A stretch of 64,000 nt of DNA from Algibacter pectinivorans. Lineage in GTDB: Bacteria; Bacteroidota; Bacteroidia; Flavobacteriales; Flavobacteriaceae. Below the pieces are notes generated by a model, which searched no databases, was not told the DNA's origin, and saw nothing but the letters and a program-made list of their open reading frames with translations. The position numbers were made by a program, and so were the translations under genes. Positions 1 to 64,000 of the stretch are shown in pieces. The number at the start of each line of letters is the position of its first letter. Position 1 is the stretch's first letter. Where the stretch lies: assembly GCF_900112595.1 (NCBI RefSeq), contig NZ_FOMI01000004.1, forward strand, positions 62,001 through 126,000, read 5' to 3'.

Positions 1-1233
1 GCTACTGAAAATGGATTTACTGTTGGTACGTACCAAGAGTTAATTCCTACTGCAGATTTAGTATTAAACTTAACACCAGATAAGCAACATACAAGTGTTG
101 TAAATGCTGTTATGCCTTTAATGAAAAAAGGAGCAACATTATCTTATTCTCACGGTTTTAATATTGTTGAAGAGGGTACTCAAGTACGTGAAGACCTTAC
201 CGTTATTATGGTAGCGCCTAAATGTCCAGGAACAGAGGTAAGAGAAGAGTATAAAAGAGGTTTTGGTGTACCAACATTAATTGCGGTACACGAAGAGAAT
301 GATCCAGAAGGAAAAGGTTGGGCACAAGCTAAGGCTTATGCAGTAGCAACTGGAGGTGATAGAGCAGGGGTGTTAGCATCGTCTTTTATTGCCGAGGTAA
401 AGTCTGATTTAATGGGAGAACAAACCATACTTTGTGGATTGTTACAAACAGGTTCTATCCTTTGTTTCGATAAAATGGTTGAAGAGGGAATCGATCCTGG
501 ATACGCTTCAAAATTAATTCAATACGGTTGGGAAACTGTAACAGAAGGTCTTAAATATGGTGGTGTAACTAACATGATGGATCGTTTATCTAACCCTGCA
601 AAAATTAAAGCTTTCGAATTATCGGAAGAATTAAAAGATATTATGCGTCCATTATTCCAAAAGCATATGGATGATATTATTGAAGGTCGTTTTTCTGCTG
701 GAATGATGGCAGATTGGGCTAACGATGATCATGATTTATTAACGTGGAGAGCGGCTACTGCTGAAACTAATTTCGAAAAAACACCAGCTGGTGATGTTGA
801 AATTTCTGAGCAAGAGTACTACGATAACGGTGTGTTAATGGTTGCTATGGTAAGAGCAGGTGTGGAATTAGCGTTTGAAGCTATGACAGATTCTGGAATT
901 ATCGATGCATCGGCATACTACGAGTCTTTACACGAAACACCGCTTATTGCAAACACTATTGCAAGACGTAAATTATACGAAATGAATAGCGTAATTTCTG
1001 ATACTGCAGAGTACGGATGTTATTTATTTGACCATGCATGTAAGCCTTTATTAACTGATTTTATGAAAAACATAAAAACAGATGTTATTGGAAAGCCTTA
1101 CGCTAAAGATAATGGTGCAGGTGTAGATAACGCTAAACTTATTGAAGTAAATGCTGCTTTAAGAAATCACCCAGTTGAAAAAGTTGGTGCTTTCTTAAGA
1201 GGTTCTATGACGGCAATGAAGCCAATAGTATAA
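1..1233 (+). CDS. ilvC: Ketol-acid reductoisomerase, 5'-truncated by window edge
   Basis: The reading frame is open from base 1, so the gene starts outside the window; 410 codons and the stop are visible. The enzyme isomerises and reduces acetolactate/acetohydroxybutyrate with NADPH in valine, leucine and isoleucine synthesis. The protein matches the long class II (E. coli-like, about 490 aa) form: [63 protein letters not shown] and the duplicated C-terminal knotted domain ending [10 protein letters not shown]. About 80 N-terminal residues with the start of the Rossmann fold are missing. It is followed by a strong terminator and then ilvA on the same strand. Identification is secure. Confidence 0.97.
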
Positions 1234-1269
1234 GTACCGAATACAACTAAACTAAACTATATTTTGAAA

Positions 1270-1305
1270 AACCTGTTAGATGTTTACATCTTAACAGGTT
1301 TTTTT
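1270..1305 (+). terminator. Intrinsic terminator after ilvC
   Basis: AACCTGTTA-GATG pairs with CATC-TTAACAGGTT (one bulged base) around a TTTA loop and runs directly into seven T residues. It lies 36 bases after the ilvC stop, so ilvA probably has its own promoter or depends on read-through. Confidence 0.88.
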
Positions 1306-1390
1306 ATGTTTATAGATTAATTTAACTAGGAAATGGTTTAATAAAAACAAAGGATTAAGTACCTTGCATAAGCACGATAAGCCCATTTAA

Positions 1391-2656
1391 ATGAGTTACA
1401 ACACATCTACTTATTTTCCTAGTATAGAAAGCGTAAAAGCTGCTGCCGAAACTATTAAAACGGTCTCTACGGTTACACCTTTAAGTGAAAGTTTAAGGTA
1501 TTCAAAAAAGTACAAGGCTAATATTTTATTAAAGCGCGAAGATTTACAACAAGTACGCTCCTATAAAATTAGGGGTGCGTATAATAAAATTAGCTCGCTA
1601 ACGGCGCAAGAAGCTTTAAATGGTGTAGTATGTGCTAGTGCAGGTAATCATGCTCAAGGTGTTGCTTTGTCGTGTAAACTTTTAAAAATTAAAGGTACTA
1701 TTTATATGCCGGCACCAACACCTAACCAAAAGGTGGAGCAGGTAAAAATGTTTGGCGAAGATTTTATAGAAATTAAACTCATGGGCGATACGTTTGACGA
1801 TTCGTTTCATGCCGCCATGTTAGAGTGCGACGAGTTAGGGAAAACCTTTATTCATCCTTTTAATGATAAAAAAGTTATTGAAGGGCAAGCTACAATTGCT
1901 TTAGAGATTTTAGAACAAGCCACACAACCTATCGATTATGTTTTTATAGCTGTTGGTGGTGGTGGTTTAGCTGCAGGTTTATCAACGGTGTTTAAAACCT
2001 TATCTCCGGATACTAAAATAATAGGAGTCGAGCCAGAAGGTGCGCCTTCTATGTTGGTTTCCATAAAAAACAATAAAAATACAACCATCGAAAAAATTGA
2101 AAAATTTATTGATGGTGCTGCGGTAAAACGTGTTGGCGATTTAACCTTTGCTATTTGTAAAGAAAATTTAAGCCATATGATTACCGTGCCCGAAGGCAAA
2201 GTATGCGAAACCATATTAGAACTTTATAATAAAGATGCTATTGTGGTGGAACCTGCCGGAGCCCTAAGTATTTCTGCGCTAGATTTCTATGCCAAAGAAA
2301 TACAGGGTAAAAACGTGGTATGTGTGGTTAGTGGTAGTAATAACGATATTACACGAACCGCAGAGATTAAAGAGCGTGCTTTATTATACGCCAATTTAAA
2401 GCATTATTTTATAGTAAGCTTTCCGCAACGCGCTGGCGCTTTAAAAGAATTTGTGGTCGATATTTTAGGTGAAGATGATGATATTACGTTTTTCCAATAT
2501 GCTAAAAAAACCAATAGAGAAAATGGTTCGGCAGTAGTTGGGGTTCAACTAAAATCGGCTAACGATTTAGAGCCCTTAATTACCAAAATGAAACAGCGTA
2601 ATTTTTATGGCGATTATTTAAATGATAAACCCGATTTATTTCAGTTTTTAGTGTGA
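1391..2656 (+). CDS. ilvA: Threonine dehydratase (short, one C-terminal regulatory domain)
   Basis: PLP-dependent deamination of threonine to 2-oxobutyrate, the first step to isoleucine. The 421 residues contain the PLP lysine in SYKIRGAYN (K59), the substrate loop ASAGNHAQG, and the glycine-rich phosphate-binding loop VGGGGLAAG. From about residue 325 a single ACT-like regulatory domain follows (HYFIVSFPQRAGALKEF), as in the shorter IlvA of Gram-positives and Bacteroidota rather than the 510-residue E. coli form with two such domains. The ATG at 1391 gives the family N-terminus. It lies downstream of ilvC, consistent with a branched-chain amino acid locus. Confidence 0.96.
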   Translation: MSYNTSTYFPSIESVKAAAETIKTVSTVTPLSESLRYSKKYKANILLKREDLQQVRSYKIRGAYNKISSLTAQEALNGVVCASAGNHAQGVALSCKLLKIKGTIYMPAPTPNQKVEQVKMFGEDFIEIKLMGDTFDDSFHAAMLECDELGKTFIHPFNDKKVIEGQATIALEILEQATQPIDYVFIAVGGGGLAAGLSTVFKTLSPDTKIIGVEPEGAPSMLVSIKNNKNTTIEKIEKFIDGAAVKRVGDLTFAICKENLSHMITVPEGKVCETILELYNKDAIVVEPAGALSISALDFYAKEIQGKNVVCVVSGSNNDITRTAEIKERALLYANLKHYFIVSFPQRAGALKEFVVDILGEDDDITFFQYAKKTNRENGSAVVGVQLKSANDLEPLITKMKQRNFYGDYLNDKPDLFQFLV

Positions 2657-2832
2657 TTTTGCACACTTAAAATTTCTGTAATCTGCGAAATCGTTTGCGC
2701 TCTGTTTTTAAAGTTTATTTGTGTTTGCATGTTTCATTGTAAGTAAAATTTAGTTATTTTGGGTATTACAAATTAACTAAAGTGAAGTCTTAAAAATATA
2801 TGTTTTTAGGCCTTTAAAAAACAAAAAGAGTT

Positions 2833-4425
2833 ATGAAGTATCCTTTTAAAGACATTCCAGAGGCTTATAAAATTGAATCCCTTTTACATCAGTCAACGTA
2901 CTTGTCCGATGGCGAATTAAAACATTGGGAAGGCGATACGACAGAGGTGTACTCAACTATCTCCTCAACTAGCGATTATAAGAAAACCCTTTTAGGGACT
3001 ATTCCACAATTAGGCGAAAAAGAAGCTTTAGAGGTTCTTGATTCTGCAACACGAGCATACGATAATGGTAAAGGCTTATGGCCAACTATGAAAGTAGCCG
3101 ACCGAATTGCGTGTATGGAGAGTTTTGTTGAAGAAATGAAAACCAAGCGCGAAGAAGTTGTAAAATTATTAATGTGGGAAATTGGCAAAAACCTTCCAGA
3201 TTCGCAAAAAGAGTTTGATAGAACTGTAGATTATATTTATGATACTATCGAAGCTTATAAGCAAATAGATAGAGACTCGGCTAAATTTGAGAAAAACTCC
3301 GGAGTTTACGCTCATATTCGTCGTGGTCCATTAGGTGTTGTATTGTGTTTAGGGCCTTACAATTACCCTTTAAACGAAACCTTTACCTTGTTAATTCCGG
3401 CACTAATAATGGGGAATCCTGTTATTTTTAAGCCTGCAAAACTTGGAGTTTTATTAATATCACCTTTGCTAGAGGCATTTCAAAAAAGTTTTCCAGAAGG
3501 CGTTGTAAACATTGTTTATGGCCGTGGTCGTGTATTGGCAACACCAATTATGCAATCGGGAAAAATAGATGTATTGGCTTTAATTGGTAATAGTGCTTCT
3601 GCAAATGCTTTACAGTCTCAACACCCTAAAGGTAATAGACTTAGAATGGTTTTAGGCTTAGAGGCTAAAAACCCAGCTATTGTGCTTCCTGATGCCGATT
3701 TAGATTTAGCTGTTGAAGAATGTATTGCCGGAACATTGTCGTTTAACGGGCAACGTTGTACAGCATTAAAAGTATTATATGTGCACGAATCTGTTGTGGA
3801 AGAGTTTAATAGACGCTTTGCTTTTAAAGTCGATCAATTAAAGTTTGGTAACCCATGGGAATCGGGGGTTAAATTAACACCACTTCCAGAAACCAATAAA
3901 CCGGCCTATATTCAAGAGTTAATTGATGATGCTGTAGAAAAAGGTGCTAAAATTATTAATAAAAAAGGTGGCGAAACATCAGAGAATTTTATATTTCCTG
4001 CGGTTTTATATCCGGTTTCTAAAGATATGCGCGTGTTTACCGAAGAACAATTCGGGCCTGTTATACCAGTAGTGTCGTTCTCGGATATTGAGGAGCCTTT
4101 AGATGATATGGCCGAATCAGATTACGGGCAACAAGTAAGTTTATTTGGTAAAAACATTACAACATTATCACCGCTAATTGATACATTGGTAAACCTTGTT
4201 TGTCGCGTTAACTTAAATAGCTCTTGTCAACGTGGTCCAGATGTTTATCCTTTTACAGGACGAAAGGATTCTGCTTTTGGTACTTTAAGTGTTCATGATG
4301 CTTTGCGTTCGTTTTCTATAAGAACCTTTGTTGCCTCAAAAGACAACCCGTATAACAATGCTATTTTAAATGAATTATTAGATAAGAAAACTTCTAATTT
4401 TATTAGCACCGATTATATTTTATAA
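2833..4425 (+). CDS. gapN: NADP-dependent glyceraldehyde-3-phosphate dehydrogenase-like aldehyde dehydrogenase
   Basis: A 530-residue member of the aldehyde dehydrogenase superfamily. The catalytic cysteine is C309 in [10 protein letters not shown] and the general-base glutamate is E277 in LGLEAKNPA; the nucleotide region has GPYNYPLNE and FKPAKLG. GQRCTA with LExKNPAIVL is the pattern of non-phosphorylating GAPDH (GapN), which oxidises glyceraldehyde-3-phosphate to 3-phosphoglycerate with NADP+ and makes NADPH. No signal peptide, so cytoplasmic. It stands alone between ilvA and an inverted repeat. The superfamily assignment is certain; GapN rather than another phospho-aldehyde substrate is likely but inferred from motifs only. 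Confidence 0.85.
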
Positions 4426-4450
4426 GTTTTAACGAATTATTTTTTAGTAT

Positions 4451-4504
4451 GGACTTAGTGTAGTATAGAATTTTTCACTGAAAAATTTTGTACTACACTA
4501 AGCC
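4451..4504. terminator. Long inverted repeat after the gapN-like gene
   Basis: CTTAGTGTAGTA (4454-4465) pairs with TACTACACTAAG (4491-4502), flanked by GG/CC across a bulge. Inside, AATTTTTCA (4469-4477) pairs with TGAAAAATT (4479-4487), leaving almost no loop. The whole 54-bp block is therefore nearly palindromic. There is no clean T-run after it (CCTTTATA), so termination is probable rather than certain; it could also act in both orientations. Confidence 0.55.
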
Positions 4505-4514
4505 TTTATATGCT

Positions 4515-4522
4515 TATATTTG
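4515..4522 (+). promoter_or_regulatory. Candidate -7 element for the azurin gene
   Basis: TATATTTG fits the Bacteroidota -7 consensus TAnnTTTG and lies 48 bases before the azurin ATG, just after the inverted repeat. No good TTTG -33 element is seen at the expected 19-20 base spacing. Confidence 0.4.
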
Positions 4523-4569
4523 AAGTTGTAGTAATACAGTTAAACTAAATTTAAACAAAATTATATCAA

Positions 4570-5079
4570 ATGAAATCAATTAAATATTTATTAGTAGCTA
4601 TCTTTTCTAGTGTGGTATTAGTAGCCTGTGGTGGTAAAGAAGAAAAAAAGAAGGAAGGGTTTTCATATGAAAAGAAAACAGATGTTGTTAAGGAAACAAA
4701 AAGTAACCCTAACGATGTAACCATTACCGGTAATGATGCTATGCAATTTAATAAAAAGGAAATTCGTGTAAAGGCAGGCGAAAAAGTAAAAATTACATTA
4801 AAGCATATTGGTAAAATGGACAAAAATGTTATGGGACACAATTTTGTTTTATTAAAAAAGGGAGTGGATGTAATGGCATTTGGAAACAAAGCAGCAACTG
4901 CAAAAGCTACCAATTATATACCTGAAAATGGTAAAGATGTTATAGCACATACAGACCTTGTTGGTGCCGGAGAAACAACCGTTGTAGAGTTCGATGCGCC
5001 AGAAGCTGGTACTTACGATTTTCTATGTAGCTTTCCAGGGCATTATGCTTTAATGAAGGGAAAGTTAATTGTTGAGTAA
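4570..5079 (+). CDS. Azurin-type cupredoxin lipoprotein
   Basis: A 169-residue exported lipoprotein: hydrophobic N-terminus with lipobox LVAC (Cys at about residue 20), a short Lys/Glu-rich linker, then a blue-copper domain. The type 1 copper ligands are all visible with azurin spacing: H90 in MGHNF, then C153, H158 and M162 in LCSFPGHYALMKG. It should carry single electrons in the periplasm or at the membrane, for example to cytochrome peroxidase or nitrite/nitrous oxide reductases; no such partner is in the window. Monocistronic, convergent with the TonB-dependent receptor gene. Identification is strong. Confidence 0.95.
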   Translation: MKSIKYLLVAIFSSVVLVACGGKEEKKKEGFSYEKKTDVVKETKSNPNDVTITGNDAMQFNKKEIRVKAGEKVKITLKHIGKMDKNVMGHNFVLLKKGVDVMAFGNKAATAKATNYIPENGKDVIAHTDLVGAGETTVVEFDAPEAGTYDFLCSFPGHYALMKGKLIVE

Positions 5080-5233
5080 TATCTTGTAATAATTTTTGAC
5101 CCATATTATAAAGTATAATTAATTTGTTTATGGATTGATACTGCAACGGGTTTTAAAAAAAATAGTTGAAAAGCAAGTGCTCTGTTTTTTTTGTTTGTAT
5201 CATGTTTAGATATTGTAAAAAACATTGGCTTGT

Positions 5234-8050
5234 TTAAAATTTATAATTTAACTGCAGTAAAGTAGATCGAGGTAAAATAGGAACCACAACAAAGCTAGCA
5301 TCCGGATTTTCGTTTATATACTCTGTAGTTACTCCATTGGCATTAGCGCCAAAAGTGTTAGCTCCATAAAAGTTTGCTAGTCCATCAGAGTTAAAAAGAT
5401 TTGTAACTAATAAATTGGCACTTATGCGCTGACTTATTTTATAACCAAATCCTGCATCAAAAACCTTATAAGCATCTAATTGAAACGCATTAGCAATATT
5501 ACCCTCACGCTTGCCTGTATATTTCCACTTTAAAAATGACGATACTTTGTTTTTCGAAAATTCGGCCGCTACATTAAACATTAATTTAGGGTTAAAGGCT
5601 AAGGTGTTTCCAGAATAGTCGGTTGTGCTATCATCACTTACATCAACTGTGCCTGCTGCATCATATACGTTCCAGTTTGTGGCTTTAGGGTCTTGTAGGA
5701 TACCGTTAAAACGAAATGTTAGGTGTGAAATGGGGTTATAACTGGTTTCCCATTCTAAACCTAATGTCCTTGAACTATTAAATTGAATTGGTGTATAAAA
5801 TATACTGCTAGATTCGTCATCAAATTCAAAATTAGAGACTCCAATATTTTTTAATTCACTCCAGAACAAAGTACTAGTAAATGAAAAGCTTTTTACTGCC
5901 GATTTTAAACCAATTTCAACTTGATTAATGTTTTGAATTTCTCCCGCTTTATTTATAGGAACATTTGCAAAATTATTAAAATAGTAATTTAACTCAGGCG
6001 CCTTATTTCCTTGAGATAAACGACCAAATAAGGATGCGTCATCAGTTAATTTATAGTTTAAACCCACAGAGTACGATACATAATTATAATTGAAATTAAA
6101 ATTGTCACGTTGGCCAGTTGGTGCTAAAATGTTGTTGTCGTAAGCGGTGGTTTCATCACCATCCAAACCGCCATCTTGCGTAAAAGGGGCAAAGCGGTCG
6201 TTACTTCCTTTGTGAGTTATCGACTCAAAACGTAAGCCTAAATCTAGGTTAAGTTTATCAGATAGTTTCCAGCGGTCGTTTGCAAATGTTGCAATCTGGC
6301 TAATTTTAGCGCGACTATTGGTAAAAAATAAACCACCGTAATTACTAATGCCATAGGCATCAGATAAGGCTACCACAGGATCTCCAGGGTTTTCTAAAGT
6401 GACTTGTAGCATTTTTGGGTTGTTTTCGTAAGTTGAAAATACAAAACTACCTTGTGTAAATACTGATGTATTTGAAAAACCAGTTGCAAATCCAAAATTT
6501 AAATCATGATTATCCCATTCTTTTCTTAGGGTTAATTGCTGCATAAACTCGTCGGCATCATTATCCTTGTACCATGTTGAGGTTCCCATAACGGCGTCGT
6601 TTGGTAGTCTGCCGTCGGTTAAATATTCAGAAGGGTTACCACTAAAAATACCACTGTTATCGATTCTAGCTACTTCATTTCCAGAGTTAGCGTCGTTAAA
6701 AACGATTTGGCCAACTGGAAAAGGATTTCCATTACTTACCAAATAGTAAACCGTTGGGTCGCTAATGGATACAAAGGCATTGCTAATGGATGTTTGCCAG
6801 TTTGCGTTTTTGGTAGAGAATTTCATGTTATTTTTAACAGACCAATTATTACCTAAGTTTTGAAACATATCAAAGCCAAAGGCTAAATCTTTAGCGTGAA
6901 CACCATTGGCTGGGTTAAAGCTATTAGTACTGTTTAAATTTCTCCCATCTGGAATAGCGGTATTAAACTCAGGCATTAATAAGGCGGTTGAGTTAAAATT
7001 TTGACCAAAGGCAGCTTCTGGGTTGTTCCAATTTGTTGCGGCTACACCATTGTATCTATTGGTGTAATCGTTTAAATATTTACCATATAATTTAAAATAG
7101 CCTCGCGAGTTTTCCTTTTTAACATCAAACTTAAATTGTCCGCCTTTACTAAAGGTAAAATCGGTATTTCTTGCGCCATCGTTATGGCGGTAATGCCCAC
7201 CAGCGTTAAAATACCAATGGTTTCCAAAACCGCTACCTAAAACCGCATCGGCTCGGTAAAAGGGGTTGCCTTCTACTTGAACACCATTTTGTAATTGTAT
7301 TTCACCATTTAATTTTTTACTAGTTGTTCTAGAAATAAAATTATAAATACCACCTGGTGCATTCATTGCGGTTATTGAAGCGCTTCCGCCACGTAAAGCT
7401 TCTACTCTAGATGTTGTTAAATCTACACGATGAAATAAATCTGGTGCGTAGTACGAATGTTGTACTAAACTAACAGGTAAACCATCTTCTTGCAACGATA
7501 CGTAATACCACCCCATATCGTCTTCGGCAGCAGCCGATACACCTCGGGTATAAACTCTAGTAAAAACCTCGCCCGCAGAAGCATCGGTAAATGTTCCTGG
7601 GATATTTTGAAGCAAATTAGCAGTACCTTGTGGATATACCTGTTTAATAGATGTGGTGTTTAATGTGGTTACCGATGTGCTAGACTCAAGCTGAGTTTTA
7701 GGTGCGAAATTGCCCGTAACAACTACGGTATGCAGATTTAATACATCTGTATTTAGGGTAAAGTTGAAATCTTTGTTATTTGAATTAACCGTTATTAGTT
7801 GGTCAATGGTTTTAAAACCTATATGAGATACGGTTATAGTAAAGCTTCCATCAGGAACGTTTAATAAGCTAAAATTACCAGCTAAATCTGTAGTGCTAAA
7901 GCTATTTGGTTCCGTGTTAAGAATAATATTAGCACCAATAATAGGTTTATTGTTGGTGTCTTTTATTTTACCACTTACAATGTTTTGAGCGGGCAGTAAA
8001 AAGGAATTCGTGGTTAATAAAAAGTAAAAAAGATATTTAAAATGATTCAT
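5234..8050 (-). CDS. TonB-dependent outer-membrane receptor
   Basis: A 938-residue protein with a signal peptide (about residues 1-21, ending LLPAQ), a carboxypeptidase-regulatory-like beta-sandwich (about 23-105, VSGKIKDTNNKPIIGANI), then a TonB plug (about 125-235, including ALRGGSASITAMNAPGG) and a beta-barrel ending in the terminal aromatic pattern LQLNYKF. It imports a ligand across the outer membrane using TonB energy. No SusD partner follows, so it is not a classical glycan Sus pair; iron/siderophore or vitamin uptake is more likely, but the substrate cannot be read from sequence. A -7-like box (CAAATTTA on the plus strand, 8092-8099) lies upstream. Confidence 0.93.
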   Translation of the reverse strand: MNHFKYLFYFLLTTNSFLLPAQNIVSGKIKDTNNKPIIGANIILNTEPNSFSTTDLAGNFSLLNVPDGSFTITVSHIGFKTIDQLITVNSNNKDFNFTLNTDVLNLHTVVVTGNFAPKTQLESSTSVTTLNTTSIKQVYPQGTANLLQNIPGTFTDASAGEVFTRVYTRGVSAAAEDDMGWYYVSLQEDGLPVSLVQHSYYAPDLFHRVDLTTSRVEALRGGSASITAMNAPGGIYNFISRTTSKKLNGEIQLQNGVQVEGNPFYRADAVLGSGFGNHWYFNAGGHYRHNDGARNTDFTFSKGGQFKFDVKKENSRGYFKLYGKYLNDYTNRYNGVAATNWNNPEAAFGQNFNSTALLMPEFNTAIPDGRNLNSTNSFNPANGVHAKDLAFGFDMFQNLGNNWSVKNNMKFSTKNANWQTSISNAFVSISDPTVYYLVSNGNPFPVGQIVFNDANSGNEVARIDNSGIFSGNPSEYLTDGRLPNDAVMGTSTWYKDNDADEFMQQLTLRKEWDNHDLNFGFATGFSNTSVFTQGSFVFSTYENNPKMLQVTLENPGDPVVALSDAYGISNYGGLFFTNSRAKISQIATFANDRWKLSDKLNLDLGLRFESITHKGSNDRFAPFTQDGGLDGDETTAYDNNILAPTGQRDNFNFNYNYVSYSVGLNYKLTDDASLFGRLSQGNKAPELNYYFNNFANVPINKAGEIQNINQVEIGLKSAVKSFSFTSTLFWSELKNIGVSNFEFDDESSSIFYTPIQFNSSRTLGLEWETSYNPISHLTFRFNGILQDPKATNWNVYDAAGTVDVSDDSTTDYSGNTLAFNPKLMFNVAAEFSKNKVSSFLKWKYTGKREGNIANAFQLDAYKVFDAGFGYKISQRISANLLVTNLFNSDGLANFYGANTFGANANGVTTEYINENPDASFVVVPILPRSTLLQLNYKF

Positions 8051-8237
8051 AATATGAATTAAACTAGCTTTAATTGGATTTTAAAGTGAAGCAAATTTAT
8101 AAAATTATGACTTTAGAGGTGTTTGTTATATCTGTCTTAATTAGTCTTGCTACTTTATTTGTTAAGTTTAACAAGAAAATGGTAGTTTAATTTTAGATTA
8201 GCTATTTTTGATTAATAAAACTTAAGTTAAATACAAT

Positions 8238-8612
8238 ATGGTTAAGTCTCAGGTTTCTCGAGTAAAAAAGATAATCAACTATATGCTTTTTGGTTTGTTT
8301 ATGGTTTTTGCAGTACTGCAGTTAAATGACCCAGATCCAATATTGTGGTTTCTAATTTATTTAATCGTAGCTATTACGTCGTTAGTTTCTAATTATATAG
8401 TCGTCCCCAAATTGTTTATTGTTTTAATTTGTCTAGGTTTAGTGGTTTATGCTGCAATGCATTTTAGTTTGCTGTTAGAATGGTTTCAAACAGATAATAA
8501 ATCTGAGCTTTTTGGAGAAATGGTTTATGAAAAAGCATATTTGGAAGGTTCTAGAGAGTTTATTGGTTTAAGTATGGCACTTGCAGCTTTATTATTTCAG
8601 GTGAAACAGTAA
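8238..8612 (+). CDS. TMEM220-like small integral membrane protein
   Basis: 124 residues with about four hydrophobic helices (roughly 13-29, 36-52, 58-76, 104-121) and the motif LQLNDPDPILWFLIY near the first helix boundary, which is the hallmark of the transmembrane protein 220 family. Its function is unknown. It is divergent from the TonB-dependent receptor; TATTTTTG at 8203-8210 is a good -7 element for it. No operon partner follows. Confidence 0.8.
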   Translation: MVKSQVSRVKKIINYMLFGLFMVFAVLQLNDPDPILWFLIYLIVAITSLVSNYIVVPKLFIVLICLGLVVYAAMHFSLLLEWFQTDNKSELFGEMVYEKAYLEGSREFIGLSMALAALLFQVKQ

Positions 8613-9201
8613 ACAATTAAAAATTGTGATATACTATAGGAAGAATTATATAGCTTGAAGGTTGCTATTTATTTAATTTTTTAAATATTATTTATGCAAT
8701 TTTAGTAAAGATAATAAAGGTAAATTGGGATAAAATAAAACTCTTTAAAGGATGTAATGTAGGGTGTTGAAGGGTTGTTTTTTCTTGATATGTAATACTT
8801 TAAATAGAGAAAAGTTTAAAACGTGAGAATATTGGTTTTGTATAAGAGATCGACCAATTTATAATATTGCAGGACTTAATAATATTCTATATTGATTTAC
8901 TCCTAAGCCTTTAAACTAGGGGATGGATTGAGCTATAAATACGAATCTAGATTTTTTTTATTTTAATAGTAGTAGCCCTTTAATTCCAAGTTTGGAAGGT
9001 GTTTAAATTCTATTTTAAAATAATTATGTGCGCTGTTTTTATCTATATAATTTGTTTTTATTAAGTGTAATACGATCTATATATTTATTTCAACATGATT
9101 ATGAACTTTTAAATATGCTAAGTCAAAAATGATTATAGCAGCTTTTATTGACTTAAATGTTTACATAAAAAAAAAGAGAAAAGTTAAAATATATTTAAAA
9201 A
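8613..9201. other. Gene-free AT-rich stretch
   Basis: 589 bases with no ORF of credible length or codon use. The only structure noticed is a weak ATTGGT/ACCAAT inverted repeat near 8830-8858. It probably contains the promoter of the downstream sugar operon: TAATTTG near 9048-9054 is one base short of the TAnnTTTG consensus. Confidence 0.5.
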
Positions 9202-10350
9202 ATGGCTAGAAAATTAAGAATGGGAATGATTGGTGGAGGTACCGGATCATTCATTGGTGATGTGCACAGAAAAGCAGCTTCAATTGATGGCATGATAGAG
9301 TTGGTTTGTGGTGCATTTAGTAGTAATGCAGAAAAATCAATAGCTTCAGGAAAAGCATTATATCTTCCTGAAGATAGGTGTTACGGGAGCTTTGAGGAAA
9401 TGATTTTAAAGGAAAAAGAATTACCAGAAGGTGTTCGAATGGATTTTGTATCTATTGTTACGCCTAATTACATGCATTTTCCTCCGGCAAAAATGGCTTT
9501 GGAACATGGTTTTCATGTGGTAAGTGATAAGCCTATGACCTTAACTTTGGATGAAGCAATGGCTCTAGAACAACTAGTAGAAAACAGCGGAAAGTTATTT
9601 GCTTTAACTCATAATTACACAGGACACCCATTAGTAAAACAGGCTAGAGCTATGGTAGCTAAAGGCGATTTGGGTAATATTAGAAAAATACAAGTGCAAT
9701 ATTTACAAGGTTGGCTATCTACAGCGGTTGAAAAAACAGGACAAAAACAAGCCTCGTGGCGTGTAGATCCTAAACGTTCTGGAATAGGTGGGGCTTTAGG
9801 TGATATTGGTACACATGCCGAAAACTTGGTAGAATATATTTCGGGACTAAAAATTAAAGAATTAGCCGCCGATTTAGGTGTTTTTGGCGAAGGTAGAACT
9901 TTAGATGACGATGGTAATTTATTGTTGCGTATGGAAAATGGAGCGAAGGGAACCATGTCTTTTTCGCAAATTGCTTTAGGAGAAGAAAATGATTTGGCTA
10001 TAAGAGTTTATGGTGATAAAGGGAGTTTAGAATGGCAGCAGGAAAATCCAAACCAATTGATAACACATTGGTTAGATAAGCCCGTAAAAATATTTACACC
10101 TAATGGAAACGATTTGTACGATGAGGCATTAAGTGTATCTAGAATTCCTGCGGGACATCCAGAAGGCTATTTGGAAGCATTTGCAACTATTTATAAAAAC
10201 TTTGCTACGCATTTAATGGCGGTTTTAAATGGTGAAACTATTGCGAAGCCAGATTACCCAACCGTAAAAGATGGTGTTCGTGGTATGCAATTTATTTATG
10301 CCTCGGTTGAAAGTGATAAAAACAACGCCGCTTGGACAAAACTAAATTAA
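9202..10350 (+). CDS. Gfo/Idh/MocA family oxidoreductase
   Basis: 382 residues with a Rossmann domain opening MGMIGGGTGSFIG, the conserved SDKPMTLTLDEA lysine motif (the EKP-type catalytic lysine) and the second-domain motif GGALGDIGTHAENL containing the Asp and His used in catalysis. These enzymes oxidise or reduce a sugar hydroxyl with NAD(P). It is first in a tight set of four genes with a TIM-barrel isomerase, a DUF1080 lipoprotein and a ThuA-like protein, a combination seen in pathways that go through 3-keto sugars. No signal peptide, so cytoplasmic. The family is certain; the substrate is not known. Confidence 0.92.
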   Translation: MARKLRMGMIGGGTGSFIGDVHRKAASIDGMIELVCGAFSSNAEKSIASGKALYLPEDRCYGSFEEMILKEKELPEGVRMDFVSIVTPNYMHFPPAKMALEHGFHVVSDKPMTLTLDEAMALEQLVENSGKLFALTHNYTGHPLVKQARAMVAKGDLGNIRKIQVQYLQGWLSTAVEKTGQKQASWRVDPKRSGIGGALGDIGTHAENLVEYISGLKIKELAADLGVFGEGRTLDDDGNLLLRMENGAKGTMSFSQIALGEENDLAIRVYGDKGSLEWQQENPNQLITHWLDKPVKIFTPNGNDLYDEALSVSRIPAGHPEGYLEAFATIYKNFATHLMAVLNGETIAKPDYPTVKDGVRGMQFIYASVESDKNNAAWTKLN

Positions 10351-10377
10351 TTTAAAAAATTAGTGTTGGCGGATACC

Positions 10378-10487
10378 GCGTTAGGGATTGTAGTGTAAAG
10401 CCCACAGCCCGACGTAGGAGGTGCGAGGACTTGAAACCTTTCGACTTTGCTCAAGACGGGCTTCAAGCCCGACCCTTGTGGTAACGC
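10378..10487 (+). repeat. Family A structured intergenic repeat, copy 1
   Basis: Begins GCGTTAGGGATTGTAG and ends TAACGC, so the two ends are complementary. The core contains AAAGCCC and CAAGCCCGACC. The first 59 bases match copy 5 (56891-56949) with two differences. It separates the oxidoreductase gene from the TIM-barrel gene. An apparent 73-residue minus-strand frame over it is an artefact of the repeat. Confidence 0.85.
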
Positions 10488-10507
10488 CAAAAAAAATATA
10501 ATAAAAT

Positions 10508-11560
10508 ATGAAAACAATAAAAGGACCAGCAGTTTTTTTAGCTCAGTTTGCAGGAAGTGAAGCGCCATTTAATAGTTTGGATGGGATGTGCAAATGGGCG
10601 GCCGATTTAGGGTATAAAGGTATCCAGATACCAACATGGGAATCGAGTTTAATTGATGTTGAAAAGGCCGCGGAAAGCCAAACGTATTGCGATGAGCTTA
10701 AAGGAAAAGTAAATTCCTATGGTTTAAAAATAACAGAATTATCTACGCATTTGCAAGGGCAATTGGTGGCGGTTAATCCGGCTTACGATGCTATGTTTGA
10801 TGGTTTTGCACCAGAGCACGTGCGTGGAAATCCTAAGGCTAGAACAGAGTGGGCTATCGATTTTGTAAAAAAATCTGGAACTGCTAGTGGGCGATTGGGT
10901 TTAAAATCGCACGCCACATTTTCGGGAGCTTTATTGTGGCACACGGTGTATCCCTGGCCACAACGGCCGCAAGGTTTGGTAGACATGGGCTTTGGGGAAT
11001 TAGCAAAACGTTGGACACCAATTTTAAATCATTTTGATGAGCAAGGGGTGGATGTGTGTTATGAACTTCATCCGGGAGAAGATTTACACGATGGTGTATC
11101 GTTCGAGCGGTTTTTAGAAGCTACAGGAAATCATAAACGCGCTAATATCCTTTACGATCCTAGTCATTTTGTGCTACAGCAATTGGATTATTTAACGTTT
11201 ATAGATTACTATCATGAGCGTATTAAATCGTTCCACGTTAAAGATGCCGAGTTTAATCCTTCAGGAAAACAAGGGGTATATGGTGGTTTTTCAGATTGGA
11301 AAGATCGTGCAGGTCGATTCCGTTCTTTAGGAGATGGTCAAGTAGATTTTAAAGGCATTTTTACAAAACTTACTAAATTCAATTGCGATGTTTGGGCGGT
11401 TATGGAATGGGAATGTTGTATAAAGTCGTCCGATCAAGGTGCTCGCGAAGGTGCACCATTTATTCAAAAGCATATTATTGAAGCTGCCCAACGTAGTTTT
11501 GATGATTTTGCTGGAGGCGAAATTGATGAAAATTATTTAAAAAGTATCTTAGGTATTTAA
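10508..11560 (+). CDS. Sugar phosphate isomerase/epimerase-like TIM-barrel enzyme
   Basis: 350 residues of the xylose-isomerase-like TIM barrel family. Metal-ligand positions typical of the family are visible: Glu in CYELHPGED, Asp/His in YDPSHF, His in SFHVKDAE and Glu in VMEWECC. It probably isomerises, epimerises or lyses a keto-sugar made by the upstream oxidoreductase. No signal peptide. Its stop overlaps the ATG of the next gene by one base (TAATG), indicating translational coupling. Family assignment is good; the reaction is inferred. Confidence 0.87.
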   Translation: MKTIKGPAVFLAQFAGSEAPFNSLDGMCKWAADLGYKGIQIPTWESSLIDVEKAAESQTYCDELKGKVNSYGLKITELSTHLQGQLVAVNPAYDAMFDGFAPEHVRGNPKARTEWAIDFVKKSGTASGRLGLKSHATFSGALLWHTVYPWPQRPQGLVDMGFGELAKRWTPILNHFDEQGVDVCYELHPGEDLHDGVSFERFLEATGNHKRANILYDPSHFVLQQLDYLTFIDYYHERIKSFHVKDAEFNPSGKQGVYGGFSDWKDRAGRFRSLGDGQVDFKGIFTKLTKFNCDVWAVMEWECCIKSSDQGAREGAPFIQKHIIEAAQRSFDDFAGGEIDENYLKSILGI

Positions 11561-12351
11561 TGCATAAAGTCTTTATATTTTTAATTGCCTTAGTGTTTGC
11601 GTCTTGCAGTAGCAAGATTATTCCTGTGGATTCTAATCAAAAAGAGGAATCTGTTGAAGGGCTTACGGAACCAAAAAAGCCAAAAGATACCGAGGTTTGG
11701 GAGCCTAAGCCTAAAGTTGTTCGTGTAAACGAGGAGACTAAAATTCCATCGGACGCTATTGTGCTTTTTAATGGTGAAAATTTTGATGAGTGGTTATCTT
11801 CCGTCGATGCTTCCCAGGTAACTTGGGTTTTAAACCCAGATAAAAGTATGACGGTTAAAAACAAGGCTGGCGATATACAGACAAAGCGTAATTTTGGCGA
11901 TATCCAGCTTCATATAGAATGGAAATCTTCTGAAGAAATACGAGGCAACGGGCAACATCGCTCAAATAGCGGTGTGTTTTTGCAAAACAGATATGAGGTG
12001 CAAGTTTTAGATAATAACGATAATGACACTTATGTAAATGGTCAAGTAGGGTCTATTTACAAGCAAGGTATTCCGTTGTCTAAGGCGTCTTCAAAAACAG
12101 GACAATGGAATGTTTATGATATTATTTACCATGCGCCTAAGTTTGATAGCGCTGGTACTAAAATAAAATCAGGTACCATTACGGTATTGCATAATGGCGT
12201 GTTAATTCAAGACCACTATGAAATTAAAGGTACTACCGAGTTTATAGGTTGGCCTAAAGATAAACCGCACGGCAAAGCGCCAATAAAATTGCAAGATCAT
12301 CGCGATAATAGCGGTGTAAGCTATAGAAATATTTGGGTAAGAGAATTATAA
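11560..12351 (+). CDS. DUF1080 (3-keto-disaccharide hydrolase family) lipoprotein
   Basis: 263 residues. The N-terminus is a lipoprotein signal (ALVFASCSS, Cys at about residue 16), followed by a low-complexity linker to about residue 65 and then a DUF1080 concanavalin-like domain beginning IVLFNGENFDEW and containing DIQLHIEWK, RSNSGVFLQNRYEVQVLD and the C-terminal HRDNSGVSYRNIWVREL. Members of this family act on 3-keto-glycosides. It probably sits in the periplasm or outer membrane, anchored by lipid. It is coupled to the TIM-barrel gene by a one-base overlap and followed 15 bases later by the ThuA-like gene. Confidence 0.88.
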   Translation: MHKVFIFLIALVFASCSSKIIPVDSNQKEESVEGLTEPKKPKDTEVWEPKPKVVRVNEETKIPSDAIVLFNGENFDEWLSSVDASQVTWVLNPDKSMTVKNKAGDIQTKRNFGDIQLHIEWKSSEEIRGNGQHRSNSGVFLQNRYEVQVLDNNDNDTYVNGQVGSIYKQGIPLSKASSKTGQWNVYDIIYHAPKFDSAGTKIKSGTITVLHNGVLIQDHYEIKGTTEFIGWPKDKPHGKAPIKLQDHRDNSGVSYRNIWVREL

Positions 12352-12366
12352 AAAAAAATAGAAATT

Positions 12367-13344
12367 ATGATAAATCGTATTGTTGTATTACTAATAAGCC
12401 TTTGTTTTTTAACAAGAGGTTATGCAAGTAACCCCATTAAGGGCAAAATAAAAGTGCTGATTGTAGACGGGCAAAATAACCATACGGTATGGCCAAAATC
12501 GACCATAATGATGAAGCAGTATCTTGAAGAAACGGGCTTGTTTACGGTAGATATTGCCCGAACAAAATATTTAAATAATAGTGAAGAAAACAAAAGTTGG
12601 TTAGGGTATGCAAATGTACCCGAAGGTATTGAGGGTAAGCCAAAAACCGACCTGGATTTTAGTCCTAAATTTTCAAAGTACGATGTGGTTATTTCTAATT
12701 TTGGTTGGCGTGCCGCTTCATGGCCAAAAAAAACAAAGTTAGCTTTTGAAAAATATGTGAAAAAAGGAGGTGGTTTTGTAAGTGTTCATGCCGCCGACAA
12801 TAGCTTTCCGGAATGGGCAGCTTATAACGAAATGATTGCCATTGGCGGTTGGGGCGGAAGAACCGAAAAAGATGGTCCGTACTTATATGTGGATAAGGAT
12901 AACAAAGTAAAAAAAGATTATAGTCCCGGAAAAGGAGGAACGCATGGTAAAAGAGAAGCTTTTCCTATAACTATTTTTGATACAGAACATCCTATTACAA
13001 AAGGCATGCCTAAGGTTTGGATGCATGCACCAGACGAATGTTATGCTTTTTTAAGAGGGCCTGCAAAAAATGTAACCATTTTAGCAACGGGAGTCTCTAC
13101 AAAGAAAAAACCAGAGTTGGAACAAAAAGAACCAGTTGCTCTAGTTGTAAAATATGGTAAAGGAAGAGTTTTTCATACACCTTTGGGACACGATACCACA
13201 TCTTTTGAATGTGTTGGTTTTATTACCTTATTAAAAAGAGGTGTAGAATGGGCAGCTACAAATAAGGTAACCCAAACGGAATTGCCTGAAGATTTTCCTT
13301 CTGCTGAAAAAACATCTTTAAGATCATTTGTTTTGCCTAAATAG
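12367..13344 (+). CDS. ThuA-like domain protein, exported
   Basis: 325 residues with an N-terminal signal peptide (about residues 1-20, ending GYASN). The mature part is a ThuA/trehalose-utilisation fold, a class I glutamine-amidotransferase-like domain: KVLIVDGQNNHTVWP, then VKKGGGFVSVHAADNSFPEW, and GRVFHTPLGHD near the C-terminus. ThuA homologues occur beside Gfo/Idh/MocA and DUF1080 genes in sugar operons; their exact chemistry is poorly defined, though ThuA with ThuB is tied to 3-keto-disaccharides. It is the last gene of the operon. Confidence 0.87.
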   Translation: MINRIVVLLISLCFLTRGYASNPIKGKIKVLIVDGQNNHTVWPKSTIMMKQYLEETGLFTVDIARTKYLNNSEENKSWLGYANVPEGIEGKPKTDLDFSPKFSKYDVVISNFGWRAASWPKKTKLAFEKYVKKGGGFVSVHAADNSFPEWAAYNEMIAIGGWGGRTEKDGPYLYVDKDNKVKKDYSPGKGGTHGKREAFPITIFDTEHPITKGMPKVWMHAPDECYAFLRGPAKNVTILATGVSTKKKPELEQKEPVALVVKYGKGRVFHTPLGHDTTSFECVGFITLLKRGVEWAATNKVTQTELPEDFPSAEKTSLRSFVLPK

Positions 13345-13461
13345 ACCCTTGTAAATATTTAAGAAATATTAAATATATGGATGTTTTTGATGGCAAAAAT
13401 GCTAGATTAATATAATTGCACAATATTAAATATAAATTTGCTCTATTTTTTATATTTAATG

Positions 13462-13491
13462 TTGTGTAATCCATAATTAGTTGTAATTTTG
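13462..13491 (+). promoter_or_regulatory. Promoter of the structured RNA / arginine cluster leader
   Basis: TTG (13462-13464) is followed by 19 bases and then TAATTTTG (13484-13491), a full match to the Bacteroidota -7 consensus TAnnTTTG. Transcription should start near 13498, a few bases before the first paired segment of the RNA. Confidence 0.65.
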
Positions 13492-13497
13492 CGGCTT

Positions 13498-13703
13498 ATA
13501 TTAACGAAAGGGGCTCACGCCGACGATTTAGAGTTAATAGTTAAGGTAGTTATTCAGTGAAAACAGGAAACAACATATCTCTTATCTCTTCTGTTTTAGT
13601 AGCAAATACTAAAGCAACTGTTGTGCGTTTTCCTTTAACTCGCCCCTAGGGGCTATTCAGTTTAAGAAAGCTATTCGCTTTCGAAGTTTCGTTATTTTTT
13701 TTT
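13498..13703 (+). ncRNA. Predicted highly structured RNA of about 205 nt ahead of the arginine cluster
   Basis: TAACGAAA (13502-13509) is perfectly complementary to TTTCGTTA (13687-13694), which abuts nine T residues (13695-13703). Nested inside are GGGGC (13510-13514)/GCCCC (13642-13646), GAGTTAA (13531-13537)/TTAACTC (13635-13641), AGGAAA+CAACA (13565-13575)/TGTTG+TTTCCT (13619-13634), hairpin TTTAGTA/TACTAAA (13595-13613) and hairpin GAAAGC/GCTTTC (13666-13682). All helices are mutually compatible and give a rod with a terminal hairpin, an asymmetric internal bulge and a side hairpin. A promoter at one end and a U-tract at the other suggest a discrete transcript or attenuator. The outline resembles 6S RNA, but no 6S sequence motif was recognised. 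Confidence 0.55.
13557..13649 (+). CDS. Possible arginine leader peptide (30 codons, GTG start)
   Basis: A short frame within the structured RNA runs from GTG 13557 to TAG 13647-13649 and reads VKTGNNISLISSVLVANTKA followed by TVVRFPLTRP. Two arginine codons (CGT 13626, CGC 13641) lie in its last eight codons. The last four sense codons (TTA ACT CGC CCC) are exactly the strand that pairs with GAGTTAA and GGGGC, so ribosome position would control the fold. This is what an attenuation leader for an arginine operon should look like. Against it, the start is GTG, there are only two Arg codons, and a chance frame of this length is possible. Confidence 0.4.
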   Translation: MKTGNNISLISSVLVANTKATVVRFPLTRP

Positions 13704-13815
13704 GAATAGATTTTTTAAGTCATTTTTTATTTAAAATGCTTAATTTAATCATTGGTTTAAAAATCATTTTTTTTGATTTTAAATGAAGTAAAAATATACC
13801 TTTAAAGGGTTTTAA

Positions 13816-14388
13816 ATGGATACTATATTGGATACAGATATTATAAGTGTTATAGAAAAAGCTGAAGCCTATTGTTTTGAAGAAGACATAGAAATAAAGC
13901 TTGTTTATAAGCTTTCAAATAAAACTTTAGAGTTAATTTCAGAACGTTCTAAAGAGCTCTCTACATTGTATTATGTAGATGTAGATATGTTAAGAACGCG
14001 TGCTGAAAACGGCTGTTTTATCTTGAAAAAAAATGATAGAATTTATGGCCATATTTTTGTTCATGAGCATCATGTAAAAGGGCATTCTGTGTTTGAACGT
14101 ACCTCGTTGTGGGTAGATCGCGACTGTCGGAATTACAACCTTGGCTTGTTGCTAATGTCTAGAATGACCGAGTTGTTTTCTAATTCCTTTTTAATTTCGG
14201 TGGCACAAACTCCTAAAGTACACCACTATAACGAATTATTAGGAATGACCCACGTTACCTTAGCAAAAATGTCTGTAGGTTTAGTTGAAGAACTTGAAAA
14301 GCTAGGGAAACTGCGTGATGAGTTGAATTTTAAGTATTATGTAAATGATTGTTTTAAGTCTGAAATAGGACATTTAAAACAAATTTAA
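13816..14388 (+). CDS. GNAT-family acyltransferase, first gene of the arginine cluster
   Basis: 190 residues. The acetyl-CoA-binding region of the GNAT fold is recognisable around LWVDRDCRNYNLGLLLMSRM (about residues 97-117); the usual QxxGxG/A loop is degenerate (CRNYNLG). No other classical ArgA or ArgJ is in the cluster, so this protein, or the second GNAT at 20948, is a candidate for the N-acylation of glutamate that starts arginine synthesis. In this phylum the acyl group is expected to be succinyl. It is followed by argG with a 31-base gap. The fold is likely; the role is inferred from position. Confidence 0.7.
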   Translation: MDTILDTDIISVIEKAEAYCFEEDIEIKLVYKLSNKTLELISERSKELSTLYYVDVDMLRTRAENGCFILKKNDRIYGHIFVHEHHVKGHSVFERTSLWVDRDCRNYNLGLLLMSRMTELFSNSFLISVAQTPKVHHYNELLGMTHVTLAKMSVGLVEELEKLGKLRDELNFKYYVNDCFKSEIGHLKQI

Positions 14389-14419
14389 ATTATAGAATAA
14401 GTTATACAAAGTAATAAAA

Positions 14420-15595
14420 ATGAAAAAATTAGTAATAGCATATAGTGGAGGTTTAGATACGTCGTATTGCGCAGTAAGTTTATCAAAAGAGTATGATGTA
14501 CATGCTGTAAGTGTAAATACAGGTGGTTTTACAACCGAAGAAATTAAGCATATTGAAAGTAATGCTTATAAAATGGGGGTTACAACGTATAAAAATATTG
14601 ATGCCGTAGCTACTTTTTACCAAAAAGTAGTAAAGTATTTAATTTTTGGAAACGTTTTAAAAAACGGTACATACCCACTTTCTGTAAGTGCCGAACGTAT
14701 TATTCAGGCTATTGAAATTATAGAATATGCTAAAAGTATTGATGCCGAATATATTGCTCATGGTAGTACAGGAGCCGGAAACGATCAAGTACGTTTCGAT
14801 ATGATTTTTCAAACCTTAGCGCCAAACATTAAAATTATTACACCAATTAGGGATCAAAAATTAACAAGACAAGAGGAGATAGATTATTTAAAATCTGAAG
14901 GTATTGATATGCCTTGGGAAAAATCTAAATACTCGGTTAATAAAGGACTTTGGGGAACTAGTGTTGGCGGTGTAGAGACTTTAAAGTCTGAAAAACCTTT
15001 ACCAAGTGAGGCTTACCCATCGCAATTAGAAAAAGAAGGTGAAGAAAAAGTAACACTAACCTTTAAAAATGGTGAGTTTGTAGCCTTAAATGGCGAAGAA
15101 AATGCTCCGGAAGTTAATATAGAAAAGCTAAATAACATAGCGTCGGCTTACGCCATTGGTAGAGATATTCATGTTGGCGATACTATTGTTGGTACTAAAG
15201 GACGTGTTGGTTTTGAGGCTGCTGCTGCTTTAATTACGGTAAAGGCGCACCATTTATTAGAGAAACACACTTTAACAAAATGGCAATTACAACACAAAGA
15301 TTATCTGTCTAGTTTTTACGGCATGCATTTACATGAAGGTCAATATTTAGACCCAGTGATGCGCGATACAGAAGCCTTTTTACAAAGTTCGCAAAAAATG
15401 GTTTCGGGTAATGTTGTGGTAACTTTAAAGCCTTACCACTTTTCTTTAGATGGTATTGTTTCAGATCATGATTTAATGTCTAGTAAGTTTAGTACTTATG
15501 GCGAAGAAAATAAAGCGTGGACAGCAGAGGATGCAAAAGGATTCATAAAAATTATTGGGAATCAAAACAAAATTTACAGACAAGTAAACTCATAA
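14420..15595 (+). CDS. argG: Argininosuccinate synthase
   Basis: 391 residues. Joins citrulline and aspartate with ATP cleavage to AMP, the penultimate arginine step. The ATP pyrophosphatase P-loop is AYSGGLDTSYC at the N-terminus (about residues 7-17); further conserved segments are AHGSTGAGNDQVRFD and WEKSKYSVNKGLWG. Length is typical of the family (about 400). It is co-directional with the downstream arg/pro genes and separated from argC by 113 bases that contain a family B palindrome. Confidence 0.97.
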   Translation: MKKLVIAYSGGLDTSYCAVSLSKEYDVHAVSVNTGGFTTEEIKHIESNAYKMGVTTYKNIDAVATFYQKVVKYLIFGNVLKNGTYPLSVSAERIIQAIEIIEYAKSIDAEYIAHGSTGAGNDQVRFDMIFQTLAPNIKIITPIRDQKLTRQEEIDYLKSEGIDMPWEKSKYSVNKGLWGTSVGGVETLKSEKPLPSEAYPSQLEKEGEEKVTLTFKNGEFVALNGEENAPEVNIEKLNNIASAYAIGRDIHVGDTIVGTKGRVGFEAAAALITVKAHHLLEKHTLTKWQLQHKDYLSSFYGMHLHEGQYLDPVMRDTEAFLQSSQKMVSGNVVVTLKPYHFSLDGIVSDHDLMSSKFSTYGEENKAWTAEDAKGFIKIIGNQNKIYRQVNS

Positions 15596-15606
15596 AACCA
15601 TTATAA

Positions 15607-15637
15607 GACCTGCAAGGTTTTAAAAAGCTTGTAGGTC
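15607..15637. repeat. Family B palindrome, copy 1
   Basis: GACCTGCAAGGTTTT followed by its near reverse complement ending GCTTGTAGGTC. It lies between argG and argC. It can form a long hairpin but lacks a T-run, so it probably does not stop the operon transcript. Confidence 0.85.
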
Positions 15638-15708
15638 GCAACAGAGAAATAAAATTTCAAAAAGACCGTCAGTTTTTTAAGTGTATAGGTCTAAAAGAAG
15701 TATAAGAA

Positions 15709-16692
15709 ATGAAAAAAATAAAAGCAGGAATTATTGGTGGTGCTGGTTATACGGCAGGTGAGTTAATTAGGTTGCTAATTAATCACCCAGAAACCGAAAT
15801 AGATTTTGTGTTTAGTACAAGTAACGCTGGCAATAAGATTAGCAAAATTCACCAAGATTTAGTTGGGACTTTAGATTTAAAATTTACAGACACCGTAAAC
15901 CCAGATGTTGATGTTTTATTTTTATGCTTAGGTCATGGAAATTCTGTTAAGTTTTTAGAGGCTAATACGTTTTCTGATAACACAAAAATTATTGATTTAG
16001 GTAACGATTTTAGATTGGAAGCCGATAAGGTTTTTAATGGAAAAACATTTGTTTATGGCTTACCAGAATTAAACAAAGATGCGATTGTAAGTGCTAATTA
16101 TATTGCAAATCCAGGGTGTTTTGCTACGGCTATTCAATTAGGTTTGTTGCCATTGGCAGATGCTGGTTTACTAGGTAACGATGTGCATATTAATGCTGTT
16201 ACAGGTGCTACGGGTGCAGGAACGTCATTATCTGCAACTACACATTATACGTGGCGAGATAATAACTTTTCGTATTATAAGCCGTTTACGCATCAGCATT
16301 TAGGAGAAATAAACCAGTCGGTTAATCAATTGCAATCTAGCTTTAATTCCGAAATTATTTTTATGCCAAATAGAGGTAATTTTTCTAGAGGTATTTTTGC
16401 TACTATTTATACCGATTACGAAGGTACAGTAGAAGATGCAAAAGCGTTATACGAAGCGTTTTATGCAGATGCTAAATTTACTTTTGTTGCAGATGATTTT
16501 TTACACATGAAACAAGTTGTAAATACTAATAAATGTTTGGTGCATGTGCATAAACACAACGGTAAATTATTAATTACAAGTGTAATTGATAACTTATTAA
16601 AAGGTGCTTCTGGACAAGCCGTACAGAACATGAATTTAATGTTTGGATTAGAAGAAATTTTAGGATTGGGTTTGAAGGCCGCCTACTTCTAG
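15709..16692 (+). CDS. argC: N-acyl-gamma-glutamyl-phosphate reductase
   Basis: 327 residues. NADPH-dependent reduction of N-acyl-glutamyl phosphate to the semialdehyde, third step of arginine synthesis. The N-terminal Rossmann motif is GIIGGAGYTAGELIRLL. The catalytic cysteine is C137 in NPGCFATA, and HQHLGEI contains the family histidine. In Bacteroidota the acyl group is expected to be succinyl because the partner transcarbamylase is of the succinyl type. It is separated from proC by 288 bases packed with repeats. Confidence 0.96.
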   Translation: MKKIKAGIIGGAGYTAGELIRLLINHPETEIDFVFSTSNAGNKISKIHQDLVGTLDLKFTDTVNPDVDVLFLCLGHGNSVKFLEANTFSDNTKIIDLGNDFRLEADKVFNGKTFVYGLPELNKDAIVSANYIANPGCFATAIQLGLLPLADAGLLGNDVHINAVTGATGAGTSLSATTHYTWRDNNFSYYKPFTHQHLGEINQSVNQLQSSFNSEIIFMPNRGNFSRGIFATIYTDYEGTVEDAKALYEAFYADAKFTFVADDFLHMKQVVNTNKCLVHVHKHNGKLLITSVIDNLLKGASGQAVQNMNLMFGLEEILGLGLKAAYF

Positions 16693-16753
16693 AAACAAGC
16701 CCCGCCTAGCCTCCCCGAAGGGTAGGAATAGATTGTGGACGTTTGCGTATAAT

Positions 16754-16784
16754 GGCCTGCGAGGTTTTGAAAACCTTGTAGGTC
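16754..16784. repeat. Family B palindrome, copy 2
   Basis: CCTGCGAGGTTTTGAAAACCTTGTAGGTC, a near-perfect inverted repeat in the argC-proC gap, followed by nine A residues. Two shorter inverted repeats of the C-rich/G-rich kind lie around it (CCCCGAAGGG near 16713; CCCTC...AGGGG near 16810-16826). Confidence 0.82.
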
Positions 16785-16844
16785 TAAAAAAAAATATAAT
16801 AGGCGAGTTTCCCTCCTGTTGAGGGGTAAGGAAGGCTGTTTTCT

Positions 16845-16929
16845 GCGTTAGGGATTGCAGTGGAAAGCCCAACCCAGCCCTAAGTATAGACGAAGGGTGT
16901 GGTAACCTGCCTGCCTGCCTGCAGGCGCC
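16845..16929 (+). repeat. Family A structured repeat, copy 2, with interrupted 3' end
   Basis: Starts GCGTTAGGGATTGCAGTGG, then AAAGCCC and GACGAAGGGTGTGGTAAC. The usual terminal TAACGCC is split: TAAC is followed by a 19-base block of CTGC units ending CTGCAGG, and then CGCC. The element lies just upstream of proC. Confidence 0.78.
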
Positions 16930-16948
16930 ATAATAAAATAAATAGATT

Positions 16949-16962
16949 CCCTATTTTTAGGG
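16949..16962 (+). repeat. Small hairpin before the proC start
   Basis: CCCTA-TTTT-TAGGG, 19 bases before the proC ATG and preceded by AATAGATT. The same AATAGATT preface and position recur at 57097 before metF. Confidence 0.6.
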
Positions 16963-16980
16963 TGCGATAAAAGAGTTAAT

Positions 16981-17775
16981 ATGAAAGTAGCAATTATAGG
17001 AGCAGGAAGTTTAGGACAGTCTATTGCAAAAGGATTGGTAACTACAAATGCTTTAACAACGTTATATTTAACCAAGAGAAACATAAGCTCTATTAAAGGG
17101 TTTGAGGAGTTTGATAAGGTCGAGCTTACTTCGGATAATGCGTTAGCTGTTAAAAATGCCGATATTTTGATTTTTGCAGTTCAACCACGTCATTTTGAGG
17201 CTATTTTAAAGGATTTAAAACCGTTACTTAATAAAAATCATGTTATTATTTCGGTAATTACAGGGTTTGCGATTTCAAGAATTGAAGATATTGTTGGTAA
17301 AGATCGTTTTGTTGTTCGCGCTATGCCAAATACGGCGGCTTCTGTAGGACAATCCATGACCTGTATTTCGGTAAACGATATGGCTAAGGCTAAAGTAGAA
17401 CTAGCAAAAACTATTTTTAACTGTATGGGGCGTTCTATGGTAATTCCTGAGGAACAATTACAAGCAGCAACAGTTATTTGTGCTAGCGGAATTGCCTTCT
17501 GGATGCGTTTAATTCGTGCTACAACACAAGGCGCTATTCAGTTAGGATTTGAGGCTCATGAAGCACATGAATTGGCTATGCAAACCTGTTTTGGTGCGGC
17601 TACTTTATTAAAAGAATCTGGCAAACACCCAGAGGAAGAAATAGATCGTGTTACAACACCTAGCGGCTGTACTATTGAAGGCTTAAACGAAATGGAACAC
17701 CAAGGTTTAAGCTCGTCGCTAATTAAAGGAATTAACGCATCGTTTGAAAAAATAAACCAAATAAAAACCAAATAA
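16981..17775 (+). CDS. proC: Pyrroline-5-carboxylate reductase
   Basis: 264 residues. Reduces pyrroline-5-carboxylate to proline with NAD(P)H. Rossmann motif IIGAGSLGQSIAKGL at the N-terminus; C-terminal family signature runs through ITGFAISRIE, VRAMPNTAASVG and TTPSGCTIEGLNEME. The gene is embedded in the arginine cluster and ends one base before argD starts, so proline and arginine synthesis are co-expressed from glutamate. Confidence 0.96.
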   Translation: MKVAIIGAGSLGQSIAKGLVTTNALTTLYLTKRNISSIKGFEEFDKVELTSDNALAVKNADILIFAVQPRHFEAILKDLKPLLNKNHVIISVITGFAISRIEDIVGKDRFVVRAMPNTAASVGQSMTCISVNDMAKAKVELAKTIFNCMGRSMVIPEEQLQAATVICASGIAFWMRLIRATTQGAIQLGFEAHEAHELAMQTCFGAATLLKESGKHPEEEIDRVTTPSGCTIEGLNEMEHQGLSSSLIKGINASFEKINQIKTK

Positions 17776-17776
17776 A

Positions 17777-18931
17777 ATGCCACTATTTAATGTTTACCCG
17801 TTATATGATGTAACGCCTGTTTCAGGAAAAGGTGTTTATGTTTACGATGAAAAAGGCACAGAGTATTTAGATCTTTACGGAGGTCACGCTGTAATTTCTA
17901 TTGGACATGCGCATACAGATTATGTTGATGCTGTAGCATCTCAAGTCGCTAAATTAGGGTTTTACTCTAATGCAGTTCAAAATCCGTTACAGGTAGAGTT
18001 AGCCGATAAATTAGAAACACTTTCGGGGTGTAAAGACTACGAGTTGTTTTTATGCAATTCTGGTGCCGAGGCTAACGAGAATGCCTTAAAATTGGCATCG
18101 TTTAAAACGGGGAAATCTCGTGTGGTTGCTTTTAAAAATGGTTTTCATGGTCGTACATCGGCAGCTGTAGCTGCAACCGACAATGCAAATATTATTGCGC
18201 CAATTAACGCCCAACAAAAAGTAACTATTCTTGAGTTAAACGATATTGAAGGAGTAAAAGCAGAACTAGAAAAAGGTGATGTTTGTGCGGTTATTGTCGA
18301 GTTTATCCAGGGTGTAGGTGGTTTAGATGAAGGTTCTGCTCAGTTTTTTGAATCTGTTGATGCACTTTGTAAAGCAAATAATACCATGTTTATTGCCGAT
18401 GAGGTGCAGTCTGGTTACGGACGCTCGGGCAAGTTTTTTGCATTTCAGCACTATAATGTAACGCCAGATGTTATATCCATAGCAAAAGGTATGGGTAATG
18501 GTTTTCCTATTGGAGGGATTTTAATTCACCCAAATATCGAAGCTAAATTTGGCATGTTAGGTACTACTTTTGGTGGTAACCATTTAGCTTGTGCTGCTGG
18601 TTTATCGGTTTTAAACGTTATTGAAAAAAATAACTTAATGGACAACGTAAACACCATGTCTAATTACTTTTTAAAGCTAGCCAAAACTATTCCGCAAATT
18701 AAAAAAATAAAAGGTAGAGGGTTAATGTTAGGTTTAGAGTTCGATTTTGAGGTGGGCGAACTAAGAAAAAAATTAATTTATAATCATCATATTTTTACAG
18801 GAGGCGCTGCAAATAAAAAATTGTTAAGAATATTACCTCCGTTAACCTTAAGAAAAGATCATATTAATATGTTTTTTGAAGCTTTAATTGAAGCATTGTC
18901 TGAGGTTGAACAACCTGTAAACGCCAGTTAG
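17777..18931 (+). CDS. argD: Acyl-ornithine aminotransferase
   Basis: 384 residues, class III PLP aminotransferase. Motifs: LYGGHAVISIGHAH, NSGAEANENALKLA, FIADEVQSGYGRSG, and the PLP lysine K237 in ISIAKGMGNG. Transfers an amino group from glutamate to the N-acyl-glutamate semialdehyde, giving N-acyl-ornithine. It begins immediately after proC and ends four bases before proA, so these genes are in one transcript. Confidence 0.95.
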   Translation: MPLFNVYPLYDVTPVSGKGVYVYDEKGTEYLDLYGGHAVISIGHAHTDYVDAVASQVAKLGFYSNAVQNPLQVELADKLETLSGCKDYELFLCNSGAEANENALKLASFKTGKSRVVAFKNGFHGRTSAAVAATDNANIIAPINAQQKVTILELNDIEGVKAELEKGDVCAVIVEFIQGVGGLDEGSAQFFESVDALCKANNTMFIADEVQSGYGRSGKFFAFQHYNVTPDVISIAKGMGNGFPIGGILIHPNIEAKFGMLGTTFGGNHLACAAGLSVLNVIEKNNLMDNVNTMSNYFLKLAKTIPQIKKIKGRGLMLGLEFDFEVGELRKKLIYNHHIFTGGAANKKLLRILPPLTLRKDHINMFFEALIEALSEVEQPVNAS

Positions 18932-18935
18932 AAAA

Positions 18936-20132
18936 ATGAACAAAACACTAAGTATACATAAACGTAATGCCGTGTTAAATTCCATGAAGGAATTGGTTAA
19001 AGAACACGCACAAACTATCCTAGATGCAAACAAAATAGATATGGATAGCTATGATGATAGCGATTTGGCTATGAGTGATCGTTTAAAAGTTAACGATGCC
19101 AAAATAGACGGCATGATTGAGTCTTTACGCCAGTTAGCAGAACTAGAAGATCCTGTAGGAGTAGAGCGTTTTAGCTTTACACACGATAATGGTATGCAAA
19201 TTTATAACCGCACAGCATCTTTTGGTACGGTAATGATTATTTATGAGTCGCGACCAGATGTTACTATCGAAGCCGGAGGCATTGCATTCAAATCTGGAAA
19301 CAAAATTTTATTAAAAGGCGGTAAAGAATCTATAAATTCTAACTTAGCTATTGTAGATTTATGGCACAAGGCATTACAGGATAATGATGTAAGTACAGAA
19401 TGGGTAGAGTATTTAAATTATAACCGTGCCGAAACACAGGCGTTTTTAGAAAACCCAACGCAAACTTTAGATTTAATTGTGCCACGTGGTGGCGAACGTT
19501 TAATCGAGTTTGTAAAGCAAAATGCTAAATGTCCTGTAATTGTTAGCGGACGTGGAAATAACTTCGTGTATGTGCATAAACATGCCGATGTTGCTATGGC
19601 TCTGGATATTATTGTAAATGCCAAAACACAAAAAGTGTCTGGTTGTAATGCTGTAGATAAGGTGTTAATCGATAACGATTTACCAAATAAAGCACAGTTT
19701 ATTGAAGATTTATTAGATCGTTTAGCGGCACATAATGTTGAAGTTTTAGGAGATGATTCTTTAGCCAATTATAACACGGTTAAGCAAATTGAAAACGACG
19801 ATATTTGGTATAAAGAGTTTTTAGATTATAAAATCGTTATTGGAAGTATACCACATACCTTAGCGGCTATCGAAATGATTAATAAATACAGCGGAGGTCA
19901 CTCGGCATCTATAGTAACAAGCGCACAAGGTGCTGCCGAAAATTTTATGGCTAGTGTAGATTGTGGTGCTGTTTATCATAATGCATCAACACGGTTTACA
20001 GATGGTTTCGAGTTTGGATTAGGTGGCGAGTTAGCCATTAGTACCGATAAATTACATCAACGCGGACCAATTGGTTTACAGCATTTAGTCACTAATAAAT
20101 GGTACGTTCATGGTAATGGGCAAATACGCTAA
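18936..20132 (+). CDS. proA: Glutamate-5-semialdehyde dehydrogenase
   Basis: 398 residues. Reduces glutamyl-5-phosphate to the semialdehyde in proline synthesis. ProA motifs include YESRPDVTIEAGG, LKGGKESINSN, the catalytic cysteine C237 in VSGCNAVDKVL and TDGFEFGLGGE-type C-terminal segments (HNASTRFTDGFEFGLG). It is followed 51 bases later by proB, so the two proteins that channel glutamyl phosphate are made together. Confidence 0.97.
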   Translation: MNKTLSIHKRNAVLNSMKELVKEHAQTILDANKIDMDSYDDSDLAMSDRLKVNDAKIDGMIESLRQLAELEDPVGVERFSFTHDNGMQIYNRTASFGTVMIIYESRPDVTIEAGGIAFKSGNKILLKGGKESINSNLAIVDLWHKALQDNDVSTEWVEYLNYNRAETQAFLENPTQTLDLIVPRGGERLIEFVKQNAKCPVIVSGRGNNFVYVHKHADVAMALDIIVNAKTQKVSGCNAVDKVLIDNDLPNKAQFIEDLLDRLAAHNVEVLGDDSLANYNTVKQIENDDIWYKEFLDYKIVIGSIPHTLAAIEMINKYSGGHSASIVTSAQGAAENFMASVDCGAVYHNASTRFTDGFEFGLGGELAISTDKLHQRGPIGLQHLVTNKWYVHGNGQIR

Positions 20133-20183
20133 TTAGGTAAATCTTAATGAGTGTTTTAAAATAAGCAGGTGAAGTTTTAAATA

Positions 20184-20945
20184 ATGAAGAAAAAACGCAT
20201 TTTACTAAAAATTGGCTCTAACACGCTAACCAAAGAAACCAATAATTTATCGCGTGGTAAAATTGAAGATATTGCAAATCAAATACAAAAGCTTCAAGAT
20301 ACCCACGAGTTTATTATTGTAAGTTCTGGTGCTATTGCTGTGGCAAAACAATTTGTAAAGCTAGAAAGTCAGCGCGAAGAAGTGTTTGTAAAACAAGCCT
20401 TGGCATCTATAGGTCAGCCGCATTTAATACGAATCTATCAAGAAATTTTTAGAGAATATGGCTTGTTGAGTTCGCAATGTTTATTGTCGTATTCAGATTT
20501 TGAAAAGCAAGAAAGTAAAACCAATATTGTTAACACTATTAACGTGTTGGTAAACAATAACTACATTCCTATAATTAATGAAAACGATACTGTTGCTACC
20601 GACGAAATTAAATTTGGTGATAACGATAAATTAGGCGCCTTAACAGCATCACTTTTAAATGTCGATTTATTTATAATAGCTACCAATACAAATGGTATTT
20701 ACACCAAGGAATCTATGGAGAATGGAGCGCCTAAAACCATAAAAGAAGTTACAGATTTTGATGCCTTAAGAGCTCAAGTTGTAAACTCTAAATCTACCCA
20801 TGGTAGTGGTGGTATGGAATCTAAAATAGAAGCGGCTACAGTAGCTAAAGCAGCAAATATTGAAACATGGATTGTAAACGGATTAGAAGATGATTTTATG
20901 CTAAATGCCATGGAAGATAAGGTGGCGTTTACTAAAATAATATAA
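20184..20945 (+). CDS. proB: Glutamate 5-kinase, short form without PUA domain
   Basis: 253 residues of the amino acid kinase fold: LLKIGSNTLTKE, IIVSSGAIAVAKQ, IINENDTVATDEIKFGDNDKLGA and GSGGMESKIEAA. It phosphorylates glutamate to start proline synthesis and is the usual site of proline feedback. The C-terminal PUA domain of the E. coli enzyme (367 aa) is absent, as in some other bacteria. The following GNAT gene starts two bases after its stop. Confidence 0.95.
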   Translation: MKKKRILLKIGSNTLTKETNNLSRGKIEDIANQIQKLQDTHEFIIVSSGAIAVAKQFVKLESQREEVFVKQALASIGQPHLIRIYQEIFREYGLLSSQCLLSYSDFEKQESKTNIVNTINVLVNNNYIPIINENDTVATDEIKFGDNDKLGALTASLLNVDLFIIATNTNGIYTKESMENGAPKTIKEVTDFDALRAQVVNSKSTHGSGGMESKIEAATVAKAANIETWIVNGLEDDFMLNAMEDKVAFTKII

Positions 20946-20947
20946 TT

Positions 20948-21391
20948 TTGACTAGTTTTTGTTTAAAATTTATACATTTAAAAAGTCCTTATTATAAAGA
21001 AGCAGTTGCTGTGAGAGAAAGCTTGTTTTTTCAGAATATGGATAATAGTTTAGATTTAATTAATGATGAATTTGAGTTAAATGGGGTTCATCTCGTTTGT
21101 TTAAAAGAAAATGAAGTTGTTGGTACAGGGAGACTAAACATTAAGAATCAAACCGGTGTAATATCACAAATGGCTATAAAATCGGCCAACCAAAAGCAAG
21201 GCGTTGGATCTAAAATATTAATGGAATTAGTAAAGTATAGTAAAGAAAAAGAACTGGTTAAAATAAAACTAAGCGCCAGAGAAACGGCGTTAAAGTTTTA
21301 TGAAAAGCATGGCTTTGTAGTGATTGGAGATTTGTTTCCATCAAAAAAAACTAGTATAATCCATCAACAGATGGAATTGAAAATTGAATAA
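20948..21391 (+). CDS. GNAT-family N-acyltransferase (second of the cluster)
   Basis: 147 residues from a TTG start two bases after proB. The GNAT core is clear: VGTGRLNIKNQTGVISQMAI followed by the CoA loop NQKQGVGSKILMELV, then ARETALKFYEKHGFVVIGD. It resembles small ElaA-like or ArgA C-terminal acetyltransferases. It lies immediately before argF', so it is the strongest positional candidate for the glutamate N-acyltransferase that the arginine pathway needs; the GNAT at 13816 is the alternative. Fold certain, substrate inferred. Confidence 0.8.
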   Translation: MTSFCLKFIHLKSPYYKEAVAVRESLFFQNMDNSLDLINDEFELNGVHLVCLKENEVVGTGRLNIKNQTGVISQMAIKSANQKQGVGSKILMELVKYSKEKELVKIKLSARETALKFYEKHGFVVIGDLFPSKKTSIIHQQMELKIE

Positions 21392-21408
21392 ATAAAGTAA
21401 AGTAGGGG

Positions 21409-22350
21409 ATGAAAAATTACACGTCAATTAACGATATAGATAATATTAATACTTGGATTGAAGAAGCCAAAAAACTTAAAGCAAATCCGCTAGAGCATAA
21501 AGCATTAGGAAAAAATAAAACATTGGGTTTATTGTTTTTTAATTCTAGCCTACGTACCCGCTTAAGTACTCAAAAAGCAGCTTTAAATTTAGGTATGGAT
21601 CCTATTGTAATGAATGTTTCTGGAGATGCTTGGGGAATTGAATTTGGCGATGGAACCATTATGAATGGCAATACTGCAGAACATATTAAAGAAGCTGCTG
21701 CCGTAGTATCGCAATACTGCGATATTATTGCAGTAAGAGCATTTCCAACTTTAACCGATAAAGAAAAAGATAATAGTGAGCAGGTTTTAAATGCGTTTAA
21801 AAAATATGCTTCAGTGCCTATTGTAAACATGGAAAGTGCTACAGGACATCCGTTGCAAGGATTAACCGATGCGATTACCATTTCAGAACATGCTAAGGTT
21901 AAAAAGCCTAAAGTAGTATTAAGTTGGGCGCCACATATAAAAGCTTTACCTCATGCTGTGGCAAATAGTTTTGCTCAAGCCATGCAAAAAATGGATGTAG
22001 AGTTTGTAATTGCTAATCCAGAAGGTTATAATTTAAATCCGGAAATTACTGGAGATACGCCAATTTATCACAATCAAGAAGAAGCCTTTAAAGATGCCGA
22101 TTTTGTATATACAAAAAACTGGAGCTCGTATCAAGATTACGGAAAAGTAATCAATACCGATCCTAATTGGATGATTACTAAAGCTAAACTTGGCGATGCA
22201 AAATTTATGCACTGTTTGCCCGTTAGAAGAAATGTAGTGGTTGAAGATGCTGTTTTAGATACCGATAGTTCTTTGGTAATTCAACAAGCAAACAACAGAA
22301 CTTACGCAGCACAATTAGTGCTTAAAAGGATATTAGAAGGTCTAAAATAA
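21409..22350 (+). CDS. argF': N-succinylornithine carbamoyltransferase-type enzyme
   Basis: 313 residues of the transcarbamylase superfamily. The carbamoyl-phosphate loop is NSSLRTR (residues 45-51) and the C-terminal motif is HCLPVRRN. Unlike ordinary ornithine transcarbamylase it has the N-acyl-ornithine type insertions and YCDIIAVRAF. Residue 90 in NGNTAEHI is alanine. In the Bacteroides enzyme this position is proline, and in acetylornithine transcarbamylase it is glutamate; published swaps at this site switch specificity, small residues favouring succinyl. A succinyl substrate is therefore likely. Family certain; acyl group inferred. Confidence 0.9.
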   Translation: MKNYTSINDIDNINTWIEEAKKLKANPLEHKALGKNKTLGLLFFNSSLRTRLSTQKAALNLGMDPIVMNVSGDAWGIEFGDGTIMNGNTAEHIKEAAAVVSQYCDIIAVRAFPTLTDKEKDNSEQVLNAFKKYASVPIVNMESATGHPLQGLTDAITISEHAKVKKPKVVLSWAPHIKALPHAVANSFAQAMQKMDVEFVIANPEGYNLNPEITGDTPIYHNQEEAFKDADFVYTKNWSSYQDYGKVINTDPNWMITKAKLGDAKFMHCLPVRRNVVVEDAVLDTDSSLVIQQANNRTYAAQLVLKRILEGLK

Positions 22351-22355
22351 AAGGC

Positions 22356-22386
22356 AACCTGCGAAGTTTTAAAAACCATTTAGGTT
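22356..22386. repeat. Family B palindrome, copy 3
   Basis: AACCTGCGAAGTTTT/AAAAACCATTTAGGTT, an imperfect copy in the 88-base argF'-argB gap. Confidence 0.75.
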
Positions 22387-22438
22387 TAAAAACACATAAC
22401 TAATAGCTTTTTAAAACTTGTAATGTTTCAAACATGAT

Positions 22439-23218
22439 ATGAAAGAAAAACTATCCATAGTAAAAATAGGAGGAAATATTATTGAAGATGAAAACGCTTT
22501 ACAGGCATTTTTAAAATTATTTTCCAATTTAGAAGGCAAGAAAATCTTGGTTCATGGAGGTGGTAAACGTGCAACGCATATCGCTTCTAAGCTAGGTATT
22601 GAGTCTAAAATGGTAAATGGTCGTAGAATTACCGATGCCGAAACTCTTGAGGTTATTACCATGGTTTACGGCGGTTTAGTTAACAAAAATGTGGTAGCAA
22701 AACTTCAAGCTTTAAATACTAACGCCATTGGATTAACAGGAGCCGATGTTAACAGCATACAATCAGATAAGCGTCCGGTAAAAGACATCGATTTTGGTTT
22801 TGTTGGCGATGTTAAAGCAGTAGCTCATAATTCAATAGATAAATTAATTCAAGCCGATTTCACACCTGTTTTTTGTGCTATAACACACGACGGAAACGGG
22901 CAGTTGTTAAATACCAATGCCGATACTATTACCTCGCAAGTAGCCGTTGGTATGAGTGCCTTATACAACACTTCAATCTATTATTGTTTCGAACTTAATG
23001 GCGTTTTAGAAGATATAAACGATAAAAACTCGGTAGTAAAACTAATTAACGCCAAAACCTATCAAGATTTATTAGCTAAGGGGATTATTGCAGATGGCAT
23101 GCTACCCAAGTTAGAAAACTGTTTCGATGCTTTACGTGGTGGTGTAAACTCTATAAATATGGGAAATACATCTATGCTAACGCAAGAAAATGATAATTTT
23201 ACAACCATAACCCTATAA
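22439..23218 (+). CDS. argB: N-acyl-glutamate kinase
   Basis: 259 residues, amino acid kinase family: VKIGGNIIEDENAL, VHGGGKRATHIASKLGI, TNADTITSQVAVGM and the C-terminal GIIADGMLPKLENC. Phosphorylates N-acyl-glutamate (succinyl expected here). Its stop is one base from the argE start, indicating co-translation. Confidence 0.95.
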   Translation: MKEKLSIVKIGGNIIEDENALQAFLKLFSNLEGKKILVHGGGKRATHIASKLGIESKMVNGRRITDAETLEVITMVYGGLVNKNVVAKLQALNTNAIGLTGADVNSIQSDKRPVKDIDFGFVGDVKAVAHNSIDKLIQADFTPVFCAITHDGNGQLLNTNADTITSQVAVGMSALYNTSIYYCFELNGVLEDINDKNSVVKLINAKTYQDLLAKGIIADGMLPKLENCFDALRGGVNSINMGNTSMLTQENDNFTTITL

Positions 23219-23219
23219 T

Positions 23220-24290
23220 ATGCCCATACAAGACTTAACACAAGATGCTATATCGCTATTAAAAAAGCTGATAGAAACACAGTCTTTTTCTTCCGAAGAA
23301 GACAAAACAGCATTGCATATTGAAGATTGGTTTACACGTTATAAAATCGATTATAAACGCACAAAAAATAACGTTTGGGCAGTCAATAAGCATTTTGATG
23401 AAAGCAAGCCAACACTATTGCTCAACTCGCATCACGATACGGTTAAGCCAAATTCGGCGTACACCAATAATCCGTTAGAGGCCTTTGTTCAAGACGGCAA
23501 ATTATATGGCTTAGGAAGTAACGATGCAGGTGGTTGTTTGGTATCGTTAATAGCAACTTTTACCCATTTTTACAATCAGGAAAACTTAAAATATAACTTA
23601 GTTATTGTCGCTTCCGCGGAAGAAGAAAGTAGTGGTCCAAACGGGCTAAATAGTATGCTTCCAATTATCCCGAAAGTTGATGTCGCTATTGTAGGTGAGC
23701 CTACCTTAATGAATTTAGCCGTTGCCGAAAAAGGTTTGGTGGTTTTTGATGCCGTTATTGAAGGTACACCAAGTCATGCAGCACATCCAAACAATAATAA
23801 CGCCATATATAATACCATTGATGCGTTACAATGGTTTAAAGATTTTAAGTTCGAAAAAGGTTCTGAAGCTTTAGGCAATGTTAAGCTTACGGTAACACAA
23901 ATTAATGCAGGGTCGCAACACAATGTAGTGCCAGCACACGTAGATCTAGTGATTGATGTTCGTGTAAACGATGCGTATAGTAATGCAGAAATTGCAGATA
24001 TTTTACAAGAAAAGGCACCTGTAACCAGCATAAAAGCACGTAGTTTGCGTTTAAATTCATCTAGTATTCCAATGGAACACGATTTAGTAAAGGCCGGAAT
24101 CGCCATGGGACGAAGCACTTACGGGTCGCCAACCTTATCCGATCAAGCGGTATTAACCTGTCCGAGTTTAAAGCTAGGACCAGGCGATAGCACACGCTCG
24201 CATTCGGCAAACGAATTTATTTACGTAAATGAAATTGAGGAAGGCGTGCAGATATATATTGAATTGTTGAAGAACGTACTTTTGGAATAA
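23220..24290 (+). CDS. argE: M20 family N-acyl-ornithine/citrulline deacylase
   Basis: 356 residues. Zinc-dependent M20 peptidase fold: LLLNSHHDTVKPN (His and Asp ligands), GLGSNDAGGCL, VASAEEESSGPNG (catalytic Glu), VGEPT, and the dimerisation segment GTPSHAAHPNNNNA. In the N-acyl-ornithine carbamoyltransferase route the acyl group is removed after carbamoylation, so the substrate should be N-succinyl (or acetyl) citrulline. It directly follows argB. Pathway placement is strong. Confidence 0.93.
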   Translation: MPIQDLTQDAISLLKKLIETQSFSSEEDKTALHIEDWFTRYKIDYKRTKNNVWAVNKHFDESKPTLLLNSHHDTVKPNSAYTNNPLEAFVQDGKLYGLGSNDAGGCLVSLIATFTHFYNQENLKYNLVIVASAEEESSGPNGLNSMLPIIPKVDVAIVGEPTLMNLAVAEKGLVVFDAVIEGTPSHAAHPNNNNAIYNTIDALQWFKDFKFEKGSEALGNVKLTVTQINAGSQHNVVPAHVDLVIDVRVNDAYSNAEIADILQEKAPVTSIKARSLRLNSSSIPMEHDLVKAGIAMGRSTYGSPTLSDQAVLTCPSLKLGPGDSTRSHSANEFIYVNEIEEGVQIYIELLKNVLLE

Positions 24291-24304
24291 CATTTTCAAT
24301 AGCT

Positions 24305-24332
24305 CCTGCGAGGTTTTAAAAACCTTTTAGGT
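24305..24332. repeat. Family B palindrome, copy 4
   Basis: CCTGCGAGGTTTTAAAAACC followed by TTTTAGGT, in the argE-argH gap. Confidence 0.78.
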
Positions 24333-24421
24333 GTAAACTGAAAACATAAATTAGATGTGCTAGAATTTAAAAACTTGACGCATCTTTAAAACAAATAGTT
24401 AAGTAAAAATGAAAGCAGAGA

Positions 24422-24439
24422 TTTCTGCCTTCGCGGAAA
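24422..24439 (+). repeat. Small hairpin before argH
   Basis: TTTCTGC-CTTC-GCGGAAA, 18 bases before the argH ATG. It resembles the TTCCTGC-TTTC-GCAGGAA hairpin before metF (57097). Confidence 0.65.
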
Positions 24440-24457
24440 TAAAAAAAAGTATAAAGC

Positions 24458-25732
24458 ATGAAACTCTGGGATAAAGGCATATCAATCGATAAAAAAATAG
24501 AACAATTTACAGTTGGTAACGACCGTGAAATTGATATTCATATTGCAAAATACGATGTTATTGCATCAAAAGCACATGCCAAAATGCTTCAGAAAATCGG
24601 AATAATTTCGGTTGAAGAATTGGTAGAATTATTGGGCGGATTAAAAGTTCTTGAAGAGCAAATTGAAAACGGAACTTTTGTTATCGATGCACAGTTTGAA
24701 GATGTACACTCTAAAATTGAATTTGAATTAACAAAATCTTTAGGTGAGGTTGGAAAAAAAATCCATACCGCACGTTCTAGAAACGATCAAGTTTTAGTGG
24801 CTTGCCATTTATATTACAAAGACAATCTAGGTAGTATTAAAGCTAAAACAAAAACACTTTTTGAAACCCTTTTAGGTTTAGCAGATACTTATAAAGATAA
24901 AGTTTTACCAGGTTATACGCATTTACAAGTGGCTATGCCATCATCATTCGGGTTGTGGTTTTCGGCTTATGCTGAGCTTATGATTGACGATGTGTATTTA
25001 TTAGATGCCGCTATAAAAACGGTAGACCAAAACCCTTTAGGATCGGCTGCAGGTTACGGAAGCTCATTTCCTATTGATAGAGAATTAACCACTAAAGAAA
25101 TGGGGTTTGCAACACTAAAATACAACGTAGTGGCTGCCCAAATGGGGCGTGGTAAAAACGAACGTACTATTGCGGCAGCTTTAGGGAGTTTAGCCAATAC
25201 ATTGGCACGTTTTGCCATGGATACCTGTTTGTATATGAGTCAGAATTTTGGCTTTATCTCCTTTCCAGACGAGTTAACTACAGGTAGTAGCATAATGCCA
25301 CATAAAAAGAATCCGGATGTATTTGAGTTGATTCGTGGTAAGTGCAACAAAATTCAAGCCTTACAAGGTGAAATGGTTTTAATAACCAATAATTTACCAA
25401 GTGGATATCACAGAGATTACCAATTGTTAAAGGAAAATATGATTGCTGCCTTTGAAGAATTAAAAGATATACTCGATATTTTTAATTACTCGATTCAGCA
25501 AATTATTGTTAAGGATGTTGATGTAAATAGCGATTTATACAAGTACTTATTTACCGTAGATAATATTAATACTTTGGTGGTTGAGGGGCAAAGTTTTAGG
25601 GAAGCTTACCAAAAAATAGGCGGACAAGTACAAGATGGTACTTATGTTCCTGATACCTCTAAAAAACATACACATGCTGGTAGTATTCATAATTTATGTT
25701 TAGATAAAATTCAAAATAAGTTTCCTAAATAA
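24458..25732 (+). CDS. argH: Argininosuccinate lyase
   Basis: 424 residues of the fumarase/aspartase superfamily, splitting argininosuccinate to arginine and fumarate. Conserved segments: HTARSRNDQVL, PGYTHLQVAMPSSFG, and the signature loop GSSIMPHKKNPD containing the catalytic serine. Last recognisable gene of the arginine/proline cluster, 168 bases after argE. Confidence 0.96.
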   Translation: MKLWDKGISIDKKIEQFTVGNDREIDIHIAKYDVIASKAHAKMLQKIGIISVEELVELLGGLKVLEEQIENGTFVIDAQFEDVHSKIEFELTKSLGEVGKKIHTARSRNDQVLVACHLYYKDNLGSIKAKTKTLFETLLGLADTYKDKVLPGYTHLQVAMPSSFGLWFSAYAELMIDDVYLLDAAIKTVDQNPLGSAAGYGSSFPIDRELTTKEMGFATLKYNVVAAQMGRGKNERTIAAALGSLANTLARFAMDTCLYMSQNFGFISFPDELTTGSSIMPHKKNPDVFELIRGKCNKIQALQGEMVLITNNLPSGYHRDYQLLKENMIAAFEELKDILDIFNYSIQQIIVKDVDVNSDLYKYLFTVDNINTLVVEGQSFREAYQKIGGQVQDGTYVPDTSKKHTHAGSIHNLCLDKIQNKFPK

Positions 25733-25767
25733 GTAAATTTGTTGAATATAAATTCATAAATTTTAGA

Positions 25768-26736
25768 ATGCAGAACATTAAGATTGATAAATTTGTTTTA
25801 TCTATTATTGGAGTAATTATAGTAGCTTATTTTTTTCCAGAATGGGGCGTTAGCGAAAGTAAAATTCCTATCGATACAATTAGTACGGTAGGAATTTCGC
25901 TTATATTCTTTTTTTATGGGCTTAAGTTGAGTCCGGCAAAGCTTAAAGCAGGACTTAAAAACTGGAAATTACATCTTTTAGTGCAGAGCGCTACGTTTTT
26001 AATTTTCCCTATGTTAGTTTTAGGGTGTCGTCCTTTAATACAAAATGAAACCCAAGAAACTATTTGGTTGGCTTTCTTTTTTTTAGCGGCATTACCATCT
26101 ACAGTATCGTCGTCTGTAGTTATGGTGTCTATGGCAAAAGGGAATATTCCTGCTGCTATTTTTAACGCGAGTATTTCTGGAATTATAGGTATTGCATTAA
26201 CTCCACTTTGGATGGGGCTTTTTGTTAATGATGCCCAAACCGATTTCGATTTTACAACTATTTACGTTAAGCTTATTGTTCAAATTATATTACCTGTGGT
26301 TTTGGGGCTACTGTTACAACGGTTTTTTGGCAGCTTTGTACAAAAACATAATGCTAAACTTACCCTTTTTGATAAGTCTATTATCCTGCTTATTATATAC
26401 AAGAGTTTTGCAGAGTCGTTTACAGAGAACATTTTTAGTTCGGTATCGATATTAGATTTATTGTTTCTTTTTGTTGCTGTATTGCTATTGTTTTTATTGG
26501 TTTTTATAGTGTTAGGGTTTTTATCTAGAAAGATGGATTTTAATAAGGAAGACCAGATTACTGCCCAGTTTTGCGGTACCAAAAAATCTTTAGTACATGG
26601 TACAGTATTTTCTAAAATTATATTTGGTAATATGGCTACTATAGGAATCATTTTATTGCCTTTAATGTTGTTTCATGCAACACAAATATTAATTGTTAGT
26701 GTTTTGGCAACGCGGTTGTCCAAACGCTTAGATTAA
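25768..26736 (+). CDS. Bile acid:sodium symporter-family membrane protein (SLC10A7/YfeH-like)
   Basis: 322 residues, almost entirely hydrophobic with about nine or ten transmembrane helices. The pattern LIFFFYGLKLSPAKLKAGLKNWKLHLLVQ near residues 47-75 and ALPSTVSSSVVMVSMAKGNIPAA are typical of the BASS superfamily branch that includes SLC10A7 and E. coli YfeH; the C-terminal QFCGTKKSLVHGT is also characteristic. Substrate unknown. It starts 35 bases after argH and could be the tail of that transcript, but a functional link is not evident. Confidence 0.87.
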   Translation: MQNIKIDKFVLSIIGVIIVAYFFPEWGVSESKIPIDTISTVGISLIFFFYGLKLSPAKLKAGLKNWKLHLLVQSATFLIFPMLVLGCRPLIQNETQETIWLAFFFLAALPSTVSSSVVMVSMAKGNIPAAIFNASISGIIGIALTPLWMGLFVNDAQTDFDFTTIYVKLIVQIILPVVLGLLLQRFFGSFVQKHNAKLTLFDKSIILLIIYKSFAESFTENIFSSVSILDLLFLFVAVLLLFLLVFIVLGFLSRKMDFNKEDQITAQFCGTKKSLVHGTVFSKIIFGNMATIGIILLPLMLFHATQILIVSVLATRLSKRLD

Positions 26737-26831
26737 ACGTAAAGATATTTTGAAGGTTTAGCGCCACGTGAATTTGAGCTTAGCAAAAACGCACTTGCTT
26801 ATTTTTTATGCTAGTATGTTTGCGGTTACAC

Positions 26832-26953
26832 GCGTTAGGGATTGGAGCATTGTTGAAGCTCTTTTTGTGTTGTTGCGCCTATGCAACACAAAAAAGCGAC
26901 TGCGAAAAGCCCGACCGCATACCCTGAGCATAGACGAAGGGTGGGGTAACGCC
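26832..26953 (+). repeat. Family A structured repeat, copy 3, with nested hairpin
   Basis: Begins GCGTTAGGGATTGGAGC and ends TAACGCC. Between the conserved start and the AAAGCCCGACC core sits a nested inverted repeat, CTTTTTGTGTTG...CAACACAAAAAAG (about 26860-26894). A plus-strand frame of about 105 codons that reads over it (26768-27085) is rejected as an artefact. Confidence 0.85.
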
Positions 26954-27035
26954 AAAAAACACTTTCTAGAAAATTGCAATTTGCGTTTAGATAAAATAAA
27001 GCCTAATTTTCCTAAATTAATTTTTAAACCTGTAA

Positions 27036-27947
27036 TTGATGAAATCTTATATCTGTTTATGTTTTTTGTTTTTAATTGCCTTTAGTACAATGGCCCAAAA
27101 TGAGATTTTAAATTTATGGGAAACCATCCCTAACCATAAGCATACTGCAGAAAATGAGGGTGTAGAAATTAAAGATGTTAAGCGTGTTTTTTTGACTAAA
27201 ACACCAACTATTGAGGTGTTTTTGCCATCGAAACGTAGCTTAAACGGGAAAGCGGTACTTATTTGTCCTGGTGGCGGGTATCGTTATTTAGCTTACGATT
27301 GGGAAGGTACAGATGTTGCAAAATGGCTAAACAGTAAAGGGATTGCTGCTTTTGTTTTAAAAAGCAGATTGCCACTTTCAAAATCATTAATTACGCCGCA
27401 TGAGGCGCCTTTACAGGATGCGCAGCGCGCTATACGGTTGCTTAGGGCGAATGCCGATAAATGGCATATAAACCCAAATAAAATTGGTGTTATTGGTTTT
27501 TCGGCAGGCGGACATTTAGCTTCTACCTTAGGAACTCAATTTGATGCGCCTAATAGTTTTAAAGAGCAATCTATGGATACCATATCGGCTAGACCAGATT
27601 TTGTTGCTTTAATTTATCCGGTAATTACCATGCAGGATGATTTTACACATAAGGGCTCGCAAACTAATTTATTAGGCTCAAATCCGGATGATGCTTTAAA
27701 AGCAAGATTTTCCAATGAATTGCAGGTTACCAAAGATACACCACCTACTTTTTTAGTACATGCAGGAGATGATATGGTAGTACCAGTAGAGAATAGTTTA
27801 AAGTTATATAATGCTCTAAAAATTAATGGTATTAAAACTGAAATGCATATTTATCCCTATGGTAGTCATGGTTTTGGTTTAGCTATAGGACAAGGGTACT
27901 TAGAGTCTTGGACAAATAGATTTTACGATTGGCTAATGGAGTTTTAG
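27036..27947 (+). CDS. Exported alpha/beta-hydrolase (acetyl-xylan-esterase-like)
   Basis: 303 residues with a signal peptide (LLIAFSTMAQ, cleavage after about residue 21). The alpha/beta-hydrolase domain has the oxyanion-hole segment CPGGGYRYLAYDWEG, nucleophile serine in GFSAGGHLAS, acid Asp in HAGDDMVVPVENS and catalytic His in PYGSHGFGLAIGQ. Such enzymes deacetylate xylan or other carbohydrates in the periplasm or outside. Start may be the first or second of two adjacent ATGs (27036 or 27039). Family certain, substrate not. Confidence 0.88.
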   Translation: MMKSYICLCFLFLIAFSTMAQNEILNLWETIPNHKHTAENEGVEIKDVKRVFLTKTPTIEVFLPSKRSLNGKAVLICPGGGYRYLAYDWEGTDVAKWLNSKGIAAFVLKSRLPLSKSLITPHEAPLQDAQRAIRLLRANADKWHINPNKIGVIGFSAGGHLASTLGTQFDAPNSFKEQSMDTISARPDFVALIYPVITMQDDFTHKGSQTNLLGSNPDDALKARFSNELQVTKDTPPTFLVHAGDDMVVPVENSLKLYNALKINGIKTEMHIYPYGSHGFGLAIGQGYLESWTNRFYDWLMEF

Positions 27948-27987
27948 TACTAGAACTTGTTAAGATTTATTAAGTATTAGGTGTTAA

Positions 27988-28015
27988 AAAAAGCGCATTA
28001 GTACATGCGCTTTTT
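27988..28015. terminator. Bidirectional intrinsic terminator
   Basis: AAAAAGCGCAT-TAGTAC-ATGCGCTTTTT: GC-rich stem with A-run on one side and T-run on the other. It lies between the convergent esterase gene and leuB and can serve both strands. Confidence 0.88.
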
Positions 28016-28080
28016 AAGTTTTAGGATTTTTCCTTCCAAATGTTTAGTTTAATTTACTTTTTGGTGACTAACTCAAAAAA

Positions 28081-29199
28081 TTAAATGATGGTGGATTGTC
28101 CTAAATGAATATTTGTAAAGTTTAGATTTGTTTCGTCTGGATTTTGTATAAAATCTTCTATAAAATCGCCCACTTTTGTAGTGCTTATATTATCATATTT
28201 ATTATTTAAATCTGGTGTTGTAATATGTAATTTTAATGATTTGTCTACACCTTCTCGTACTAATGCCGCTTCTTCGTCTAAACCAAAATAATCGAGTAGC
28301 ATTGCAGCCGACAATATGGAGGCAATAGGATTAGCTATACCTTTGTTAGCTGCTTTAGTATATGCCCCGTGTATAGGTTCGAACATAGCATATTGGTCGC
28401 CAATTGATGCAGAAGCTAACAAACCAATTGAACCAACAATGACACTAGCCTCTTCTGATAGGATATCGCCAAACATATTTTCGGTTAAAATAACATCAAA
28501 CTGTCTTGGTTTAATAATTAGCTCCATAGCTGCATTATCAATGTAAGTGTAATTAACACGAACATCTGGGTATTGCGGAGCAATTTCTTTTACTATTCTT
28601 CGCCAAAGACGAGAGGTTTCTAAAACATTAGCTTTATCTACTAAAGTTAATTTGCGTTTTCTAGACTGTGCTGCTTTAAAAGCGGCATGCGTAACGCGTT
28701 CAATTTCGAAACGCTCGTATTTACATATATCGGTAGCCGTATTCCCATCGTCACTTAAATAGCGATCACCAAAATAAATACCACTTGTTAACTCGCGATA
28801 AATAATGATATTGGTATCTTTTATTTGTTTTGTTTTTAAAGATGCTTTACTAAGTAAATCGTCGTAAGCAATAACAGGGCGTATGTTAGTGTGCAGTCCT
28901 AACTCTTTTCTAATACCTAATAAGCCTTGTTCTGGTCTTATTTTAGCATCAGGGTCGTCGTCATACTTGGTGTTTCCAATAGCACCAAATAAAACAGCGT
29001 CTGCATTCTTACATATATCAATAGTTTCTTTAGGGAGTGGTGTACCTGTTTTATCTATAGCACTAGCGCCAACTAAAGCATTTTGAAATGTAAATACGTG
29101 GTTAAACTCCATAGCAACAACTTTCAAGACCTTAACGGCTTGAGCAGTTACTTCTGGACCTATACCATCACCTGGTAAAACGGCAATATTTAATTTCAT
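28081..29199 (-). CDS. leuB: 3-isopropylmalate dehydrogenase
   Basis: 372 residues. NAD-dependent oxidative decarboxylation of 3-isopropylmalate to 2-oxoisocaproate. Motifs: AVLPGDGIGPEVTAQ at the N-terminus, RPEQGLLGIRKELG (substrate arginines), YRELTSGIYFGDR and the metal-site segment LTENMFGDILSEEASVIVGS. Preceded by leuA with a 45-base gap on the same strand. leuCD are not in the window. Confidence 0.97.
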   Translation of the reverse strand: MKLNIAVLPGDGIGPEVTAQAVKVLKVVAMEFNHVFTFQNALVGASAIDKTGTPLPKETIDICKNADAVLFGAIGNTKYDDDPDAKIRPEQGLLGIRKELGLHTNIRPVIAYDDLLSKASLKTKQIKDTNIIIYRELTSGIYFGDRYLSDDGNTATDICKYERFEIERVTHAAFKAAQSRKRKLTLVDKANVLETSRLWRRIVKEIAPQYPDVRVNYTYIDNAAMELIIKPRQFDVILTENMFGDILSEEASVIVGSIGLLASASIGDQYAMFEPIHGAYTKAANKGIANPIASILSAAMLLDYFGLDEEAALVREGVDKSLKLHITTPDLNNKYDNISTTKVGDFIEDFIQNPDETNLNFTNIHLGQSTII

Positions 29200-29244
29200 T
29201 AATTAAGCTTTTTATTAATATGAATTACGCTACGATTCTGTTTT

Positions 29245-30420
29245 CTATGCCGAAATAATTTCTTTATATACTTTACTGTTTTCTATTATTATATGGATAT
29301 CCTTGTCGTCTACTTCCTTTTTCTTATCGGCGAAATCCAAGAAATTCGTGTAAATTTCGTCCAACTGAAGTTTAGTTAACTCGTATCCAATATTTTTTGC
29401 TCGGTAAGCTAATGCGGCTCTACCACTACGCGCTGTTAATACAATAGCAGATTCTGTAACTCCAACATCTTTTGGATCCATAATCTCGTAAGTTTCACGG
29501 TTTTTAATCACACCATCTTGGTGAATACCAGAACTATGTGCAAAGGCATTTGCTCCAACAATAGCTTTATTTGGTTGGGTGTAAATACCCATATTATCCG
29601 AAACTAATTGGCTAATACCGTAAAGCATTTCGGTGTTAATTCCAGTATCAAGATTTAAATAAGGGTGTTGTTTTAAAATCATTACAACTTCCTCTAAAGC
29701 TGTGTTTCCTGCACGCTCACCAATACCGTTTATAGTACATTCAATTTGGCGTGCACCATTAATTACACCTTCAATAGAGTTTGCTGTAGCTAAGCCTAAA
29801 TCGTTGTGGCAATGACAAGATAAAATAGCCTTGTCAATACCTCGTACATTTTCTTTAAGGTATTTTATTTTTGCTCCATATTCACTAGGTAAACAATAGC
29901 CTGTAGTATCAGGAATATTTAAAACGGTTGCTCCCGCTTTAATTACTGCTTCGCAAACACGTGCTAAATACTCGTTATCGGTTCTACCAGCATCTTCAGC
30001 ATAAAACTCAACATCTTCAACAAACGTTTTTGCATAACTAACAGCTTTTACAGCACGTTCGATAATAGCGTCTTGGTTGGATTTAAATTTGAATTTTATA
30101 TGAGAGTCAGATGTTCCAATACCTGTATGTATTCTTGGGCGTTTAGCTAATTTTAATGCTTCGCCAGCAACTTTTATATCATTCTCTACAGATCGGGTTA
30201 ACCCACAAACTGTAGCATATTTTACTATTTTAGAAATTTCTTCAACCGATTTAAAATCTCCAGGACTAGATACTGGAAAACCAGCTTCAATAACGTCTAC
30301 TCCTAATAAATCGAGCTGTTCTGCAATAACTAGTTTTTGGTCAGTGTTTAGTTTACAACCCGGGACTTGCTCGCCGTCTCTTAGTGTAGTATCAAAAATT
30401 TGGACTTTATTATCAGACAT
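29245..30420 (-). CDS. leuA: 2-isopropylmalate synthase, short form
   Basis: 391 residues. Condenses acetyl-CoA and 2-oxoisovalerate, the first committed leucine step. HMGL-like TIM barrel: [40 protein letters not shown], and [12 protein letters not shown]. It ends soon after the catalytic barrel and subdomains; the C-terminal LeuA dimer domain for leucine feedback in the roughly 520-residue enzymes is absent, so leucine inhibition is probably lost or different. Divergent from the gene at 30563. Alternative members such as homocitrate or citramalate synthase are less likely given leuB next to it. Confidence 0.93.
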
Positions 30421-30562
30421 TTATTAAAATATATTTTCGTATTGTTACACGAATTTATATTTTGGTTTTATAAATACCGAACTCCATAAATAATTATTAC
30501 GATGTTTAACTAGATTTATATTAGTTTAAATATCTATAAATCAAGTGTTTAACACTGTTTTT

Positions 30563-32113
30563 ATGACTATAACGAAAGAGCAAAAAGATAATTTATTTGT
30601 ATTAATTAAATCGCTGTCTAAATCCGAAAAAAGACAATTTAAGCTTTATGTTGGGAGATTAGGCGTTAATGAGGAGTCAAAGTTTTTAAAACTCTTTAAT
30701 ATTCTTGATAAAATTAATGTGTATGATGAAGCTGCAATTCTAAAAAAGGGCATCGTTAAAAAACAGCAGCTATCTAACCTAAAAGCACATTTATACAAGC
30801 AGATTTTAATTAGTTTAAGGTTAAACCCATCTCATCAAGATATTCGAATTCAAATTCGCGAACAATTAGATTTTGCAACTATTTTATATCACAAGGGCCT
30901 TTACAAACAAAGTTTAAAAATTTTAGATAAAGCAAAAAATTTAGCCATTCTTAATGAAGAAAAAAATGCAGCCTACGAAATTGTCGAGTTAGAAAAAGTT
31001 ATAGAGTCGCAGTACATTACACGAAGTATAAGTAGTCGTGCAGACGAGCTTACCGTGCAAGCTAAAGAGTTAAGTTTGCAAAACGTTTTGGCCAGTAAGC
31101 TTTCTAATTTATCGTTGCAATTATATGGTTTGTTTTTAAAAATGGGCTACATAAAAAATGACGAAGACTACCAAATAATAACAAAATACTTTAACGATAG
31201 GCTGCCTAAATACGACATCAATAAATTAGGTTTCAGAGAAAAATTGTGGCTATATAAATCCTATTTATGGTATAGCTTTTTAACCGTCGATTTTTTGTCA
31301 TGTTACAAATACGCCTCAAAATGGGTCGATTTGTTTTACGATAATAAAGATATGATTGCTTTAAATCCTGTCTTTTTTCTAAAAGGAAACAATTACCTAT
31401 TAGAATCTTTGTTTTTCCTTAATAAACACGAAAAATTTAAGTTTTCATTATTAAAACTAGAAGCACTTACAAAAGAAAAGTGGTTTCCAACAGACGATAA
31501 TATCGAGGGTTTAGCCTTCTTATACATATACAATAATAAATTTAATTTACATTTTATAGAAGGTAGTTTCGAGGCAGGAATGCCACTTATCGACGAGGTT
31601 CTAGAACGTTTAAAAAACTACAAAAACCGTATAGACGAGCATCATATTATGGTGTTTTATTACAAAATAGCAAGCATGTATTTTGGTGCTGGCGATAATA
31701 AAAAATGTATATTTTATTTAGAGAAAATTATAAGCAATAAATCCCTAGAAATGCGGGAAGATTTACTGTGTTTTTCACGAATTTTAAATCTTGTGGCGCA
31801 TTACGAAGCCGGATTAGATTATAATCTAGACGTTTTAATAAAAAGCACCTATAAGTTTTTAATTAAAATGGAAGACCTGTACGAAGTGCAACGAGAATTT
31901 ATAAAGTTTTTACGTGGTTTGGGCGATATTTATCCGCACGAGGTAAAAGGCGAGTTTATTAAACTCCATAAAAAACTAAAAACCTACGAAAACGACCCGT
32001 ACCAAAGTCGTTCCTTTTTATATCTCGATATTATTTCCTGGTTAGAGTCTAAAATCGAAAACCGACCAATTGGCGATATTATTCGCGATAAATTTAATAA
32101 CGCAAGTGCCTAA
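30563..32113 (+). CDS. Uncharacterised alpha-helical (TPR-like) cytoplasmic protein
   Basis: 516 residues from ATG 30563 (MTITKEQKDNLF); an in-frame ATG at 30545 is less likely. No signal peptide or membrane helix. The sequence is nearly all helical with repeating hydrophobic/aromatic helix pairs such as ATILYHKGLYKQSLKILDKA and KIASMYFGAGDNKKCIFYLE, which have the look of tetratricopeptide repeats. The first 80 residues (SKSEKRQFKLYV, LSNLKAHLYKQILISLRL) form a basic N-terminal region. I do not recognise a named family. It is divergent from leuA. Confidence 0.75.
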   Translation: MTITKEQKDNLFVLIKSLSKSEKRQFKLYVGRLGVNEESKFLKLFNILDKINVYDEAAILKKGIVKKQQLSNLKAHLYKQILISLRLNPSHQDIRIQIREQLDFATILYHKGLYKQSLKILDKAKNLAILNEEKNAAYEIVELEKVIESQYITRSISSRADELTVQAKELSLQNVLASKLSNLSLQLYGLFLKMGYIKNDEDYQIITKYFNDRLPKYDINKLGFREKLWLYKSYLWYSFLTVDFLSCYKYASKWVDLFYDNKDMIALNPVFFLKGNNYLLESLFFLNKHEKFKFSLLKLEALTKEKWFPTDDNIEGLAFLYIYNNKFNLHFIEGSFEAGMPLIDEVLERLKNYKNRIDEHHIMVFYYKIASMYFGAGDNKKCIFYLEKIISNKSLEMREDLLCFSRILNLVAHYEAGLDYNLDVLIKSTYKFLIKMEDLYEVQREFIKFLRGLGDIYPHEVKGEFIKLHKKLKTYENDPYQSRSFLYLDIISWLESKIENRPIGDIIRDKFNNASA

Positions 32114-32123
32114 TTATTTTTTG

Positions 32124-32208
32124 GGCGCAACCCACAAGGGGTCGGGCTTTCACTACTCGCTCCCTCCTAAGGTCGGGGAGCTCAAACAGGCCGTTCAATC
32201 CCTTGCGC
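32124..32208 (-). repeat. Family A structured repeat, copy 6, inverted
   Basis: Read on the minus strand it starts GCGCAAGGGATTGAACGG, contains GAAAGCCCGACC and ends TTGCGCC. The ends GCGCAA/TTGCGC differ from the usual GCGTTA/TAACGC but remain complementary. An internal GAGCTCCCC...GGGAGC hairpin is present. It lies just after the stop of the TPR-like gene. Confidence 0.8.
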
Positions 32209-32284
32209 GGGCATGTTAACTAAAGTAGGTAATGGCCATATTAACATGGTTTATTTGTTTTAAATCAAAAAAGAGTCCTAAAAA

Positions 32285-32316
32285 TTTGGATATTAACGTT
32301 ACAGGTTCAATCTTTG
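32285..32316 (+). promoter_or_regulatory. Candidate promoter of the SAM-controlled methionine operon
   Basis: TTTG (32285-32288), 20 bases, then AATCTTTG (32309-32316), one mismatch to TAnnTTTG. Transcription would start near 32323, about 25 bases before the SAM riboswitch. Confidence 0.45.
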
Positions 32317-32346
32317 CACTCACAAAGTTCAAACACGTATTGAAAT

Positions 32347-32468
32347 GTTATCAAGAAAGGTGGAGGGATTAGACCCTTTGAAACCTTAGCAACCCTTTAA
32401 ACTTATTAAAGAAGGTGCTAAATTCTACTTAAATTACCAATTCATTTATTGGTATTTGGATAGATAAC
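32347..32468 (+). promoter_or_regulatory. SAM-I (S-box) riboswitch ahead of metY
   Basis: Closing stem GTTATC (32347-32352)/GATAAC (32463-32468); conserved core ATCAAGAAAGGTGGAGGGA, then GAAACC-TTAGCAACC and AAGGTGCTAAATTC as in the S-box consensus. It binds S-adenosylmethionine and should lower expression of the methionine genes when SAM is high. Downstream, AAATTACA-AGC-TGTAATTT (32473-32491) and CACTT/AAGTG followed by TATTTTT (32524-32545) are candidate expression platforms. Confidence 0.94.
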
Positions 32469-32582
32469 TCACAAATTACAAGCTGTAATTTTACATCTCT
32501 TTTTAACATTTTTCTACTTAAGGCACTTTTTACAAGTGTATTTTTGGCTTTATTAAACTAATAATATAAAAAAACTAGAAAA

Positions 32583-33857
32583 ATGAGTGATCTTAAATTA
32601 GCAACAAACGCATTACACGCAGGACACGATGTAACAGCAAACGGAGGCACTAGGGCTGTACCAATTTATCAAACATCATCGTATGTTTTTAATAATTCAG
32701 ACCATGCCGCAAATCTATTTTCATTAAAGGAACTAGGTTTTATTTACACCCGATTAAACAATCCTACAAACCAAATTTTACAAGATCGTTTAGCTGCCGT
32801 AGAAGGTGGTATTGGCGCTGTAGTTTTTGCATCGGGAACAGCTGCTATATCAACAGGTTTATTAACGTTATTAAAAGCTGGCGACCATATTGTAGCGTCT
32901 AGTAGTTTATACGGCGGTACCTATAATTTATTAAATGTTACCTTACCAAGATTAGGCATTACAACAACATTTGTAGATGCTTCAAATCCAGATAATTTTA
33001 AAGATGCCGTACAAGATAATACTAGAGCCTTTTTTGTAGAGTCTTTAGGAAACCCTAAACTAGATGTTTTAGATTTAGAGGCTATTGCAGCACACTCTAA
33101 AGCAGCCGAAGTACCGTTTATAGTAGATAATACCGTAGCAACACCAGCTTTATTAAACCCAATAAAACATGGTGCTAATATTGTAATACACTCATTAACT
33201 AAATATATTGGCGGACAAGGAACCTCATTAGGTGGTGCTATTATCGATGCTGGAACTTTTAATTGGGCAAACGGTAAGTTTCCTGAGTTTACAGAGCCAT
33301 CTGCAGGATACCACGGTTTAGTATATCACGACGCTTTAGGTGCAGCATCGTATACATTTAAATTAATTCTTGAAGGTTTAAGAGATTTTGGTGGTGCTAT
33401 GAGTCCAACAAACGCTTTTAACATTATTCAAGGTTTAGAGACTTTACCAGTTAGAATAAAACAACACAGTGCCAATGCTTTGGAGCTTGCAAAATGGTTG
33501 GAAGCACAAGATGAAATTGCTTGGGTAAACTATCCTGGTTTAGAAAGCAGTAAATACAAAGCGTTAGCAGATAAATATTTACCAAAAGGACAAAGTGGTA
33601 TTGTAACTTTTGGACACAAAGGTGGCTACGATGCCGCTAAAAAAATAGCAGATAACACAAAATTATTCTCTTTACTGGCTAATATTGGTGATACAAAATC
33701 ATTAATTATCCACCCAGGAAGTACAACACACCAACAATTGGATGAGGCACAACAAGCTTCGGCAGGGGTGTCTGGAGATTTAATAAGACTATCTGTTGGT
33801 ATTGAGGATATCGAAGATTTAAAAGCCGATTTATTAGAAGCTTTTAAAACTATTTAA
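32583..33857 (+). CDS. metY: O-acetylhomoserine aminocarboxypropyltransferase (sulfhydrylase)
   Basis: 424 residues, Cys/Met metabolism PLP family, long (MetY) form. PLP lysine K207 in HSLTKYIGGQG; N-terminal TNALHAGHDVTANGGTRAVPIYQTSSY and C-terminal IHPGSTTHQQLDEAQQASAGV are diagnostic. Makes homocysteine directly from O-acetylhomoserine and sulfide. It is the first gene after the SAM riboswitch, and the next gene supplies O-acetylhomoserine through its MetX domain. Confidence 0.95.
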   Translation: MSDLKLATNALHAGHDVTANGGTRAVPIYQTSSYVFNNSDHAANLFSLKELGFIYTRLNNPTNQILQDRLAAVEGGIGAVVFASGTAAISTGLLTLLKAGDHIVASSSLYGGTYNLLNVTLPRLGITTTFVDASNPDNFKDAVQDNTRAFFVESLGNPKLDVLDLEAIAAHSKAAEVPFIVDNTVATPALLNPIKHGANIVIHSLTKYIGGQGTSLGGAIIDAGTFNWANGKFPEFTEPSAGYHGLVYHDALGAASYTFKLILEGLRDFGGAMSPTNAFNIIQGLETLPVRIKQHSANALELAKWLEAQDEIAWVNYPGLESSKYKALADKYLPKGQSGIVTFGHKGGYDAAKKIADNTKLFSLLANIGDTKSLIIHPGSTTHQQLDEAQQASAGVSGDLIRLSVGIEDIEDLKADLLEAFKTI

Positions 33858-33874
33858 TTAAAATAAAGAAAACA

Positions 33875-33905
33875 GACCTACAAGGTTTTTAAAACCATGT
33901 AGGTC
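33875..33905. repeat. Family B palindrome, copy 5
   Basis: GACCTACAAGGTTTTTAAAA then CCATGTAGGTC; in the gap between metY and the metX-thrA fusion. Confidence 0.83.
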
Positions 33906-33928
33906 TTAAAACATAACAGTAAGTATTT

Positions 33929-33966
33929 CTCCCCGAGCCTGCATTGAGCGCAGTCGAAATGGGGAG
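33929..33966 (+). repeat. CTCCCC/GGGGAG hairpin before the fusion gene
   Basis: CTCCCC (33929-33934) and GGGGAG (33961-33966) flank a loop containing GAGCGCAGTCGAAAT, ending 17 bases before the ATG. It belongs to the C-rich/G-rich type of intergenic repeat also seen near 16713 and 43010. Confidence 0.6.
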
Positions 33967-33982
33967 TTAGGAGGGCTTCTAT

Positions 33983-36900
33983 ATGAAACACGAATTACAA
34001 CATATCATTATTAAAAACTTTACAACCGAAAGCGGTGTGCTTAACCCAATTATTAAGTTAAGTTATCAGGTTTTTGGGAAGTCTTTGGGTAGTGCGCCAA
34101 TTGTTTTAATAAACCATGCTTTAACAGGTAATAGCGATGTGGCTGGCGAAAATGGCTGGTGGCGCGATTTGGTTGGCGATGATAAGGTTATAGACACAAA
34201 ACTATATACGGTTTTATCGTTTAATATTCCCGGAAATGGTTTTGATGGTTTTGTAATTGACAACTATAAAGATTTTGTGGCTAGAGATATGGCCAACATA
34301 TTTTTAATGGGGCTTAAAGAATTAAAAATAGCAGAGATATTTGCAACTGTAGGCGGATCTTTAGGTGGTGGAATTGCATGGGAAATGGCCGTTTTAAAAC
34401 CCAATTTCACAAAACATTTAGTGGTTGTAGCAACCGATTGGAAATCCACCGATTGGTTAATTGCAAACTGCCAAATACAGGAGCAATTCTTGTTAAATTC
34501 TAAGCATCCGGTGCACGATGCAAGGATGCATGCCATGTTATGTTACCGCACGCCAGAGTCTTTTAAGGAGCGTTTTCATCGTTCTAAAAACGACGAATTA
34601 GAGATCTTTAATGTGGAGAGTTGGTTGTTACATCATGGTAATAAATTGCAAGAGCGTTTTCAGTTGTCGGCTTATAAATTAATGAATCAGTTGTTAAGGT
34701 CGATTGATGTTACTAAAGGCCGTTCGAGTAATTTTAATGTACTTGAAAATATCGAAGCCAAAATACATATTGTTGGTGTGGATTCTGATTTGTTTTTTAC
34801 TGCTGAAGAAAACCGCGAAACCCATAAGCAATTAGCATTAACGCATCCTAATGTAACGTATAACGAAATACATTCGGTACACGGACACGACGCGTTTTTA
34901 ATGGAATACGAGCAATTAGAAAAAATTATAGAAGGCATTTTTGTGCCACACTCTAAAAGAAAACCTATGAAAGTATTAAAATTTGGAGGAAAATCGTTAG
35001 CCAACGGAAAAGGTTTAGAAACGGTACTTTCAATTATTAAAAATAAAGTAATTGCTGGCGAGCGCATAAGTGTTGTGGTTTCGGCAAGAGGTTCGGCAAC
35101 AGACGATCTGGAGGCTATTTTAAATAAAGCCTTAACAGGCGAGCCGTATCAAGACGATTTAAATGCCTTTAAAGCCTACCAAGTAGAACCTTTAAAAGGT
35201 ATAGATTTTTCGGAAGAATTTTTAGTGCTAGATAAGTTGTTTGAAGGGGTTAGTTTACTACGCGATTATAGCAAAAAGACAAAGGATAATATTTTAGCTC
35301 AAGGCGAATTATTATCGGTAAAGCTTATTGCTAGTTTATTAAATAACCAAGGGGTTAAAGCAAAAGCAACCGACTCGCGCGAGTTAATAAAAACCGATGA
35401 AACCTTTGGTAATGCTCAGCCATTATCGAAAATATCAAAAGAAAACACCAAGAACTACTTTAGTAAACATAAAGATGTAGTTAATGTGGTAACTGGTTTT
35501 ATTGCTTCTAATTTAAAAAATGAAACAACCACTTTAGGGCGTAACGGAAGTAATTATACAGCGGCATTATTAGCTAATTTTTTAGATGCCGAAGAGTTAC
35601 AAAATTACACCCATGTTAGCGGTATTTACACAGCAGATCCTGTTCTAGTGCCAGATGCTAAACAAATTAGAGAACTCTCGTTTAGCGAAGCTAACGAGTT
35701 GGCTAATTTTGGGACTTCGGTTTTACATGCTAAAACCATTATCCCTTTAGTTGAAAAAAATATTAATCTGCGTATTTTAAATACCTTTAATTCTGATGAT
35801 GAAGGCACATTAATTACGGCAAGACCAAGCACTAAAGAAGTAACCTCGTTATCTATTTTAGATAATGTGGCATTACTAAATTTAGAAGGGCGTGGTCTTT
35901 TAGGTAAAATTGGTGTAGATGCTAGAATTTTTGGGGCGTTAAGTAAATATGGTATTAGCGTTAGTATTGTATCGCAAGGATCGTCGGAGCGTGGTATTGG
36001 GTTAATTATTGATGCCGACCAAGCTACACAAGCGGTTATTGCTTTAGAGCGTGAGTTTGAAAGTGATTTTTACTCGCAAGATGTTAATAAAATTGATGTT
36101 GTAGACGATGTGGCTGTAATTTCAATTATTGGTATTGAGTTAAGCTCATTCCATAAGCCATTTAATGCACTTATAAAAAACCAAATTACACCGTTGCTTT
36201 TTAATAACACGGTTACAGGAAAAAATGTGAGTTTGGTGGTTAAAAAGGCTCAACTGCATAAGGCTGTAAATGTTATTCATGGTGAGGTTTTTGGGGTTTC
36301 TAAAAAAATTAATATCGCCATTTTTGGTCATGGTGGTGTTGGTGGCGCTTTAATTAACCAGATTTTAAAATCGAAAGGCGACATTGAAAAACGAAAAGGT
36401 ATAAGCTTAAATATTTTTGCAATTGCAAACTCTAAAAAGCTATTGCTTGATAAAAATGGAGCAGAAGCTAATTGGGAAAATGCTATTGCATCGAGCTCGT
36501 TTGAAAGTTCGATAGAAGATATTCTTACCTATGCTAATAATCATCATTTAGAGAATTTAATAGCGGTTGATAATACGGCGAGTTCTACATTTTATAAAAA
36601 TTATATTCCGTTGGTAAAAGCTGGTTTCGATTTAGTGTCGTCCAACAAAATTGCAAACACGATTTCGCACGATTTTTATACGGAATTAAGAACAGAATTA
36701 AAAAACAGCAATAAGCAATATTTATACGAAACTACGGTTGGTGCAGGTTTACCTTTAATTGATACTATTAAATTACTACACGAATCGGGAGAGAATATTA
36801 CAAGAATTAGAGGAGTGTTTTCTGGAACGTTGAGTTATTTATTCAATAATTTTTCGACTGCAGACAAACCGTTTAGTGAAATTATTCAAGAAACGGTTGA

Positions 36901-37378
36901 TAAAGGGTTTACAGAACCAGATCCGCGTGAGGATTTTTCGGGAAATGATGTGGCTAGAAAGTTATTAATTTTGGCAAGAGAGTTAGATTTGCAAAACGAA
37001 TTTGAAGATGTTGAGGTGTTAAATTTAATTCCAGAAGCGTATAGAGATATTTCGGTTTCGGAATTTTTATCGCAATTACATGTTCTGGATAAGCAATACC
37101 AAAAGATAAAAGACGAGCAAGAGGCAGGACATGTGTTACGATATGTTGGGGATTTATCGGGCGATTTATCGCAGGATAAAGGCCTATTGGAAGTAAAATT
37201 AGTGTCTATTCCAGAAGATAGTACGTTAGGACATGTAAAAGGAAGTGATGCTATTTTTGAAATATTTACCGAGAGTTACGGTGAGCAACCTATAGTTATA
37301 CAAGGTGCAGGAGCAGGAGCAGAAGTTACGGCAAGAGGTGTTTTTGGAGATATATTGAGGTTGTCGAAATTAAACTAG
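33983..37378 (+). CDS. Trifunctional homoserine O-acetyltransferase / aspartokinase / homoserine dehydrogenase fusion
   Basis: One uninterrupted 1131-residue frame with three enzymes. Residues 1 to about 325 are a MetX alpha/beta-hydrolase (nucleophile S126 in VGGSLGGGIAWE, Asp in DSDLFFTAEENR, His in VHGHDAFL). From residue 329 an aspartokinase follows (MKVLKFGGKSLANG, TTLGRNGSNYTAALLA, SGIYTADP), with ACT-type regulatory segments to about 770. From about 774 comes homoserine dehydrogenase (AIFGHGGVGGALIN, VDNTASSTFYKNY, ETTVGAGLPLIDT, FTEPDPREDFSGNDVARK). It performs aspartate phosphorylation, homoserine formation and acetylation, lacking only aspartate-semialdehyde dehydrogenase. It lies in a SAM riboswitch operon. 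Domain calls are secure. Confidence 0.95.
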   Translation: MKHELQHIIIKNFTTESGVLNPIIKLSYQVFGKSLGSAPIVLINHALTGNSDVAGENGWWRDLVGDDKVIDTKLYTVLSFNIPGNGFDGFVIDNYKDFVARDMANIFLMGLKELKIAEIFATVGGSLGGGIAWEMAVLKPNFTKHLVVVATDWKSTDWLIANCQIQEQFLLNSKHPVHDARMHAMLCYRTPESFKERFHRSKNDELEIFNVESWLLHHGNKLQERFQLSAYKLMNQLLRSIDVTKGRSSNFNVLENIEAKIHIVGVDSDLFFTAEENRETHKQLALTHPNVTYNEIHSVHGHDAFLMEYEQLEKIIEGIFVPHSKRKPMKVLKFGGKSLANGKGLETVLSIIKNKVIAGERISVVVSARGSATDDLEAILNKALTGEPYQDDLNAFKAYQVEPLKGIDFSEEFLVLDKLFEGVSLLRDYSKKTKDNILAQGELLSVKLIASLLNNQGVKAKATDSRELIKTDETFGNAQPLSKISKENTKNYFSKHKDVVNVVTGFIASNLKNETTTLGRNGSNYTAALLANFLDAEELQNYTHVSGIYTADPVLVPDAKQIRELSFSEANELANFGTSVLHAKTIIPLVEKNINLRILNTFNSDDEGTLITARPSTKEVTSLSILDNVALLNLEGRGLLGKIGVDARIFGALSKYGISVSIVSQGSSERGIGLIIDADQATQAVIALEREFESDFYSQDVNKIDVVDDVAVISIIGIELSSFHKPFNALIKNQITPLLFNNTVTGKNVSLVVKKAQLHKAVNVIHGEVFGVSKKINIAIFGHGGVGGALINQILKSKGDIEKRKGISLNIFAIANSKKLLLDKNGAEANWENAIASSSFESSIEDILTYANNHHLENLIAVDNTASSTFYKNYIPLVKAGFDLVSSNKIANTISHDFYTELRTELKNSNKQYLYETTVGAGLPLIDTIKLLHESGENITRIRGVFSGTLSYLFNNFSTADKPFSEIIQETVDKGFTEPDPREDFSGNDVARKLLILARELDLQNEFEDVEVLNLIPEAYRDISVSEFLSQLHVLDKQYQKIKDEQEAGHVLRYVGDLSGDLSQDKGLLEVKLVSIPEDSTLGHVKGSDAIFEIFTESYGEQPIVIQGAGAGAEVTARGVFGDILRLSKLN

Positions 37379-37413
37379 TAATATAGATGTCTCGTTTTTT
37401 CGAGAATATACTT

Positions 37414-37442
37414 TCTTGTGAGGTTTTAAAAATCTTGCAGGT
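37414..37442. repeat. Family B palindrome, copy 6 (degenerate)
   Basis: TCTTGTGAGGTTTTAAAAAT then CTTGCAGGT; downstream of the metX-thrA fusion. Confidence 0.7.
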
Positions 37443-37464
37443 ATAGGTTGAAAATAATAAAATA

Positions 37465-37495
37465 GACCTACAAGGTTTTGGAAACCTCGCAGGGT
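37465..37495. repeat. Family B palindrome, copy 7
   Basis: GACCTACAAGGTTTTGGAAA then CCTCGCAGGGT, 22 bases after copy 6: a tandem pair in the same 287-base gap. Confidence 0.78.
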
Positions 37496-37548
37496 GGATA
37501 GTAGATAAAAAGGAAGTTTACTTTAAAGACAGGCTTTGGCAAATAAGT

Positions 37549-37637
37549 GCATTAGGGATTGTAGCGGCATCCTTTTTTTGCTGCCATAAATGGCAAAAAA
37601 AGATATAGCGGAAAGCCCGACCCTTTTGGGTAATGCC
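37549..37637 (+). repeat. Family A structured repeat, copy 4, with nested hairpin
   Basis: Starts GCATTAGGGATTGTAGCGG and ends TAATGCC. The ends carry a compensatory A/T in place of the usual G/C. A nested hairpin TTTTTTTGCTGCCA...TGGCAAAAAAA (about 37573-37601) sits before AGCGGAAAGCCCGACC. It lies 29 bases before the metZ-like gene. Confidence 0.85.
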
Positions 37638-37665
37638 AAAATAAGAATGATTAAAAAGAATAAAA

Positions 37666-38832
37666 GTGAGTAAGAAATTTGAAACTTCGGCGATACGAAC
37701 ACAGAGTGAAACGACACAATTTTCGGAGCATTCGGTGCCATTATACTTAACTTCTGGTTTTGTTTTTGACGATTCGGAAGAAATGCGTGCATCGTTTGCT
37801 GAAGAGAAACAACGCGATTTATACAGCCGTTATAGCAACCCGAATGTTAATGAATTTGTAGATAAGGTGTGTGCTATGGAAGGTGCCGAGGCTGGTTTTG
37901 CTTTTGCTAGCGGAATGGCTGCGGTGTTCTCGACGTTTGCAACGTTGTTAAATGCTGGCGACCATGTGTTGTCTTGTAGTTCGGTTTTTGGTGCTACTCA
38001 TGGTTTGTTTACAAAATACTTTCCGAAATGGAATATTGAATGTTCGTATTTTAATATAAATGAGGTTGATGCTATTGAAGGTTTAATACAACCAAATACT
38101 AAGTTTATTTATGCCGAAACGCCAACAAATCCGGGTGTTGATATTCTTGACTTAGAATTTTTAAGTGCTATTTGTAAAAAGCACAACATACTATTGGTGG
38201 TCGATAATTGTTTTGCCACACCGTATTTACAAAACCCAATTAAACTGGGTGCCGATTTAGTAATACATTCGGCTACTAAATTAATGGATGGGCAAGGGCG
38301 TGTGCTTGGTGGCATAACGGTTGGTAGTAAAGAACTTATTAGAGAAATATATTTATTTTCTAGACTTACTGGGCCATCGTTAAGTCCGTTTAATGCTTGG
38401 GTGTTATCTAAATCGTTAGAAACTCTGGCACTGCGCGTTGAAAAGCATTGTGATAATGCCATTAAAATTGCTACATTTCTAGAGGCGCACCCTAAGGTAA
38501 CTTGGGTTAAATATCCTTTTTTAAAATCGCATCCTAAATACGATATTGCTAAAAAGCAAATGCGTTTGGGTGGTAATATTGTAGCTTTTGAGGTTGAAGG
38601 TGGTTTAAAAGGCGGAAAGTGCTTTTTTGATAGTGTAAAAATGTGTTCGCTTTCGGCAAACTTAGGCGATACTAGAACCATTGTAACGCATCCGGCAAGT
38701 ACAACGCATGCTAAGGTTGAGCCAGAAGTTAAAAGAGCTGCTGGAATTACAGATGGTATGGTGCGTATTTCGGTTGGTTTAGAGCATGTTGATGATATTA
38801 TTCAGGATTTAGAGCAGGCGTTAAGAAGTTAA
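37666..38832 (+). CDS. metZ: O-succinyl/acetylhomoserine sulfhydrylase-like PLP enzyme
   Basis: 388 residues from a GTG start. Cys/Met metabolism PLP family, short form: SGFVFDDSEEM, SRYSNPNV, PLP lysine K205 in HSATKLMDGQGRVLGG, and VTHPASTTHAKVEPE. The sequence agrees with MetZ-type direct sulfhydrylation, but cystathionine gamma-synthase/lyase (MetB/MetC) cannot be fully excluded by eye. It follows the metX-thrA fusion and probably shares its transcript, giving two sulfhydrylase-type enzymes in one methionine operon. Confidence 0.85.
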   Translation: MSKKFETSAIRTQSETTQFSEHSVPLYLTSGFVFDDSEEMRASFAEEKQRDLYSRYSNPNVNEFVDKVCAMEGAEAGFAFASGMAAVFSTFATLLNAGDHVLSCSSVFGATHGLFTKYFPKWNIECSYFNINEVDAIEGLIQPNTKFIYAETPTNPGVDILDLEFLSAICKKHNILLVVDNCFATPYLQNPIKLGADLVIHSATKLMDGQGRVLGGITVGSKELIREIYLFSRLTGPSLSPFNAWVLSKSLETLALRVEKHCDNAIKIATFLEAHPKVTWVKYPFLKSHPKYDIAKKQMRLGGNIVAFEVEGGLKGGKCFFDSVKMCSLSANLGDTRTIVTHPASTTHAKVEPEVKRAAGITDGMVRISVGLEHVDDIIQDLEQALRS

Positions 38833-39247
38833 TTGAGCTTTTGTAGCTACTAATTTTACTGTGATTTTTGAATTCTTTATGCTGATTTTTACTCGTGGAT
38901 TAAGAGAAAAGCGGCAAGAAATACTTAAAAGTACATGGTTGTTTTTTAGTTTGAAAATAGTTGTGTGCTTGTTATTTTTAGTAAGTAATAAACTAAATAC
39001 CTATTAAAACTTGCATTATTCGAGTTTATGTTGAGCGCCATAAATAAGAATTTTTTTAACTATTGAATAAGATTAGAAATGGTACTGTTTTAATTACTAA
39101 TTTGTTAGACTAGCTAAGAAGAAAAAATGTACATATATTTTAAATATGTTCTGTACAGGAATTAATTTATAAAACTAATTTAAAGCATATAGCAAATGGA
39201 CAAACATTATTTTATGCCCATTTGCTAAATAGTACTCTAAAATATTT
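38833..39247. other. Gene-free convergent gap with one hairpin
   Basis: 415 AT-rich bases between metZ and the minus-strand lipoprotein gene. AGCAAATGG (39191-39199) pairs with CCATTTGCT (39218-39226) and may terminate the lipoprotein transcript. Nothing else was recognised. Confidence 0.5.
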
Positions 39248-39769
39248 CTAATTCCAAAATGTAGAACCAAAATTTGTAGCCGTGCCATTAAAGCTAAATG
39301 GCGAGCTTCCTTCAATAATATTATTAGAGTTATCCCATCTTCCAGCAGTAACTGCTTGGTCTACTCTGGCTTGGTTACTTGCGCCCCATTGTACATAGTC
39401 TATAAGTATATCTGGATCTGTAGAGCCAAAAGAGTTTTCAGAAAATAGACTTAAACCATCGGCTGTCGGGTTTATATCGTAGCTTAAAGTTACGCTTTGG
39501 TTTAGACTTAAATTTGTAGACTCGCTGGTTGCATCAGAAACCTGCACGTATGTTCCAGGGCCTAAACATAGCCAATATGAACCTACGTTTTTCGTCTCAT
39601 CACCTAAATTGGTAAGTGTTACCTGGTCTGTCTCCGTATTTACCTCCGTTATACGTATAACACTACTTGATGCTACTTCTGTTTCTGTGGTGGTTGTATC
39701 GTCGTCATTGCTACAGCTAGCTATTAAACCACATACTAGCACCATAAAAATTGTTTTTTTCATTTTCAT
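39248..39769 (-). CDS. Lamin-tail-domain-like lipoprotein
   Basis: 173 residues. Lipoprotein signal peptide with lipobox IASC at about residue 19, then a Thr/Asp linker (NDDDTTTTETE) and a beta-sandwich resembling the bacterial lamin tail domain: IRITEVNTETDQVTLTNLGDE, SYWLCLGPG, LIDYVQWGAS. Such domains occur on surface or secreted proteins of Bacteroidota and are thought to bind other macromolecules or membranes. Monocistronic; function unknown. Confidence 0.75.
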   Translation of the reverse strand: MKMKKTIFMVLVCGLIASCSNDDDTTTTETEVASSSVIRITEVNTETDQVTLTNLGDETKNVGSYWLCLGPGTYVQVSDATSESTNLSLNQSVTLSYDINPTADGLSLFSENSFGSTDPDILIDYVQWGASNQARVDQAVTAGRWDNSNNIIEGSSPFSFNGTATNFGSTFWN

Positions 39770-40099
39770 TTTAATTTAAATTATTAAATAACTTTTTAAA
39801 TAGACGAAAGCTTATTGGTTTTCATACATAAAATATCAAGTAGATTGAAAATTTATGATTTATAGGTAAACGATTGTAAGTGTAGCAAAGTAGTATATTT
39901 AATTTTTTTGTTGAATAGAAATTAAATACAATTTGTATTGAGGTGTTTTTTTTAGAGGTTTATAAAATTAGTGCTCCTCGTGTAGTGTCTTTTTTTGTGC
40001 TAATTTTTAAAGTTATTGTTTTAGCTAATTTGAAATAATAATTAAATATTAGGTAATTTCTTTTCAAGTATCTCGACTTAGCATAATAAATTTGAAATT
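39770..40099. other. Divergent intergenic region
   Basis: 330 AT-rich bases between the lipoprotein (minus) and the Omp85-like gene (plus). TAAATTTG (40087-40094) matches the -7 consensus but lies only six bases before the ATG at 40100, so it would imply a leaderless or near-leaderless transcript, or be coincidental. Confidence 0.4.
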
Positions 40100-41401
40100 A
40101 TGAAAGTAGGATATAGAATAAGTATTGTCATTTTTTTGTTTTTTTGCTTAAGCTTTCAGGGTTTTTCTCAAAAAAAATTTAAAGTAGAGAGTTTAAACTT
40201 TGAAGGACTTAAAAAAACTAAAGCAAGTTTTTTAACTCGCATAGCCAAGGTAAAAGTGGGTAAAGAAACAGATAGCGTAGTTGTTGTTAATGATATTGAG
40301 CGTTTTAAACGTTTGGATGGTATTGCCTTTGCTAACTATAAAATAGAATACGTTGGCGATGCGGGTTATAGAGTTACATATTTGCTTGAAGAGAATTTTA
40401 GTATTATACCAGGCGTAAGAACGGGACAAGCTAATGATGGGAGTTTTTTATATCGATTTTCTGCTTTTGAGTTTAATGGCTTAGGTCGTAATATTATTTT
40501 TGGAGGATTTTTTAAAAGAGAAGTTTTTAACGGTTTTGGTGTTTTTTTAGAGCATCCTTACTTATTTTCTAATAAATTAGGTTTGGGTATAAATTATCAA
40601 GACGATACATCACAACAGCCTATTTATTTAAATGCTAACGATATTGATAATTCTGCTAATTATGCATATACTAGAAAAGGTCCTGAACTAACATTATTTT
40701 ATGAATTAAATTTTAAGAATAGGTTTGAGTTGGGATCCAAAATTTTTAAAGAAGAGTACACTTTAATTCGTGACGACCCAGAGAATGAAGGGCTTGTAAA
40801 TGTGCCAGAACCTCAACTCAATAAAGCATTGTTTAGGGCATCTCATGAGTTTGTAGATATTGATATACAATACCAAAACCAGTCGGGATTTAGAAATTTT
40901 TTGGATCTTAATTATTTTGTTGGTGGACAAGGGGTTTTGCAAACCGAGTACATAATTAATAATACAACACAATTTTATAAGCTAATTGGGTCTAAAGGAA
41001 ATTTTGCTACGCAATTAAAATTTCAATTAAGTAATACGGTAAATAATACGGCGTTTGTACCAATAATTATAGATAATCAATTTAATAATAGAGGTGTAGG
41101 TAATACTGTAGATCGTGGGATATCAAGTACAACAGTAAATACGGAGTATCGACATACATTATTTGAAAAAGGCTGGTTTGTTTTACAGGGTAATGTATTT
41201 ACCGATGTAAGTAGTCTACAACGTCCAAATGTTCAATTTTTAAATCAATTTTCATCAGATACATTTCGTGTATATTCAGGCGCTGGTGTTCGTTTTATTC
41301 ATAAATATATTTTTAATGCAGTACTTCGTTTTGATTATGGTGTTAATGTAACAGGAACTGGGGGTAATGGTTTTGTGTTTGGAATAGGACAATATTTTTA
41401 A
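40100..41401 (+). CDS. Small Omp85-like outer-membrane protein (POTRA plus barrel)
   Basis: 433 residues: signal peptide (ending FQGFSQ, about residue 24), one POTRA-like module (about 27-100, FKVESLNFEGLKKTKASFLTRI, DIERFKRLDGIAFANYKIEY), then a beta-barrel rich in alternating aromatic strands (FNGLGRNIIFGGFFKRE, LGLGINYQDD) and a C-terminal FGIGQYF ending in phenylalanine, as in outer-membrane barrels. It resembles BamA/TamA-type proteins but is only half the length of BamA. It may insert or export partner proteins. Gene order gives no partner. Confidence 0.78.
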   Translation: MKVGYRISIVIFLFFCLSFQGFSQKKFKVESLNFEGLKKTKASFLTRIAKVKVGKETDSVVVVNDIERFKRLDGIAFANYKIEYVGDAGYRVTYLLEENFSIIPGVRTGQANDGSFLYRFSAFEFNGLGRNIIFGGFFKREVFNGFGVFLEHPYLFSNKLGLGINYQDDTSQQPIYLNANDIDNSANYAYTRKGPELTLFYELNFKNRFELGSKIFKEEYTLIRDDPENEGLVNVPEPQLNKALFRASHEFVDIDIQYQNQSGFRNFLDLNYFVGGQGVLQTEYIINNTTQFYKLIGSKGNFATQLKFQLSNTVNNTAFVPIIIDNQFNNRGVGNTVDRGISSTTVNTEYRHTLFEKGWFVLQGNVFTDVSSLQRPNVQFLNQFSSDTFRVYSGAGVRFIHKYIFNAVLRFDYGVNVTGTGGNGFVFGIGQYF

Positions 41402-41452
41402 ATAGTGTTTTTAGTTGTGGTTTGCAAGTACTAATTTATTTATATTAGCAAA

Positions 41453-41869
41453 ATGCTTTCCAAAAAAACAAAATACGGGTTAAAAGCTCTAACGTTTATT
41501 GCTAGAAATGGAGATGATGTTCCTGTGCAAGTTGGCGTTATTGCTAAAAGTGAACAAATTCCACAAAAATTTCTTGAAAGCATTTTACTAACACTTCGTA
41601 AATCTGGTGTTTTAGCATCTAAAAAAGGTAAACATGGAGGTTATTATTTAAGGAGTGAACCTTCGGAAATAAAAATGACCGATGTTATGCGTGTTCTAGA
41701 AGGACCAATAGCTATGGTGCCTTGTGTGAGTCTTAATTATTACGAAAAATGTGATGATTGCCCAGACGAAACCCTTTGTAGCGTGCATAAACTTATGATT
41801 GAGGTGCGCGATAGCACACTTAACGTGTTCAGAAATACCACTTTAGCAGATTTGTCTAGCGTAGATTAA
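41453..41869 (+). CDS. Rrf2-family transcription regulator
   Basis: 138 residues with the N-terminal winged-helix of Rrf2/IscR/CymR proteins: LSKKTKYGLKALTFIAR, IPQKFLESILLTLRKSGVLASKKGKHGGYYL. Four cysteines, C91, C100, C103 and C109 (CX8CX2CX5C), could hold an Fe-S cluster or sense redox, unlike the CX5CX5C of IscR. It sits 164 bases upstream of the sulfate-assimilation genes and is the obvious candidate regulator, analogous to CymR in cysteine metabolism. CTAAT/ATTAG flanks in its own upstream region (41429-41446) may be an autoregulatory site. Confidence 0.9.
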   Translation: MLSKKTKYGLKALTFIARNGDDVPVQVGVIAKSEQIPQKFLESILLTLRKSGVLASKKGKHGGYYLRSEPSEIKMTDVMRVLEGPIAMVPCVSLNYYEKCDDCPDETLCSVHKLMIEVRDSTLNVFRNTTLADLSSVD

Positions 41870-41982
41870 TGAAAATATCTCAAAATTATCTCTTATTTTA
41901 AATAATAATCTTCTTTTTATCGCAAATTTATTCCATTATTCTAAAAAGTTGTTAAAACTGCTTTTTGTATTATAAAATGTTT

Positions 41983-42015
41983 TACATTTGTAATCCCTAC
42001 TAAATTGATAGGATT
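41983..42015 (+). promoter_or_regulatory. Promoter -7 element and overlapping palindromic operator of the sulfate operon
   Basis: TACATTTG (41983-41990) fits TAnnTTTG; a TTTG lies at 41964-41967 (15-base spacing, short). Immediately downstream, AATCC-CTA...TA-GGATT (41992-42015) is an inverted repeat centred on AAATT that would cover the transcription start, suiting a repressor. The Rrf2 protein encoded next door is the likely ligand. Confidence 0.5.
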
Positions 42016-42032
42016 AATATAAATAATAAGAA

Positions 42033-42290
42033 ATGATAGCGCAAATGTTATTAAAGAGTAAAGAAAAAACTACTTATAAAGAGGATGCTGTTGGAGAAAA
42101 ACCAATTAGAAGTGTAGCAAAAGCTTTAAGTTGGAGAGTAATTGGTACTTTAGATACATTGGTAGTTTCATATATATTAACAGGAGAAATGGCTGTTGCA
42201 GCATCTATTGCTTCGGTCGATTTTTTAACCAAAATGGTATTATACTTTTTCCATGAGCGTTTATGGAATTCAATTAAATGGGGAAAATAA
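42033..42290 (+). CDS. DUF2061 small membrane protein
   Basis: 85 residues: KPIRSVAKALSWRVIGTLDTLVVSYILTG and VDFLTKMVLYFFHERLWNSIKWGK are the conserved core of DUF2061, predicted to have two membrane helices with an amphipathic start. Homologues are often found beside sulfate assimilation genes, which fits its position as first gene of the operon; its function is unknown. Confidence 0.88.
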   Translation: MIAQMLLKSKEKTTYKEDAVGEKPIRSVAKALSWRVIGTLDTLVVSYILTGEMAVAASIASVDFLTKMVLYFFHERLWNSIKWGK

Positions 42291-42301
42291 ATAAAGAGAT
42301 T

Positions 42302-42922
42302 ATGTTTACAGAAACTCAAATAGAAGAATTAAATAAAAGCTTTGAAAAAGCCACGCCTACTGAAATTATTCAGAAGGCTTTCGAGCTTAATAATAAAGCT
42401 GTGGTTACTACTAATTTTAGACCATATGAGGCCGCAATTTTACATGCGGTTAGTAGTTTGGAATCTAGTATTCCTGTAATTTGGTGCGATACCGGTTACA
42501 ATACGCCACAAACGTATAAGCATGCCGAACAAGTTATAAAAGATTTAAACTTAAATGTGTCTTTATATGTACCAAAACAAACAGCGTCTCATAGAGATGT
42601 TGTTATGGGAATTCCAACGGTAGATGATCCAAAGCACGCTTTGTTTACCGAGCAGGTAAAATTGGAGCCTTTTAAACGCGCTATGGACGAGCACAAACCT
42701 AACGTGTGGTTTACAAACTTGCGCCAAGGGCAAACAGCATTTAGAAACAGTATTGGTATTTTTAGTTTAAGTAAAGATGGTGTTTTAAAGGTAAGTCCTT
42801 TCTATTTTTGGTCGGATAAAAAATTAGACACCTATTTAGAAGAAAACAATTTACCAAACGAGTTTAAATATTTCGACCCAACAAAAGCATTAGAAAATAG
42901 AGAGTGTGGTTTACACGCTTAA
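42302..42922 (+). CDS. cysH: Phosphoadenylyl-sulfate reductase type enzyme
   Basis: 206 residues from ATG 42302 (MFTETQIEELN); an in-frame ATG at 42278 overlaps the previous gene by 13 bases and is the alternative. It reduces PAPS or APS to sulfite. The PP-loop-like region (TTNFRPYEAAILHAV), VIWCDTGYNT, TNLRQGQTAFR and the catalytic C-terminal ENRECGLHA are present. The two cysteine pairs that ligate the 4Fe-4S cluster of bacterial APS reductases are absent, so by motif it is PAPS-type, yet no cysC is in the cluster. Confidence 0.9.
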   Translation: MFTETQIEELNKSFEKATPTEIIQKAFELNNKAVVTTNFRPYEAAILHAVSSLESSIPVIWCDTGYNTPQTYKHAEQVIKDLNLNVSLYVPKQTASHRDVVMGIPTVDDPKHALFTEQVKLEPFKRAMDEHKPNVWFTNLRQGQTAFRNSIGIFSLSKDGVLKVSPFYFWSDKKLDTYLEENNLPNEFKYFDPTKALENRECGLHA

Positions 42923-43009
42923 AATGAAGTTGGCAGTAAATTTTTATAGAAAACAGTTATAAAGAACAAAATATAATAACAAAACTTTTACCCCGCCCGA
43001 GTAAGAGTT

Positions 43010-43035
43010 CCCCCTTCGGGGGTTAGGGGGCTTTT
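43010..43035 (+). repeat. CCCCC-TTC-GGGGG hairpin before cysD
   Basis: CCCCC (43010-43014), TTC, GGGGG (43018-43022), then TTAGGGGGCTTTTT; CCCCGCCC upstream (42991-42998) can pair with the second G-run instead. It resembles an intrinsic terminator inside the operon and could reduce cysD expression, or it may simply be an intergenic repeat. Confidence 0.6.
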
Positions 43036-43040
43036 TAATT

Positions 43041-43946
43041 ATGAAGAAAGATACATCAAATATCAATTCACTAGAAAACGAAGCGATTTACATCATGAGA
43101 GAAGTTGCGGCGCAGTTTGAAAAACCTGTGTTATTATTCTCTGGAGGAAAAGATTCAATAACTTTAGTAAGATTAGCTGTTAAAGCATTTTATCCTGCAA
43201 AAGTACCATTTCCTTTATTACATATTGATACGGGGCATAACTTTCCAGAAACAATTGAGTTTAGAGATCGTTTATGTAAAGAATTAGGTTTAGAATTAAT
43301 TGTACGTAATGTACAAGATTCTATTGATGAAGGTAAAGTAAAAGAAGAGTCTGGTCGTTACGCGAGTAGAAACATGCTACAAACTACAACGCTTCTTGAT
43401 GCTTTAGAAGAATTTAAATTTGATGCTGCTATTGGTGGTGCACGTCGTGATGAAGAAAAAGCAAGAGCTAAAGAACGTATTTTTTCTGTACGTGATGATT
43501 TTGGTCAATGGGATGAAAAAAACCAACGTCCAGAATTATTCGATATGTTAAATGGTGCTATAGATCACGGACAAAACGTACGTGTGTTTCCAATTTCAAA
43601 CTGGACAGAATTAGATGTTTGGTCGTATATAGAAAAAGAAAATATTGAGATTCCTTCAATTTATTTTGCACACAAACGTAAAGTCTTTTTAAGAGATGGC
43701 ATGATTTGGTCTGCTGAAGACGATGTGGTTTATAGAGATGAAAATGAAGAAGTAATAGAAAAAATGGTGCGTTTTAGAACGGTAGGAGATATGAGCTGTA
43801 CCGCAGCTGTATATTCAGATGCAGTTTCTATTTCTAAAGTGGTAGAAGAAATTAGAGATTCTACTATTTCTGAACGTGGTGCTAGAATTGACGATAAGCG
43901 TTCTGAAGGCGCCATGGAAAAACGTAAACAACAAGGGTATTTCTAG
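43041..43946 (+). CDS. cysD: Sulfate adenylyltransferase subunit 2
   Basis: 301 residues. Adenylylates sulfate to APS together with the CysN GTPase. PP-loop motif FSGGKDSITLVRL near residue 33, HIDTGHNFPET, GGARRDEEKARAKER, and the C-terminal RSEGAMEKRKQQGYF typical of CysD. Followed after 147 bases by cysN. Confidence 0.97.
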   Translation: MKKDTSNINSLENEAIYIMREVAAQFEKPVLLFSGGKDSITLVRLAVKAFYPAKVPFPLLHIDTGHNFPETIEFRDRLCKELGLELIVRNVQDSIDEGKVKEESGRYASRNMLQTTTLLDALEEFKFDAAIGGARRDEEKARAKERIFSVRDDFGQWDEKNQRPELFDMLNGAIDHGQNVRVFPISNWTELDVWSYIEKENIEIPSIYFAHKRKVFLRDGMIWSAEDDVVYRDENEEVIEKMVRFRTVGDMSCTAAVYSDAVSISKVVEEIRDSTISERGARIDDKRSEGAMEKRKQQGYF

Positions 43947-43967
43947 AAATGGTTAATAGTTTTTTGG

Positions 43968-43991
43968 TTATTAGTTACTGGTAACCAATAA
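43968..43991. repeat. TTATTAGTTAC/GTAACCAATAA hairpin between cysD and cysN
   Basis: TTATTAGTTAC (43968-43978), TG, GTAACCAATAA (43981-43991). AGTAACCAATAA recurs at 44074-44085 in the same gap, and AGTTATTAGT-type copies occur at 53552-53578, so it is another low-complexity intergenic repeat. Confidence 0.55.
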
Positions 43992-44093
43992 AAATCAAAA
44001 AAAATATTAAAAAATTAAGTTACTGAAGTTTTATTGGTGTTTAGGATAATCGAACAACTAATTACCAACAGCTAGTAACCAATAACAATAAAA

Positions 44094-45341
44094 ATGGAAG
44101 TATTAAAAATAGCAACAGCAGGAAGTGTAGATGATGGAAAAAGTACGTTAATAGGACGTATTCTTTATGATACAAAATCTTTAACCTCAGATAAGTTAAA
44201 AGCCATTGAAGATAAAAGTGAACAACTAGGATACGATTACTTAGATTTTTCTTTAGCCACAGATGGTTTAATGGCCGAAAGAGAACAAGGAATCACCATT
44301 GATGTAGCACATATTTATTTTTCAACTAAAAAGAAAAGTTACATTATTGCAGATACTCCAGGTCACGTAGAATATACACGTAACATGGTTACAGGAGCGT
44401 CAACATCTCAGGCTTCTATTGTTTTAATTGATGCTAGAAAAGGTGTTATCGAGCAAACAAACCGTCACTTCTTTATTAATAATTTATTGAGAATTAAAGA
44501 CGTTGTAGTTGCCATTAACAAAATGGATTTGGTTGATTATTCTGAAGAGGTTTACAACAAAATTAAAGCCGATTTTACAGAATTAATGAGTAAAAGAGAT
44601 TATCAGGACCAAAAAATCACTTTTATTCCAGTAAGTGCTTTAAAGGGTGATAATGTTGTTAATAAAACAGATAAAATGCCTTGGTATAAAGGTGAAGCTT
44701 TATTGGAGCATTTAGAGCAACTGGATAAGGCAGATATATTTAACTCTGGTACACCGCGTTTCCCTGTGCAATATGTAATTCGTCCTAAAACTGAAGATTT
44801 TCATGATTATAGAGGGTATGCAGGAAAAGTTTATGGTGGCGATTTAAGTGTTGGAGACGATATTATTGTGTTACCATCAAAAACACGTTCAAAAATTAAA
44901 GATATTTATTTCTATGATGAAAAGTATGAAACGGCTTCTAGACGTTCGTCTGTAACCATCACTTTAGAAAACGATATTAATGTAAGTCGTGGCGACATGA
45001 TTGTTAAAGAAAACGATTTGCCAACCATCGATAAGCAATTTACAGCAAATGTTTGTTGGATGGATAGCAATCAATTAACACCTGGAGGGAAATATATTGT
45101 TCAGCATGGTGTTAATAAAGTATTGGCTAAGGTTGATAGAATCAATCATAAAATTAACCCAGATTATTCTGGTTTTGAAAAGAATGTAACAGGATTAAAT
45201 ATTAACGATATTGCTTCAGTGTCATTCAAATTAAACAAGCCAATTTTTTACGATCAGTTCAAAAATCATAGAACAAATGGATCTTTTATTATAATCGATC
45301 CACAATCTAATAATACAGTTGGAGCTGGATTTATTCAGTAA
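44094..45341 (+). CDS. cysN: Sulfate adenylyltransferase subunit 1 (GTPase)
   Basis: 415 residues of the EF-Tu-like GTPase family: G1 GSVDDGKSTL, the effector/G2 region EREQGITIDVAH, G3 DTPGH, G4 NKMD; domains II and III follow. Couples GTP hydrolysis to APS formation with CysD. There is no C-terminal APS-kinase (CysC) fusion. Followed 45 bases later by the sulfite reductase gene. Confidence 0.96.
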   Translation: MEVLKIATAGSVDDGKSTLIGRILYDTKSLTSDKLKAIEDKSEQLGYDYLDFSLATDGLMAEREQGITIDVAHIYFSTKKKSYIIADTPGHVEYTRNMVTGASTSQASIVLIDARKGVIEQTNRHFFINNLLRIKDVVVAINKMDLVDYSEEVYNKIKADFTELMSKRDYQDQKITFIPVSALKGDNVVNKTDKMPWYKGEALLEHLEQLDKADIFNSGTPRFPVQYVIRPKTEDFHDYRGYAGKVYGGDLSVGDDIIVLPSKTRSKIKDIYFYDEKYETASRRSSVTITLENDINVSRGDMIVKENDLPTIDKQFTANVCWMDSNQLTPGGKYIVQHGVNKVLAKVDRINHKINPDYSGFEKNVTGLNINDIASVSFKLNKPIFYDQFKNHRTNGSFIIIDPQSNNTVGAGFIQ

Positions 45342-45386
45342 AAACAACAAAAAGTTTTTTTCTAATTAAGAAAAGTCAGGTATAGC

Positions 45387-47474
45387 ATGCAAAGTTTTGA
45401 AACAGAAATAGAAAATCCAATCGTACAAAAGGATATCATTGAATTAGCTCAAAAAATAGAGCTTTTTCATAATGGTAAAATAGACGAAGAAAAATTTAGA
45501 AGTCTTCGTTTAGCACGTGGTGTGTACGGTCAGCGTCAAGAAGGCGTGCAAATGATTCGTATTAAGGTGCCATACGGAAAGTTAAAAAGTAATCAATTAC
45601 GTAGAATTGCGGCTGTATCAGATGAGTATTCTCGTGGACGTTTACATATTACAACCCGTCAAGATATTCAAATTCATTATGTGGATTTAAATAGAACACC
45701 AGAGCTTTGGGCCGAATTAGAAAAAGATGAGGTTACCGTACGTGAGGCTTGTGGAAATGTAGTAAGAAATGTAACAGCTTCTGAAACTGCAGGTATCGAT
45801 GTAAACGAACCTTTTGATGTGTCGCCTTACGCCGATGCATTATATAAATTCTTTTTACGTAACCCAATTTGTCAAGAAATGGGACGTAAATTTAAAGTGT
45901 CTTTCTCTTCAACAGACGAAGATACAGGATTGTCTTATTTACACGATATAGGATATATAGCAAAAATACAAAACGGCGTTCGCGGTTTTAAAGTTTTAGT
46001 TGCTGGTGGTTTAGGGTCTCAACCCCGTCATGCCGATGTGTTATACGACTTTATTGAAACCGATAAAATCATTCCAATTATGGAAGGTGTTTTAAGAGTT
46101 TTTGATCGTTACGGTGAGCGTAAAAGTAGAGCTAAAGCACGTATGAAATTCTTATTAAAAGATATTGGTTTAGAGGCTTTTAAAGACTTAATTGCAGAAG
46201 AGCAAAAAGCTATCGAGTTTAAAAGTGTTGCTATTGATGCTGATGCTTATGTAGCTTCAAAACCAGTTTCAGTTGAAGCTCCTACTGCCGAAATTAAAGA
46301 TCAAGAAGCTTTCGAGTTATGGAAGTCTACCAACCTTATTCCTCAAAAACAGGAAGGTTATGTAGCTATTGGTGTTAAAGTATTATTAGGTGATTTTTAT
46401 ACAGATAAAGCACGTTTATTAGCTAATTTAGTAGATAAATATGCTGCTGGCGAAGTACGTTTAACATTACGTCAAAATATTGTTATTCCTTTTGTAAAAG
46501 AAAATTTAGTGCCATTTTTCTATCAAGAGCTTGAAAAATTAGGTTTTGTAGAAGCTGGTTATAATAAAGCCGTAGATATTACAGCGTGTCCAGGAACAGA
46601 TACTTGTAACTTAGGTATAGCAAGTAGTACTGGTATTGCTGTAGAGTTAGAGCGTATGCTAAAAGCAGAGTACCCACAATATTTAAAAAACCAAGATTTG
46701 GTTATTAAAATTAGTGGTTGTATGAATGCTTGCGGACAACACAATATGGCTAATATTGGTTTCCAAGGGATGACGGTTCGTACGCCAGATAAACTAGTAG
46801 CGCCAGCGTTACAAGTATTATTAGGTGGTGGTAACCAAGGTAATGGTAATGCAACTTTTGCAGATAAAGTAGTAAAAGTACCAAGTAGAAGAGGACCAGA
46901 AGCGTTACGCAGAATTTTAAATGATTTTGAAGCTAATGCAAACGGAAAGCCATTTGTTGAATATTATCAAGAAAAAGGAGAAAGATATTTTTACGATTTC
47001 TTAAACGATTTACAAGATGCTACTAACTTAACTCAAGAAGATTTTATCGATTGGGGTGAAGAAGAAAAGTATGTAAAAGAAATAGGAATTGGAGAATGTG
47101 CTGGAGTAGTAATCGATTTAATTGCCACTTTGTTTTTTGAAAGTGAAGAGAAAATTGATAATGCAAAAGAAGCTTTTGAAAACGAAGTGTATTCTGGAGC
47201 AATTTATTATGCTTACCAATCTTTAGTTAATTCTGCAAAAGCGTTATTATTAGCAGAGAATAAAAAGACGAATACGCATGCTGGAATTATTTCTCAGTTC
47301 GATGAGATATTTGTTGAAACGGGTCAAATTGAGTTAGGTACTTCATTCTCTGAGTTAATTTACCAAATCAATAAAAATGCGCCAACTAAAGAGTTTGCTT
47401 TAAATTACATTGCTAGTTCAGATAAATTTTTAGCAGCGGTTAGAGCATTTAGAGCAGCACAACAAGAAGCATAA
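45387..47474 (+). CDS. Sulfite reductase hemoprotein with C-terminal HEPN-like domain
   Basis: 695 residues. The N-terminal part to about 545 is a siroheme/4Fe-4S nitrite/sulfite reductase with two ferredoxin-like and two haem-binding repeats: GQRQEGVQMIRIKVPYG, RGRLHITTRQDIQIH, and the cluster cysteines C401, C407 (TACPGTDTCN), C445 and C449 (SGCMNACGQHN). Siroheme and cys neighbours point to sulfite. Residues about 565-695 are helical and HEPN-like (AIYYAYQSLVNSAKALLLAE, ENKKTNTHAGII), an unusual addition. The HEPN Rx4-6H motif is degenerate, with NKKTNTH in its place. Electrons probably come from the FNR at 48842. Confidence 0.9.
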   Translation: MQSFETEIENPIVQKDIIELAQKIELFHNGKIDEEKFRSLRLARGVYGQRQEGVQMIRIKVPYGKLKSNQLRRIAAVSDEYSRGRLHITTRQDIQIHYVDLNRTPELWAELEKDEVTVREACGNVVRNVTASETAGIDVNEPFDVSPYADALYKFFLRNPICQEMGRKFKVSFSSTDEDTGLSYLHDIGYIAKIQNGVRGFKVLVAGGLGSQPRHADVLYDFIETDKIIPIMEGVLRVFDRYGERKSRAKARMKFLLKDIGLEAFKDLIAEEQKAIEFKSVAIDADAYVASKPVSVEAPTAEIKDQEAFELWKSTNLIPQKQEGYVAIGVKVLLGDFYTDKARLLANLVDKYAAGEVRLTLRQNIVIPFVKENLVPFFYQELEKLGFVEAGYNKAVDITACPGTDTCNLGIASSTGIAVELERMLKAEYPQYLKNQDLVIKISGCMNACGQHNMANIGFQGMTVRTPDKLVAPALQVLLGGGNQGNGNATFADKVVKVPSRRGPEALRRILNDFEANANGKPFVEYYQEKGERYFYDFLNDLQDATNLTQEDFIDWGEEEKYVKEIGIGECAGVVIDLIATLFFESEEKIDNAKEAFENEVYSGAIYYAYQSLVNSAKALLLAENKKTNTHAGIISQFDEIFVETGQIELGTSFSELIYQINKNAPTKEFALNYIASSDKFLAAVRAFRAAQQEA

Positions 47475-47489
47475 ATTTTAAAATATTAC

Positions 47490-48251
47490 ATGAATATAAA
47501 CACCCCAAAATTAACCGTAGTAGGTGCTGGTCCAGGCGATGAAGATTTAATAACCCTTAAAGCTATTAAGGCTATTGAATCTGCAAACGTTATACTGTAC
47601 GATGCACTTATTAACGAGTCGTTACTTAAATATGCTGCTAAAGATGTAGAACTTATTTTTGTAGGGAAACGTAAGGGGTGTTATGCATTTCAGCAAGAAC
47701 AAATTAACGATTTAATTGTAACCAAGGCCAAAGAGAAAGGGCATGTAGTACGCTTAAAAGGCGGTGATCCTTTTATTTTTGGTCGCGGAGCAGAAGAGAT
47801 TGATTATGTTAGAGCGTTCGGATTGGAAACTTACGTAGTTCCTGGAATTTCATCGGCTCTTGCAGTACCTGCTTATCAAGGTATTCCGTTAACTAAACGT
47901 GGTATTTCAGAAAGCTTTTGGGTGGTTACAGCTACAACTAAAGATCATGCCTTATCCGCAGATGTGGAGTTGGCAGCAAAATCAACTGGAACAATCGTTA
48001 TCCTAATGGGTATGCATAAGCTAAAGGACATTGTTAAGGTGTTTTATGCCGAAAACAAAAGAAATGTTCCAGTGGCTATAATTCAAAATGGTACTCGAGA
48101 TAACGAAAAAGTTGGTATAGGAACGATACGTAATATACAACAAGTTGTAAAAGAAAATGAACTAGCAGCACCGGCAATTATTGTAATTGGTGATGTTGTA
48201 AAACATAGAGCGGTTTTAAACTCCATACAACAAGCTGTTGAAAATAAATAG
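47490..48251 (+). CDS. cobA: Uroporphyrinogen-III C-methyltransferase
   Basis: 253 residues of the SAM-dependent tetrapyrrole methylase family: VGAGPGDEDLITLKAIKAI, LYDALINE, VRLKGGDPFIFGRGAEE, VPGISSALAVPAYQGIPLTKRG. Produces precorrin-2 for siroheme, the cofactor of the sulfite reductase encoded just upstream. Followed three bases later by the dehydrogenase/chelatase gene. Confidence 0.95.
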   Translation: MNINTPKLTVVGAGPGDEDLITLKAIKAIESANVILYDALINESLLKYAAKDVELIFVGKRKGCYAFQQEQINDLIVTKAKEKGHVVRLKGGDPFIFGRGAEEIDYVRAFGLETYVVPGISSALAVPAYQGIPLTKRGISESFWVVTATTKDHALSADVELAAKSTGTIVILMGMHKLKDIVKVFYAENKRNVPVAIIQNGTRDNEKVGIGTIRNIQQVVKENELAAPAIIVIGDVVKHRAVLNSIQQAVENK

Positions 48252-48254
48252 GTC

Positions 48255-48839
48255 ATGGAAAGAAACAATTTATATCCTATTTTTTTAAAAGCGAAAAGTT
48301 TAAATGTACTTATTGTAGGCGGAGGCAACGTAGCTGAAGAGAAGTTAACCTTCTTGTTAAAGTCTAGTCCAGATGCTTGTGTAACAATGGTGTCACCTAT
48401 GTTTAGAGAAGGTACATTATCTTTGGCTAAAACAGGAAATGTAACCTTAATTGAAAAAAAATACAATAAAAAGTATTTAAAAGGAAAGCATATTGTAGTA
48501 GCAACGACCGATGTACCAAAGGTTAATGTAAAGGTGTATAAGCATTGCAGAAAAAGAAGCATTTTAGTAAATGTTGCCGATAACCCTCCGTATTGCGATT
48601 TTTATATGGGTGGTATTGTAACCAAAGGCAATGTAAAAGTAGCGATTAGTACTAACGGAAAATCGCCAACAACAGCTAAACGTTTACGTCAGTTTTTCGA
48701 GAATGTTATTCCAGAAAATGTAGACGATTTAGTAAAAAATTTAAATGAGTATAGAAAAACAATAAAAGGTGATTTTGAAGAAAAAGTGGAAACACTAAAC
48801 GAATTCACAAAAGGATTAATTGAAAAAAAAGAATCTTAG
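48255..48839 (+). CDS. Precorrin-2 dehydrogenase / sirohydrochlorin ferrochelatase-like (CysG N-part)
   Basis: 194 residues. Rossmann start YPIFLKAKSLNVLIVGGGNVAEEKLTFLL and central VVATTDVPKVNVKVY... followed by LVNVADNPPYCDFYMGGIVTKGNVKVAISTNGKSPTTAKRLR are the CysG/Met8-type signature. Oxidises precorrin-2 and may insert iron to give siroheme. Shorter than full Met8; a separate chelatase may exist elsewhere. Overlaps the cys operon tightly. Confidence 0.92.
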   Translation: MERNNLYPIFLKAKSLNVLIVGGGNVAEEKLTFLLKSSPDACVTMVSPMFREGTLSLAKTGNVTLIEKKYNKKYLKGKHIVVATTDVPKVNVKVYKHCRKRSILVNVADNPPYCDFYMGGIVTKGNVKVAISTNGKSPTTAKRLRQFFENVIPENVDDLVKNLNEYRKTIKGDFEEKVETLNEFTKGLIEKKES

Positions 48840-48841
48840 TA

Positions 48842-49897
48842 ATGATTAAAACAGATATAATAATTATTGGCGCGGGGCCAACAGGTTTATTTACAGTATT
48901 CGAAGCTGGATTATTAAAATTAAAATGCCATTTAATTGATGCATTGCCACAACCAGGTGGACAATGCTCGGAGTTATATCCTAAAAAACCTATTTACGAT
49001 ATCCCTGGTTTTCCAGAAATTTTAGCAGGCGATTTAACCAAAAATTTATTAGAACAAGGTAAGCAGTTCGAGCCAGGTTTTACTTTGGGAGAACGTGCAG
49101 AAACGGTTGAAAAACAAGAAGACGGAACCTTTATAGTAACTACAAATAAGGGTACGCAGCATCAAGCACCAGTGGTTGCTATTGCTAGTGGTTTAGGAAG
49201 TTTTGAACCTAGAAAACCACAGCTTGAAAACCTTGCTAAATACGAGGATAAAGGTGTTGAGTATATTATTAAAGAGCCAGAAGTATACCGCGATAAAGAT
49301 GTGGTTATTGCTGGTGGTGGAGATTCTGCATTAGATTGGAGTATCTTTTTAGCTGATGTTGCTAAAAGCGTAACACTTATACATAGACGTAGTGAATTTA
49401 GAGGACATTTAGATTCTGTTGAGAAAGTACAGGAACTTAAAAATGCTGGTAAAATTAATTTAATTACTCCTGCCGAGGTTACCGATATTATTGGTGATGG
49501 TAAGGTTGAAGCTATAGAGGTTAAGAAAAAAGATGAAGATGCTTTTATTATAAAAACAGATCATTTTATTCCTTTATTTGGGTTGTCGCCTAAACTAGGA
49601 CCAATAGCTAATTGGGGATTAGAAATTGAAAAAAATGCTATAAAAGTTAATAACGCATTAGATTATCAAACTAATATTCCTGGAATATTTGCTATTGGAG
49701 ATGGTAATTTTTATCCTGGTAAATTAAAGTTAATTCTTTGTGGGTTCCATGAGGCTACTATTATGTGTCAAGCGGCATACCAAATAATTAACCCAGGAAA
49801 GAAGTATGTTTTAAAATATACAACAGTTAGTGGTATTGATGGTTTTGATGGTTCTAGAAAAGAAGCACCAAAAGCAGTTGTTCAAGCAATTAATTAA
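48842..49897 (+). CDS. Thioredoxin-reductase-like ferredoxin--NADP+ reductase
   Basis: 351 residues. FAD dinucleotide motif IIGAGPTGLFTVFEAGLL, PQPGGQCSELYPKKPIYDIPGFP, NADPH motif VIAGGGDSALDWSIFL and terminal GDGNFYPGKLKLILCGFHEA with the C-terminal extension of FNR-2 enzymes. It lacks the CxxC of thioredoxin reductases. Starting two bases after the siroheme gene, it is the likely NADPH-to-ferredoxin electron source for the sulfite reductase. Confidence 0.9.
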   Translation: MIKTDIIIIGAGPTGLFTVFEAGLLKLKCHLIDALPQPGGQCSELYPKKPIYDIPGFPEILAGDLTKNLLEQGKQFEPGFTLGERAETVEKQEDGTFIVTTNKGTQHQAPVVAIASGLGSFEPRKPQLENLAKYEDKGVEYIIKEPEVYRDKDVVIAGGGDSALDWSIFLADVAKSVTLIHRRSEFRGHLDSVEKVQELKNAGKINLITPAEVTDIIGDGKVEAIEVKKKDEDAFIIKTDHFIPLFGLSPKLGPIANWGLEIEKNAIKVNNALDYQTNIPGIFAIGDGNFYPGKLKLILCGFHEATIMCQAAYQIINPGKKYVLKYTTVSGIDGFDGSRKEAPKAVVQAIN

Positions 49898-49955
49898 AAG
49901 TTATATATGTTTTTAGATATTGAAATCTAAAAACAAAATATTGAAATATTTTTCT

Positions 49956-49988
49956 AATCCTGCAAGGTTTTAAAACCTTAGCAGGATT
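49956..49988 (+). terminator. Family B palindrome, copy 8, acting as operon terminator
   Basis: AATCCTGCAAGGTTTT pairs perfectly (one bulged A) with AAAACCTTAGCAGGATT and is followed by TAGTTTTT. At the end of the cys operon it probably functions as a terminator. Confidence 0.8.
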
Positions 49989-50076
49989 TAGTTTTTAAAA
50001 TAGGAGGGATTTACAAGTATAAGTTTTACTTTTAAAATCTAAATAAATAAGTCCACACTAAAGCAAATTATTTAAA

Positions 50077-50820
50077 ATGAAAAGCTATAACGTTTGCCTT
50101 AAAGACACAGCGAAAAAATTTACCAAAAGATTGTTTTACTCTTTATTTGATTGTGAGCAAGAAGAAACTCATGGCGATTATTTAGAAAACACGTTTATTG
50201 AAATCGTTTCAAAATTAGAAATTGAAAACGGTAAAGAAATTTGGGAAACCTTTAAAACCCAATTACCAGAAATAAGAAAAAAATTAGATTTAGATGCTAT
50301 TGCTTTTGAGAGTAATGACCCGGCATCGCATTCGTTAACCGAAATATACTTGGCGTATCCTGGTTTTTATGCCATTTCAATTTATAGGCTAAGTCACGCA
50401 CTTTATAAGTTAGGCGTACACATACTTCCTAGAATGATGAGCGAGTATATTCATGGAATTACCGGTGTAGATATTCATCCTGGGGCAACCATTGGCGATT
50501 CGTTTTATATCGATCATGGTACAGGAATTGTTATTGGCGAAACCTCTATTATAGGGAAGCACGTTAAAATATATCAAGGGGTAACTTTAGGTGGTATTTC
50601 GGTTTCTAAAAGTTTAGCCTCGACAAAACGTCATCCAACAATCGATGATAATGTGTGCATTTATGCAAACGCCACTATTTTGGGAGGCGATATTATTATT
50701 GGAGCAAATAGTATTATTGGAGCTAACGTTTGGATTACAGAATCGGTACCAGAAAACTCGTTAGTTACATATCAAACAGAAATAAAAATAAGACCTAGAA
50801 AGAATGGAATTCAAGAATAG
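50077..50820 (+). CDS. cysE: Serine O-acetyltransferase (long N-terminal EpsC/CysE type)
   Basis: 247 residues. The N-terminal helical region (to about residue 95) is followed by [12 protein letters not shown] and then left-handed beta-helix hexapeptide repeats: [44 protein letters not shown]. His in IDHGTG is catalytic. It makes O-acetylserine for cysteine synthesis. Its 3' end overlaps the cysM start by 17 bases, coupling the two steps. Confidence 0.95.
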
Positions 50821-51694
50821 TATTATTGGTCAAATTGGCAATACGCCATTGGTAGAAGCAACACACCTTATTTCGAAAAAAGGTGTGCGATTATTTTTAA
50901 AACTAGAAGGTAATAATCCGGGAGGGAGCGTTAAAGACCGACCTGCTTTTAATATGATTAATGAAGCTTTAAAACGAGGCGATATTAAAAAAGGTGGTAC
51001 TTTAGTTGAAGCAACAAGCGGAAATACTGGAATTGCATTAGCATTTATAGCTAAACTTTTAGATTTAAAAATGGTGTTAATAATGCCTGAAAACTCTACC
51101 GAAGAGCGTGTTAAAACTATGCGCGCTTACGGTGCCGAGGTAATTTTAACACCGTCTGATGTTGGTATTGAAGGATCGCGAGATTTAGCATTTAAGCTTC
51201 GCGATGAAAAGGGTTATACCTTATTAAATCAGTTTGAGAATCCAGATAATTGGAAGGCACATTATAAAACTACGGGTCCAGAAATTTGGGAAGCTACAGC
51301 AGGTAAGGTAACGCACTTTGTATCTGCTATGGGAACCACAGGAACCATAACAGGAGTTTCAACCTATTTAAAAGAAAAAAATAAAGACATAACTATTGTT
51401 GGTGCGCAACCAGCCGATGGTGCCAGAATACCGGGTATTAGAAAATGGTCGCCAGAGTATGTACCAAAATTTTTCGATCCTAAAAAAGTAGATATTGTGG
51501 TAGATGTATCGGAAAACGATGCCAAACAAACAACCATTAACTTAGCCAAAGAAGAAGGTGTTTTTGCAGGTATGAGTAGTGGTGGCTCTGTGTTTTGCGC
51601 TTTAACCATAGCTGAACAAATAGAGGAAGGTGTTATTGTAGCCATTATTTGTGATAGAGGCGATCGTTATTTGTCTTCTACTTTGTTCGAATAG
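50804..51694 (+). CDS. cysM: Cysteine synthase B type enzyme
   Basis: 296 residues of the PLP fold type II family. PLP lysine K44 in [12 protein letters not shown]; substrate loop [25 protein letters not shown] phosphate-binding loop; MSSGGSV near the C-terminus. Joins O-acetylserine with sulfide (or thiosulfate, the CysM preference). It overlaps cysE. CysK/CysM distinction is based on the short length and is less certain than the enzyme class. Confidence 0.92.
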
Positions 51695-52056
51695 TTTGTT
51701 TATATATTAAAAGCTTCAATCGTACTTGAGTTTTCGACAGCGTCGGAATTAGAGATTTTAGAAATAATGAGTCGTAATGTTAGTTGGATTCAGGATTGAA
51801 AGTGCAACTTTTTTTTAAAACTAAAAATATAAAGTAATCAGCGAACGGTGCTTTAGCAATTTCCTTAAATCGTTTTGATTTTTTGGTTCGTTTTGCATCA
51901 AGGCAAAATGAACAGAATAGATTTTATTTTAAACAATAATACGAATTGTGATTTCGAAGGATATAGAGAGAAAGAATATTGGAATTATATTTCTTAATTA
52001 AACCTATAAGTTCGAAAAAAGACCGCGCAGGATAAGGAAAACAAAAATATAGTTAG
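51695..52056. other. Non-coding stretch between cysM and the second SAM riboswitch
   Basis: No credible coding frame. One clear hairpin, GTTCGTTTTGC (51886-51896) with GCAAAATGAAC (51903-51913) around ATCAAG, of a type common in flavobacterial intergenic DNA; it could terminate the cysEM transcript but has no T-run. A GACAGCGTCGGAATTAG block lies near 51736. Confidence 0.5.
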
Positions 52057-52064
52057 TACTTTTG
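52057..52064 (+). promoter_or_regulatory. -7 element of the metH operon
   Basis: TACTTTTG fully matches TAnnTTTG and lies 25 bases before the SAM riboswitch, giving a transcription start near 52071. No good -33 element is seen. Confidence 0.5.
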
Positions 52065-52089
52065 TGCGCGAGTTCATTAACGTACTAGT

Positions 52090-52195
52090 GTTATCAAGAA
52101 AGGTAGAGGGATTAGACCCGTTGAGGCCTTGGCAACCCTTTATCTTTTAAAGAAGGTGCTAAATTCTACTAATACAAACGTATTGGAAAGATAAC
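52090..52195 (+). promoter_or_regulatory. SAM-I (S-box) riboswitch ahead of split metH
   Basis: Closing stem GTTATC (52090-52095)/GATAAC (52190-52195); core ATCAAGAAAGGTAGAGGGA, TTGAGGCCTTGGCAACC, AAGGTGCTAAATTC. Same class as the element at 32347 with a shorter P4 region. The next hairpin, GAAAAGT/ACTTTTC (52196-52218), is a possible expression platform; no long T-run follows, so the mode of control is unclear. Confidence 0.94.
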
Positions 52196-52245
52196 GAAAA
52201 GTAATCCTTCACTTTTCTTGATGACATGCAGATAATACATATCAA

Positions 52246-53262
52246 ATGTCGAATATACAACAAGCATTAAAAGAACGAATTTTAGTTTTAGATGGCGCCA
52301 TGGGTACCATGCTACAAGCGTATAAATTCACCGAAGAAGATTTTAGAGGCGAGCGTTTTAAAGATTACCCAACACCATTACAGGGTAATAACGATTTGTT
52401 GTCTATTACACAGCCCGAAGCCATTAAAACCATTCATGCAAAATATTTTGAGGTTGGTGCAGATATTGTGGAAACCAATACGTTTTCTGGAACTACCATA
52501 GCTATGGCAGATTATCAAATGGAAGATTTGGTGTACGAATTAAATTATCAGTCGGCTAAAATAGCCAAAGAAGTTGCCGATGCATTTACAGCCAAAGAAC
52601 CTCATAAACCACGTTTTGTTGCAGGTTCGATAGGGCCAACAAACCGTACGGCAAGTATGTCGCCCGATGTAAACGATCCAGGTTATAGAGCCGTAACTTT
52701 CGATGAGTTAAGAATAGCATACAAGCAACAAATAGAAGCTTTAGTTGATGGTGGTGTTGATTTGTTATTGGTTGAAACGGTTTTCGATACGCTTAACGCC
52801 AAAGCGGCATTATTTGCTATTGAAGAAGTTAAGGACGAACGCAGTATAGACATTCCAACCATGTTGAGCGGAACAATTACCGATGCATCAGGGAGAACCT
52901 TGTCTGGACAAACAGCCGAAGCTTTTTTAATTTCGGTGTCGCATATTCCGTTATTGTCGGTTGGTTTTAACTGTGCCTTAGGTGCCAATTTATTACAACC
53001 CCATTTGGAAGCTATCGCCAATAAAACAGATTTTGCTATTTCGGCACATCCAAATGCAGGATTGCCAAATGCTTTTGGAGAGTACGATGAAACTCCAGAA
53101 GAAATGGGAGAGCAAATTGAAGCGTATTTAAAAAAGAATTTAATTAATATTATAGGTGGTTGTTGCGGTACATCGCCAGAGCATATTAAGGTTATAGCTG
53201 ATATTGCAGCTAAATATAAACCACGTGAATTTATAATTCCTAAGGAGGCAGGAATCCTATAA
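52246..53262 (+). CDS. metH: Methionine synthase, homocysteine-binding module (MetH N-terminal half)
   Basis: 338 residues corresponding to the first domain of MetH: LDGAMGTMLQAYKFTEEDFRG at the N-terminus and zinc-ligand cysteines C243 (FNCALGA), C306 and C307 (GGCCGTSPEH), equivalent to E. coli C247/C310/C311. It activates homocysteine. The folate, cobalamin and activation modules are on a separate gene at 53949, so the enzyme is split into two polypeptides. The gene is directly under the SAM riboswitch. Confidence 0.95.
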   Translation: MSNIQQALKERILVLDGAMGTMLQAYKFTEEDFRGERFKDYPTPLQGNNDLLSITQPEAIKTIHAKYFEVGADIVETNTFSGTTIAMADYQMEDLVYELNYQSAKIAKEVADAFTAKEPHKPRFVAGSIGPTNRTASMSPDVNDPGYRAVTFDELRIAYKQQIEALVDGGVDLLLVETVFDTLNAKAALFAIEEVKDERSIDIPTMLSGTITDASGRTLSGQTAEAFLISVSHIPLLSVGFNCALGANLLQPHLEAIANKTDFAISAHPNAGLPNAFGEYDETPEEMGEQIEAYLKKNLINIIGGCCGTSPEHIKVIADIAAKYKPREFIIPKEAGIL

Positions 53263-53271
53263 ATAGGAGTT

Positions 53272-53553
53272 ATGATTCTAGAGGTAGCCACATTACATAT
53301 AAAGAAAGGACTTTCGGCAGAATTTGAAACTAGTTTTCAAAAGGCTGAAAAAATAATTTCTTCAATGAAAGGCTATATCTCGCACCAATTAAAAAAATGT
53401 ATCGAGCAGGACGATAGATATATATTATTAGTAAACTGGGAAACCCTTGAAGATCATGAAATCGGGTTTAGAACATCCGATGCCTACCAACAATGGAAAG
53501 CATTATTACATCATTTTTATGAACCGTTTCCAACAGTAGAACATTATGTTTAG
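53272..53553 (+). CDS. ABM-type (antibiotic biosynthesis monooxygenase-like) small protein
   Basis: 93 residues: ILEVATLHIKKGLSAEFETSFQKAEKIISSMKGY, then YILLVNWETLEDHEIGFRTSDAYQQWKALLHHFYE. This is the ferredoxin-like ABM fold, dimeric in homologues. It begins nine bases after the metH N-half and lies between the halves, so it is in the methionine operon. Role unknown; ABM proteins include oxygenases, haem-degrading enzymes and non-catalytic ones. Confidence 0.82.
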   Translation: MILEVATLHIKKGLSAEFETSFQKAEKIISSMKGYISHQLKKCIEQDDRYILLVNWETLEDHEIGFRTSDAYQQWKALLHHFYEPFPTVEHYV

Positions 53554-53589
53554 TTATTAGTAGTTCGTTATTAGTTAATTGTAAAAAAA

Positions 53590-53952
53590 ATGAAATCATA
53601 TATAGAACTTGATGTTTGGATTGAAGCTAGGAAGCTAGTTAGTCAAGTCTATCTAATAACTAATGATTTTCCAAAAGAAGAGGTGTATGGTATTACAAAC
53701 CAAATTAGAAGGTGTTCGGTTTCAGTTCCATCTAATATAGCAGAGGGTTGCGGAAGACAAACACCCAAGGATATTATTCGTTTTTTGTATATCTCTAGAG
53801 GTTCTTTATATGAATTAGAAACTCAGTTATATCTTTCAAACGATTTGAAGTTTGTTTCAGAGGAAAAGTTAAATAATATATTATCTCAAATAGAAACTTG
53901 TAAAAAGTTGCTTAACGGATTTATCAATTATTACAAGAAATTAAAAGTATGA
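53590..53952 (+). CDS. Four-helix-bundle protein (23S rRNA intervening-sequence protein family)
   Basis: 120 residues: [50 protein letters not shown], with the family motif [11 protein letters not shown], then [20 protein letters not shown]. It belongs to the family found inside 23S rRNA intervening sequences and as scattered genes in Bacteroidota. Here it is inserted between the metH halves; the upstream 36 bases carry TTATTAGT-type repeats, as if it arrived with an intergenic element. Its last four bases overlap the next gene start. Confidence 0.92.
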
Positions 53953-56651
53953 GTGAGCCTAATAACCAAAAACGAGTAACAGCACACCAAAGTAAATACA
54001 TGAAATTGTCTGGTTTAGAACCTTTGGTTTTAAACGAAAACAGCAATTTTATAAATGTAGGTGAACGTACTAATGTTGCAGGGTCTAGAAAATTTCTTCG
54101 CTTAATTAAAGAAGAAAAATTTGATGAAGCTTTGGATATTGCACGTCATCAAGTAGATGGTGGTGCGCAAATAATCGATATTAATTTTGACGACGGATTA
54201 ATTGATGGAAAAGAAGCCATGATTCGTTTTTTAAATTTAATTGCTGCCGAACCAGATATTTGTCGAGTGCCTATTATGATTGATAGTTCTAAATGGGAAA
54301 TTATCGAAGCAGGCCTTAAAGTAGTACAAGGTAAATGTGTAGTAAATTCAATTTCTTTAAAAGAAGGCGAAGAAAAATTTATTTGGGAGGCCAAACAAAT
54401 TAAACGCTACGGAGCTGCAGTAATTGTTATGGCTTTTGATGAAGTTGGACAAGCCGATAATTATGATAGACGTATAGAAATTGCGCAACGCTCGTACGAT
54501 ATTTTAGTAAATAAAGTTGGTTTCCCTTCTGAAGATATCATATTCGATTTAAATATTTTTCCTGTAGCAACAGGAATGGATGAGCACCGCAGAAATGCTA
54601 TCGATTTTATTGAAGCTACGCGTTGGGTGCGTCAAAATCTAGAAAATGTTTCGGTTAGTGGAGGTGTAAGTAACGTGTCGTTTTCATTTAGAGGGAATAA
54701 CGGTGTACGAGAAGCGATGCATTCTGTGTTTTTATACTATGCTATTCAAGCAGGTATGAACATGGGTATTGTAAATCCGGCTTTGCTAGAGGTTTATGAT
54801 GATATTCCAAAGGATTTATTAGAGCATATTGAAGATGTTATTTTAGATAGAAGAGACGATGCTACAGAGCGTTTACTTGATTTTGCTGAAACCGTAAAAG
54901 GATCTAAAAAAGAAGCTGGAGCAGATTTATCATGGCGTGAAAATCCTTTGCAAGACCGTATTACTCATGCCTTAGTTAAAGGTATTGATGCTTTTATTAT
55001 TGAAGATATTGAGCAAGCCAGACAAGAAGCAGAATCTCCAATCGAGGTCATTGAAGGTCATTTAATGATTGGTATGAATGTCGTTGGCGATTTGTTTGGT
55101 GCTGGAAAAATGTTTTTACCCCAGGTTGTAAAATCTGCTCGTGTAATGAAAAAAGCTGTTGGCTATTTAAACCCATTTATTGAGGCAGCAAAAACCGAAA
55201 AACAAGAGCCGGTTGGTAAAATATTAATGGCAACCGTTAAGGGCGATGTTCACGATATTGGTAAAAATATTGTAAGTGTTGTTTTAGCTTGTAATAATTA
55301 CGAAATAGTGGATTTAGGGGTTATGGTACCACCCGAAAAAATTATTGAAACAGCTATTAAAGAACGTGTAGATGCTATTGGTTTGTCGGGTTTAATTACG
55401 CCATCGTTAGATGAAATGGTGTATTTGGCTAAAGAAATGCAACGTCAAAATTTTGAATTACCGTTACTTATTGGTGGTGCAACAACTTCAAAAGCACATA
55501 CGGCAGTTAAAATAGATACCCAATATAACAATGCGGTAGTGCATGTAAATGATGCCTCTAGAGCAGTAACCGTTGTAGGCGATTTGTTAAACAAGAAAAC
55601 ATCGCATGCGTATGTTGCTAAAATGAAAGCAGATTATGATGAATTTAGAACCAAGTTTTTAAAACGCGGTAAAGAAAAATCATATATATCAATAGCAGAG
55701 GCAAGAAAAAGAAAATATAAAATAGATTGGGAAACTTCTGAAATTGTAAAGCCTAAGGAATTAGGTGTGCAGATTTTAAAGCAATTAAGCTTAAAAGAAT
55801 TAGAACCGTTTATTGATTGGAGTCCGTTTTTTAGAAGTTGGGATTTACACGGTAAATTTCCAGATATTTTAACCGATGAAGTCGTAGGCGAACAAGCCAC
55901 CATAATGTATAATGAAGCTCAGGTTTTAATTAAAGATATTATAGCGAAACAAGCGTTAAAACCAAAAGCTGTTTTTGGACTGTTTGAAGCAAACTCTATA
56001 AATGAAGATGACATTTTGGTAACTAAAAAAGGCCAAGACCCATTTGTGTTTAGAACTTTGCGTCAGCAATTAAAAAAGCGTGAAGGGATTCCTAATCACG
56101 CTTTAGCAGATTTTATTGCACCGCAAGACACGGGTAAAACCGATTATATAGGCGCATTTTGTGTTGGTATTTTTGGAGCCCAAGAATTAGCAGAAAGTTA
56201 TAAAGCTAAGGAAGATGATTATAACGCCATAATGGTGCAAGCCATTGCCGATAGATTTGCAGAGGCTTTTGCTGAGTATTTACATAAGCAAATAAGAACC
56301 AAACATTGGGGTTATGCTGCCGATGAAGATTTAACGAATACCGATTTAATTAAAGAAAGTTATAAAGGTATTCGTCCAGCACCAGGATATCCAGCGTGTC
56401 CAGACCATTTAGAGAAGGAAACCATTTGGGAATTGCTAGAAGTTGAAAAACTAATAGGTGTAAAATTAACCGAGAGTTTAGCCATGTGGCCTGCAGCAGC
56501 AGTTTCGGGGTATTATTTTGGTAATCCGGAGGCTAAGTATTTTGGTTTAGGTAAAATTACCGACGACCAAGTAACAGATTATGCTACGCGAAAAGGAATA
56601 ACAAAGGAGAAAGCTAGAAAGTGGTTGCACCCAACCTTAGCCGAAGAATAA
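53949..56651 (+). CDS. metH: Methionine synthase, folate-, cobalamin- and activation modules (MetH C-terminal part)
   Basis: 900 residues. Pterin-binding TIM barrel (about 30-290: [30 protein letters not shown]), helical cap (about 330-420), B12 Rossmann domain with cobalt-ligand H435 in [13 protein letters not shown] and [13 protein letters not shown], and the C-terminal AdoMet-binding activation domain ([12 protein letters not shown]). It transfers the methyl group of methyl-THF to homocysteine. It overlaps the four-helix-bundle gene by four bases. The separate 338-residue half completes MetH. Confidence 0.96.
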
Positions 56652-56653
56652 TT

Positions 56654-56887
56654 ATGAAATTTATAGAATTAACTTTAGGAAGTTATGTGATATCTCATGG
56701 GTATGACAATAAGAATAAAGAAGTCTTGCAGCATGTAAATTCGGATACATTTTCGAAGAAACTTGTGGCTGTGTCTAGAATAAAATCGGTTAGCGAAAAA
56801 TATATTTTAACAGATTATACCGATGGTAGATGGATTTATTGGGAGTATAAGGAAAGCTTTGATGAGGTAACAAAAATGCTAGGTTAG
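56654..56887 (+). CDS. Small uncharacterised protein after metH
   Basis: 77 residues from ATG 56654, two bases after the metH stop, so likely translated in the operon. Sequence MKFIELTLGSYVISHG... LVAVSRIKSVSEKYILTDYTDGRWIYWEYKESFDEVTKML. The ordering (MKFIELT, I/V-rich strand, then an acidic C-terminal helix) recalls the FlbD-like small proteins, but similarity is weak. No membrane helix or signal peptide. Function unknown. Confidence 0.65.
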   Translation: MKFIELTLGSYVISHGYDNKNKEVLQHVNSDTFSKKLVAVSRIKSVSEKYILTDYTDGRWIYWEYKESFDEVTKMLG

Positions 56888-56890
56888 CCC

Positions 56891-57020
56891 GCGTTAGGGA
56901 TTGCAGTGTAAAGCCCACAGCCCGACGTAGGAGGTGCGAGGACTTGCAACGTAAAGCCCGACCAATAGCGTTTCCTGCAAGGTTTAATAACCTTGTAGGT
57001 ATGAAGCGAAGGGTAACGCC
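56891..57020 (+). repeat. Family A structured repeat, copy 5, containing a family B palindrome
   Basis: Starts GCGTTAGGGATTGCAG and ends TAACGCC. The first 59 bases match copy 1 with two differences. A second AAAGCCCGACC (56953-56963) follows, and the family B palindrome CCTGCAAGGTTTAATAACCT to GTAGGT (56974-57000) is nested before the terminal TAACGCC. Confidence 0.88.
56974..57000. repeat. Family B palindrome, copy 9, nested in family A copy 5
   Basis: CCTGCAAGGTTTAATAACCT followed by TGTAGGT; it occupies the variable arm of the larger family A element. Confidence 0.85.
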
Positions 57021-57096
57021 ATAAAATAAAAAAGTAGCTTTAAGAATTCGTTTGTAAATTCGTGGCTAAGAAAATAGAATATTAACAATAAATAGA

Positions 57097-57114
57097 TTCC
57101 TGCTTTCGCAGGAA
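57097..57114 (+). repeat. TTCCTGC-TTTC-GCAGGAA hairpin before metF
   Basis: Perfect 7-base stem ending six bases before the metF ATG and preceded by AATAGA, as at 16941-16949 before proC. It would sit over the ribosome-binding region. Confidence 0.7.
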
Positions 57115-57120
57115 ATAGTA

Positions 57121-58077
57121 ATGAAAGTAACAGACCATATAAAAAACGCTAACGGTAAAACTTTGTTTTCTTTTGAAGTGATACCGCCAAAAAAAGGAAA
57201 AAACATTCAGGATTTATACAATAATATAGATCCTTTAATGGAGTTTAAACCGCCATTTATTGATGTAACAACCTCTAGAGAGGAATATGTGTATATTGAT
57301 AAAGGTAACGGACTTTTAGATAAGCGTATTACGCGAATGCGACCAGGAACGGTTGGTATTTGTGCGTCTATTATGCATAAGTATAAGGTGGATGCTATTC
57401 CGCATTTATTGTGTGGTGGTTTTACTAAAGAGGAAACAGAATATGTATTGGTAGATTGCCATTATTTAGGTTTGGATAATGTTATGGCGCTTCGTGGAGA
57501 TTCCATGAAAGATGAGCCTTATTTTAAACCGGTTAAAGGTGGGAATGCCTATGCTAGCGAGTTGGTAGAGCAAATTGCGACTTTAAATAGAGGGCAATAT
57601 TTACATGATGATGTTGTTGTAGAGCATAATTCTGATTTTTGTATTGGTGTTGCTGGCTACCCAGAAAAGCACATGGAAGCGCCATCGTTAGTTACAGACT
57701 TAAGACGTTTAAAAGCTAAGGTTGATGCTGGTGCAGATTACGTGGTTACGCAAATGTTTTTTGATAATAACAAGTATTTCGAGTTTGTTGATAAGGCAAG
57801 AGAAATGGGCATTAATGTGCCTATTATTCCGGGCATAAAACCTATTGCTGTAAAACGCCATTTACAAATTTTGCCGCAGGTTTTTAAAATTGATTTGCCT
57901 CAAGATTTAATTGATGCGGTTGAGGGTTGTAAGGATAACCAAGCAGTAAGACAGGTAGGTGTGGAGTTTGCCATACAGCAATCTAAAGAGTTGCGTGAAG
58001 CTGGTGTTCCTGTTTTACATTACTACTCTATGGGTAAAAGTGATAACGTAAAAGCCATTGCTCAAGCATTATTTTAA
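57121..58077 (+). CDS. metF: Methylenetetrahydrofolate reductase
   Basis: 318 residues. FAD-dependent reduction of methylene-THF to methyl-THF, the methyl donor for MetH. Motifs: FSFEVIPPKKGKN, LCGGFTKEETEYVLVDCHYLGLDNVMALRGDS, IGVAGYPEKHMEAP, DAGADYVVTQMFFDNNKYFEFVDKAREMG (within limits of the family). It is in the methionine locus after split metH. Confidence 0.96.
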   Translation: MKVTDHIKNANGKTLFSFEVIPPKKGKNIQDLYNNIDPLMEFKPPFIDVTTSREEYVYIDKGNGLLDKRITRMRPGTVGICASIMHKYKVDAIPHLLCGGFTKEETEYVLVDCHYLGLDNVMALRGDSMKDEPYFKPVKGGNAYASELVEQIATLNRGQYLHDDVVVEHNSDFCIGVAGYPEKHMEAPSLVTDLRRLKAKVDAGADYVVTQMFFDNNKYFEFVDKAREMGINVPIIPGIKPIAVKRHLQILPQVFKIDLPQDLIDAVEGCKDNQAVRQVGVEFAIQQSKELREAGVPVLHYYSMGKSDNVKAIAQALF

Positions 58078-58101
58078 TTATTGCTTTACTAGATATCCAA
58101 T

Positions 58102-59202
58102 ATGAAATTATTTTTTAGTTGTGTTTTAAGTTTTATTAGTGTTATTGGTTTTGCTCAGGATAAAACACACACATCGTATGTGGATGTGAATTATTTTCGA
58201 GGAAATATTGCGCTGCACAACAACGAAATTCTTCATTTAATTACGGGACATCCCGATGGTGTTATTTTAAGTTGGAATAAAAAAACGTACGGTTTTAAAG
58301 ATTGGGAACAGCGTTTTAATTATCCGGATTATGGGGTGTCTTTTGCTTACCAAGACATGAAAAACCCTGTTTTAGGGAATAATTATTCGCTTTACGCACA
58401 TTATAATTTTTACTTTTTTAAACGGCATTTAATGTTTCGTATTGGGCAAGGAATGGCACATAACACGAATCCGTACGATAGAGAAACCAATTTTAAAAAT
58501 GTGGCATTTGGGTCTAAATTTGGCAGTAGTACTTACGTGATGTTAAACTATAAAAAGGAGCGTATTTTTGATAGGTTTGGGTTGCAAAGTGGATTTTCCT
58601 TAATTCATTACTCTAATGCTAATGTAAAATCGCCTAATAATGGTACAAATTCCATAACCTTTAATGTAGGTTTAACGTATAGTTTAGCAGATAAAGATTT
58701 AGAATATCAACATACTTTAGATAAACAAGCAGATCAGGCTTATTCTGAACCTATTAAATATAATGTGGTATTTAGAACGGGTATTAATGAAAGCGATATT
58801 TTTGGAAGCGGGCAATACGCTATGTATGTAGCATCTGCTTACACTGATAAACGGATTAATAAATCGAGTGCGGTGCAATTAGGAACCGATGTGTTTTTCT
58901 CTAACTTTTTAAAAGAGTTTATTTACTACAGAAGCGTTGCTTTTCCTGAAGATGGCCTTACAGGTAACGAAGACCATAAACGTGTTGGTATTTTTGCTGG
59001 TCATGAATTATTTATAAACAAAACATCACTTATTACGCAGTTGGGGTATTATGTGTATTATCCTTTCGATTTTGAAGGGCGTGTGTATACTAGACTTGGT
59101 TTAAAACGTTATTTCGCTAACAAATGGTTTGGTGTTATGTCGTTAAAATCTCATGGTGCAAAAGCTGAAGGTGTAGAATTTGGAATTGGTGTACGATTAT
59201 GA
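58102..59202 (+). CDS. Acyloxyacyl hydrolase / lipid A deacylase-like outer membrane protein
   Basis: 366 residues with a signal peptide (SFISVIGFAQ) and an outer-membrane barrel. The segment FSLIHYSNANVKSPNNGTNS contains the His-x-Ser pattern of PagL-type lipid A 3-O-deacylases; the Bacteroidota versions are annotated acyloxyacyl hydrolases. Likely trims acyl chains of lipid A. Starts 24 bases after metF and is four bases overlapped with the next gene, but no metabolic link to methionine is apparent. Confidence 0.82.
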   Translation: MKLFFSCVLSFISVIGFAQDKTHTSYVDVNYFRGNIALHNNEILHLITGHPDGVILSWNKKTYGFKDWEQRFNYPDYGVSFAYQDMKNPVLGNNYSLYAHYNFYFFKRHLMFRIGQGMAHNTNPYDRETNFKNVAFGSKFGSSTYVMLNYKKERIFDRFGLQSGFSLIHYSNANVKSPNNGTNSITFNVGLTYSLADKDLEYQHTLDKQADQAYSEPIKYNVVFRTGINESDIFGSGQYAMYVASAYTDKRINKSSAVQLGTDVFFSNFLKEFIYYRSVAFPEDGLTGNEDHKRVGIFAGHELFINKTSLITQLGYYVYYPFDFEGRVYTRLGLKRYFANKWFGVMSLKSHGAKAEGVEFGIGVRL

Positions 59203-59945
59203 AAAAGTTGATTTACATACTATTTTTAATTGTTGGTATTGCTTGCGATAGTGAAGATGCTGGTGATTGTTTTCAAAAAACTGGCGACATTATACAACAA
59301 GAGGTTACCGTTGCAAGTTTTACTAAACTTCTGGTAAACCGAGATGTTGAGCTAGTTATTAAACAAGATGCTACCCAAAGTGTTATTATTGAAACCGGAA
59401 AGAATTTATTAAATGATGTTACTGCCGAGGTTGTAGATGGCAGATTAACCTTAACCGATAATAATACTTGTAATTATGTTAGAGAATATGGTGTTACTAA
59501 AGTGTATGTTACGGCACCTAATATTACCGAAATAAGAAGCTCGACACAATTTGATATTCGTTCTGATGGGGTTTTAACGTATCCGGAGTTAACTATTTTA
59601 TCTGAAGATTTTGGAGCTCCAGGTTCTTTTAATGTAGGCGATTTTAGGCTGCAAATTGATAACACGAGTTTTAGAGTGGTATTTAATAACTTATCGGTCG
59701 CTTATATTACCGGACAAACCGAGAATTTGAGTGTCACCTTTGCATCTGGAACGTCCCGTTTTGAAGGGCGTAATTTAGTGGCCCAAACAGTGAGTGTGAA
59801 TAACAGAGGTTCCAACGATATGATTGTAAATCCACAGCAAGAAATTACTGGAACAATATCGGGTATTGGAGATGTTATTTCTGTAAATACACCTCCAATT
59901 ATTAATGTAGAAGAAGTTTATAGAGGCCGATTAATTCTGGAATAA
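59199..59945 (+). CDS. GIN-domain (DUF2807) lipoprotein
   Basis: 248 residues; lipoprotein signal with lipobox GIAC at about residue 16. The rest is a beta-helix-like repeat domain characteristic of head-GIN/DUF2807 proteins: FTKLLVNRDVELVIKQDATQSVIIETGKNLL, VYVTAPNITEIRSSTQFDI, GSNDMIVNPQQEITGTISGIGDV. Envelope protein of unknown function. Overlaps the upstream gene by four bases and the convergent ackA 3' end by 15 bases. Confidence 0.88.
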   Translation: MKKLIYILFLIVGIACDSEDAGDCFQKTGDIIQQEVTVASFTKLLVNRDVELVIKQDATQSVIIETGKNLLNDVTAEVVDGRLTLTDNNTCNYVREYGVTKVYVTAPNITEIRSSTQFDIRSDGVLTYPELTILSEDFGAPGSFNVGDFRLQIDNTSFRVVFNNLSVAYITGQTENLSVTFASGTSRFEGRNLVAQTVSVNNRGSNDMIVNPQQEITGTISGIGDVISVNTPPIINVEEVYRGRLILE

Positions 59946-61118
59946 ATTTACCGCCTGTTTTGCTATTTCTAACTCTTCGTTTGTTGGAATAACTAAAACT
60001 TTTACTTTGGAAGTGTCAGAGCATACAGCCGTTAATTTACTTGGGCGTATTTTATTTTTTTCAACATCTAAGTGGATGCCTAAATACTCCAAATCTGTAC
60101 AGACCAGTTCGCGCATTTCTGGCGAGTTTTCGCCAATTCCAGCGGTAAACACAATGGCATCCAATCCGTTTAATATGGCGGTATAGCTTCCTATATATTT
60201 TTTAATGCGATACGCATTCATTTGTAAAGCCAGCTTACAGACTCTATTTCCTTTTTCAGCTTCCGCTTGAATATCTCTTAAATCACTATATCCAGTTAAT
60301 CCTAACATGCCACTTTTTTTCTGTAAAAGGGTGTTAATTTCATCCAAACTATAATCTAATTTTTTTGCTAAATGAAAAATTACAGAAGGATCGATAGCGC
60401 CACTTCGTGTGCCCATAATTAAGCCATCTAGAGGCGTTAACCCCATAGAATGGTCAATACTTTTACCATCTTTTATTGCCGTAATGCTACAACCGTTTCC
60501 TAAATGTATGCTTATTATTTTAGAATGTTGTTTGCCTAAATAATCAATTGCATTTTCTGATACGTATTTATGACTTGTGCCATGAAACCCATATAAACGG
60601 ATTTTGTATTGTTCTGAAAACTCATTAGGAATGGCATATTTGTAAACATGCTCGGGTATAGTTTGATGAAATGCGGTATCGAAAACGGCAACTTGCTTAG
60701 CCTTAGGGAATACAATTTCGGCAACTTCAATACCTTCAAAATTAGCAGGATTATGCAATGGCGCTAAACTAAAAAGGTCTTTTATTTTAGCTTTTACAGA
60801 TGGCGTGATTTCGGTTGTTTTATTAAACGATGCACCACCTTGAACTACGCGATGGCCAACAATATCAATACCATCAGCCGATTTTATAATGCCCGTTTCT
60901 TTATGTAGTAATTGTTTAGATAGTAATTCTAAACCTACTTTATGGTTGGGTATAGCTTCAATAACCTGAATAGTATTGCCATTTGTTTTGAATATAAATT
61001 TTGCATCTTCAAACCCAATGCGCTCAATTAAGCCAGAACATAAAATAGTGGCTTCGGGCATGGCGAATAATTGAAATTTTAAGGAAGAACTTCCCGAATT
61101 TAAAACTAATACTTGCAT
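59931..61118 (-). CDS. ackA: Acetate kinase
   Basis: 395 residues. Interconverts acetyl phosphate and acetate with ADP/ATP. Motifs: VLNSGSSSLKFQLF, AVFDTAFHQTIPEHVYKYAIP, YGFHGTSHKYVSE, HLGNGCSITAIKDGKSIDHSMGLTPLDGL, and FTAGIGENSPEMREL. Lies three bases after pta on the minus strand, forming the usual pta-ackA pair. Confidence 0.97.
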   Translation of the reverse strand: MQVLVLNSGSSSLKFQLFAMPEATILCSGLIERIGFEDAKFIFKTNGNTIQVIEAIPNHKVGLELLSKQLLHKETGIIKSADGIDIVGHRVVQGGASFNKTTEITPSVKAKIKDLFSLAPLHNPANFEGIEVAEIVFPKAKQVAVFDTAFHQTIPEHVYKYAIPNEFSEQYKIRLYGFHGTSHKYVSENAIDYLGKQHSKIISIHLGNGCSITAIKDGKSIDHSMGLTPLDGLIMGTRSGAIDPSVIFHLAKKLDYSLDEINTLLQKKSGMLGLTGYSDLRDIQAEAEKGNRVCKLALQMNAYRIKKYIGSYTAILNGLDAIVFTAGIGENSPEMRELVCTDLEYLGIHLDVEKNKIRPSKLTAVCSDTSKVKVLVIPTNEELEIAKQAVNLFQN

Positions 61119-61121
61119 ATA

Positions 61122-63212
61122 TTAAAAATCTTGAGCTTGAATGGCGGTTATAATTACGGTGCTATAAATATCGTCGGCAGTACAACCTCTACTTAAATCG
61201 TTTACAGGTTTGTTTAAACCTTGTAGCATTGGGCCAATAGCTAAAGCTCCTGTTTCTCGTTGTACCGCTTTGTAAGTGTTGTTACCTGTATTTAAATCTG
61301 GAAAAATTAAAACGCTTGCTTGTCCTGCAACTTCCGAGTCTGGTAATTTACTTTTACCAATACGCATATCTACTGCGGCATCGTATTGAATAGGCCCTTC
61401 AATTTTTAAGTCTGGAGCCTTTGCTTTTGCAATTTCTGTAGCTTTTCTAACGCGTTCTACATCTTCACCTTTACCAGAAGCACCAGATGAATACGACAAC
61501 ATTGCAACCTTAGGTTCTACGCCAAAATCTTTAGCAGTTTTGGCAGATGAAATGGCTATTTCGGCTAGTTGCTCTGCATTTGGGTTTGGGTTAATAGCAC
61601 AATCTCCAAAAATGGAAACGCGGTCTTCTAAACACATAAAGAATACTGAAGAGACAATATTTACGCCGGGTTTAGTTTTTATAAATTGCAACGCAGGACG
61701 CAAGGTATGTGCTGTAGTATGAATGGCTCCCGAAACCATACCATCGGCATGTCCTTTATAAATCATCATGGTTGCAAAATACGACACATCGGACATGGCA
61801 TCTCGAGCCATATCTAAGTTAACGTTTTTATGTTTTCTTAGCTCATAAAACGTATTTACATAGTCCTTAAAGTGCGGTGAGTTTTGAGGGAAAACAATAT
61901 TAACGTCTTCTATGTTTAACGGTATATCGTAACGTATAAGGCGTTCGCGTATTTTATCTTCCTCGCCAATTAAAGTTAAATCGACCACACGAGCATCAAT
62001 TAAACGGGCTGCTGCACGTAAAATACGTTCGTCGTAGCCTTCGGGTAAAACTATATGTTTTTTATCTTTTAATGCACGCTGCAGTAAATTGTACTGAAAC
62101 ATTCTTGGGGTGAAAATACCAGATTCAAAAGTAACTAAGTCCTCAGCTAATTTTTCTGTGGCTACATGTTTTTCAAAAGTAGCAATAGAAGTTTCAATTT
62201 TTTCGGTGTTTTCGGCATAAATTCTAGAACGTATTTTACCTATTGTATTGGTTACATAAAAGGTTCCCGCTTTAACGCTAATAATAGGCACAACACTAGA
62301 TAATCCCTCAATTAATTTCAGAATAGGTTCTTCTGGAATTAAACCACCTGTTAAAATAATACCTGATATTTTTGGGTAATTTTTAGAGATGTTGGCTTGT
62401 AGCGCCCCTAAAATAATATCTGCTCTATCACCAGGTGTAATTACTAAGGAGTTTTCCTTTAAATGCGTTAGGTAGTTACGTAGCTGCATTGCTCCCACGC
62501 TAAAATTTTCGGCTTGGTTATTTATCATATCCTCACCAAAAAGAATGGTGCCATCAAGTTTTTTAGAAATTTCCTTAATGGTTGGGCTTGCTAAACTTTT
62601 AATTTTTGGGATAACCGTAATATCGGTTCCACTATTAATTCTAGCTTTTAAAAGCGATTTTAAAGTGCTAACATCGTTAGGGTTAATTTTATTGGTCATT
62701 AAAGACAGCACTTCAACTTCTCCTTTAAAGGTATCGTGAGCTAATTGTACATTATCTACGATTTCCGATAAAGATTTCCCATCACCTTGCGAAACAATGA
62801 TGGCTGGTAATCCTAAGTTTTTAGATATAAGAAGGTTAATGTCTAATTCTAAACTCGAGTTTTCATGCGAAAAATCGGTGCCCTCAACCAAAACAAAATC
62901 AAAGTGGTCTTCTAGGTATTTATATTTTTTTATGATTTCGTCAATAACATCGCCCGATTTTCCTTTGTTGTATAAATCTAAAACCTGGCTTCTGGTGTAA
63001 GCAAAGGTTTTTTTATAATTAATATCAAGTTCAAAATAGGAAATCACAGTATTTATATGATTATCCATTTCACCGGCTTTTGTGTCTTCAATAATTGGTC
63101 TAAAGTATCCTACTTTGGCCGTTTTACCGAGTAGCATACGCATTAAACCAAGTACAACAACCGATTTGCCGCTATTGGGTTCGATAGTTGCTACATAAAT
63201 TCCTTTGCTCAT
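61122..63212 (-). CDS. pta: Phosphate acetyltransferase, long form with N-terminal P-loop domain
   Basis: 696 residues. The N-terminal part (about 1-215) is BioD/CobQ-like with a P-loop IEPNSGKSVVVLGL, then a DRTGG domain (about 220-330), then the catalytic PTA domain (from about 375: LKDKKHIVLPEGYDERILRAA, ASGKGEDVERVRKAT, FPDLNTGNNTYKAVQRETGA). It converts acetyl-CoA and phosphate to acetyl phosphate. The long form is usually subject to allosteric control through the N-terminal domains. A -7-like box (CAAAAATA on the plus strand, 63304-63311) lies upstream. Confidence 0.96.
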   Translation of the reverse strand: MSKGIYVATIEPNSGKSVVVLGLMRMLLGKTAKVGYFRPIIEDTKAGEMDNHINTVISYFELDINYKKTFAYTRSQVLDLYNKGKSGDVIDEIIKKYKYLEDHFDFVLVEGTDFSHENSSLELDINLLISKNLGLPAIIVSQGDGKSLSEIVDNVQLAHDTFKGEVEVLSLMTNKINPNDVSTLKSLLKARINSGTDITVIPKIKSLASPTIKEISKKLDGTILFGEDMINNQAENFSVGAMQLRNYLTHLKENSLVITPGDRADIILGALQANISKNYPKISGIILTGGLIPEEPILKLIEGLSSVVPIISVKAGTFYVTNTIGKIRSRIYAENTEKIETSIATFEKHVATEKLAEDLVTFESGIFTPRMFQYNLLQRALKDKKHIVLPEGYDERILRAAARLIDARVVDLTLIGEEDKIRERLIRYDIPLNIEDVNIVFPQNSPHFKDYVNTFYELRKHKNVNLDMARDAMSDVSYFATMMIYKGHADGMVSGAIHTTAHTLRPALQFIKTKPGVNIVSSVFFMCLEDRVSIFGDCAINPNPNAEQLAEIAISSAKTAKDFGVEPKVAMLSYSSGASGKGEDVERVRKATEIAKAKAPDLKIEGPIQYDAAVDMRIGKSKLPDSEVAGQASVLIFPDLNTGNNTYKAVQRETGALAIGPMLQGLNKPVNDLSRGCTADDIYSTVIITAIQAQDF

Positions 63213-63332
63213 TGTATTAGTTTATGGTTTAAAAAATACTAGAATGCGCCTTGTAGGGCTCTAATATTTAAAATCATTTTATTTTTTAATATGGTCTTGC
63301 AACAAAAATAAAACTTGGATACCTTTTTAAAG

Positions 63333-63362
63333 ATGATAATTATCATGTATTGGTTAACCAAT
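63333..63362. repeat. Two adjacent perfect 14-bp palindromes upstream of pta
   Basis: ATGATAATTATCAT (about 63333-63346) and ATTGGTTAACCAAT (about 63349-63362), separated by two bases. They lie about 120 bases upstream of pta and 49 bases past the gldA 3' end. Perfect symmetry suits homodimer-binding operators; positions are accurate to about one base. Confidence 0.5.
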
Positions 63363-63410
63363 TTTAAAAATAAAGTAGGAATATATTATTTATTTATGAA
63401 ATAACAGGTG

Positions 63411-64000
63411 TTATACACTGGTTAATTCTCTAAATAAGGTTTCTAAACTGGTGTTTTTTTGATTAAGCTGAAGGATTTTTAACTCGTTGTCATGGGCAAA
63501 ATCAAATACGTACGAGCGCATATCTTCTGAGGTTTTAAAAGTGATTTCGTAAACAAAATCATAGGTGTTTACCACTTTACTAACCTTTGGTAATTTTAGT
63601 AAAAAAGCGTCTTCAACACGGTAATCAAACTCTACAATAACCACTTGTTCCTTTTCGTCGCGTAGGTCTTTTAATTTTTTATCTGCTACTATTTCGCCTT
63701 TATTAATAATAATAACACGGTCGCACATGGCTTCAACCTCTTGCATTATATGTGTAGAAAGAAATACAGTTTTGGTGGTGCCTATAGATTTTATAAGGTT
63801 TCTAATATCTACTAATTGGTTTGGGTCTAAACCGGTTGTTGGTTCGTCTAAAATTAAAACTTCTGGATCGTGCAGTAAGGCATTAGCTAAACCTACTCGT
63901 TGCCGATACCCTTTAGATAGCTCTCCAATTTTTTTGTGAGCTTCTGGTGTTAGGCCAGTTAATTCAATGACTTCATCTATACGGTTTTTGCTAACACCAT
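63411..64000 (-). CDS. gldA: Gliding-motility ABC transporter ATP-binding protein, 5' end beyond window
   Basis: The minus-strand frame is open to base 64000, so the N-terminus with the Walker A motif is outside; about 196 C-terminal residues are visible. ABC signature LSKGYRQRVGLANAL, Walker B plus D-loop VLILDEPTTGLDPNQ, H-loop STHIMQEVEAMCDRV are all present, and the C-terminal segment matches GldA, the ATPase of the gliding/secretion-related ABC transporter of Flavobacteriia. An internal ATG at 63746 is not the real start. Confidence 0.9.
   Translation of the reverse strand, partial: GVSKNRIDEVIELTGLTPEAHKKIGELSKGYRQRVGLANALLHDPEVLILDEPTTGLDPNQLVDIRNLIKSIGTTKTVFLSTHIMQEVEAMCDRVIIINKGEIVADKKLKDLRDEKEQVVIVEFDYRVEDAFLLKLPKVSKVVNTYDFVYEITFKTSEDMRSYVFDFAHDNELKILQLNQKNTSLETLFRELTSV

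Follow-up and report, generated by a model that had tools for sequence, protein, structure and literature searches.

The window, that is the whole stretch of 64,000 nucleotides of Algibacter pectinivorans DNA that was analysed, carries an arginine/proline operon on its plus strand. The first gene, which was assigned to the GNAT-family acetyltransferases by a marginal Pfam match, takes the place of the NAGS-like GNAT gene of many other Flavobacteriaceae; it is followed by argG, encoding argininosuccinate synthase, then by argC, proC, argD, proA, proB, and further arg genes. In the bacteria best known for arginine control, the regulator is ArgR. A search for the Arg_repressor family (PF01316) gave no match in this genome (G000), while the same search was positive in 9 of 14 controls, including Bacteroides. 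The region upstream of the first gene is predicted to be transcribed as a structured leader, and the following features (all on the plus strand) are referred to below.

13484-13491, plus: -7 promoter box TAATTTTG, of the Bacteroidota type TAnnTTTG
13499-13539, plus: invariant 5' element of about 45 nt
13499-13505/13533-13539, plus: stem P1 of the 5' element, TATTAAC/GTTAATA
13502-13509, plus: 5' strand of helix L, TAACGAAA, from comparison of relatives and computed folds
13507-13509/13527-13529, plus: short AAA/TTT pairing of the 5' element
13512-13514/13519-13521, plus: stem P2 of the 5' element, GGC/GCC, with a variable tetraloop at 13515-13518
G13506, GG13510-13511, GACGA13522-13526, AGA13530-13532, plus: internal-loop bases that are invariant among relatives
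13557-13649, plus: putative leader peptide ORF2, GTG start, VKTGNNISLISSVLVANTKATVVRFPLTRP-TAG
13594-13614 (13594-13601/13607-13614), plus: mid-ORF2 side hairpin TTTTAGTA/TACTAAAG
13642-13653, plus: hairpin H1, GCCC-CTAG-GGGC, containing the ORF2 stop codon
13666-13682, plus: hairpin H3, GAAAGC-TATTC-GCTTTC, in place of hairpin H2 of other leaders
13687-13703, plus: 3' strand of helix L, TTTCGTTA, with nine T behind it; resembles a terminator in the window species
13816-14388, plus: first operon gene, GNAT-family acetyltransferase
14420-15595, plus: argG

The promoter box was assigned from the sequence and from transcription start site mapping in F. psychrophilum, in which TAnnTTTG boxes are placed at -12 to -5 (PMC9723704). 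With this placement, the start of transcription is predicted at about 13496, which is two bases off the start at 13498 given by the first-pass annotation of this DNA. Its other coordinates are all right, that is, the box at 13484-13491, TAACGAAA at 13502-13509, TTTCGTTA at 13687-13694, and nine T at 13695-13703, and the first gene indeed begins 113 bases further on, at 13816. The minimum free energy of the leader is -49.6 kcal/mol as compared to -39.9 +/- 3.9 kcal/mol for dinucleotide shuffles (z = -2.5; 3 of 200 shuffles are as good), so that the extent of pairing is above chance, as had been claimed, although the energy alone is not extreme. The comparison of related sequences provides stronger evidence for the predicted structure than the folding energy does.

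No Rfam family matches the window leader, nor is there a convincing match below threshold, in agreement with the first-pass annotation, and the leaders of relatives do not match any Rfam family either. None of the known riboswitch classes (Rfam 15) reaches its gathering score at the leader; a lysine riboswitch match of 18 bits is below the cut-off of 30. Known Rfam families are, thus, rejected as the identity of the leader.

Leader types in Flavobacteriaceae

Eighty argG loci from GTDB genomes were surveyed for their leaders, which were assigned to types A, B, and C. Type A, the usual form in most of the surveyed Flavobacteriaceae, comprises two short Arg-rich ORFs (ORF1, for example MKNLKNKIRCSVPGLPARNRRRRF, and ORF2, for example MSKIYFIAFQKLVNFLVNRYIMRRIFPRRP), a stop hairpin, and the hairpin H2, GAACUUAGGUGAGUCCGGUUC. 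In most cases, ORF2 of type A has 29-31 codons and ends in ...RRxFPRRP-stop (...RRP-stop). In 48% of 75 regions, compared with 0.27% of shuffles, there are two ORFs that each contain four Arg or more, and the Arg codons of these leader ORFs are mostly CGC and CGT, unlike the mixture found in genes. In 30 loci (a count leaving out 4 of 34 listed cases that are ORF2), the distance between the beginning of the -7 box and the ORF1 start codon is 12 nt, which puts the latter at the predicted +1 position; therefore, ORF1 is probably translated leaderless. H2 follows the ORF2 stop codon at a distance of 20-23 nt, and its loop and internal sequence are conserved across the family (L016-L095). Since it is not followed by a U tract in type A, H2 is not a plain terminator. 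A role of H2 as a Shine-Dalgarno-like site (AGGUGA) was considered; this site is absent from type B.

The hairpins of type A are supported by covariation. Double changes are found in all six pairs of the mid-ORF2 hairpin, and the stop hairpin and H2 covary as well, albeit to a lesser degree; the observed values are reached by 0 of 500 shuffles, and slid structures fail. H2 used alone as the query had matches in 42 of 199 genomes; of 30 loci fetched thereafter, 29 have the NAGS-like GNAT gene and argG downstream of the leader. In L084, L092, and L095, the tandem of ORF1 and ORF2 gives way to just one Arg-rich ORF, which starts close to the promoter. A metagenome-assembled genome labelled Rhodobacteraceae (L067) carries a Flavobacteriaceae-like argG operon and leader, which is probably due to a binning or labelling error.

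Type B is represented by 18 sequences including the window. Algibacter amylolyticus possesses the leader of the window as well. H2 is lost, and H3 (GAAAGC/GCUUUC), which shows compensatory GC/AU changes among type B leaders, is found there instead, together with UUUCGUUA, the 3' partner in helix L. In type C (5 sequences), the 5' element is combined with a hairpin similar to H2 and with an ORF2 that is rich in Arg (...ARRFRRPLGV); the UUUCGUUA partner is absent. A counterpart of ORF2 is recognized by position and C-terminus in 65 type A leaders. From position, ORF2 length, the C-terminal RFPxxRP-stop, and the stop hairpin, type B leaders are judged to be homologous to those of type A. The first gene of the operon differs between relatives: its product is a GNAT of about 190 amino acids in type B, whereas type C and those type A loci that were checked have a NAGS-like GNAT of about 207 amino acids (L007 and L096 were examined); both occupy the same place in the operon, while their sequences are not alike. 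On a tree of ArgG, types B and C are scattered, with well supported branches forcing at least four label changes for B and at least three for C. This distribution suggests that leaders or whole operons have been exchanged, or that the element has been lost several times.

ORF2 of the window, a reading frame of 30 codons ending in ...VVRFPLTRP-stop, had been left unmarked by the first-pass annotation, as had the invariant 5' motif and the switch between the closing stem of this motif and the long-range helix. In relatives with a type B leader the C-terminus reads, for instance, ...VVRFPQTRP or ...IVRFPQNRP. Seventeen of the 18 type B leaders keep this frame open and free of indels, two of these having a changed stop codon with the frame continuing for a few codons. 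In G002 (L006), which is from the same genus, ORF2 is truncated and the stop hairpin and U tract are decayed; the 5' element and UUUCGUUA are intact there. In types A and B alike, the peptide is best preserved at its C-terminus, R-x-F-P-x-x-R-P-stop, where synonymous changes occur. The last 12 residues of ORF2 contain 1-3 Arg in type B (mean 2.3) as against a mean of 3.9 in type A (p = 1.6e-6 without correction for relatedness). The window ORF2 contains two Arg codons plus Pro codons; such control codons are weak here and strong in types A and C. In the first 12 codons of type B ORF2, changes fall on codon positions 1 and 2 instead of on position 3, which argues for weak coding constraint there. 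Given the fewer Arg codons and the weakly constrained N-terminal codons of type B, part of the sensing looks as if it had been moved from the peptide to the RNA element.

The side hairpin noted previously in the window is borne out by compensatory changes in five of eight pairs among type B leaders, and the stop-codon hairpin H1 likewise shows compensatory changes in relatives. In Christiangramia, the stop hairpin has changed from GCCC/GGGT to GCAC/GTGC, with the last peptide residue changing from Pro to Thr, and several species read through the end of ORF2 into PLGV; the C-terminal residues may, thus, follow the RNA hairpin.

The 5' element and the pairings P1 and L

In 19 of 397 Flavobacteriaceae genomes (12 genera), the transcript begins with UUAACGAAAGGGGCNNNNGCCGACGAUUUAGAGUUA and ORF1 is absent. 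The element occurs in one copy per genome, and every copy lies before the arg operon. In a search allowing three mismatches, all 19 elements are identical outside the tetraloop, and reversed-sequence controls gave zero matches; the element is unchanged even where ArgG is only 64% identical (L156 and L157). Homologous RNA is found directly before NAGS/GNAT-argG in every examined relative with the 5' element, and the reading as leader of the arg/pro operon, one of two offered by the first-pass annotation, is thereby upheld. When the element is folded alone, P1, the AAA/UUU pairing, and P2 form in both type B and type C, with the loop being GAAAGG/GACGAUUUAGA; 3 of the 23 element sequences of types B and C favour other folds once the flanks are included. 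P1 reads UAUUAAC/GUUAAUA in type B versus UAGUUAAC/GUUACUA with a bulge in type C. Pairing is kept in both, and this difference between the types is the only covariation within the element. Viewed as a putative riboswitch, the element has an invariant core and a compact fold, and its stems covary only in P1, between types B and C. A covariance model of the element revealed no second instance in this genome above 24 bits and, across 396 order-level and 296 phylum-level genomes, no occurrence beyond those already known, in a first-look search that may miss diverged copies.

Other identities of the 5' block were considered and rejected. Read as a coding ORF1, the block lacks a usual start codon in frame a (NERGxxRRFRV), which also contains a stop in G069, and L106, L111, and L113 have shifts or stops in frame c (TKGAxADDLELIVKV). 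A multicopy or mobile element is at odds with the single copy per genome, and there is no match in viral contigs or plasmids. A 25-base match elsewhere in G069 (L008) looks like chance; an open frame runs through it whose product, judged by eye, is similar to SusD-type proteins. Chance also looks to be the source of the weak R1 matches L116 and L117. In the window's lineage, the 5' element is a substitute for the Arg-rich ORF1 in the same promoter-proximal slot.

The long-range complementarity of the leader ends reported for the window is complete (TAACGAAA/TTTCGTTA) in 18 of 18 related leaders. As the UUUCGUUA partner is kept in all 18 type B leaders amid a 3' region of just 65-77% conservation, helix L is most likely functional, though it never varies. 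The four inner nested helices described earlier hold in 97-100% of cells across relatives; because they hardly covary, they are compatible with the data rather than proven. Of the U-tract end, the nine T are present in the window, while the complete run is found in only about half of type B. The comparison of argG-upstream regions, which had been proposed as a check, supports most features of the RNA, the weaker points being the U tract, through its loss in about half of the relatives, and the inner helices, through their near lack of covariation.

Because TAACGAAA overlaps the 5' strand of P1, the predicted helices L and P1 are mutually exclusive. In computed folds of the nascent RNA, P1 predominates from 50 to 90 nt, with a mean probability of 0.94 at 50 nt, 0.62 at 60 nt, and 0.87 at 90 nt, and it disappears at a length of about 100 nt, upon emergence of the conserved CUCUUAUCUCUU. 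L replaces P1 once position 13694 has been made, with a computed probability of 0.94 in the full leader, irrespective of whether a ribosome is masked. In equilibrium folding, L forms at every ribosome codon position tried; ribosome position alone would, accordingly, not switch L in this model. Together with the nine U, L resembles a terminator in the window species and would represent the "off" state. Since the U tract is interrupted in about half of type B, L may act otherwise in those leaders, or termination may need a factor.

Proposed attenuation mechanism and alternative readings

From these data, the leader is best explained as a cis-acting, translation-coupled attenuator of an arginine/proline operon without ArgR, to which we assign a probability of roughly two in three. 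Sequence comparison establishes the association with the arg operon, the leader peptide family, the hairpins, the invariant element, and the incompatibility of P1 with L. We infer the translation of ORF2, the signal (arginine or charged tRNA-Arg), the termination of transcription by L, and the direction in which the operon responds. In this mechanism, transcription would start near 13496, and the first 45 nt would fold cotranscriptionally into the invariant 5' element. The 30-codon peptide ending in R-F-P-x-x-R-P-stop would be translated next, with its stop codon lying within a hairpin. Whether the 5' strand is kept in P1 or paired with TTTCGTTA as helix L would then depend on where the ribosome stands on ORF2 and on the state of the 5' element. 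Helix L would form just before the U tract and, in the window, constitute the terminator of the "off" state. The candidate terminator of such an attenuator would be L plus U9 in the window; the U tract is degraded in about half of type B and absent after H2 in type A. Further points that fit less well are the paucity of Arg in type B ORF2, G002 with its truncated ORF2 next to an intact 5' element and UUUCGUUA, and the equilibrium formation of L regardless of the codon occupied.

Alternatively, the 5' element could be a small aptamer for arginine or another metabolite of the pathway which has replaced the Arg-rich ORF1, with the ligand-stabilized P1 blocking L. The compact fold of P1, internal loop, and P2, the invariant internal loop and the free tetraloop in 23 sequences, the invariance at 64% ArgG identity, and the restriction to the arg operon are in line with a riboswitch, as are the nascent fold P1 that excludes L and the depletion of Arg codons in type B ORF2. 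This reading is clearly less probable than the attenuator. The element is a candidate aptamer in which stems other than P1 do not covary, and few riboswitches would be confined, as it is, to a few genera of one family. In type C, the element occurs without the UUUCGUUA partner and next to an ORF2 that is still Arg-rich, and if L is the terminator, a ligand stabilizing P1 would turn the operon on, which is the wrong sign for arginine. An exchange of the leaderless Arg-rich peptide for a new natural aptamer in the same slot, recognizing arginine, a precursor, or another arginine-supply signal, is put forward only tentatively; if true, members of the Flavobacteriaceae would differ in whether this operon is governed by a leader peptide or by an RNA sensor, and a motif binding a metabolite would represent a new riboswitch class tied to arginine.

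It is rather improbable that the nascent chain made from ORF2 detects free arginine and arrests its own synthesis at the stop codon, in the manner of TnaC or SpeFL. The well-kept C-terminus with its synonymous changes, the fixed length of about 30 residues, which suits the exit tunnel, and the stop codon within a hairpin would be expected of such a peptide, but the final Pro becomes Thr along with the hairpin in Christiangramia, several species read through into PLGV, and conservation does not extend to the N-terminal part. Less probable still is that the conserved 5' block acts as DNA, serving a repressor as an operator immediately past the start site. While near-perfect conservation, an inverted repeat with variable centre, and a single copy per genome would suit an operator, one arm gains a base and changes its sequence between types B and C with pairing kept, which shifts the dyad spacing and fits an RNA bulge; moreover, the invariant bases are not palindromic, and the 3' half is tied up in conserved RNA pairings in type B.

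The remaining suggestion of the first-pass annotation, a discrete noncoding RNA resembling 6S and ending at 13703, is highly improbable in spite of the promoter at one end, the terminator-like U9 at the other, and the strong folding of the 200-mer, since the covariance models of 6S RNA (RF00013/RF01685) do not match the leader even at E values up to 10, a 6S-Flavo gene (RF01685, 102.7 bits) lies on another contig (C17) of the same genome, a conserved ORF lies within the RNA, relatives have this RNA strictly ahead of the arg operon, and conservation does not include the U tract. Attenuation may nonetheless yield a short terminated transcript. The long, closed, bulged hairpin outline is what the window RNA has in common with 6S-Flavo RNA, from which it differs by the missing match and by the separate gene for the latter.

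The proposed attenuator combines traits of several known systems. A short leader peptide rich in end-product codons, alternative hairpins, and a terminator-like end are shared with the ribosome-mediated attenuators of trp, his, and ilv operons. Here, however, the operon is that of arginine, type A has two tandem leader peptides of which the first is apparently leaderless, hairpins surround the stop codon, the U tract is poorly kept, and, in the window variant, Arg codons are few and ORF1 has given way to the invariant, structured 5' element. In leader peptide length and in the conserved C-terminus beside the stop codon, ORF2 resembles TnaC, SpeFL, and the fungal arginine attenuator peptide; its C-terminal residues, however, partly follow the RNA hairpin, arrest is putative, and no similarity in sequence is apparent. 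As in the amino-acid riboswitches for lysine and SAM, a 5' fold of conserved sequence has a closing stem that competes with a 3' pairing, but no Rfam match reaches the gathering score, the fold has only about 45 nt, and it is combined with a leader peptide.

For F. psychrophilum, clues for leader-peptide attenuation before amino-acid biosynthesis operons have been reported, with the pheA and hisG leaders being named as conserved in the family (PMC9723704). The main text of that article mentions neither an argG or arginine operon leader nor tandem leaderless ORFs or the 5' motif; its supplements may list an arg leader. No bacterial arginine attenuator was found in the open-access literature searched, whose silence is no proof of novelty, and a translation-coupled attenuator of an arginine operon would be new as far as these searches show. 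The leader family would offer a ready explanation for arginine control in Flavobacteriaceae, and the natural swap of a leader peptide for an invariant RNA motif would provide a clean system for studying how sensing devices are exchanged.

Elsewhere on the plus strand of the window, two SAM riboswitches (RF00162) are found at 32345-32470 (74.9 bits) and 52088-52197 (86.5 bits), and a Flavo-1 RNA (RF01705) is located at 37547-37626 (62.9 bits).
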